This document shows positions 1-38,275 of a DNA stretch of 38,275 nt, in pieces (within the stretch, counting starts at the first letter, position 1; each line of letters opens with the position of its first letter). Under the pieces are notes generated by a model. That model saw only the letters and a list, made by a program, of their open reading frames with translations, did not search any database and had not been told where the DNA came from. The position numbers were made by a program, and so were the translations under genes. The DNA is from an uncultured Halobacteria archaeon (GTDB taxonomy: Archaea > Halobacteriota > Halobacteria > Halobacteriales > Haloferacaceae), in the NCBI GenBank assembly GCA_937142015.1, contig CAKZQY010000290.1, positions 1 to 38,275 on the forward strand, in the 5' to 3' direction.

Positions 1-230
1 CCGTCGGTTTTCGACGCCGTCCGTGGAACTATTCGCAGTAATCACTATGAGGCGTCCGTCGCCGTGGTCGGCTCGCTGGGGAAGTCCCGCCTGCGGAGGC
101 GGTCCACGTCGTCGAGCGTATTGAATTGTCGTGTGTGCTAAATTGAGTGAGGCAAGAGGCAAGTCGTCTCCGCGACAGTAGGCCTGTAACAACCCTCTCC
201 GACGTACTTTGACCCGTCGAAAAGACAGCA

Positions 231-686
231 GTGACGCCGACGATTTATTGCGATGGGACGATTACCATAGACGAGATGGGTCACGAGGTGATCGAGGATG
301 TCGAAGAGAGAGACGGCGGGACTGTCGTCCGACGGAAGATCTATCGGACAGACGCAGATGCCTACCCGAGTGGATACCGGTACGCGCTCCACTACGGGTA
401 CACAGACGGGCGTGGCACCATCCTCCGGTACGACAACGAGAACCAGACGACCGGGCGGCACGAGCGACACACGACCGACGGCGTCGAACGAATCGAGTTC
501 CCGGGGATGCTGACACTCCGCGACCGATTCCTGACAGAGATCGAGAAACTCCCATGGGCACAGACACACTTCGAATCACGGTCGGACAGGGCGAGGAACA
601 CCGAACGGCGGCACGAGAGCGCCTCCGGCGAGCGGAGGCGGGCGAGCGGGGCGAGCGAATCGAGCAGGACGCGCAGTTCGTCTTGA
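231..686 (+). CDS. TumE-type toxin candidate (toxin-antitoxin system), GTG start
   Basis: ORF MTPTIYCDGTITIDEMGHEVIEDVEERDGG...YPSGYRYALHYGYTDGRGTILRYDNENQTTGRHERH...EIEFPGM resembles haloarchaeal TumE-like proteins (GYRYxLHYG, LRYDNxH/N, GxHERH). It sits directly upstream of an HVO_A0114-like wHTH. The C-terminal ~44 codons overlap the next gene and look low-complexity. Confidence 0.65.
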   Translation: MTPTIYCDGTITIDEMGHEVIEDVEERDGGTVVRRKIYRTDADAYPSGYRYALHYGYTDGRGTILRYDNENQTTGRHERHTTDGVERIEFPGMLTLRDRFLTEIEKLPWAQTHFESRSDRARNTERRHESASGERRRASGASESSRTRSSS

Positions 687-979
687 ACTTCGAGGACTTC
701 GGCGATGTCGAGACACTGATGCGGACGTCGAACCTCGATCTGCTCGAAGCAATCGCCACCCAGCGGCCGGAGAGTATTCGCCAGACGGCGGCGGTCGTCG
801 ACCGCGACTACAGAGAGGTCCACCGCAACCTCGAACAGCTGGAGTCGCTGGGTGTGATCGAGTTCGACGACGACGGACAGACGAAGCGACCGATCCTCCG
901 CGGCGGAGCCGACAGCGTCGATATCTCGTTCAGCATCGGCTCGAACTCTGTCGGCGACCGTCACGAGGCGTCCGCCTGA
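554..979 (+). CDS. HVO_A0114-family winged-helix DNA-binding protein (putative antitoxin)
   Basis: MGTDTLRITVGQGEEHRTAARERLRRAEAGER...LNFEDFGDVETLMRTSNLDLLEAIATQRPESIRQTAAVVDRDYREVHRNLEQLESLGVIEF: family-typical wHTH. Internal ATG of ORF 209..979. Confidence 0.75.
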   Translation: MGTDTLRITVGQGEEHRTAARERLRRAEAGERGERIEQDAQFVLNFEDFGDVETLMRTSNLDLLEAIATQRPESIRQTAAVVDRDYREVHRNLEQLESLGVIEFDDDGQTKRPILRGGADSVDISFSIGSNSVGDRHEASA

Positions 980-1132
980 GCCCGTCCGGTCTGTCGTAGC
1001 ACGTCACTGTGACGCTTGTGCCGTCGCGTGGCCACTGTCGTCCACCTCACTGGTCGAGTGACACGTTGTCGCTGTAGCTATAATCCATACTATAGACAAA
1101 CATTTTTCTCTGGCGGGACGCTTCCTCCGGCA

Positions 1133-4100
1133 GTGAGGGGAGTCGACAACGACGAGATAGACGATCAGTCGGGTGAGACGCCGAATGGAGACGACAAGCG
1201 GCACGGAGACACCGACGGATGCAGACAGGAGGGCAGCGACACCGACGGACACCGACAGAGGAGCGACAGCACCGAGACGGCGGCATCAGAAGTCGAGGAG
1301 GCGCTAGAGACGTTCCTCGATAGTCTCGTGAGTGCCGTCGGGAGCGGGACGGCGAGTCGCGTGCTCGCGGGAGACAGACAGCTCCGGATCGCCGACCTCG
1401 GCACCGAGCCGGAGTCGTGGACGGAGGAGACGCTGGTCTGGCCGTTGATCGACGCAGTCGGACTCGACAGAGAGCCCGGTCGGCCGTCGAAACACCGGCA
1501 GGCAGGCACCTCCAGACAGCAGGAGACGCCCGACTTCAGAGTCGTCGAGTCGAGCGAGACGGAGACGGACGACCTCGTCGTGATCGGCGAGGTGAAGTCG
1601 CTCAACCGGGTCGGTCACGCGGAGCGAGACCTCACGCACGATTACCTCTCGAACAAGGCGTGGCCGGACTACGGCATCGCCACCGACGGCGTGGAGTGGG
1701 TGGTGTACCGTGCCGAACACGGCGGGGACTTCCTCGAATTCGACGAGGTCGCGCGTGTCGACCTGCGACCGACGCTGCTCGCGCTCGCACGGGAGCGTGG
1801 CGTAGGCGACCCCGCGACGGGTGACTCCACGGCCGACGCCGCGACGGGTGACTCCACGACCGACGCCGCAACAGGTGACTCGGCAGCCGACGCCCGTCTC
1901 GCCGAGACAGAGACAGACGACTCCGACGCCACAGCAGCGTTCGTCTCGGTGTTCCGGCCGGACAACCTCGATCCGTTGTTGACACGGAGAGCCCCCCGAG
2001 AGTACAGACAGTCTCGCACCGAGAGCGTCGAGGCGTTCTACGACCTGTACGTGGAACTCCTGTTCGGCGAGGGGGAGCGGCACGACTACGAGACGAACGT
2101 GCGTGAAGCCATCACCACGCCACACGACCCGACAGACCGCCAGCGCGACCTGTTCGCGGTCACACTCGTCAACAGGCTGTTGTTCGTGAAGTTCCTCCAG
2201 AGTCGCGGTGTCGTTCCCGAGAACCTGCTGGCCGGGCTGGCCGCAAAGTACCGGGAGAACTGTGAGGAACTGCCGAGCACGTTCTACCAAGCGTACGTCC
2301 GCCCGTTGTTCTACGACCTCCTCGACACGCCGCGGTCACAGCGCGCACAGACACACCACAGCGGCTGGGCCGAGGACGTGCCGTACCTGAACGGCGGGCT
2401 GTTCCGACCGACCGTGCCGCAGGAACGGGAGTACAACGTCGCCGACGAGGCGACTCTCACTGTCGTAACCGACCTCGTCGAGGGCCACGAGGAGTTCGTC
2501 GGACGCGACCGTACCGGGACAGACGACCGCGTCGGAGACGACGACAGCGACGAGCGGAGAGAGACGGAGGGAACACTCGATCCGGCGATACTCGGCAGCG
2601 TCTTCGAGAAGACGATCAACCACATCGGCGGCGACACCGGCAGACAGGCGGACATCGGCGCGTACTACACACCGAACGACGTGACACGACACGTCACAGA
2701 GCGAACTGTCGATCCGAAAGTGTGTGACCTCGCAGTCGAGACGTTCCCCGAACACCCGGCGGAGGAGGTCGACCCGGAGACAGTCCGCGAGCGGGTTGCA
2801 GGCGTCGACCTTCCGGAACTGCTCAGACGTGTCGAGAGAGGACCCGGCAGCTTCGGCGAGTCGGAAGAGGCGTTGCAGGCGTTGTTGGACGCCGTCGAGG
2901 AGCTCACGATCCTCGATCCGGCGTGTGGGTCGGGTCACTTCCTCACGACTGCGATGGAGGAGCTCCACCAGGTACAGATCTCGTTGATGCGCGGGCTACG
3001 CGACGGAGATGACCCGGTGCCGGCAAACCGGTACGCCGCCAAGCGAAGCCTCGCGTTGAACGTGATCTACGGCGTCGACGTGGATCGCGTGGCGGTGGAG
3101 ATCGCTCGATTCCGCGTCTGGCTGAAGATGATCGACACGGAGGCGGGGTGGAGTCCGGCGTACGGTCGTCTGCCGAACGTCGACGTGAACGTGGTGTGTG
3201 GCAACTCGCTGGTCGGGTTCCCCGCACGCGGCAGTCTCCAGACGCAGGTCGGTGCGGCAGACGACCGGCTCACACGCCTGCGTGAGTGTCGGGAGGCGTA
3301 CAAGTTCGACGACGAGGGAGACCGCGAGGACATCGAGTCGCTGACAGCCGAGATCCGGGCCGACCGCGACGACCGCTACCTGAAGACGCTGTCCCACACC
3401 GTCGCCACCACGGTGCGGAGCCGCGAGACGTTCGACGCGCTGTTGTCGACAGTCGATCCGACGGATTTCTACCCGACGATCCAGTCCGTGACCGTCCAGC
3501 GGCAGGACGCCGATGGCGAGCCGGTGCCGTTGACCGACACAGACAAGCAGACGCTGTCACAGGTCGGATTCGAGTGGCAGACGTGGCGCGAGACGAACAA
3601 GACCGCGCGACTCGACGTGGCAGCGGAACTCACAGACACACCGTCGACGACCGGGCGTGCGGAACGCAGCGAGGAGCTCGTCTCCGATCTCCGGAAGCTG
3701 TTGGAGTCCGGGTACGTGTTCCCCGAGGTGTGTCGCCAGCCGACCACACACGACGTTGCAGAGACCCCGGCACGCCCGCTCCACTGGGACGTGGAGTTCC
3801 CGGAACTGCTGCCCGCAGAAGCGGATCACAGCACACACGCGACAGCCGCCGTCGACGTGATTCTCGGCAACCCACCGTACGGGGACGTACGGACGGAGAG
3901 TGAGCGAGTGTTCACCGAACCGTACACGACGGGCAACATCGCCGAAGTGTCCGCACAGTTCGTCGAGCGCCAGCTCCAGCTGTTGGCCGACGACGGCTAC
4001 TTCGGGAACGTCACCACTCTGCGGCTGTTCTACCAGTCCGGACTGGAGTCGTTCCACGATCTCCTCCGTACGGAGTTGGCCACCGCCGACGTGGCCTGTT

Positions 4101-4957
4101 TCGGCTCCCGGCCGTCGAAGCTGTTCGACAACGCCGACGTGCGTGTGGCGCTGCTCACCGGCCACCGTGGTGAGCGCAGCCGATCCAGCGGACAGCACGG
4201 CGGACAGATACGAACGAGTCGGTTCAGACTGTTCACGGAGGCGACTCGACGCGAGCGCTTCGAGACGCTGTCGTACGCTCCGACGACCGGACTCGTGTTG
4301 CGCGACTGGATCGGCGACGGCGGTGAGAACGGAATTCTCCCCAAAGTCGGCACGGAGATCGTGCGCGGACTCCTCTGTCGACTCCGCGACGGCGGTGAGC
4401 GACGGGAGACAGACGGTCGGTACCGGCGCTTCTGTGACGTCTACGAGCGCGATCCAGCGGCAGTCGACGGCGACACACACTCCGTCTGGCGGCGTGAGGG
4501 CGTCCGGTACTGGATCAACCCGATGCTCGACGAGCTGTACGAGGCTCGGGAGGTGGAGCCGATCCACTTCCAGACGGAGCGGGACCGCCACACCGCGTTT
4601 CTCGTGTTACAGTCGTCGCTGTACGCGGTCTACTGGATGGCGTACGGCAACCAACACCACCACACGTGGACACAGCTGTCGGCGTTCCCGTGGCCCACAC
4701 GAGACCGAATCGAGACACACGGCCCCGAGATCGACGACCTCGCGGAGCGACTGTGGAACGGGATGAGGGCGACGTACACCGAGACGGGACGTGGTCACGG
4801 CACGTTCTCGATGGGACAGCTCCGGCCGCTCGTCGACGAGGTGGACGAGCTGGTCGGTGACTTGTACGGACTCTCCGAGTCAGAGATTGCGTTCACGAAG
4901 GGGTACCTGACCGACCTCGGCGCGGGCCGTGGACGGGCCGGACCCGACGAGACGTGA
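1133..4957 (+). CDS. Type IIG-like restriction-modification protein (Eco57I-type methylase with N-terminal PD-(D/E)xK-like segment), GTG start
   Basis: Methylase motifs LDPACGSGHFL (motif I) and VILGNPPYGDV (motif IV), plus GAYYTPNDVTRHVTERTVDP. N-terminal PDF...VVIGEVKS looks like PD-(D/E)xK. In-frame GTG 1133 lies downstream of the TATA-like region at ~1078-1096; the longer ORF begins at 1016. Confidence 0.8.
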   Translation: MRGVDNDEIDDQSGETPNGDDKRHGDTDGCRQEGSDTDGHRQRSDSTETAASEVEEALETFLDSLVSAVGSGTASRVLAGDRQLRIADLGTEPESWTEETLVWPLIDAVGLDREPGRPSKHRQAGTSRQQETPDFRVVESSETETDDLVVIGEVKSLNRVGHAERDLTHDYLSNKAWPDYGIATDGVEWVVYRAEHGGDFLEFDEVARVDLRPTLLALARERGVGDPATGDSTADAATGDSTTDAATGDSAADARLAETETDDSDATAAFVSVFRPDNLDPLLTRRAPREYRQSRTESVEAFYDLYVELLFGEGERHDYETNVREAITTPHDPTDRQRDLFAVTLVNRLLFVKFLQSRGVVPENLLAGLAAKYRENCEELPSTFYQAYVRPLFYDLLDTPRSQRAQTHHSGWAEDVPYLNGGLFRPTVPQEREYNVADEATLTVVTDLVEGHEEFVGRDRTGTDDRVGDDDSDERRETEGTLDPAILGSVFEKTINHIGGDTGRQADIGAYYTPNDVTRHVTERTVDPKVCDLAVETFPEHPAEEVDPETVRERVAGVDLPELLRRVERGPGSFGESEEALQALLDAVEELTILDPACGSGHFLTTAMEELHQVQISLMRGLRDGDDPVPANRYAAKRSLALNVIYGVDVDRVAVEIARFRVWLKMIDTEAGWSPAYGRLPNVDVNVVCGNSLVGFPARGSLQTQVGAADDRLTRLRECREAYKFDDEGDREDIESLTAEIRADRDDRYLKTLSHTVATTVRSRETFDALLSTVDPTDFYPTIQSVTVQRQDADGEPVPLTDTDKQTLSQVGFEWQTWRETNKTARLDVAAELTDTPSTTGRAERSEELVSDLRKLLESGYVFPEVCRQPTTHDVAETPARPLHWDVEFPELLPAEADHSTHATAAVDVILGNPPYGDVRTESERVFTEPYTTGNIAEVSAQFVERQLQLLADDGYFGNVTTLRLFYQSGLESFHDLLRTELATADVACFGSRPSKLFDNADVRVALLTGHRGERSRSSGQHGGQIRTSRFRLFTEATRRERFETLSYAPTTGLVLRDWIGDGGENGILPKVGTEIVRGLLCRLRDGGERRETDGRYRRFCDVYERDPAAVDGDTHSVWRREGVRYWINPMLDELYEAREVEPIHFQTERDRHTAFLVLQSSLYAVYWMAYGNQHHHTWTQLSAFPWPTRDRIETHGPEIDDLAERLWNGMRATYTETGRGHGTFSMGQLRPLVDEVDELVGDLYGLSESEIAFTKGYLTDLGAGRGRAGPDET
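1813..1893 (+). repeat. 3 x 27-bp in-frame coding tandem repeat (ATGDSTADA-like) within the RM gene
   Basis: Units CGCGACGGGTGACTCCACGGCCGACGC / CGCGACGGGTGACTCCACGACCGACGC / CGCAACAGGTGACTCGGCAGCCGACGC. Confidence 0.9.
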
Positions 4958-4970
4958 ACGGGCCGTCACC

Positions 4971-6143
4971 TCACCGTGGAACGACACCGTCGCCTCGGTC
5001 GCGGAACCGGCCGCCGATCCGGCCCCCGCGGCGGATGATGTCGAAGGCGGTCATCAGGTCGGTCCGAGAGATCAGTCCGACCAGCTCGCCAGCATCGTCG
5101 ACGACGACGAGTCGGCCGACACCGCGGCTCTGCATCGCCTGCAACGCCTGCATCGCGTCGGTCTCCGGGGCGACACTGGCGATGTCGGTCGCCATCACGT
5201 CGCCGACGGTGTAGGCGTCCTGTTCGACCTCTCGAACTCCCTGCGCGTCCTCGAGGGTCACCATGCCGACGAGCCGTCCGTTCTCGATCACCGGGTAGCC
5301 AGTGTGGCGTTCTCGCACCATCTTGTCGAGCAGTTCCGCCACGCTCGTCCGCGGTGTCACCGTCTTCACCTCCGGCCCGGGTGTCATGATGTCGCCGACG
5401 GTCACGTCCTCGAAGGCGGCCTGCAGTGCGGTCTGCTGTGCCTCGCCGGAGGCGGCGACGTAGACGAACAGCGCTAGCCCGACGAGCAGCCAGTCCTGTG
5501 AGAGAATTCCGACGAACCCCATGAGGAACGCGAACAGCTTCCCAACGTCGGCGGCGATTTTCGTCGCCTTCGGGTAGGAGTAGCTGCTGGCCAGCAGCGC
5601 CCGCAGCACACGTCCGCCGTCCATCGGGAAGCCGGGGAGCATGTTGAACGCGGCCAGCACGACGTTCATCAGCGCGAGGTAGCCGACGACGAACGCGGCC
5701 GTGTCCGGCAGCGAGACGGCACGCGTCACAGCGCCGAAGCCGAGACCCAAGCCGACGCTCACCGCCGGCCCGGCGACCGCGATGACCAACTCCGCGCGCC
5801 AGTCGTCCGGATTCTCCTCGAACTGTGCGACGCCGCCGAACAGCCACAGCGTGATCGACTGGATACCGTAGCCGTAGCGTCTGGCTGCCAGCGCGTGTCC
5901 GAACTCGTGGAGGAGCACGGACAGGAACAGTCCGACTGCGGCAGCACTCCCGAGGACCAACGGGAGCACCCCGCCAGTCAGCGACCCCGGAGCGACCCCC
6001 AACCCGAGCACGCCGTTGAGCGGCTCGATCAGCCGCTGGACCTGCTGGGCGATCAGCCACGCGAACACCGGTAGAATCACGAGGAACGTCCAGTTCAACT
6101 GGATCGGAATCCCGGCGACGCGGCCGACACGGATGCCACGCAT
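4971..6143 (-). CDS. Site-2 protease family (M50) zinc metalloprotease with C-terminal CBS domains
   Basis: MRGIRVGRVAGIPIQLNWTFLVILPVFAWLIA...LLHEFGHALAARRYG (HExxH) ...NMLPGFPMDGGR...paired CBS-like segments (VGDIMTPGPEVKTV; VGDVMATDIASVAPETD). Start at the internal ATG (6141-6143). Confidence 0.92.
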   Translation of the reverse strand: MRGIRVGRVAGIPIQLNWTFLVILPVFAWLIAQQVQRLIEPLNGVLGLGVAPGSLTGGVLPLVLGSAAAVGLFLSVLLHEFGHALAARRYGYGIQSITLWLFGGVAQFEENPDDWRAELVIAVAGPAVSVGLGLGFGAVTRAVSLPDTAAFVVGYLALMNVVLAAFNMLPGFPMDGGRVLRALLASSYSYPKATKIAADVGKLFAFLMGFVGILSQDWLLVGLALFVYVAASGEAQQTALQAAFEDVTVGDIMTPGPEVKTVTPRTSVAELLDKMVRERHTGYPVIENGRLVGMVTLEDAQGVREVEQDAYTVGDVMATDIASVAPETDAMQALQAMQSRGVGRLVVVDDAGELVGLISRTDLMTAFDIIRRGGRIGGRFRDRGDGVVPR

Positions 6144-6300
6144 GCCTCTCTCTCCGTGCCGGTGCCTGATAAACTCGGGTGGTCGCTCCCGAACACCACG
6201 CCGTCGGCCGTCTGTACACTGTCGACTCCACGTCTCACCACACACTCGTCTTCGTCACGTCGCCCCAAACGCTATTCGGCTCGTCCACGAACGGAGACGT

Positions 6301-6906
6301 ATGTACGTCCGCGACGCTCGCAACCGGGACGAGGTGTGGTTGCTCGACCGGATGGAAGAACTCGGTCTCGACGAGGCGTCGTTCAGGTCGCGGGACTACG
6401 TGATCGCCGTCGACGAGGAGACGAACGAGCGGGCCGGTTTCGGACGCGTCAGAGTTCACAAGCGCACTGAGACGGACGGCGAGGTGTGTGAGCTCACCAG
6501 TATCGGTGTCCTCCCTGCGTGGCGCGAGCAGGGTGTCGGCGCACACGTGCTCGAACGACTCGTCCACGAGGCGGGTGACGACGCCTTCGAGCAGGTCTAC
6601 TCGCTCACCGACCGCACGGAGTACCTCGCGCAGTTCGGCTTCGAGCCCGTTCCGGAGGCCGACCTCCCGTCTGTCTTGGCCGACCGACTCGACGCGGTGC
6701 GTGCAGACGCGACAGAGCCCGAGGCTGTCGCCCCCGTCTCCGTCCCGACCGACGGGTTCGAGATGCCCGACCGACTCCGCGAGCGATTCAAGACCGCGTC
6801 GCCACGTCCGTCGGAGGAAGACACCGGACCAGACGCCGACGAGATGGCCGAGGAGTTCGGTATCGACCCGGACGACGCGACCTACAAGTACGACACTGGC
6901 GGGTGA
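6301..6906 (+). CDS. GNAT family N-acetyltransferase
   Basis: VCELTSIGVLPAWREQGVGAHVLERLVHEAG is an acetyl-CoA binding motif; ATG at 6301. Confidence 0.85.
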   Translation: MYVRDARNRDEVWLLDRMEELGLDEASFRSRDYVIAVDEETNERAGFGRVRVHKRTETDGEVCELTSIGVLPAWREQGVGAHVLERLVHEAGDDAFEQVYSLTDRTEYLAQFGFEPVPEADLPSVLADRLDAVRADATEPEAVAPVSVPTDGFEMPDRLRERFKTASPRPSEEDTGPDADEMAEEFGIDPDDATYKYDTGG

Positions 6907-6946
6907 CCGCCACGAAGCGACCCTCCCCGACAGTTCCACCCCACCC

Positions 6947-7243
6947 GTGCTCGAAGACCCCGGTCCACTCCGCGAACAGTACCGCGAGCTGACAGCCGAG
7001 ACGCTCCCAGCCGAGGCGGACGAAACGTGGCCCGTCACCGAGGACCACTGTTTCCAGCGGATCGTCCTCGACACGCTGTTCGGCGACGAGTGGTACGACC
7101 ACGTCGCCGGGAGACCGGCTGTCGAGAGCCTCACTGCCGATCAACTCCGCGAGGCCATCGAGATCGCCGAGTCGATGCGTGACAGCCCCGAACGTGTCGT
7201 AAAACTGAACCGAGCTAGTCTCCGCTACCGCGGGAAGCTGTGA
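6947..7243 (+). CDS. Conserved hypothetical protein, GTG start
   Basis: VLEDPGPLREQYRELTAETLPAEADETWPVTEDHCFQRIVLDTLFGDEWYDHVAGRPAVESLTADQLREAIEIAESM...; acidic and well-formed. Follows the GNAT on the same strand. Confidence 0.65.
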   Translation: MLEDPGPLREQYRELTAETLPAEADETWPVTEDHCFQRIVLDTLFGDEWYDHVAGRPAVESLTADQLREAIEIAESMRDSPERVVKLNRASLRYRGKL

Positions 7244-7313
7244 CGCTCCCGTCGTTCGATCCACGCCGTCTCACACGTGACTCTCCAGTCGTTCGACCCA
7301 CGCCGTCTCACAC
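7241..7313. repeat. 37-bp direct repeat (2 copies) starting at the stop codon of the 6947..7243 CDS
   Basis: TGACGCTCCCGTCGTTCGATCCACGCCGTCTCACACG / TGACTCTCCAGTCGTTCGACCCACGCCGTCTCACACT. Confidence 0.85.
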
Positions 7314-7360
7314 TGTCGGTCACGCGTGTGTTCACGCAGGACTACATCGATACTGAAGTC

Positions 7361-7480
7361 GATCAGTCCGCGTCGATGCTGAACCGGATTGTGTCGAACG
7401 GATCGGTCCACATCGGTGCTGAACCGGACTGTGTCGAACGGATCAGTCCACATCGATGCTGAACCGGACTGTGTCGAACG
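7361..7480. repeat. 3 x 40-bp tandem repeat; last copy contains the 3' end and stop of the minus-strand CDS 7443..8648
   Basis: GATCAGTCCGCGTCGATGCTGAACCGGATTGTGTCGAACG / GATCGGTCCACATCGGTGCTGAACCGGACTGTGTCGAACG / GATCAGTCCACATCGATGCTGAACCGGACTGTGTCGAACG. Confidence 0.95.
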
Positions 7481-8648
7481 CCCGGAACGCAGTCTCGTAT
7501 CCCTCGTGTCGCGCGACCTGCGGCGGCGTCAGCGTCTCGACAGCCACGGTGACGCCAGATGCACCCTCGTCGCTCGTCTCCGTGAGTGCCGGCGGCACCG
7601 CCGCGCCGTAGTGGTAGCCGAGTTCGGGGTCTACCGTCCGCGACAGTGTCGTCTGGACGGACGCCACTCCATCCGTTTCGGAGTCGAACACCACACGCAG
7701 CCCCATCGACGGCAGTCGAAACCGGAGGTGTCGCGTCAGGACGGACACCGCGAGATACTGACGCGGCTGTGTGTCGCTGCCCGCGCTACCACTCTCTGGG
7801 CTGTCGAGTCCCGCCAGCAGTCGCTCGGCGGCGTTGCCAGTCACTAACTGCGGAACGATTACGGCGTCGTCGACCGTCTGCCTGCCGAACTCGCGCCCGA
7901 GACTCGGAACTGCCTGTCCGGCGGTCGTCGGAATCCCTCGCCGTTCGACGGGAGCGACCGTTCCGGTCTCACCAGCCGCAGCCGGTCGCTCTGTCGCCAG
8001 CGCCTGCCGGTCTGCGGGGTCGTACAGCCACTCGAACGTGTGAGACGCCGCCGAGTCGAACCGCCCGGCGAACGCGCCCGTCCGACGGAGTTGGAGCCCA
8101 CCGACAGTGACCGTCACCTCGTAGGTGTCCGCGCCGGGGAGCGGAACGTTGTCGCCGTAGTGGAAGCCGAGCCGCTGTGACAGCATCGCGTACACGGACT
8201 CCTGTGTGACGAGCGTCCCACTGCGGGCGATTCGGACTGTCAACCCCGCCTCGGGGAAGACGACACCAGTCTCGGGGTCCCACGCGAGTGCCATCAGGTG
8301 AACGTCGTCGTCCGACGCCACACCGCGCTCGTACCCCGTCTCGCCGACGAGCTCCCAGAACCGTGTCGGGCGACTGTACAGCAGTCCTACCCGGAACGGA
8401 CCGGCGTCGGCGGTGCCGATCACAGCCGCCTCGCTCACTCGTGTCGGGACGTACACCCCCTCCGGAGGGTTCGAGAACGCCGTCGGTGAGGCGGTGGCGT
8501 CGCCGGAACCGCCGAGACAGCCGGCGGTCGTCGCCGTCGCTGCCGCCGACGCTGCCGCAGCGAGGAGTCGCCGTCGTCGCACACCTCTCACCGAGAGCGA
8601 CGCCAATATAGACCTTGCGCGGCCCGTGGGAGCAGGAGCCGACTGCAC
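7443..8648 (-). CDS. Tp34/DUF7350-like Tat lipoprotein (putative metal/iron-transport associated)
   Basis: RRRRLLAAAASAAATATTAGCLGGSG is a twin-arginine + lipobox signal. GVYVPTRVSEAAVIGTADAGPFRVGLLYSRPTRFW and LGFHYGDNVPLPGADTYEVTV resemble Tp34-type proteins. The 5' extent is uncertain. Confidence 0.7.
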   Translation of the reverse strand: MQSAPAPTGRARSILASLSVRGVRRRRLLAAAASAAATATTAGCLGGSGDATASPTAFSNPPEGVYVPTRVSEAAVIGTADAGPFRVGLLYSRPTRFWELVGETGYERGVASDDDVHLMALAWDPETGVVFPEAGLTVRIARSGTLVTQESVYAMLSQRLGFHYGDNVPLPGADTYEVTVTVGGLQLRRTGAFAGRFDSAASHTFEWLYDPADRQALATERPAAAGETGTVAPVERRGIPTTAGQAVPSLGREFGRQTVDDAVIVPQLVTGNAAERLLAGLDSPESGSAGSDTQPRQYLAVSVLTRHLRFRLPSMGLRVVFDSETDGVASVQTTLSRTVDPELGYHYGAAVPPALTETSDEGASGVTVAVETLTPPQVARHEGYETAFRAFDTVRFSIDVD

Positions 8649-8743
8649 CCCTCGTCGAAACGGTGACGACGGGAGAGTTCTCCCGAGAGTGGACGAGTAT
8701 CAAGAGTTAGAAGCGTGCCAGCCGAGGAACACGTAGGCGACAG

Positions 8744-9223
8744 ATGACAGGACGCGGAAACCAGAGTCTGCGGACGGGACGCGGAGGTCAGAATCTACGA
8801 CGGAGAGCGGTGCTGAGCATCGGAGCCGGGACGTTGGCCGCGCTCGCTGGCTGTAGCGGCGGCGGTTCGACCCCGACCCCCACGGCGTCGTACGACGACT
8901 GGTTCGAGGGTGTCGACAACTTCGAGACGGAGGTCGACAGGACCGGCCGCGACGAGACGGAGGTGTCCGTGGGAGCCGACGACGGACTCGCCTACGCGCC
9001 GGCAGCGGTCCGCGTGGACCCCGGAACGACTGTCCGGTGGGTGTGGACCGGCAACGGCGGCGGCCACAACGTCGTCGCCGAAGACGGCTCGTTCCAGAGT
9101 GAACTGTTCGACGAGGAGGAAGCGACGTTCGAGCACGAGTTCACCGCGGCTGGCATCACGCGCTACTACTGTGCGCCACACCGCACGCTCGGCATGAAAG
9201 GCGGTGTGCGGGTGGTAGCGTAG
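8744..9223 (+). CDS. Halocyanin (type 1 blue-copper domain) Tat lipoprotein
   Basis: LRRRAVLSIGAGTLAALAGCSGG signal; DDGLAYAPAAVRVDPGTTVRWVWTGNGGGHNVV...YYCAPHRTLGMKGGVRV carries the His...Cys-x2-His-x4-Met copper ligand pattern. Confidence 0.92.
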   Translation: MTGRGNQSLRTGRGGQNLRRRAVLSIGAGTLAALAGCSGGGSTPTPTASYDDWFEGVDNFETEVDRTGRDETEVSVGADDGLAYAPAAVRVDPGTTVRWVWTGNGGGHNVVAEDGSFQSELFDEEEATFEHEFTAAGITRYYCAPHRTLGMKGGVRVVA

Positions 9224-9240
9224 TGTGGCAGAACTACTCG

Positions 9241-9354
9241 AACCCACCGGCGGAGAGGAGTAACGGCTGCTTGGCTCAGCCAGCACTCGTCGGGTGCAAA
9301 CCACAATATCCCAACGTGGGAATCCCACGACTTCAGTTGTGTGGAGGAAGTCAA
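9241..9354 (+). mobile_element. Orphan IS200/IS605 (IS1341-type TnpB) right-end remnant / omegaRNA-like sequence, no tnpB ORF
   Basis: ...CCACAATATCCCAACGTGGGAATCCCACGACTTCAGTTGTGTGGAGGAAGTCAA strongly resembles the haloarchaeal IS1341 3' end. Hairpins CGTGGGA-A-TCCCACG (9315-9329) and GACTTC...GAAGTC (9329-9352), plus upstream GGCTG...CAGCC and GCAC...GTGC. Confidence 0.7.
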
Positions 9355-9465
9355 CAGACAGCAGCACCAATCGGGAGGAATCGTGAGACACGCCGTGGTT
9401 CTCGTCGACGAACGAGGAACCTCTCTCCGTTGTATATTTCTGACAAGATAGATCCAGTGTGCTCC

Positions 9466-9482
9466 AGTAGTATTATATACGC
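9466..9482 (+). promoter_or_regulatory. Putative TATA-type promoter for the 9527 gene
   Basis: AGTAGTATTATATACGCG, an AT-rich TATA element in GC-rich surroundings, ~50 bp upstream of ATG 9527. Confidence 0.45.
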
Positions 9483-9526
9483 GGGGGACTGAGTGTCTGG
9501 TAACTTCGAGAGGATACTTCGAATTC

Positions 9527-9772
9527 ATGTCGACCGAACTCGTCGTCGATCCCGACAAGCTCGACTCTCTGTTGCCACTCCTCGGTGCAGAAGTGAACAG
9601 TGACGGGTACATTGTAGATACCGAAACTGGAGCAGTGATCGAGTCACCGGACGGCGAGAAGTTGACCGTCGACGAAATCGGATATCTCGGACACGGTTCG
9701 GTCGAGCCAGTACCAGACGACATCTCTTCAGTTGTCTCGTATCTCAGTGAAGAGGATATCTGGGACGACTGA
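9527..9772 (+). CDS. Small acidic protein of unknown function (81 aa)
   Basis: MSTELVVDPDKLDSLLPLLGAEVNSDGYIVDTETGAVIESPDGEKLTVDEIGYLGHGSVEPVPDDISSVVSYLSEEDIWDD; TATA upstream. Confidence 0.7.
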   Translation: MSTELVVDPDKLDSLLPLLGAEVNSDGYIVDTETGAVIESPDGEKLTVDEIGYLGHGSVEPVPDDISSVVSYLSEEDIWDD

Positions 9773-9782
9773 CGGAGCGCGG

Positions 9783-10151
9783 ATGGACGCCTGGAGAGAA
9801 TATTTCGGACTGGTCGCGACTCTCCTGCGTAGTGACGACACCACAGAGTCGAACGCAGAGGGCGGTTCGGGCAACTTGGAGCGCCTGCTCAGAGAGCACG
9901 ATCCGGATCAGATTCGAGTGACTGACATCGACGCAGGTCGAGAGGCGAAAGTGTACTGTCGCGGTGAGACAACAGTTCTCCTCTTCGACCCAGACAACGT
10001 CCCGAGAGCAGCCCTGCGCGAACTGGGTGAGGAGTTCCGTCAGGCGTACGAGCGGAACAATGGAGTCTCAGTCGGCGAGTTCGGCGGAATCGCATCTGTC
10101 GCCAAGAGCGAGGGAACCAACGGCAGACTTGACGCGACGTACCTTCTCTGA
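9783..10151 (+). CDS. Hypothetical protein (122 aa), probable operon partner of 9527..9772
   Basis: MDAWREYFGLVATLLRSDDTT...VTDIDAGREAKVYCRGETTVLLFDPDNVPRAALRELGEEFRQAYERNNG; starts 10 nt after the preceding stop. Confidence 0.65.
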   Translation: MDAWREYFGLVATLLRSDDTTESNAEGGSGNLERLLREHDPDQIRVTDIDAGREAKVYCRGETTVLLFDPDNVPRAALRELGEEFRQAYERNNGVSVGEFGGIASVAKSEGTNGRLDATYLL

Positions 10152-10227
10152 TTCTCACAACAGCTGATCGTCCGTTCCAACGCCGCTCGGCCCGATTCTG
10201 ACCGACACCGTTAGTATCCGTGGTCCC

Positions 10228-10250
10228 CGTGTGAGTCACGTGAACACACG
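10228..10250. promoter_or_regulatory. Nested dyad, possible operator upstream of the beta-helix gene
   Basis: CGTGTG-AGT-CACGTG-AA-CACACG: outer 6-bp arms plus central CACGTG palindrome. Confidence 0.4.
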
Positions 10251-10346
10251 TCAACTGAACCGGACGGACGGACCAAACCCGAGCAGTCGGCGACGAGAAC
10301 CGGACTCGGGGTTTGCCGCGACAGTCTCCAGCGGTGGTGGTCGACG

Positions 10347-11663
10347 GTGAGCCTCGACCGTCGAGACGTGTTGAAGGCGGTCGGCAGCGGCGCAGCCGTC
10401 GGCGGTGTCGCGGCAGTCGTGGCGGGTCAGTCCGATGGAGACAGCGGCGAGGGAGGTGCGGAGGGTGACGACACGGACGAGGACCTGCCGCCCCACCAGC
10501 CCCCACGCGGCGACCCGCGGCCCTACGAGGAGTACACCGTCCACCGCGTGCCCGAGGAGTACGAGACGATTCAGGCCGCCGTCGACGCCGCGGAGTCGCG
10601 TGATCTGGTACTCGTCGGACCGGGGGTGTACGAGGAGGCGGTGACGGTGCTGGACACGCCAGAGCTGACTATCCGTGGGACGGATCGCAACGAGGTGATC
10701 CTCGACGGCGGATTCGAGCGCGAGGACGGCATTCTCGCCACCGTCGACGGGGTGGTCGTCGAGAACGTGACAGCGCGCCACTACGTCCGCAACGGGTTCT
10801 TCTGGTCGTCCGTCTCCGGCTGGCGCGGGTCGTACCTCACGGCGCACAACAACCGCGTGTACGGCATCTACGCCATCGACAGCCTCCACGGTCGATTCGA
10901 CAACTCCTACGCGTCGGGTCACACGGACTCCGGGTTCTACATCGGGCAGTGCAAGCCGTGTCACACCAGAATCGAGAACGTTCGCTCGGAGAACAACGCC
11001 ATCGGCTACTCCGGCACGAACGCGGGCGGCTACCTCACGATCACGGACTCCGTCTGGCGGCACAACATGGGCGGGATCGTTCCGAACACGCTCGACAGCG
11101 AGGCAGATCCGCCACAGGACAGCGCCCGCATCCAGAACAACCTCGTCGAACAGAACAACAACGCGTCGGCTCCAGACGAGTCGTTCGGCTACGCCGCGTT
11201 CGGAACCGGGATCAACGTCGCCGGCGGCGTGAACAACGAAGTCGTGAACAACACGGTTCGGGACCACGTCAACTTCGGCGTCGTCGCCGTACCGATGGTC
11301 GACGAGAACGTCTACCCGCCCGCGGGGAACCTGTTCGTCGACAACGAGGTCGAGGGCTCCGGCAGAGCGGACCTCGCGCTCGGGGTGCCGGAGGACGGCG
11401 GCAACGAGTTCCGCGACAACACGGCCGAGACCAGCCGGCCGGCGGGACTGAACGGTGACAGCGGACTCTTCGAGGGCGACCCGTGGGTGACTGCCGTGCT
11501 GTTCGAGCAGTTCACCCAGTTGGAGAACGGGGAGGCTCCGCGCGGCGACTGGACGGAGACGCCCGAGCCGCCGTTCGACGAACTCCAGAGTATGCCAGAT
11601 CCCACAGAGACGCCGCCACGCGAGCCAGTGCGACGCGGCGACGCACCGGGAGGTGGATCGTGA
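10347..11663 (+). CDS. Tat-exported right-handed parallel beta-helix (NosD/pectin-lyase-fold-like) protein, GTG start
   Basis: LDRRDVLKAVGSGAAVGGVAAVVAG Tat signal; HRVPEEYETIQAAVDAAESRDLVLVGPGVYEEAVTVLDTPELTIRGTDRNEVILDGGF plus repeated N-rich beta-helix turns. Confidence 0.82.
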   Translation: MSLDRRDVLKAVGSGAAVGGVAAVVAGQSDGDSGEGGAEGDDTDEDLPPHQPPRGDPRPYEEYTVHRVPEEYETIQAAVDAAESRDLVLVGPGVYEEAVTVLDTPELTIRGTDRNEVILDGGFEREDGILATVDGVVVENVTARHYVRNGFFWSSVSGWRGSYLTAHNNRVYGIYAIDSLHGRFDNSYASGHTDSGFYIGQCKPCHTRIENVRSENNAIGYSGTNAGGYLTITDSVWRHNMGGIVPNTLDSEADPPQDSARIQNNLVEQNNNASAPDESFGYAAFGTGINVAGGVNNEVVNNTVRDHVNFGVVAVPMVDENVYPPAGNLFVDNEVEGSGRADLALGVPEDGGNEFRDNTAETSRPAGLNGDSGLFEGDPWVTAVLFEQFTQLENGEAPRGDWTETPEPPFDELQSMPDPTETPPREPVRRGDAPGGGS

Positions 11664-12106
11664 TGTCGCGTGCCAACTCGCTGGCGTCGGCCTTCTCCGC
11701 GCGCTTCGACCGCGACCACGGGGCGGTCACGCTCGTGATCCTCGCGGTCGTCGCAGTGCTCCTCGGCGGGTTCGCCTCGTGGATCGCCGCCGACTTTCTC
11801 CCACGACTGCCGACGGTGGTGGTGGTCACGCTCGCCGGCGGCGCAGTGTTGTACGAACAGCCCGACCGTCGAGCCGTCCTCGCGGCCAGTTGCTACCTCG
11901 TTGCGACGCTGGTGACACTGGCCCCGCTCGTCTACCAACTGGCGCTCGCGCTCGCGGTTCCGAACCCGCTCGCGCACGTCGCCTCCACGACGGACGCCCT
12001 CGTCGTGCTGCTGGCGTGGCTGCCGGCCGGACTGTTCGCGCTCGCCGGTTACCTGCTCTCTGTCGGGCCACTGGTCCCTCGGATTCGTTCACTCGTCGGG
12101 TCGTAG
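11663..12106 (+). CDS. Small integral membrane protein of unknown function
   Basis: MSRANSLASAFSARFDRDHGAVTLVILAVVAVLLGGFASWIAADFLPRL...: several hydrophobic segments; ATG overlaps the upstream TGA. Confidence 0.7.
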   Translation: MSRANSLASAFSARFDRDHGAVTLVILAVVAVLLGGFASWIAADFLPRLPTVVVVTLAGGAVLYEQPDRRAVLAASCYLVATLVTLAPLVYQLALALAVPNPLAHVASTTDALVVLLAWLPAGLFALAGYLLSVGPLVPRIRSLVGS

Positions 12107-12143
12107 TCGGCAGAAATCTGCGGTCCACTGGCGGTGGTCGGGG

Positions 12144-13187
12144 TCACTCGGGGTGTGGAGTATCGAGGATGATCTCCTGTGCCTCCACGTCTTCGAGCGC
12201 GGCGACGAGACCGCCGACAGTCACCTCGCCGTCCTCGCTCTCCACGGTGAAGGAGGCGACCTGTTCGGAGGCGTCGAACTCGTAGTCGACGAGTCGGCCC
12301 TCGACGTGGGTCTCGTTGCCGGTCTCCACGTCACGGCCGCGGACCTCGGCGTGGAACTCGCCGCCGAGTTCGTGAACGTCTTTCACCGCGCGCCGGATGG
12401 AGGCGTACGTGCGCGGGAACGGTCTCGCCTCGCCGTCCGAGGAGAGCGTCTCCGCAGTCGTCCACAGCACAGTGCCGTAGAACCCGGAGACGAGGAAGCC
12501 GAGCGCGGAGCGGTTGAATATCACGCCGTAGCGGTCGCGGTCGTCGCGCAGCGCGTCCTGTGTGGCGTAGATCGAGTACTCCCCGTCAGCGACGGCGATG
12601 ACGGGTGTGGTGATTCCGCGGCGAGCACGCGCCTCCGTCGAGACGGCCTCGTAGTCGAACTCGTCGGGCGAGGGGGCGCGCGAAGCGGGGGTCACCAGCA
12701 ACTCGACGCTCACACCGGCGTCGACGCGTTCGACCAGCGTGTCGCGGAACCGCCGCAGCAGGTCCGGCGTCAACGACAGGGCGAGCTCGTATTCGGCGCT
12801 CTCGACGATCTCTTCGAGATACCGCAGGATCGTCGAGCGAGACTTCACGAGCGAGACGGCCTCCGTGTCTCGCGCCGGCGCGGTGTACCGCGCCTCCAAC
12901 TCGTCGACCATCTCCGCCAGCGACGACCGGATGTCGCCGAACGCGTCCGCCGGATCGACCGCGACGATCTTCATCGGCCGCGACTCCCGCAGTTCCACCA
13001 GCCCGCGGTCCGACAGGCTCCGAACGGTGTCGTACACGCGCGGCTGTGGAATGTCCGTCTCTGCGGCGATCTCGCTGGCGGTCAACTCCCCGTGTTCCAA
13101 CACGGCGAGGTAGGCGTCGATCTCGTACTCGCCGAGGTTGAACCGCTCCCCAACCCGCTCCATCGTCGTTCGTAGCTCGTCTGTCAT
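12144..13187 (-). CDS. TrmB family transcriptional regulator
   Basis: [66 protein letters not shown]: TrmB HTH plus C-terminal regulatory domain. Confidence 0.9.
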
Positions 13188-13306
13188 ACCCGCCACTCGG
13201 GCCGCCTGCGGTATAACTGTTTATCCACGTTCGAGTTGCACCACGTTCCGAAAGCCGGGTAACGTTGCCGCCGTCGCGGAGTCGTGTCGACTCGCGCAGA
13301 GCGTCG

Positions 13307-13507
13307 CTACTCTTCCAATTCGAACGCGACGGTGACTTCAGCTTGGTACTCTCGGGTCTCGGCACCGGCGACTTCCACACCCAGTTCGTCTACCTCGACC
13401 CAGTGGACGTTCTGGAGTGTCTCCTCTGCACGGTCGATAGCGTCGTCTGCCGCGTCGTCGAAACTCTCTGTGCTCCGGCCGATCAGGGTGATCTTCTTGA
13501 AAACCAC
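13307..13507 (-). CDS. Dodecin family flavin-binding protein
   Basis: [66 protein letters not shown] matches dodecin architecture. Confidence 0.93.
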
Positions 13508-13601
13508 GGTGTGTCACGGGGGTGCTCCCCACCGCAACAGACGACAAGGGAGAACATAACTCTGCTGGCGAGGGGTGGTGTGTTCGACCCCGGCGACCGT
13601 C

Positions 13602-13662
13602 GACTACGTCTCTCGCCGTCCCCGGACTACGTCTCTCGCCGTCCCCGGACTACGTCTCTCCT
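13602..13662. repeat. 23-bp tandem repeat (~2.6 copies); third copy contains the stop codon of the 13650..14450 CDS
   Basis: GACTACGTCTCTCGCCGTCCCCG at 13602, 13625 and (partial) 13648; stop (CTA on +) at 13650-13652. Confidence 0.9.
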
Positions 13663-14447
13663 CGCCCTGCTCCCTCGGAGAGGTGTTCGGAGAACCACTC
13701 GGAGACGAGGGTGACCAGAATCCGGGCGAACGCGGTGTCGACGCTCCAGAATCCGGTCTCGGCAGAGATGTGTGGCATCGAGCCGGGGAGTACGGAGAGC
13801 AGCACGGCGGCGTCGTCGACGACGACGACGCGACCGCTGCTCAGGTCCGGGGTGACGGTCGCGGCGAGCTCGGCGGTCTCGATGTCGGCGTCGCGGGCCG
13901 CAGCCCGAACGTCGTCGTCCGCACTGGCGACGCGGACCGTGACGCCACGCTCGGCGGCGTCGGTCAACGCCGAGACGACCGTCGATTCCAGCCGCTGTAC
14001 GTCGGCGGCACCGTACATCACCCGCTCGTCCGCCTCGCGGATCGTCGTCGCGGCCCGCTGTGCGACGTTCTCTCGACCGTCCGTCCGCCAGACGGACTCT
14101 CCGGTGTCGTCTTCGTCTGCGTGTTCGCCCGACACGGACTCTACGTAGTCGAACGCCGTCTCACCCGCGTCCTGGAGGCGCTCGAACAACACGTACCGCG
14201 CTTCCGACACCGGAATCGGTCGGTACACTGTCGGCGTCCCCTCCTGAACGTCGATCAGACCCAGTTCTTCGAGCCCCTCGGCCGCGCCGTACACCTGCGA
14301 GCGCGGCACGTCCGTCACCTCGGCGACCTCCCCGGCGCTCCCGGTGCCGAGGGTGTGTAATCCGACGAACACCTTCGCCTCGTACGTCGACAGTCCGAGA
14401 CGTGTCAGCCCGTCGACTGCCTCGGCGCGACTCGCTGTGTCACTCAT
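13650..14447 (-). CDS. TrmB-like helix-turn-helix transcriptional regulator
   Basis: LTRLGLSTYEAKVFVGLHTLGTGSAGEVAEVTDVPRSQVYGAAEGLEELGLIDVQEGTPTVYRPI; ATG 14447 overlaps the stop of the upstream transporter gene. Alternative GTG at 14450. Confidence 0.88.
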   Translation of the reverse strand: MSDTASRAEAVDGLTRLGLSTYEAKVFVGLHTLGTGSAGEVAEVTDVPRSQVYGAAEGLEELGLIDVQEGTPTVYRPIPVSEARYVLFERLQDAGETAFDYVESVSGEHADEDDTGESVWRTDGRENVAQRAATTIREADERVMYGAADVQRLESTVVSALTDAAERGVTVRVASADDDVRAAARDADIETAELAATVTPDLSSGRVVVVDDAAVLLSVLPGSMPHISAETGFWSVDTAFARILVTLVSEWFSEHLSEGAGRGET

Positions 14448-17400
14448 CACTCGGTCTCTGTGTCTCTCGTCTCCTCGTCCGATGTGTGCCCACTACCACC
14501 CGCTCGTCCGGAGCCGTCCGTCCGTTCGGACCCGCCCGTCCGTCCAGAGCCGTCCGTCCGTTCGGAGCCGTCCGTCCGTTCGGAGCCGTCCGTCTGTGCC
14601 GCGCCGTCAGGGAGCTCCGGCGTCTGTGAGCCGCCCTCGCGGAGCCACGCGCGGTAGATCCGGTCGAACTGCGCCTCCGAGAGCGCGTCTGCCTCCAACT
14701 GCTCGCGGGCGAGCCGCAGGTCCTCGTCTGTGACCTCGCCGGCCGAGACGATCCGCTCGAACAGGTCTGCGACCACCGTCACCGTCCGCTCGCCACCGAC
14801 CTCCCTGTCGCCGTCGTCGGTGAGCAGCGTTCCGGTGACCGTGTACTCCGTCCCGTCTGTCACGTCCGTCGGGAGGTGGAGCTCGTAGACGACCTCTGCG
14901 CGTCCCGTCACGTCCCACGCGACGTTGAGCTCCGGGCCGCGCTCGACGACATCGACCGGCGTCGGATCGGTGGACTGGACGACGAACTCCAGATCGGAAC
15001 ACTCCTCGCGGAGCACGAACCGACCGTCCGCCTCCTCGACGACGACGCTGACCGTCACTGTCGCGTCCGGCGCGACGTAGTTGGCGTCGATCTCGCGGCG
15101 CGCCCGCGGCCCGTCGTCGACGACTGACGCCGGGACGAAGCCGGCGTCTCCCCACTCGTCTCGCTGGTCTGGTGCGCTGCCGGCGTCCGCTCCCGCGCCG
15201 GTCGTCGTCTCTCGCCCGGCCGCGGCTCCGTCGGGGTCTGCCGTCGAACCCCCTCCAGCCGCGGCACCAGCGCCGTTCGTCGCGTCGGCTGTCGGCTCGA
15301 CACCCGCCGTCGCGGTCTGATCGACCGACCCGCCCGCTCTGCTGGCACCCGTCGTACTTCCGCCGGCTGTCCCGGCTCCGGAGGCGACGTTTCCGTCGGC
15401 TGTCCCGGCTCCGGAGGCGACGTTTCCGCCGGCTGCTTCGGTTCCCGAGTCGACGTTTCTGCCGGCCGCTCCGGTCCCCGAGTCGACGTTTCTGCCGGCC
15501 GCCCCGGTCCCCGAGCTCACGTTTCCGTCGCCTGTCCCGGCTCCCGAGGCAACCGCTCCGCCGGGGGCGTCCCCCGTGGGTGCGGGCTCACCACGGATCT
15601 GTGCGGCGGCCCACTCCGGACCGAGGTAACGAGTCCACCCGACGAGCAGGCTCGGCAGCACGAACACTGCCGCGAGGAACGCGTACACGATCGTCATCCC
15701 GGTGATCGTCCCGAACTGCTGGAGCGGGGGGAGGATGGCGAACACCAACACACCGAACCCGCCGGCGGTCGTCGCCGCGGAACCGAGGAGTGCGCCGCCG
15801 GTGCCGGTCACCGCCCGGTCCATCGCCTCCCACACGTCGCCCGTCCGTTCTAACTCCTGGTTGTACCGCTCGGAGAGGTGGATGCTGTACGCGACGCCCA
15901 ACCCGACTGTCAGGCTGGTGATCGTCCCCGTCAGCACGTTGAACGGGATGTCTGCGAGGAACATCGTCCCCAGAATCCACGTCACGGAGAAGGCGACTGG
16001 CAGCAGTGTCACCACGCCGAGTGAGGCCGACCCCTCGGTCACCCGGTAGGTCGCCATCAGGAACAGGAAGACGGCGATCAGCGTGACGATCAGACTCTCG
16101 ACGACCGTCCGCAGGAGTTCGTCCTGCACGATCTTGTTGAGTATCGCGCTCCCGGTGGCGGTCACTGTCAGCCCGGTCCCGTCGATCACGTCTGCCACGT
16201 CGCGCATCTGTGTGGTGATGTCGTCGCCGGACGCGCCACCCTTCACGGAGATCACGACGCGTGCTGCCTCGTAGTCTCCGTTCTCGGTGCGGTAGAGCAC
16301 GTTCTGTGCCTCGTCTGGCGCGACGTCGAACAGCGTGTCGTACACCGCGGTGACGTTCTCCTCGGGCACGTCGTCGTCGTCCGTGTCGGCGGCGGTGAAC
16401 GTCTCGTTGAACGTCTCGTTGCGTGCCGCCACGGCCTGCATCGTCTCGATTGGCGACTCGATGTCCGCCTCGTCGTTCGAGAGTGTCTGTGTCACGTCCT
16501 TCTCGGCCGCCGCGTCTGCGGCCGCAGACAGACTGTCGAGCGTCTCCGGGTCGGTCACGTCTCCCTCGATCAGGACCTGTGCCTGTGAGTCCTCCCGCAC
16601 GAAGTTGTCGTTGACGTACTCCAAGTTCGCCTTCGCGGTGTACTCGCCCGGTCGAATCTCTTCCGGGAGGTCGTCCATCCACGACGGCGGGTCCTCGGCG
16701 AGGAAGTCCGACTGGCTGAAGGAGGTGTCGACCTGTGTGGCACCGACGCCGCCGGCGGCGGTCACGACCAGCGCGAACGCGATTACGACGTACGGCGCAC
16801 GCTGTGCGGCCGTCGACCCGAGCGACAGCACCGTCGAGAACGCGCCGCCGCCGGTGCCGAACGCCGCCATCTCGCGGTCGACGCCGTACCGCTCTAACAG
16901 CTCGTCGATCTCGACTTTCAGAGACGGGATCAACACGCCGAAGATCAGGAACGCGGCCGTGATCCCGAACGAGGAGACGACGCCGAAGTCTCTGATCGGC
17001 GGGACGGGACTGGTCAGATTCGAGAGGAACCCGATCACTGTCGTCGCCGTCACCCAGACGAGAGCGATGCCGACGCCGCCGAGCGCGATTGTCATCGACC
17101 GGCGTGGACCGACGCCGTCTGCGGCCTGCCGCTCCTCGCGGTGCCGCATGAAGATGTGGATCGCGTAGTCGATAGACAGCCCGATCAACAACACCGGCAC
17201 GGCGACGAAGATCTGGTTGAAGTCGATCCCGAGCCAGCCCATGAACCCGAACGTCCAGCCGAGCACTGCGGCGATCCCGGCCAGCCCGAGCACGATGTCG
17301 ATCAGGTCGCGGTAGGCGACGATCAGCGCGAGCAACACGAACAGCGCCGCCAACGGTCCGACGATCTGGAGACTGTCCTCCTGTGAGGCGCTGATCTCGT

Positions 17401-18931
17401 GGCTGATGATCCCCGAGCCGAAGATCAGGTACTCGCCCTCGTCGTCACGCGACTCGGCGATCTCCTGCATCGCCAGCTGTGACTCCTCGACCGTCTCGGA
17501 GGCGGCACCCGCGTTCACGGAGTCGGAGTCGGACTCCTGTGTGACGAGAATCGTCGTCGCGTCCGCCTCCGTCGACCCGGTGTCGTAGCTGGTCGGCACG
17601 AACGCGAACGCGGAGAAGCCGCCGTTCGAGCCGTCCTCGGACAACACCAGCCCGATCGTGTCGTCGATCTCCGTGGCATTCATCGACTCGATCTGGTCGA
17701 TCTGCTCGCCCAGCGTCGCGTCTGTGGCGTTCGCTAGCTCCTCTCGCTCCGTCTCGAGCTCGTCTGCGAGCGACTGGAGCCGTTCGACGTCGGCTTCCAG
17801 CTCCTCGCCGCGCTCCTGTAACTGGTCGGCCTGCTGTTGGAGTTGCTCGCCACGCTCCCGTAACTGGGCGGCCTGCTGTTGGATCTCCTCGCCGCGTTCG
17901 CGGAGCTGTTCGGCCCGCTCGCGGAGTTGTTCACCGCGTTCCTGCAGCCGCTGGCCACGCTGTTGGAGCTCTGCGCCCCGCTCGCGGAGTTCGGCACTCT
18001 CCTCGTTCACCTCCCGGTAGTCGTCGCGCAGCACGCCGCGTGTGCCGAGGGTGTACGCCGACTCCACAGCCGACTGGTTGCGAGCCGAGCGGATCTGTCT
18101 CGCCGCCTGCCCGTACAGCTGTCGGTCAGTCCGGTTGAGCGTCACGGTCGTGTTCGCACGCACGGCCCCGAAGACGGCGTCGACGCTGGCGTTCCGGTCG
18201 TTGCGGAGCGTCGTCAGCCCGGCTCTGAGTCGCTGGGCGGTCGCGTTCAGCGTGTTACTCCGCTCCTGCAGTTCCGCGCGGTCCTGCTCCAGTTCTGTCT
18301 GTGCCCGTTGGAGCTCCGTGCGGTTCGCTTCGAGTGCCGCACGCGACTCGTTCAGTCGTGTCTGGTTCCGTTCCAGCGAGGCTCGTGCTTCCTCCAGTTC
18401 CGTGCGGTTCTCCTGGAGCGCGGCACGCGACTCGTTCAGTCGCGTCTGGTTGCGCTGGAGTGCCGCACGCTGCCGTTGGACAGACTGGTTCAGCTCCTGG
18501 ATCTCCGTCGCCAGCGAGCGCACGTCTTCTGCCTCCTCCTGCTGGATCGCCGCGGTGGCAATCACGTTGGCGATGCCGACCGTCGGTGTCTCGCCGGTGA
18601 GCGTGTCCGCCGTGCGGTCGTCCGTTCTGAGGTCACGCTGGAATTCGAGAGAGTCCACTAACGACGCCTCGTCTAACACGTTGCCGTTCTGTTCTCTGAG
18701 GATGATCTGTGCCGTCGTCGTGTTCTCCTCGCCGGACGAGAAGTTCGCCTCGATGTAGTCGAGTTTGTCCGCCTCGACCGAGTCCGTCTGGAACTGGTCC
18801 AGCGACGACTCCTGTTCGACCTCCGTCGCACCCACGGTGATGCCGGCGGTGAGCACCAACATCACCACGATTGCGATCCGACTGTGCGCCGTCACCTGCT
18901 CGACGATCCGCTCGAAGAGGCTCACGACCAC
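14447..18931 (-). CDS. MMPL/RND superfamily (HAE3-like) transporter with very long coiled-coil loop and Gly/Ser-rich C-terminal extension, GTG start
   Basis: Two RND/SSD-type membrane blocks (IAAVLGWTFGFMGWLGIDFNQIFVAVPVLLIGLSIDYAIHIFMRHREE; VTLLPVAFSVTWILGTMFLADIPFNVLTGTITSLTVGLGVAYSIHLSERYNQE). Long Q/E/R/L heptad-like loop; C-terminal beta-rich domain. Confidence 0.93.
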   Translation of the reverse strand: MVVSLFERIVEQVTAHSRIAIVVMLVLTAGITVGATEVEQESSLDQFQTDSVEADKLDYIEANFSSGEENTTTAQIILREQNGNVLDEASLVDSLEFQRDLRTDDRTADTLTGETPTVGIANVIATAAIQQEEAEDVRSLATEIQELNQSVQRQRAALQRNQTRLNESRAALQENRTELEEARASLERNQTRLNESRAALEANRTELQRAQTELEQDRAELQERSNTLNATAQRLRAGLTTLRNDRNASVDAVFGAVRANTTVTLNRTDRQLYGQAARQIRSARNQSAVESAYTLGTRGVLRDDYREVNEESAELRERGAELQQRGQRLQERGEQLRERAEQLRERGEEIQQQAAQLRERGEQLQQQADQLQERGEELEADVERLQSLADELETEREELANATDATLGEQIDQIESMNATEIDDTIGLVLSEDGSNGGFSAFAFVPTSYDTGSTEADATTILVTQESDSDSVNAGAASETVEESQLAMQEIAESRDDEGEYLIFGSGIISHEISASQEDSLQIVGPLAALFVLLALIVAYRDLIDIVLGLAGIAAVLGWTFGFMGWLGIDFNQIFVAVPVLLIGLSIDYAIHIFMRHREERQAADGVGPRRSMTIALGGVGIALVWVTATTVIGFLSNLTSPVPPIRDFGVVSSFGITAAFLIFGVLIPSLKVEIDELLERYGVDREMAAFGTGGGAFSTVLSLGSTAAQRAPYVVIAFALVVTAAGGVGATQVDTSFSQSDFLAEDPPSWMDDLPEEIRPGEYTAKANLEYVNDNFVREDSQAQVLIEGDVTDPETLDSLSAAADAAAEKDVTQTLSNDEADIESPIETMQAVAARNETFNETFTAADTDDDDVPEENVTAVYDTLFDVAPDEAQNVLYRTENGDYEAARVVISVKGGASGDDITTQMRDVADVIDGTGLTVTATGSAILNKIVQDELLRTVVESLIVTLIAVFLFLMATYRVTEGSASLGVVTLLPVAFSVTWILGTMFLADIPFNVLTGTITSLTVGLGVAYSIHLSERYNQELERTGDVWEAMDRAVTGTGGALLGSAATTAGGFGVLVFAILPPLQQFGTITGMTIVYAFLAAVFVLPSLLVGWTRYLGPEWAAAQIRGEPAPTGDAPGGAVASGAGTGDGNVSSGTGAAGRNVDSGTGAAGRNVDSGTEAAGGNVASGAGTADGNVASGAGTAGGSTTGASRAGGSVDQTATAGVEPTADATNGAGAAAGGGSTADPDGAAAGRETTTGAGADAGSAPDQRDEWGDAGFVPASVVDDGPRARREIDANYVAPDATVTVSVVVEEADGRFVLREECSDLEFVVQSTDPTPVDVVERGPELNVAWDVTGRAEVVYELHLPTDVTDGTEYTVTGTLLTDDGDREVGGERTVTVVADLFERIVSAGEVTDEDLRLAREQLEADALSEAQFDRIYRAWLREGGSQTPELPDGAAQTDGSERTDGSERTDGSGRTGGSERTDGSGRAGGSGHTSDEETRDTETE
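14511..14600. repeat. 5 x 18-bp in-frame coding repeat at the 3' end of the MMPL gene (TDGSER/TDGSGR)
   Basis: GAGCCGTCCGTCCGTTCG-type units, read on + strand. Confidence 0.92.
15361..15551. repeat. 33-bp in-frame coding repeat (~6 degenerate copies; 11-aa SGTGAAGRNVD-like)
   Basis: Protein ...NVSSGTGAAGRNVDSGTGAAGRNVDSGTEAAGGNVASGAGTADGNVASGAGTAGGS. Confidence 0.9.
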
Positions 18932-19060
18932 CCCTCCGTCCGTCTCCGTCTCGATCTCACGGTTGTTATCACTCGCATACTAACACGTCAGTTCACTTCA
19001 ACTCCCCGTTGTCGACAGCGACTGCGACGGAGTGACGTACGGTACGACGCTCAATCCGAC

Positions 19061-19720
19061 GAATCGTAACTTCCAGTAATGAGGGGTTCGTTGCTTCCAG
19101 TTGATCGACGAAGACACGGTCAAAGTGTTCCTCCCGGATCCGGAGGACTGCTATCAGCGACTCCGTCGCGCCCGGTTCGGCGCGGCGGTGTCGTGTGTCT
19201 ACTGCGACGAGAGCGAGCCAGTCATCAAGAAGGGAACGACGGGGAAAGGCGCTCAACAGTACCGCTGTAAGGAATGCGAGACGTATTTCAACGACCTCAC
19301 AGGGACGATATTCGAGCACCGGAAGTTCCCAATTGAGGAGATAACGTTGAGCGAGGTGTGTGAAGCCGACGAGATCTATGTGACTGCGGGCGAGAAAGGG
19401 ATCGAAAAAGAAGACGTGGATGAAGAGATCGCAGAATTGGGGGACGGCTCGGTGATTCTGTGTACGGACGACTACACGATCTACGATGACGTCGACGAGT
19501 ACGATGGAATTGACGCTCACCTCGCTATTACGCACGATGACGCGTACGTCATCGGCGATGCTCACGTCAACAGCTGCGAGAACCGTCACAGCTTCATTCG
19601 CCAGTGGCTGGCGAAGTTCAGAGGCGTCTCAAAGCACTATCTCCAGAGCTACCTCAACTTCTCCAGTCTTTAACAGAATAAAACGAAAGGTTAGTTCGAC
19701 GCGATCCTAAGTTACGACTC
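19061..19720. mobile_element. Degenerate IS1595-like element; putative terminal inverted repeats GAATCGTAACTT / AAGTTACGACTC
   Basis: 11 of 12 match between inverted termini flanking a transposase-derived ORF; no clear target duplication seen. Confidence 0.5.
19101..19673 (+). pseudogene. Internally deleted IS1595-family-like transposase
   Basis: Zinc-ribbon CVYCDESEPVIKKGTTGKGAQQYRCKECETYFNDLTGTIFEHRKFPIEE, then LSEVCEADEIYVTAGEKGIEKED, ILCTDDYTIYDDVDEYDGIDAHLAITHDDAYVIGDAHVNSCENRHSFIRQWLAKFRGVSKHYLQSYLNFSSL. Segments expected between these blocks are missing. Confidence 0.75.
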
Positions 19721-19861
19721 ATCGGCATGAGCGACGTGGAATTCCACCTCCTCATACTGTCGGCCACAAGTCTGTGAACACGGGTGTGTCACAACTGGAC
19801 TTCCAACGCGTCTCACGTTCGGTCTGGCGACCTCGGGGTGATGGTCTCGTGACCGACAGTC

Positions 19862-21040
19862 TCACTCGACGACCAGTTCGACGGGATAGTCGGTGAGATT
19901 CCGGTAGCCGTCCTCTGTGACGACGACAGTGTCCTCGATTCGGACGCCGCCGACCGCCGGGTCGTACAGTCCGGGTTCGACAGTGATCACGTGGCCGGGC
20001 TCGAGTTCCTCGCCGCGCGGGCTGAGGCTCGGCGCTTCGTGGACCTCCAGCCCGACGCCGTGACCGGTCGAGTGGATGAATCCGGTCTCCGTCGTCGGGT
20101 CCGAGCGGAACGTCTCGTAGCCAGCCGCCTCGTACACGTCACAGACGGCGTCGTGAACGTCTGCACCGGTGACTCCAGCCTCGACAGTGTCGAGGGCGGC
20201 GATCATCGCCTCGTGAGTGTGGTCGTACCGCCGCGTGAGTTCCGCGCTCGGCTCCCCGACGAGGAACGTTCTCGTCATGTCGCCGTGGTACTTCGTCTCT
20301 GTGTCCCGTGGGAAGATGTCGACGATGATCGGCTCGTCGGCGACGAGCGGCCCACTCCCCCGCTCGTGTGGGTCCGCGGCGTCCGAGCCACAGGCGACGA
20401 TTGTCTCGTCTAACGCACAGCCGTGGTCCAACAGTGTGTGTTCGATCTCCGTCCGAACGCGCTCGCTCGTCAGCAGGTCGCCTCCGTGGACGAGTCGCCC
20501 GTCGTCGTCGACCGAGGCCTCACGGAGCAGCTCCTCGGCGGCAGCCATCGCTGCCTCGTTGGCCGTCTGTGCAGTCTCGATGTAGCCGACCTCCTCGTCG
20601 GTCTTCGTCGCACGAATCTCACCGACCACGTCGTCCGTGTCGACGTCGATCTCGACCGACTCCGCACGGAGCGCGTCCGCGATCCCCAGCGGGAACCGCT
20701 CGGGGACGAGCACCGACTCGGCGTCGGCGTCCGCGAGAAACGCCGCGACTGTCTTGGCCACTCCCGTCCGCTCGCCGTGTTCCTCGACCAGTGCGCGACG
20801 GTCGTAGTCCGCGTAGCGACGGACTTCTGCCGCGCGTGCCTGCTCGCGGGCACGACCGTACTCCAAGCCACTCACGAGGAGCCAGACACCCGTGGGCGTG
20901 TAACAGGTGAAGAACGGGTCCGGCGCGTCGAACCCTGAGAGGTACCGCTGGGTGGCGTCCTCGGAGTCGGCGTTGACGAGGTAGGCGTCGGCGTCCGCGG
21001 CGGCGAGTGTGTCGTCGATCCGCCCGAAGTCGGGGTCCAT
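19862..21040 (-). CDS. M24 family metallopeptidase (Xaa-Pro aminopeptidase-like)
   Basis: [75 protein letters not shown]: pita-bread metal-ligand motifs. Confidence 0.93.
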
Positions 21041-21190
21041 ACCACCGACGTGTGGGTGGAGTGACAAAGCAGTTGCCAACTCGTCGTCTCTCGTCGATCT
21101 GTCGTCTCCTGACGCGTCGCCTCTCGTCGCTTCCCGCTGCTCCGTTGGCTGCTGTCGATCTGCCGACCGGTGGTGGCCCGCCAGCCCCGA

Positions 21191-21697
21191 TCAGGGAAGG
21201 TAGCGCACGACGACGACCCCCGGCTCCGACCGCACCTCGACCAGCGACGCCTCGGCTCGCGCGGCCTGAACCAGTCGCGTCTCTCGATCCTCCAGCACGT
21301 CCGCCACCGCCGACTCCGTCTGCTCGTCCGGGACGGAGATTACGTGGAGTTCACCCGTTCCAGCACGCTCCTGCCGTGTCACGTCACCGACATCCTGCTC
21401 GGCTGCGATCTCGCGGGCCTGCGAGGTGGGCGACTCGCCGGTCTGTTCGATGCGAACTGTCCGTTGCTCCGTGATCGACTGGAGAGCGTACGTCACGCCC
21501 ATCGGCGGCTCCGGCGCGAGCGTCGCCTCCACGACGGTCTCCGTCGTCAGGTCCGGGTGCTCTGAGAGGGTGTGTACCTGTCCCGTCTCGGCGTCCTGTA
21601 ACACTGCTGTCTCCTCGTCGGTGTGTGTGACGACGAACGTTCCGGATACCGACTCCTCGGCCACTGACTCCGCCGACTCGTCCGTGTCGTCTGTCAT
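21191..21697 (-). CDS. DUF5812-like haloarchaeal protein
   Basis: MTDDTDESAESVAEESVSGTFVVTHTDEETAVLQDAETGQVHTLSEHPDLTTETVVEATLAPEPPMGVTYAL...; family name recalled, not searched. Confidence 0.65.
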   Translation of the reverse strand: MTDDTDESAESVAEESVSGTFVVTHTDEETAVLQDAETGQVHTLSEHPDLTTETVVEATLAPEPPMGVTYALQSITEQRTVRIEQTGESPTSQAREIAAEQDVGDVTRQERAGTGELHVISVPDEQTESAVADVLEDRETRLVQAARAEASLVEVRSEPGVVVVRYLP

Positions 21698-21913
21698 GCC
21701 ACCGTCTACAGGGAGGACGGGTTTCGGCGTTTCGTCACGACGACGACCGACAGAGCCGGCCTGCTGGGTGTCGCGTGGCGTCGCAGTGCCGCGAACGACC
21801 ACCCACAAACGAGTAGCATTTAACAGCAATTTCATTTACTGCAGCTGTTCAAAAATACTTGAGATTCTGTTCTATCGCAAGGTACTTGTATGTGAGAACA
21901 GACACCAGTTCAC

Positions 21914-23878
21914 ATGTCGAACGACAGCGAGCCGACAGGCCAGGTCGACCAGTCGGAGCGGCGGCGGTTCCTGACGTACCTGAGCGCGACGGGCGTCGTC
22001 GCCGGGCTGGCGGGGTGTAGTAGTTCTGGCGAGTCGACGGAGACCGCCGCGGCGACAGCGTCCGAGACAGCCGTACAGACGACCGAAGACCCGCTGGAGA
22101 GTACACCCACCCCGACGGAGACGGAGCAGTCGATTCCGGAGGGCGGCGTGTTCAAGGAGGCGACGACCGGCACCACCAACGGGCTGAACGCGTTCCGCAT
22201 CGGCGACGGGGAGACCTCGGACCGCGTCGAACAGGTGATGGACGGGGGCTTCGCCCGGAAGGGGGAGGCGTACGAGGACATCTTCCCGATGTGGTTCGAG
22301 GATTTCACGGTCAGCGACGATCTCACGCAGGTCGAGGTCACCCTCCGTGACAACCTCCAGTTCGGCAACGGCTACGGACAGGTCACGGCAGAGACGTACA
22401 TCTGGAACGTCGAGAACCTGTGGACGGCCGACTGGACGAGTTTCACCTACTCGTACCTGTTCAGCGTCGGCAAGGACAACGAGCCGATCGACTTCGAGAA
22501 GGTCGACGACCTGACTATCCGGATGACGGTGCCGGAGCCGCGTCCGTTCTTCCCGTACGAGGAGCCGCTCGGCGGGATGTTCCCGCTTCCGCGAGAGCTC
22601 GCCCAGCCGTACGTCGACGATCAGAACGTGGAGGGGCTCGTGAAAGACGAGGAGGTGATGCGCTCGACGTTCAACGGGAACCTCGGGCCGTGGGATCTCG
22701 TGCGGTGGTCACAGCAGTCCGTGATGGAGTTCGAGCGCGCCGACGACTACTACCTCCGCAAGTGGGCCGAGGAGGACGACCGTGTGCCGGACGCCTACGC
22801 CGAGGCACCGTTCTTCGACGAGTACCACATCCAGTACTTCCAGAAACAGAGTACCGCTCGCCAGGCGCTGAAAGCCGGCGAGATCGACCGTGTCGGTATC
22901 CCGTCGAACAAGGTCGCCAACTGGCAGGGGCGCGAGGACACCACACTCTACGAGAACCCGTTCGTCTCCTTCTCCAGTTACCTCGGGATCAACCAGCGTG
23001 CGAACGGCTGGGACCAGCTCCGCAACAAGAAGGTGCGTTACGCGCTGTCACACGTCTACCACAACGAGTTCGTGGCGACGAACATCCTCAGCGGTCACGC
23101 CGGGGTCCAGAACACACTCCACCCGAAGTGGGGTCCGTACTACCCGGACGACGCCGTGTCGTTCGACGGCTCTCTCGACGAGGCTCGCCGGCTGCTCGAG
23201 GAGGGCACGTCGAGCGACTACGGCTACAGCGGCGACACGTTCGTCGGCCCAGACGGCGAGCAGGTGGAGCTCACGCTCGTGTACGTCTCCGACGAGACGG
23301 ACGACCTCCGTGCGGCGTACCTGAAGAAGCGTCTCGGCAAGGTCGGTATCGCGCTGAACACGACGACGACCTCCTGGACCAGCATGCTGGGCAACTACTT
23401 CCGGACGAACAACCCCGCAGAGGGCGTCTCCGAGGGCTCGGTCGGCTACGGCAGCGACAACGCCCACCCGTCGACGTACAACTACGGTCCGTGGGACAAG
23501 GCGGTCTCCGCGAAGCCGTGGGACCTGATGCTCACGCTCGGGTTCAGCTACGGTCCGCTCACGCCGGCCGGCACCGTCACCTCGCTGTTCGGCGAGCGGG
23601 AGAACTTCAACGCCTACGGGTTCACGCCGGACCGTGACCTCGTCGGGATGCGCGAGGAGGCACGGACCGCAGAGAGCATCGAGACCGCACGGGAGACGAT
23701 CACGGAGATGCTCCGGTACCTCTCGGAGGAGCGCCCGGTGGTGTTCGAGTCGAACCCGATCAACTACACCGCCTACCGCGACGACGTGGCTGGACTGCCG
23801 AACAGCCCGGCTGCCAGCTACTTCGTCGACCAGAACCACGACGTGATGTACTTCTCCGACGGGAAACCCGGGCGGTAG
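21914..23878 (+). CDS. ABC transporter substrate-binding protein (SBP_bac_5, dipeptide/oligopeptide type), Tat lipoprotein
   Basis: ERRRFLTYLSATGVVAGLAGCSSSGES signal; SBP_bac_5-like body; first gene of an ABC operon. Confidence 0.92.
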   Translation: MSNDSEPTGQVDQSERRRFLTYLSATGVVAGLAGCSSSGESTETAAATASETAVQTTEDPLESTPTPTETEQSIPEGGVFKEATTGTTNGLNAFRIGDGETSDRVEQVMDGGFARKGEAYEDIFPMWFEDFTVSDDLTQVEVTLRDNLQFGNGYGQVTAETYIWNVENLWTADWTSFTYSYLFSVGKDNEPIDFEKVDDLTIRMTVPEPRPFFPYEEPLGGMFPLPRELAQPYVDDQNVEGLVKDEEVMRSTFNGNLGPWDLVRWSQQSVMEFERADDYYLRKWAEEDDRVPDAYAEAPFFDEYHIQYFQKQSTARQALKAGEIDRVGIPSNKVANWQGREDTTLYENPFVSFSSYLGINQRANGWDQLRNKKVRYALSHVYHNEFVATNILSGHAGVQNTLHPKWGPYYPDDAVSFDGSLDEARRLLEEGTSSDYGYSGDTFVGPDGEQVELTLVYVSDETDDLRAAYLKKRLGKVGIALNTTTTSWTSMLGNYFRTNNPAEGVSEGSVGYGSDNAHPSTYNYGPWDKAVSAKPWDLMLTLGFSYGPLTPAGTVTSLFGERENFNAYGFTPDRDLVGMREEARTAESIETARETITEMLRYLSEERPVVFESNPINYTAYRDDVAGLPNSPAASYFVDQNHDVMYFSDGKPGR

Positions 23879-23983
23879 ACGGCGGACAGACCCACTCGCC
23901 TCGCTCACACGGCAGACGGGCCGGCGCTCACACGCCAGACCGGTCGACCGGGTGAAAAATCCAATCGAAGACACGGTCAACAC

Positions 23984-24964
23984 ATGAAGTGGTACATACT
24001 CAAGCGCGTCCTGTGGACGTTCGTCGCCATGTGGATCGCCCTGACACTCACGTTCGGGCTCATCAGCGCTTCACCCAACCCGGGGCAGATGCGGGCGACG
24101 ATGAGCTGTGCGGCGGTCGGCGAGAACCCACAGGAGTGTCGAGAACAGTTCCGAGAGCGAAACAACCTCGACCAGCCGGTGACGGAGCGGTACAAGAACT
24201 ACATGGTGAACATGGTCACGCTCAACTGGGGGTGGTCGGAGTCGCGGTCGCAGTACGTGATCCCGGCGATTCTCGACGCGTGGCGATTCACCGCACAGTA
24301 CGCGATCCCCGTGTTAGTGATCTCGACGCTCGTCGGCTACGGACTGGGGTTGTACTCCGCGTACAAGCCGTACACGGTGACGGACTACACGGCGTCGTTC
24401 GTCGGCTTCTTCGGGATCAGCATCCCCAACTTCTGGTTCGCGCTGGTGTTGATCATCCTGTTGGGCACCAGAGTGGAGTTGGTCCCCACCTACTACCAGA
24501 GCGGTATCCCGATCCAGCAGGGGTGGCTGTCGCTGGCGAATCTCAGACAGCTGATACTCCCGGTCACGGTGTTGCTGACGGCGTCGCTGGCGTGGCAGAT
24601 GCGGTACTCCCGCGCACAGGCGTTAGAGCAGATGAACGCGGAGTTCGTGAAGGTGGCGAAGGCGAAGGGGGCCAGTCAGTACCGGCTGATGATCTGGCAC
24701 GTGCTGCGGATGGCCGCGGTGCCGCTGTCGACCAGCTTCGTCGGGAGCCTGCTGGCGATCTTCTGGTCCGGCTCCGTGATCATCGAACAGATCTTCGCCA
24801 TCCCGGGGCTGGGACTGATGACGTACACCGCCATCGTCGAGCAGGACACCCCGCTGGTGCTGGCGACGACACTCGTCACGGTGTTTCTCGCCATCTTCGG
24901 CAACCTGCTGGAGGATATCGCGTACGTGATCTTGGACCCGCGAATCGACTACGGGAATCGGTAA
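23984..24964 (+). CDS. ABC transporter permease (DppB/OppB type)
   Basis: MKWYILKRVLWTFVAMWIALTLTFGLISASPNPG...RYSRAQALEQMNAEFVKVAKAKGASQYRLMIWHVLRMA, an EAA-like loop. Confidence 0.93.
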   Translation: MKWYILKRVLWTFVAMWIALTLTFGLISASPNPGQMRATMSCAAVGENPQECREQFRERNNLDQPVTERYKNYMVNMVTLNWGWSESRSQYVIPAILDAWRFTAQYAIPVLVISTLVGYGLGLYSAYKPYTVTDYTASFVGFFGISIPNFWFALVLIILLGTRVELVPTYYQSGIPIQQGWLSLANLRQLILPVTVLLTASLAWQMRYSRAQALEQMNAEFVKVAKAKGASQYRLMIWHVLRMAAVPLSTSFVGSLLAIFWSGSVIIEQIFAIPGLGLMTYTAIVEQDTPLVLATTLVTVFLAIFGNLLEDIAYVILDPRIDYGNR

Positions 24965-25049
24965 CGATGACACTCGACAGTGATGGAGGCCGACAACGAC
25001 GGCGACGCTCGACAACCACGACCCGCAGAGACAGCGGTAATCGATAGCT

Positions 25050-26237
25050 ATGGCGACACAACGAGAGACGGATGTCACGGCACGCACAGACAGGGAGACG
25101 TTCGAAGAGGTCGACTGGGACACACAGGAGGTGTCGACGTTCAACGTCTCGCGGACCGCAGTCGCAGAGCTGCTCGCGTACGGGGCCATCGTCGTCCTGT
25201 TCGCCTACGACTACGCGGTGATTCGAAACGAGCACCCGTTGATCGCCAACTGGGACGTGTTGAGCGTGGAGTGGCTGTTCGTCGCCACGTTAGTCGCCGT
25301 GTTCTTCCACGGCGTGGTGCCGCTGTACCGGAATCCGCGGATGCGGGAGTTCTACTGGAGTCGGTTCGTGAAAAACAGGGTCGCAGTCGCGGCGCTCGTG
25401 TACCTCCTCGTCGTGTTCGTGATCGGCATCGTCGGCCCCGCGGTGATGTCGCCCCCCGAGACCCGGTTCACGAACCGGATCGTCCCGCCGGTCGGGATCA
25501 CGGCGACCGTCGGCGGCGTCGTGAAGACCGGGACGTGGCAGTTCCCGCTCGGAACGACCGCGGAGGGGAAGGGCGTCCTGAAGCTGATCGTCTACGGGAT
25601 GCGTGTGAGCATGGAGGTCGGGCTGATCGGCACCGTGTTCACCGTCCTGATCGGGTCGGTGGTCGGCAGTCTCGCGGCGCTGGCCACCGCACTCGACATC
25701 GGCTGGCTCGACGAGGTGTTGATGCGGTACGTGGACGTGCAGTCCGTGTTCCCGACGTTCATGCTGTTGTTGCTGTTGACCTACCTGTTCGGCAGCGAAC
25801 TGTGGATGATCATCCTGTTGTTCGGCTTCTTCAGCTGGGAGGGGATCGCGCGGACGGTGCGTGGCGAGGCGCTCCAGCGCTCGTCGGAGGCGTACGTCAC
25901 CGCCGCACGCGCCTCCGGCGCGAGTATGCTGTACATCGTCCAGCGTCACCTGATCCCCAACTCCGCGAACAGTATCGTCATCGGCGCGACCGTCGCTATC
26001 CCCGGGTTCATTCTCGGGGAAGCCTCGCTCGCGTTCCTCGGGTTCAGCGACCCGACGACGTTCTCGTGGGGGCGGACGATCTCCGCCGGCCAGTCGAACT
26101 TGGCGACCGCGTGGTGGATCTCCACGTTCCCGGGAATCTTCCTCTTTTTCACCGTGTTGTCGTTCTACTACGTCGGCGAAGCGATGCGTGACGCCATGGA
26201 CCCTCGCCAACAGATCGAAGGAGGTGGCGGACTGTGA
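25050..26237 (+). CDS. ABC transporter permease (DppC/OppC type)
   Basis: GEALQRSSEAYVTAARASGASMLYIVQRHLIPNSANSIVIGATVAIPGFILGEASLAFLGFSDPTTFSWG. Confidence 0.93.
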   Translation: MATQRETDVTARTDRETFEEVDWDTQEVSTFNVSRTAVAELLAYGAIVVLFAYDYAVIRNEHPLIANWDVLSVEWLFVATLVAVFFHGVVPLYRNPRMREFYWSRFVKNRVAVAALVYLLVVFVIGIVGPAVMSPPETRFTNRIVPPVGITATVGGVVKTGTWQFPLGTTAEGKGVLKLIVYGMRVSMEVGLIGTVFTVLIGSVVGSLAALATALDIGWLDEVLMRYVDVQSVFPTFMLLLLLTYLFGSELWMIILLFGFFSWEGIARTVRGEALQRSSEAYVTAARASGASMLYIVQRHLIPNSANSIVIGATVAIPGFILGEASLAFLGFSDPTTFSWGRTISAGQSNLATAWWISTFPGIFLFFTVLSFYYVGEAMRDAMDPRQQIEGGGGL

Positions 26238-26368
26238 ACGCTCGCTCTGGCTTCCCTGTCACGATCACTGGAGGTCGTCACACTCCCGTGACCGCTGGAG
26301 GTCGTCACACTCCTGCGACCGATGGAGGTCGTCACACTCCCGTGACCGCTGGAGGTGGTGAATCGTGA
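26234..26368 (+). CDS. Candidate 44-aa coupled micro-ORF between permease and ATPase genes, GTG start
   Basis: GTGA overlap with the permease stop (26234-26237) and GTGA overlap with the downstream GTG start (26365-26368). Translation [44 protein letters not shown] with a 9-aa repeat. Confidence 0.35.
   Translation: MNARSGFPVTITGGRHTPVTAGGRHTPATDGGRHTPVTAGGGES
26269..26367. repeat. 27-bp tandem repeat, 3 full copies plus partial, ending in the SD/start of the next CDS
   Basis: TGGAGGTCGTCACACTCCCGTGACCGC / TGGAGGTCGTCACACTCCTGCGACCGA / TGGAGGTCGTCACACTCCCGTGACCGC / TGGAGGTGGTGAATCGTG. Confidence 0.95.
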
Positions 26369-27423
26369 GTGGCACAGAGCCATTGTTGTCGGTCGAGAGC
26401 CTCACCACCCACTTCCACACGGAGGAGGGGACAGTCCGCGCGGTCGACGGCGTCGACTTCGACGTCTACCGCGGGGAGACGGTCGCCATCGTCGGCGAGA
26501 GCGGGAGCGGGAAGACGGTGACCAGCGAGTCCGTGACGAAGATCATCGACATTCCGCCGGGAGAGATCGTCGACGGGTCGGTCACCTTCGACGGGCGAGA
26601 GCTCACCGGGCTGTCGGACGAGGAGCTGCAGGAGATCCGCGGCGACCGGATCAGTCACGTGTTCCAGAACCCACAGAACGGGCTCAACCCGGTCTACCGG
26701 GTCGGTCGCCAGATCGGCGAGGTGTTGCGGATTCACGAGGACGGCATCTCCGACGCGGAGGTCCGGCGGCGTGTCGTGGACCTCCTCGACAGGACCGGTA
26801 TCCCGGAGGCGAGTTCCCGGGTGGACGACTACCCACACGAGTTCTCCGGCGGGATGAAACAGCGCGTGTTGATCGCCATGGCGCTGGCTCGGGACCCGGA
26901 TCTGTTGATCGCCGACGAGCCGACGACCGCGCTGGACGTGACGATCCAAGCTCAGATTCTCCGACTGCTGGAGGAGCTCCAAGCCGACTTCGACATGAGC
27001 GTGATCTTCGTCACCCACGATCTGGCAGTGGTCTCGGAGATCGCCGACAGAGTCGTCGTGATGTACGCCGGGAAGGTGATGGAGCGCGGTCGCGTCGAGG
27101 AGGTGTTCGAAGCGCCCGCACACCCGTACACGCGGTCGCTGATCGCGTGTCTCCCCGGTCGTGGCTCCGCGATGCGGCGCATCGAGGGGTCGTTGCCGGA
27201 GGCGACGGACCCACCGGAGGGCTGTCGGTTCCACCCGCGGTGTGAGTACGCCACCGACGGCTGTGCGAGCGGCGATCAACCACCGCTGTACCACGTTGGC
27301 GGCGACGGGAATCGGCAGTCGCCAGCCCCCGTCGGCGGTGACGCTGATCACACGGCCGCCTGCGTCTACTACGGTCCTGCACACGACGTGTCGACGCTCG
27401 AAGACGGGGGTGATCGGCAGTGA
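26365..27423 (+). CDS. ABC transporter ATP-binding protein (DppD/OppD type), GTG start
   Basis: [11 protein letters not shown] Walker [33 protein letters not shown] signature/Walker B; oligo_HPY-like C-terminus; SD GGAGGT 26351-26356. Confidence 0.95.
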
Positions 27424-28739
27424 GCCGAACGGAGCCGCTGTTAGAAGTGCGGAACTTGACGAAACACTTCCCGATCACGGAGGGGATCTTCAACCGCGAA
27501 GTCGGTCGTGTTCGGGCGGTCGACGGCATCAGCTTCACAGTCGACCCGGGTGAGACGGTAGGTCTCGTCGGCGAGTCCGGCTGCGGGAAGTCGACAGCCG
27601 CGGAGACGATTCTCCGGCTGGAGGAGCCGACGGACGGGGAGGTGTTGTTCGACGGGCAGGATCTGACGGCGTTCGACGACACGGAGCTGAAGGCGTTCCG
27701 GCGGGAGGCGCAGATGATCTTCCAGAACCCGGACTCCAGCTTCGATCCACGGATGACCGTCGGGGAGTCGATTGCGGAGCCGCTGCGAATCCACGGTGTC
27801 GGCCCGCGCGAGCGCCGCCAGACCATCGCTCGTGACCTGCTCGAACGGGTGGGACTGGCGGCAGACGACGCGGATCGGTACCCACACGAGCTCTCCGGCG
27901 GGCAGAAACAGCGCGTCGCACTCGCACGCGCACTGGTCGTCAACCCGCGGCTGATCGTCGCCGACGAGCCGGTGTCTGCCCTCGACGTGTCCGTCCAAGC
28001 CGACGTGATCACGCTCCTGCGAGAGGTCCAAGCGGCGTTCGATCTCTCGATTCTGTTCATCAGCCACGACATGAGCGTGGTTCGTGAGGTGTGTGACCGT
28101 GTCGCGGTGATGTACCTCGGCGAGATCGTGGAGTTGGCCGACACGGAGACGCTGTTCGAAGAGCCACAGCACCCGTACACGCGGGCGCTGCTCCGGTCGA
28201 TTCCGACGCTCGACCCGGGCGAGCGTGGGATCGACGCCAGCCTGACTGGCGAGGTGCCGAACCCGTCGAACCCGCCCGCCGGCTGTAACTTCCACACGCG
28301 GTGTCCGGAGGTGATCCAACCAGCGGAACTCGATCTGGATCAGTCGACGTACCGCGGAATCGTCGACCTCCGCGTGACGGCACGGAGACACGGAATCGAC
28401 GTCGAGAGTCTCCGCGACCTCGTCGGTGTCGATCCCGACGCGTCGCTGACAGACGAACAGGCGGCGGAGATGCGGGCCGCACTCCGCGCGGAACACGACG
28501 TTCCCGAGACAGTCGACGATCCAGAGGCGGAGTCGGTGCTCTCCTCTGCACTCGACGAGATCGTCCGCGGCGAGACGGCGGCCGGCGTCGAGCGACTCGC
28601 CGAGACGTTCGCCTCGCCGTGTGAGTCGACCGACCCCGGACTGCGCGACACTGGCGTCGGTCACCCCGCCGCCTGTCTCCAGTTCGACGACGCCGAGACT
28701 GCTGTCGACCGCGAGGAGAGTGAACTCACCGCAGACTGA
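27420..28739 (+). CDS. ABC transporter ATP-binding protein (DppF/OppF type) with long C-terminal insertion, GTG start
   Basis: GESGCGKSTAAETILRL, LSGGQKQRVALARALVVNPRLIVADEPVSALD; overlaps the upstream stop. Confidence 0.95.
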   Translation: MSRTEPLLEVRNLTKHFPITEGIFNREVGRVRAVDGISFTVDPGETVGLVGESGCGKSTAAETILRLEEPTDGEVLFDGQDLTAFDDTELKAFRREAQMIFQNPDSSFDPRMTVGESIAEPLRIHGVGPRERRQTIARDLLERVGLAADDADRYPHELSGGQKQRVALARALVVNPRLIVADEPVSALDVSVQADVITLLREVQAAFDLSILFISHDMSVVREVCDRVAVMYLGEIVELADTETLFEEPQHPYTRALLRSIPTLDPGERGIDASLTGEVPNPSNPPAGCNFHTRCPEVIQPAELDLDQSTYRGIVDLRVTARRHGIDVESLRDLVGVDPDASLTDEQAAEMRAALRAEHDVPETVDDPEAESVLSSALDEIVRGETAAGVERLAETFASPCESTDPGLRDTGVGHPAACLQFDDAETAVDREESELTAD

Positions 28740-28833
28740 GACTGACGAACGAGCGGCGACAGTCCGAGGCCTGCGGATCGCTCGGATCGCTCGAAGCGGG
28801 AGCGTTTTTGCGTCGGTCGCCCGAGAGGCGACC

Positions 28834-29433
28834 GTGCGAATCGCCATTCCGATCTACGAGGGGTTCGACGAACTCGACGCAATCGGTCCCTTCGAGGTGT
28901 TCCAGAACGCGGCGGACGCGGGCGCAGACTGTGCTGTGGGTCTGTGCACGGTCGGCGACAGCGAGCCGACACGGGTGACAGCGAGTCACGGGCTTCGTGT
29001 CGAGCCAGACGGCCGACTGCCGACTCCGGAGGAGCCGGACGCGCCGGCTCTGCTCGTCGTCCCGGGCGGCGGGTGGAACGACCGCTCGGCCGCCGGCGCG
29101 TACGCGGAGTACGACGCGGGTGTGATCCCGGAGGCTGTCGCCGAACACCACGCCGCGGGTGCGACAGTCGCCTCGGTGTGTACCGGCGGGATGCTGTTGG
29201 CCGAGGCGGGTGTGCTGGACGGTCGCCCGGCGGTCACACACCGCGGCGCGTTGGACGACCTCCGAGAGACGGACGCGGTCGTCCGCGAAGACCGCGTCGT
29301 CGACGACGGAGACGTGGTGACAGCCGGCGGCGTCACCAGCGGGATCGACCTCGCGCTCCACCTCGTCGAACGGGAGTTCGGCGCGTCGACGGCCTCGACC
29401 GTCTCCGACCAGATGGAGTACGAGCGTCGCTGA
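28834..29433 (+). CDS. DJ-1/PfpI family protein, GTG start
   Basis: VRIAIPIYEGFDELDAIGPFEVFQNA...ASVCTGGMLLAEAGVLDGRPAVTHRGALDDL: nucleophile-elbow Cys motif. Confidence 0.92.
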   Translation: MRIAIPIYEGFDELDAIGPFEVFQNAADAGADCAVGLCTVGDSEPTRVTASHGLRVEPDGRLPTPEEPDAPALLVVPGGGWNDRSAAGAYAEYDAGVIPEAVAEHHAAGATVASVCTGGMLLAEAGVLDGRPAVTHRGALDDLRETDAVVREDRVVDDGDVVTAGGVTSGIDLALHLVEREFGASTASTVSDQMEYERR

Positions 29434-29546
29434 TCCAGTCGAGGTCGCGCTCTGTCCCGCTCGTGGCAGGTCGAAGCTACGCGAGCGTCTGGCTCGGTGA
29501 CGACCCGAGTCTGTACGAGTGCTCGGCTCTGTAGCGACCCGAGACG

Positions 29547-30032
29547 CTAGTGTTCGGCTCCACGTGTCGCGGCGAGCACGTCCTCGTACGGCGGCTCCTG
29601 CCCGGGGTGGTCTGCAGCCCACGCGTAGGTGATCGTCCGGCTCTCGTCGACGACGAACACCGACCGCTGTGCCACTCGTTCGAGTCCCAGTTCCGGGAAG
29701 GAGTCGACCACGTCGAACGCAGTGATCCCCTCGCGGTCGTGGTCTGCGACCAACGGGAACTGGAGCCCCTCCGTGTCGGCGAACTCCCGTAACGCCCACG
29801 GGAGGTCCGTGCTCACGCCGAGCACCGTGCCGCCAGCCCCGGCGAAACGGTCGCCGTCGCTCTGAATCGACGCGAGTTCGTCCGTACAGGTGCTGGAGAA
29901 CGCTGCCGGAAAGAACGCCACCACGAGCGGCGCGTCGTCGAACCACTCCGAGAGGTCGAACGCCTCCAACTCCCCCGCTGTCGTCGCCACCGACGCCGTG
30001 AACGTCGGCGCTGTCTCGCCCGCTTGGAGCAT
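29547..30032 (-). CDS. Peroxiredoxin (AhpC/TSA, redoxin domain)
   Basis: MLQAGETAPTFTASVATTAGELEAFDLSEWFDDAPLVVAFFPAAFSSTCTDEL...VFVVDESRTITYAW. Confidence 0.9.
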   Translation of the reverse strand: MLQAGETAPTFTASVATTAGELEAFDLSEWFDDAPLVVAFFPAAFSSTCTDELASIQSDGDRFAGAGGTVLGVSTDLPWALREFADTEGLQFPLVADHDREGITAFDVVDSFPELGLERVAQRSVFVVDESRTITYAWAADHPGQEPPYEDVLAATRGAEH

Positions 30033-30143
30033 ACCTGTCTCACGGGTTACCAGAGTTTGAAACTACCGCTCTGCGTGCGGCAAATGGTGCGTCGAAGAGG
30101 AGGTGAACACAACCTGTGGAGGGGGGACGAGACCGCGGGTCTT

Positions 30144-30219
30144 CGGTGCCAGTCGTCTCGGTGTTGCCGGTAGTCGGTCGACTCGTTGTCGTCGCCGGTA
30201 GTCAGTCGTCTCGTTCGAC
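30144..30219. repeat. Degenerate ~24-28-bp tandem repeat spanning the 3' end/stop of the MscS gene
   Basis: CGGTGCCAGTCGTCTCGGTGTTGC / CGGTAGTCGGTCGACTCGTTGTCGTCGC / CGGTAGTCAGTCGTCTCGTTCGAC; stop TCA at 30202-30204. Confidence 0.65.
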
Positions 30220-31494
30220 GACTTCGGCCGGCGGCGTCTCCCCGTTCGCCTCCGCGGGTGGCTCCGGTCTCTCCTCACGGACACGGAACCCGCCTTCCTC
30301 GGCGCGTCCGGCGAGTTCACGCTGTGGGAACGGGATCTTCACACCCTCTGCTTGGTAGTGCTGCTTGATCGACTGGACGACCTCGGCGGTGGCGAGTGCT
30401 CGCGTCCGCGCGGAGGGGTTGTCGATCCAGAAGCGACACTCCAACACGACTGCGGAGTCGCCGAACGCCTTCGGCAGCACCTGCGGTGCCGGAACTGGCT
30501 TGACCTTCTCTGCCTCGTTGATCGCCGTCAGCGCCAGCTCCCGTGCCGTCTCGAGCTCCGTGCTGTAGTCGACCCCCACGTCGACGGAGAGTCTGAGCCG
30601 GTTCTGTTCCGTGTGGTTCGTCACTGTCGCGTTGCTCACCTGATCGTTCGGTAACACGACCGTGTCACCCCACGCGGTCCGGAGGCGAGTGTTGATGATC
30701 GTGATGTTCGTCACGACGCCCTCGACGTTGCTGATCTCCACCCAGTCGCCGAGCTCGAACGGGCGCGAGAACATGATCACGAACCCGGCGATCAGCGAAC
30801 TCAGCGTCTGCTGTGCGGCGATCCCGACCACGATCCCGAGGAAGCCCGCCCCGACGAGGAGGCCGTCGAGCTGGAAGTTCCACACGGAGAGCACGGTCAG
30901 TCCGACGGCGATCAACAGCGACACCCGGATCACCTGGAACGCGATCCCCTGCTGGTGACGGTTGATCAGTGTCGACTCGTCTGCGAACTCCTGCATCTTC
31001 CCCTCCAGCACGTCTGCGCCGACCAGCGCTCCCGCGATCAACAACAGCGTGATAGCGATCCGGCCGGCCGTCGGAGCGGCCGTCCCGAGGAGTCGTGCCA
31101 CCTCCGCGGCAGCCTCCGCGTAGCCCCAGACGAACAGGCCGGCGACGACCGCACCGACCGCCAGTGTCACTTGGATCGTCCGCACGACCAACGACTCCGC
31201 GAGGAGGTAGTCGTACCCCTTCGTCTCCTCGGGCAACAGATCCCGGTCGAACGCGACGCGTGTGAGAAGCTGTCCGACGACGTGGACGATCCGCGGCAGA
31301 AAGAACACGCCGCCGACGACCACGACGGCCGCCAGCCCGAGTGTCACCGCGACCCTCGCGTCGGTCGCCTCGACACCCCCGAACACCTCGCGTGCGACGC
31401 TCAACAGCCCCTCGCCGGCCGACGCGATCATCCCGCGCCCCTCGGCGGGTGCCGGTGCCGGCGTCGGAGTCGGTGTGGGGGTCGACTGTGTCAC
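30202..31494 (-). CDS. Mechanosensitive ion channel family protein (MscS), GTG start
   Basis: LVGAGFLGIVVGIAAQQTLSSLIAGFVIMFSRPFELGDWVEISNVEGVVTNITIINTRLRTAWGDTVVLPNDQVSNATVTNHT is the classic MscS core. Confidence 0.94.
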   Translation of the reverse strand: MTQSTPTPTPTPAPAPAEGRGMIASAGEGLLSVAREVFGGVEATDARVAVTLGLAAVVVVGGVFFLPRIVHVVGQLLTRVAFDRDLLPEETKGYDYLLAESLVVRTIQVTLAVGAVVAGLFVWGYAEAAAEVARLLGTAAPTAGRIAITLLLIAGALVGADVLEGKMQEFADESTLINRHQQGIAFQVIRVSLLIAVGLTVLSVWNFQLDGLLVGAGFLGIVVGIAAQQTLSSLIAGFVIMFSRPFELGDWVEISNVEGVVTNITIINTRLRTAWGDTVVLPNDQVSNATVTNHTEQNRLRLSVDVGVDYSTELETARELALTAINEAEKVKPVPAPQVLPKAFGDSAVVLECRFWIDNPSARTRALATAEVVQSIKQHYQAEGVKIPFPQRELAGRAEEGGFRVREERPEPPAEANGETPPAEVVERDD

Positions 31495-31557
31495 ACACGT
31501 CTCTCTGTCGTGCGTGGACAAAAACTCGGCTGTCGTGCCGCCACGACACGACCTCGA

Positions 31558-31615
31558 CGCGTCCGTCGTCCACGACACGACACTCGCGCGTCCGTCGTCC
31601 ACGACACGACACTCG
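31558..31615. repeat. 2 x 29-bp tandem repeat between elp3 3' end and mscS 5' end
   Basis: CGCGTCCGTCGTCCACGACACGACACTCG twice, identical; partial preceding copy at ~31539. Confidence 0.93.
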
Positions 31616-31639
31616 TCGCATCACTCACGACGCGGCGGT

Positions 31640-33391
31640 CTACAGTGCTCGACTCACGTACGGGCCGTCTTGGTAGTAGTCCAGCTTCTCGCGGTAGTAC
31701 TCGCGGGCACCGATCCCGGAGATGACGGAGAGCTTCCCGAAGCCAGCCTCCCGAGCGCGGTCCTCGGCGGCCCGCAGCAGTCGACGGCCGTACCCTTGGT
31801 GTTGCCAGTCGCCGTCGCCCTCGTCGGTGAAGGTCGCCGGGGAGCCGTACACGTGGAGTTCCCGAACGAGGGCGGCGTCCCGCAGCTCCCGCCGGATCGG
31901 ATCGTCGTCTGCAGTGCCGGGGGCGGCGTGTGAGTACGACGGGAACCGGAGCCGACAGAACCCGACGAGCAGGTCTCGCACGGTGTCTTCGAACGAGATG
32001 AACTGCTCGACTCCGCCGCCCGCCTCGTACTCCACCACGTCCAGTTCCACGTCCCCGGGGTCGGGAGTGGCGTCGTTGTGGCCGACTTCCCGAGCGCGGA
32101 TGTCCCGCAGGTCGTACCCCTTCTCCTCGGCGCGCTGTTCCGCCAGCTGCCGGAGGTTCGACTTCCAGACGCCGGCGTCGATGAAGTCGGCGGGGATGTC
32201 TCGTTGGACGCGCTGGAGCCGACAGTACTTCGGAATCCGGTCCATCGCGTCTGCGATCACGTCGGCCGCCTGCTCGTTGTCCAGCGGCTCGAAGTCGTCG
32301 CGTCGCCACTGGTCGTACACACGAGTGCCGCGGACGACGAGCGTCGGGTAGATTTTCAGGTAGTCCGGTCGCCAGTCCGGGTTCTCGAACAGCTGTCGGA
32401 AGTCCTCGCGGATCATCGTCTCGGTCATCCCGGGCTGGCCCGGCATCGTGTGGAAGCCGACTTTGAACGCCGCGTCGCGCAGCCGTCGGTTGGCGTCCCG
32501 CGAGGCTCCGACGCCGTGCCCGCGGTGCATCTCGCGGTTGATCCGCTCGTAGGTGGTCTGGACCCCGACCTCGACCTTGGTGCCGCCGAGTCGCAGCATG
32601 CGGTCGATCTGCTCGGGATCACACCAGTCCGGCTTCGTCTCGAACGTGATCCCGATACACCGCACGTCGTTCGTCTCGTTGCGACGCTTCACGTCTTCGA
32701 GGTACGCGAACTCGTACGCCTCGGGGTCCTGTGCGAACGACCGTCCCTCGGCGGGGTTCGGCTCGCTGTCCGTGTCGTACTCGTTCATCGCCTGGAGCGC
32801 GCGCTTCACGAACCACTCCTGGTAGTCGTGGCTCCGGGCCGTCATGGTCCCGCCCATCAGGATCAGCTCGACCTTGTCGACCGGGTGGCCGATGTGACGG
32901 AGCTGTTCCAGCCGGAGACGCACCTGCCCGTAGGGGTCGTAGTCGTTCTGTTTCCCGCGTGCGGCCGCCGGCTCGTGGCCCGTGTAGCTCTGGGCGCTGG
33001 AGAACTCCGAGGCCGGCCCGCCCGGACAGTAGAGACACTTCCCGTGGGGACACATGTGCGGAGAGGTCATGATGGCCACCGGGGAGACGCCAGACGCGGT
33101 TCTGACAGGCTTGCGTCTGACGACCTCCATCACGTCTTCGCGGCGGTCCTCCGGGGCGTACTGGAGGATGTCGGTGTTCTGTGGCACCTTCGGCGCGGAG
33201 TAGTCCGAACAGACGTCGAGCTTCGCAGACTCCAAGCTGTCACTGTCCACGTCGCCGTCGAGAATCCGGTCGACCAACTCTCGACAGACCGCTCTGAACG
33301 CCTCCGAGGCCTCCGGGTGCGGCGAGGCGTCTGGCGTCCCGTCCTCGCCGGTGTCGCCGTGGTCCTCCGTGTCTGCCGCGCTCCTACTCAT
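31640..33391 (-). CDS. elp3: Elp3: tRNA U34 carboxymethyltransferase (radical SAM + GNAT)
   Basis: MCPHGKCLYCPGGP radical SAM cluster motif and C-terminal HQGYGRRLLRAAEDRAREAGFGKLSVISGIGAREYYREKLDYYQDGPYVSRAL. Confidence 0.97.
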   Translation of the reverse strand: MSRSAADTEDHGDTGEDGTPDASPHPEASEAFRAVCRELVDRILDGDVDSDSLESAKLDVCSDYSAPKVPQNTDILQYAPEDRREDVMEVVRRKPVRTASGVSPVAIMTSPHMCPHGKCLYCPGGPASEFSSAQSYTGHEPAAARGKQNDYDPYGQVRLRLEQLRHIGHPVDKVELILMGGTMTARSHDYQEWFVKRALQAMNEYDTDSEPNPAEGRSFAQDPEAYEFAYLEDVKRRNETNDVRCIGITFETKPDWCDPEQIDRMLRLGGTKVEVGVQTTYERINREMHRGHGVGASRDANRRLRDAAFKVGFHTMPGQPGMTETMIREDFRQLFENPDWRPDYLKIYPTLVVRGTRVYDQWRRDDFEPLDNEQAADVIADAMDRIPKYCRLQRVQRDIPADFIDAGVWKSNLRQLAEQRAEEKGYDLRDIRAREVGHNDATPDPGDVELDVVEYEAGGGVEQFISFEDTVRDLLVGFCRLRFPSYSHAAPGTADDDPIRRELRDAALVRELHVYGSPATFTDEGDGDWQHQGYGRRLLRAAEDRAREAGFGKLSVISGIGAREYYREKLDYYQDGPYVSRAL

Positions 33392-33453
33392 CGCCTCTCT
33401 GTCGGCGTGGTACTCCCGTAAGGGTGTCGGAGCGGCGACCGCGGCCGGCGTCG

Positions 33454-33564
33454 TACGGTCGTGCGTAGTGATTTTCGGTGACTGTCGCGGTATCGGGCGG
33501 TATCACGTCGCTGCGGTGCTCTCTGTCAGTCGTCGGTGGTACCGATCTACGCACGACCGTATCA
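33454..33564 (-). mobile_element. MITE-like small element, copy A (about 111 bp) bounded by TACGGTCGTGCGTAG / CTACGCACGACCGTA
   Basis: Inverted termini at 33454-33468 and 33549-33563. In reverse complement, both ends match the ends of copy B (37651-37797). Confidence 0.65.
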
Positions 33565-33699
33565 GCGCGCGCTCTCGGCGCGGTCGTGCCCCTGCCGGTC
33601 CCGCAGCGTCCGCAACTGACGGTCACACGCCGTCTCGGGAACGGACGCGCCCAGCAGCTCCGCCCACTCCGGGATGTGACACTCTGATCCTCGGGTCAT
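33562..33699 (-). CDS. Candidate 45-aa small protein (one CXn/H-containing motif)
   Basis: MTRGSECHIPEWAELLGASVPETACDRQLRTLRDRQGHDRAESAR; ATG at 33699; TGA is contributed by the repeat element end. Below the ORF-track cutoff. Confidence 0.35.
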   Translation of the reverse strand: MTRGSECHIPEWAELLGASVPETACDRQLRTLRDRQGHDRAESAR

Positions 33700-33741
33700 C
33701 GTCCGTACCCACACGAACCTCCGTGTTAACCGTTTGCCCCG

Positions 33742-33759
33742 GTTCCGAACAGTCGGAAC
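33742..33759. promoter_or_regulatory. Perfect 7-bp stem hairpin / dyad
   Basis: GTTCCGA-ACAG-TCGGAAC in the intergenic region upstream of the thioredoxin-like gene. Confidence 0.5.
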
Positions 33760-33876
33760 GTGTCAGAATCCAGCGTTCGGGCGGCTGTGAACCGCTGTGG
33801 CTGATAGGACGACCGACGCCTCGTCTGCCACGTCGATTCGGCGAACGGTTTTCTGTCCGGAGTCGTACGGTCTGGT

Positions 33877-34431
33877 ATGGTCGCTACAGAGTCAGACACG
33901 GAACTCGCGCGCGGCGAAGCAGTCCCGTCGTTCGAACTGCCCGGCGTCGACGGGGAGTACGCGCTGTCCGACTTCGACGACAACGACGCGGTGTTGGTCG
34001 TGTTCACCTGCAACCACTGTCCGTACGCGAAGGCGAAGTTCGACCTGTTGAACGACATCGCGGCGACGTACGACGACTGTGCAGTCGTCGGGATCAACCC
34101 GAACGACGCCGAGGAGTACCCCGAGGACTCCGTCGAGAAGATGGCGGCGTACGTCGAACGCGGAGAGGTCGCGTACGACGCCTACCTCCGCGACGAGTCC
34201 CAGTCCGTCGCACGCTCGTACGGCGCGGTGTGTACCCCCGACCCGTTCCTCCTCCGCAACGACGAGGGCACGTTCCGACTCGCGTACAACGGTCGACTCG
34301 ACGACGCGCTCAACCCGGACGACGAGGTGACGACCGTCTACATCCGCGATGCGATCAACAGCGTGCTCGCCGGTGAGCCCGTCGACATCGACCCCGGGCC
34401 GAGTCGTGGCTGTTCGATCAAGTGGCGGTGA
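33877..34431 (+). CDS. Thioredoxin-fold (AhpC/TSA-like) family protein
   Basis: ELARGEAVPSFELPGVDGEYALSDFDDNDAVLVVFTCNHCPYAKAKFDLLNDIA; CNHCPY redox motif. Confidence 0.92.
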   Translation: MVATESDTELARGEAVPSFELPGVDGEYALSDFDDNDAVLVVFTCNHCPYAKAKFDLLNDIAATYDDCAVVGINPNDAEEYPEDSVEKMAAYVERGEVAYDAYLRDESQSVARSYGAVCTPDPFLLRNDEGTFRLAYNGRLDDALNPDDEVTTVYIRDAINSVLAGEPVDIDPGPSRGCSIKWR

Positions 34432-34514
34432 GACGAGGTTCGTCCTCCGGTGAGACCGTCAGTGGCGTCACTCGGACGACCGTTTAAGTACGAACACGCC
34501 ACAACACCGCGTAG

Positions 34515-36131
34515 ATGACACTCGGCGACGTAGAGCCAGATCCGGCACCAGAGACGCCGCCAGTGCCGGCGCTCGCGGGGCGCGCGGCGGCGTGTGCAGA
34601 CCGGCTCGTGGCCGCAGACGAGGTGTTGCTCGCGTCACACATCGACGCGGACGGGTTGACGAGCGCCGCCGTCGCCGCGACCGCGCTGCGGCGGGCGGGC
34701 GTCCCGTTCGAGACGACGTTCGCAAAACAGCTAGACGCCGAGGAGGTGGCGAAGGTCGCAGCCACCGACTACGACACCGTGTTGTTCACCGACTTCGGCA
34801 GCGGCCAGTTGGACCACATCGCCGCCCACGAGGCGCGGGGAGCGTTCACGCCCGTGATCGCAGACCACCACCAGCCGGCCGACGCCGAGACGGAGTACCA
34901 CCTCAATCCGCTGTTGGAAGGGATCGACGGCGCGTCGGAGCTGTCAGGCGCTGGCGCGGCGTACGTCCTCGCACGGGCGATGGAAGACGCCACGGTAGAC
35001 GAGACGGCAGACGAGACAGACGGAGACACGGTGAGCGCGAGCGACACTTCCCACGACGGCACAGGCGACTCCCCGACACCACGTGCAGACGGCGGACTGG
35101 CTGCACTCGCCAGCGGTCCGAGCGCGGGTCCAACGCCGTCGGACAACCGCGATCTCGCGGCGCTCGCGGTCGTCGGCGCAGTCGGCGATATGCAGGACTC
35201 CGACGGCGGGCTGGTGGGAGCGAACCGTCGCATCGTCGCCGAGGGTGTCGCAGCGGGGGTGATCGAGGAACAGACCGATCTCGCGCTGTACGGTCGTCAG
35301 ACGCGTCCGCTCCCGAAGCTGTTGGAGTACGCCAGCGACGTTCAGATCCCCGGGATCTCGGACGACAAGAACGGAGCCGTCGAGTTCCTCCACGACACCG
35401 GCATCGAGTTGAAGACGGACGACGAGTGGCGGCGGTGGGTCGATCTCGACGGTACGGAGCGACAGACCGTCGTCAGCGCGCTTCTCCGCCGGGCGGTCGG
35501 CTCCGGCGTGCCACCGGACCGTGTCGAGCGACTGGTCGGCACCACCTACGTGTTGACCGACGAGGAGCCGGGGACGGAGCTCAGAGACGTGAGCGAGTTC
35601 TCCACGCTGTTGAACGCGACCGCACGCTACGAGCGAGCGGACGTGGGGCTGGCCGTGTGTCTCGGCGACCGCGACGAGGCGCTCGGCCGCGCGCAGACTC
35701 TGTTGCGGCAACACCGCCGGAATCTCTCGGAGGGAGTCCAGCTGGTCCAGTCCGAAGGCACCGAGCAGCGAGACAACCTCCAGTGGTTCGACGCCGGCAC
35801 GCGCATCCGCGAGACGATCGTCGGCATCGTCGCGGGGATGGCAGTCGGCAGTGACGGGATTCCGCGGTCGGTCCCGATCATCGCCTTCGCCGAGAAGAAC
35901 GCCGAGGAACTGAAAGTGTCCGCACGCGGCACGCACACGCTCGTGCGACGCGGACTGGACCTCTCTGTCGTGATGTCCGAGGCTGCCGGGGCCGTCGACG
36001 GTGCTGGCGGGGGCCCCGACGTGGCCGCGGGGGCGACCATTCCGAAGGAACGACGAGACGAGTTCCTCGACCACGCCGACGAGATCGTGGGCCGGCAACT
36101 CGGCGGCGACGACAGCCGCGAGAGTGGGTGA
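34515..36131 (+). CDS. DHH/DHHA1 family phosphoesterase (archaeal RecJ-like)
   Basis: VLLASHIDADGLTSAAVAATALRRAG; TVLFTDFGSGQLDHIAAHE; VIADHHQP; C-terminal DHHA1-like region. Confidence 0.9.
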   Translation: MTLGDVEPDPAPETPPVPALAGRAAACADRLVAADEVLLASHIDADGLTSAAVAATALRRAGVPFETTFAKQLDAEEVAKVAATDYDTVLFTDFGSGQLDHIAAHEARGAFTPVIADHHQPADAETEYHLNPLLEGIDGASELSGAGAAYVLARAMEDATVDETADETDGDTVSASDTSHDGTGDSPTPRADGGLAALASGPSAGPTPSDNRDLAALAVVGAVGDMQDSDGGLVGANRRIVAEGVAAGVIEEQTDLALYGRQTRPLPKLLEYASDVQIPGISDDKNGAVEFLHDTGIELKTDDEWRRWVDLDGTERQTVVSALLRRAVGSGVPPDRVERLVGTTYVLTDEEPGTELRDVSEFSTLLNATARYERADVGLAVCLGDRDEALGRAQTLLRQHRRNLSEGVQLVQSEGTEQRDNLQWFDAGTRIRETIVGIVAGMAVGSDGIPRSVPIIAFAEKNAEELKVSARGTHTLVRRGLDLSVVMSEAAGAVDGAGGGPDVAAGATIPKERRDEFLDHADEIVGRQLGGDDSRESG

Positions 36132-36140
36132 AGACCGACA

Positions 36141-36212
36141 GAGAGCGTGACAGACTACTCCGACGAGAGCGTGACAGGCTACTCCGACGAGGGCGTGACA
36201 GGCTACTCCGAC
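36141..36212. repeat. 3 x 24-bp tandem repeat; last copy holds the stop codon of ubaA
   Basis: GAGAGCGTGACAGACTACTCCGAC / GAGAGCGTGACAGGCTACTCCGAC / GAGGGCGTGACAGGCTACTCCGAC; ubaA stop (CTA on +) at 36203-36205. Confidence 0.95.
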
Positions 36213-37018
36213 GCGATCCGACAGCCGTCGGTGTACGACACCTCGGCGACGGAGTCGATCGGGTCGTCGCCACACACCGGACAGCCCGGGTTCTGCCGGA
36301 ACGACACCGTCTGGAAGCTGGTGTCCGTCGCGTCGTACACCAGCAGGCGGCCGACGAGCGGTTCACCCAACTCCAACAGGAGCTTCACAGCCTCCGTCGC
36401 CTGAATCGTGCCGACAGTCCCCGGGAGCACCCCCAACACCCCGGTCGTCGCACAGTCCGGAGCGTCCTCCGGGTCGGGGGCTTCGGGGAACAGACACCGG
36501 TAACACGGACCACCGGGGACGAGCGTGGTGAGTTGCCCTTCGAACTTGTAGATCGCGCCGTGTGTCACCGGGACGTCGCGGAGCCGCGCAGCGTCGTTGA
36601 CCACGTACCGCGTCCGGAAGTTGTCGGAGGCGTCCACCACGAGATCGTAGTCGGCGAGCAGATTCCCCACAGTCTCCGGGTCGACACGCACCTCGTGTGG
36701 CTCGACAGTCACGTCCGGGTTGAGGTCTGTGACGTACGCCGCGGCCGACTCGACCTTGGGACGACCGACGTCGGCGTCCGCGTGGACGATCTGCCGTTGG
36801 AGATTCGACCGCTCGACCACGTCGTCGTCCGCGATTCCCAGCCGACCGACACCCGCCGCGGCGAGATACTGGATCGCTGGTGACCCGAGCCCGCCCGCGC
36901 CGACGACCAACACCGACGCGTCTAACAGCGCCGCCTGCCCCGCTGGCCCGACTTCGTCCATGATGATGTGCCGCGAGTACCGGTCCAACTGCGTCGCGTC
37001 CAACGAGAGATCACTCAT
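36203..37018 (-). CDS. ubaA: ThiF/MoeB/UbaA E1-like SAMP-activating adenylyltransferase
   Basis: RYSRHIIMDEVGPAGQAALLDASVLVVGAGGLGSPAIQYLAAAGVGRLGIADDDVVERSNLQRQIVH; CYRCLFPE and CPVCGDDP zinc-binding Cys pairs. Confidence 0.93.
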   Translation of the reverse strand: MSDLSLDATQLDRYSRHIIMDEVGPAGQAALLDASVLVVGAGGLGSPAIQYLAAAGVGRLGIADDDVVERSNLQRQIVHADADVGRPKVESAAAYVTDLNPDVTVEPHEVRVDPETVGNLLADYDLVVDASDNFRTRYVVNDAARLRDVPVTHGAIYKFEGQLTTLVPGGPCYRCLFPEAPDPEDAPDCATTGVLGVLPGTVGTIQATEAVKLLLELGEPLVGRLLVYDATDTSFQTVSFRQNPGCPVCGDDPIDSVAEVSYTDGCRIASE

Positions 37019-37070
37019 GTGTGATACTCCGTCACACGCAGATATAAGACCCGCGGGACTGGACAGTCGA

Positions 37071-37175
37071 GACGAATCGATGCGACACCGGGACGGATCG
37101 ACGCGACACCGGGACGGATCGACGCGCCGCCGAGACCGATCGACGCGCCGTCAAGACCGATCGACGCGGTCCGAC
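37071..37175. repeat. 5 x 21-bp tandem repeat in the divergent intergenic region upstream of ubaA and the wHTH gene
   Basis: GACGAATCGATGCGACACCGG / GACGGATCGACGCGACACCGG / GACGGATCGACGCGCCGCCGA / GACCGATCGACGCGCCGTCAA / GACCGATCGACGCGGTCCGAC. Confidence 0.95.
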
Positions 37176-37299
37176 CGTCGTTCGTCTCGTGTGAACGTCA
37201 CCTCTTGCTCTCGGATTTGATAATCGTACGACAGAAGTCCGACGAACCGCAGTGGGGCGGCGTCTTACGCGTCGTTAGGGTTATAGCCCTCCCCATCAA

Positions 37300-37313
37300 A
37301 TTCGATATCGAAT
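37300..37313. promoter_or_regulatory. Perfect 14-bp palindrome overlapping the wHTH start codon (possible autoregulatory operator)
   Basis: ATTCGATATCGAAT, with upstream TATA-like GGGTTATAGCCC (37278-37289). Confidence 0.5.
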
Positions 37314-37653
37314 GGCCGAGGAAGACGAGGAGATCATCCAGGTGCTGGGGAACAAGTACAACCCGGAGATCCTCGACGCCACCGGGGAGCCGAAGTCGGC
37401 TCAGGAACTGTCGGACGAGTTGGAGGTGCCAATTGCGACTTGTTACCGACGGATCAACGAACTAGAGGAGACGGACTTGTTAGAGCTCCACGACCGGCCG
37501 CTGTCGGACGAACACCGGCGAATCAAGGTGTACCGCCGGTGTGTCGACTCCATCGAGGTGACCTTCCGCAACGGACTCGACGTGGAACTGGAGGAACGCT
37601 CGGAGGTCCAGAACAAGCTCGATCAGGTGTGGCGAACGATGACGGAGGGGTGA
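37312..37653 (+). CDS. Winged-helix transcriptional regulator (ArsR-like)
   Basis: MAEEDEEIIQVLGNKYNPEILDATGEPKSAQELSDELEVPIATCYRRINELEETDLLELHDRPLSDEHRRIKVYRR. Confidence 0.88.
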   Translation: MAEEDEEIIQVLGNKYNPEILDATGEPKSAQELSDELEVPIATCYRRINELEETDLLELHDRPLSDEHRRIKVYRRCVDSIEVTFRNGLDVELEERSEVQNKLDQVWRTMTEG

Positions 37654-37797
37654 TACGGTCGTGCGTAGATCTACCACCGACGACTGATACGGTCGTGCGT
37701 AGATAGTTACCGCCGGCTCGACTCACAGGTGCAGTCGCAACGCGGTACCGTCCAGTACTCCGTACCCAATCGAAAATCCCTACGCACGACCCTATGA
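37651..37797 (+). mobile_element. MITE-like small element, copy B (about 147 bp) with duplicated left end
   Basis: TGATACGGTCGTGCGTAGAT at 37651 and 37685; terminal CGAAAATCCCTACGCACGACCCTATGA at 37771-37797. Both ends match copy A in reverse complement. Confidence 0.65.
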
Positions 37798-37916
37798 CAG
37801 AACACAGATTCGGGCGACACGCGAGACTCGCCTGTCGACGACGGCAGAACGAGCGTCAAAACGCGTCCAACGTCGTGTCTGTCGATGTCGGGCTGCTGTT
37901 CTCGTGAGCAGCAGTC

Positions 37917-38275
37917 CTAGAACCCGGCAGCCGGGTTGTCGCCGCCCATCATCGAGAAGCCACTCGCCTTGTCGTACACCGTGATCCCGCCGTCGGCAAT
38001 CTCCATCGGGAAGATGTCCGTGTCGATGTCCTGTTTCCGCATCTTCGCCACCCAGACGTAGCGGTTCACGCCGTCCTCCGTCGGCGTCTGGATGAAGTAG
38101 ACGTTCCCGTCCGTGAGGAAGTTCTCCAGTCCGATCTCCGTCTCCGGGAACACCGCCCCCTGCTCGTTGATCAGGAGCGAGGTGAGTCCGTTGCGCTTGA
38201 GAATGTCGGAGAACTTCAGGAGGTACGTGCGTTCTTCGGCCTCGTCGTCGAAGAACAGCTGGAACATCGTCAGCG
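37917..38275 (-). CDS. HTR-like / RecA-superfamily ATPase C-terminal part (runs off the window)
   Basis: LTMFQLFFDDEAEERTYLLKFSDILKRNGLTSLLINEQGAVFPETEIGLENFLTDGNVYFIQ...MRKQDIDTDIFPMEIADGGITVYDKASGFSMMGGDNPAAGF; open at the window edge. Confidence 0.75.
   Translation of the reverse strand, partial: LTMFQLFFDDEAEERTYLLKFSDILKRNGLTSLLINEQGAVFPETEIGLENFLTDGNVYFIQTPTEDGVNRYVWVAKMRKQDIDTDIFPMEIADGGITVYDKASGFSMMGGDNPAAGF

Follow-up and report, generated by a model that had tools for sequence, protein, structure and literature searches.

Tn7 inserts at attTn7, a single protein-recognised site beside the glmS stop codon, and in IS870 the stop codon of the transposase is made by the CTAG target of the element. 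Members of the IS1031-like group of the IS5 family generate a 3-bp TNA target duplication. Short non-autonomous transposable elements (MITEs) of prokaryotes have been reviewed as occupying intergenic and 3'-UTR locations, as with QMITE2 of Coxiella, and a preference for stop codons was not described in that review (PMC10969869). Among the haloarchaea, MITEs have been described in Haloquadratum walsbyi, which also carries SMR-A, an element of ~110 bp that makes no target duplication and targets IS605/PATE palindromes (PMC3119063).

We examined a 38,275-nt stretch of DNA (hereafter the window, meaning the whole of the stretch that was analysed) from an uncultured Halobacteria archaeon, in which a repeat occurs as two copies, A and B (Table 1). 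By its anatomy, the repeat is a MITE of ~107-108 bp. It is short (107-108 nt) and has no transposase gene, it bears the 15-bp terminal inverted repeat (TIR) TASGGTCGTGCGTAG on both ends, it is flanked by a TGA/TGA or TCA/TCA target-site duplication in 68 of 88 full copies, and it exists in many similar copies (~325 half-sites, mean identity 94%). Two families were distinguished by consensus, with lengths of 108 nt (family A) and 107 nt (family B), and copies average ~94% identity to their consensus. The family-A TIR is TACGGTCGTGCGTAG and that of family B is TAGGGTCGTGCGTAG.

The distribution of the element was then compared between its own genome and other sequence collections. With two or fewer mismatches allowed, the ~325 TIR half-sites of the 4.34-Mb source genome compare with three for a reversed control pattern, and the copy number of the element in this genome exceeds 100. 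Of 393 other genomes of the class that were searched, two congeners among them, 2 contained the exact TIR, with a single occurrence in each. No match to the element was found in the plasmid database searched, and 13 IMG/VR contigs had one match apiece, none of them with both ends. Because the ends are virtually absent from the 393 other genomes, the MITE has multiplied recently in the source haloarchaeon, and its expansion is species-specific and local. It was also noted that the source assembly is fragmented (4.34 Mb over 450 contigs) and that at least 49 partial copies end at contig ends, so that the MITE is itself one cause of the fragmentation. Family-B elements at L200:1690..1905, L097:4841..5057 and L213:12543 are broken by a sequence starting TATACTGTCGGT, which is probably a further small mobile element, and the copy at L202:10892..10997 is placed between inverted copies of GATTGACCTCCTCCCACGG and so occupies the loop that these would form.

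We found that the TGA preceding the repeat is not element sequence but belongs to a 3-bp target-site duplication, of which it forms one half. Among the 88 full copies, 40 are flanked by TGA/TGA and 28 by TCA/TCA, and the flanking triplet is independent of element orientation (14 vs 16 among insertions at stops). Since the triplet ignores the direction of the element and recurs as a direct repeat at both ends, it cannot be the element's own first three bases, as the original prediction had read it. The target context is S-TGA-V, which fits 75 of 77 non-coding insertions. Two consequences follow from the duplication. An in-frame TGA beside a copy was already a stop before the insertion, and, as TGA flanks every copy on one of the two strands, there is always a frame that terminates at the edge of the copy. 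It was also considered whether the right end (TA|TGA read as ATG A) rescues the starts of overlapping ATGA gene pairs; this was rejected, as hardly any insertion has an A immediately before the TGA. Eight copies carry unequal duplications: reading along the TGA strand, the left triplet is TGA and the right one CGA. The opposite polarity was never seen, and such a single polarity is not expected from random mutation.

Copy A has 40 matches at 93-100% identity in its own genome (a count that includes copy A) and lies between the divergent starts of ELP3 and AhpC/TSA genes. The minus strand at this copy reads ...GCG CGC TGA|TACGGTCG, ending at 33562, and the winged-HTH (wHTH) gene at copy B terminates GAG GGG TGA|TACGGTCG. 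The letters at both sites are thus as originally described, and at copy B the repeat does abut the stop of a real gene. The short reading frame at copy A is probably no real gene end: this 45-50-aa ORF, listed earlier at 33562..33699, gave no tblastn match in 64 related loci and no Pfam match, and its coding score is ~4-6 (marginal) vs 33 for the wHTH gene. The ORF is probably not a gene, and the two insertion sites cannot be counted as two independent coincidences, given that some frame ends at every copy.

Copy B, which spans 37654..37794 in total, was found to be nested, the outer element being of family A and the inner one of family B. The internal GACTGAC of family A at position 34 is a nesting hotspot, accounting for 9-10 half-sites in the sampled contigs with copy B included, and family B has a similar internal site at position 36. 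It would appear that a family-A element first landed on the wHTH stop, that a family-B element then jumped into the internal GACTGA, and that the outer right arm was subsequently lost via deletion between the two right-hand terminal repeats. We infer this deletion step from the anatomy of the copy and from the recurrence of 141-144-nt derivatives among the copies. Ladders of a 36-nt unit (the left 33 nt of family A plus TGA) were encountered before a further element at L111:2709..2886 and L090:7000..7055, and arose from repeated nesting or tandem growth. The window additionally contains two short tandem arrays of three copies each: one, with a 24-nt unit, lies just past the DHH gene (36141..36212), and the other, with a 21-nt unit, precedes the wHTH gene (37068..37130).

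Table 1. Coordinates of the two MITE copies, their flanking duplications and the abutting reading frames in the window, with the further copies bearing unequal duplications
Feature	Coordinates	Strand	Remarks
Copy A, intact 108-nt family-A MITE	33454..33561	-	TIRs 33454..33468 and 33547..33561
TCG, left flank of copy A, diverged duplication (CGA on minus strand)	33451..33453	none	One of eight TGA/CGA copies
TCA (minus-strand TGA), other duplication half of copy A	33562..33564	-	
45-50-aa ORF ending at copy A	33562..33714	-	No tblastn or Pfam match, weak coding score
Winged-HTH gene, 113 aa, natural TGA stop is the copy B target	37312..37653	+	Pfam HTH_20 E 1.8e-10; coding score 33
TGA, wHTH stop codon and left duplication copy of copy B	37651..37653	+	Matching TGA at 37795..37797; TGA/TGA and TCA/TCA pairs genome-wide
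Left 31 nt of family-A MITE (outer element)	37654..37684	+	Matches family-A consensus up to internal GACTGA
TGA within family A, internal hotspot position 34, site of inner element	37685..37687	+	
Inner MITE, 107 nt, family B-like interior	37688..37794	+	Left TIR TACGG..., right TIR ...CCCTA
TGA, right duplication copy	37795..37797	+	
Unequal-duplication copies	33451..33453 and 33562..33564 (copy A); L223, L207, L215, L070, L135, L176, L084		

We next tabulated the position of copies relative to gene stops. The sample consisted of 1.61 Mb of contigs, mostly chosen for carrying TIR ends, so that absolute rates are inflated while ratios should hold. Full copies were excised with one duplication and every TGA/TCA site was then classed, using gene calls from a home-made fifth-order three-periodic Markov model (1,333 genes, mean ~320 aa), in which TGA makes up 77% of the stops. 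Among 80 copies with a usable duplication, 36 (45%) coincide exactly with a called gene's TGA stop, 41 fall in intergenic DNA and 3 in coding sequence, against a background of 946 stop, 7,818 intergenic and 24,465 coding sites. The odds ratio for stops vs intergenic sites was 7.3 (p = 3e-15) and ranged over 6.9-7.8 across five gene-calling thresholds, with 36 insertions at stops seen vs 8.3 expected among the 77 non-coding ones. In an independent set, the copies at contig ends agreed, 11 of 33 TGA-flanked ends being gene stops. This is the tabulation that the original prediction had proposed as a check.

The preference persisted when the comparison was narrowed. When the reference was TGA/TCA sites lying up to 100 bp past a stop, the odds ratio was 5.3, and the rate at stops was 37 per 1000 sites vs 8 per 1000 at TGA located 0-24 bp downstream of a stop. 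After matching for motif, region type/gene arrangement and spacer length, the Mantel-Haenszel odds ratio was 7.4. Convergent intergenic regions with motif-matched sites showed an approximately 8-fold excess at stops (14/280 vs 5/779; p = 2e-5). Local sequence context was rejected as the sole cause of the preference: the motif predicts just 1.3-2x, and an odds ratio of 4.2-6.2 remained after matching on two to six flanking bases; long-range sequence or DNA shape may still contribute. It was noted that the element has no orientation bias at stops, that TGA has no strand bias at downstream intergenic sites, and that the fraction of copies at stops is equal in young and old copies. These counts support a preference for pre-existing TGA stops, with gene stops used four to eight times as often as matched non-stop TGA, and they lend support to the earlier suggestion that the element is targeted to stop codons through a TGA-containing target.

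We also compared the C-termini of stop-abutting proteins with those of homologues from element-free loci. The wHTH homologues came from 20 loci that lack the element and contain the DHH gene as well (from Halorubrum, Halohasta, Halolamina and Halobellus); they share the last residue or extend slightly further, by a few residues, and their stop is TAA, TAG or TGA. For Rpb4, which has a copy on its stop (L196:15226), alignments with 28 other genomes reach residue 117 or 118 of 118, and those with three congeners reach residue 118, and the M24 aminopeptidase MetAP (L213:3605) aligned over 297/297 residues in three congeners. Of 21 stop-abutting proteins submitted to Pfam (E <= 0.001), 20 were recognised, among them Topo VI A, proline dehydrogenase, NAC, BolA and VNG_1110C, with the match of the latter extending to residue 69 of 69. 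Judged from these alignments, the element neither made the stop nor shortened the protein in the compared genes, and their stops are ancestral. In this comparison, which the original prediction had proposed, gene ends thus differed by a few residues at most, and the other suggestion of that prediction, that insertion had created the stops, was refuted.

We consider it probable that, taken as a whole, these observations are best explained by a MITE that inserts at S-TGA-V with a 3-bp duplication, for which TGA stops are especially favoured and insertion there is self-sealing. A trans-acting DDE transposase presumably mobilises the element. A staggered cut on the stop followed by gap repair would leave TGA on both sides, so that neither the C-terminus nor the stop of the upstream gene would change, and the element would come to lie in 3' untranslated sequence. 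Insertion at a stop would thus seal itself, and insertions in coding sequence would be purged (3/80). That stops are used four to eight times more than matched TGA in apparently dispensable DNA implies that either the insertion step or an unusually strong retention favours them. The equal stop fraction in young and old copies leaves these two unseparated, and a preference at insertion seems the more likely of the two. A stronger version, in which the transposition machinery reads stop codons as such, precise to the codon, perhaps by way of a link to translation termination or to structure at terminating transcripts, seems unlikely; if true, a mobile element would gain a built-in, gene-sparing choice of target.

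The retention side can be taken to its limit, with any S-TGA-V being cut, insertions at stops invisible to selection, and most intergenic ones lost from promoters, leaders and unrecognised genes. We regard such pure survivorship as possible, if on the doubtful side. The near-emptiness of coding sequence (3 copies vs 24,465 sites) is in keeping with it, and presumably neutral sites inside elements carry insertions at ~65 per 1000 by rough arithmetic, near the ~50 per 1000 of motif-matched stops, as would be expected if the rate at stops were the neutral one and intergenic DNA were depleted. However, motif-matched stops still show the 8-fold excess in convergent regions, where no promoter is expected, and TGA within 25 bp downstream of stops is used at 8 per 1000 rather than 37; together these argue against a simple removal of harmful intergenic insertions, and the share of copies at stops is no higher among older copies. 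It is rather improbable that copies are instead retained for a benefit, each supplying a 3'-end hairpin as a terminator or RNA stabiliser. The TIRs do fold into a strong hairpin in either element orientation, and copies are found at gene 3' ends in both orientations, but a terminator would do about as well a few bases downstream, and yet the preference has single-codon resolution. The age dependence is absent here too, and occupancy is sporadic, with ~4% of TGA stops bearing a copy in the sampled contigs.

Two further readings carry far less weight. That the element brings its own TGA, creating new stops and truncating genes, is very improbable: TGA adjoins it at both of the sites first noticed, but TGA/TCA ignores orientation and stands as a direct repeat at both ends, and element-free homologues share the gene end in the three genes tested (wHTH, Rpb4 and MetAP). 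Chance, whereby a TGA target makes any copy abut a stop in some frame and the real-gene cases are random, accounts fully for copy A with its unconserved ORF; as an account of the whole it is next to negligible against 36 of 77 non-coding insertions on called stops where 8.3 were expected. The preferred reading, a MITE favouring TGA stops, has wider meaning in that mobile elements which spread without harm need safe harbours, and the 3-bp duplication makes a TGA stop a self-healing landing site. Should insertion itself be the step at which stops are preferred, this would be a choice of target for which no description was found and which is directly testable, and it could offer a tool for the scarless tagging of gene ends.

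We then searched for a source of transposase. In the source assembly, an autonomous partner was sought as convergent TIRs separated by over 250 bp, but none of these had a good partner end, and no transposase was observed in the inspected region beside the solo end L095:17901. The genome has five DDE_Tnp_1 matches, none shown between these TIRs, and the DDE_3 matches of the assembly are likewise not tied to element ends. No parental IS with a matching TIR and duplication length was found in this fragmented assembly.

In comparison with known systems, the TGA/TCA duplication agrees with the 3-bp TNA of the IS1031-like group of IS5, and, with no transposase linked here, the element was not filed in that group. 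An IS630/Tc1-mariner MITE with a two-base TA duplication was ruled out, as the direct repeats comprise three outer bases, TGA/TCA, that vary together. SMR-A resembles the element in its size of ~110 bp, prominent inverted repeats, high copy number, strong target preference and lack of a known transposase (PMC3119063). It differs in making no duplication and in targeting IS605/PATE palindromes, where the element here has a 3-bp duplication at TGA, and identity with SMR-A was ruled out on this duplication and on targets that are TGA sites and gene stops. Like other prokaryotic MITEs, the element is short, non-coding and multicopy, with TIRs, a target duplication, a mostly extragenic location and nesting; the sources consulted report no single-codon preference for stops, and no parental IS was found here (PMC10969869; PMC3119063). 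The literature that was searched contained no description of a stop-codon-targeting element. The element is of a known kind, and it is for its target behaviour that no description was found there. With Tn7 and IS870 it shares an insertion tied to a gene end or stop codon that leaves the host gene undamaged. Tn7 uses one protein-recognised site, whereas the element here uses the own stops of many unrelated genes, and the IS870 target supplies that element's own stop, whereas this MITE lands on the stops of its host's genes.
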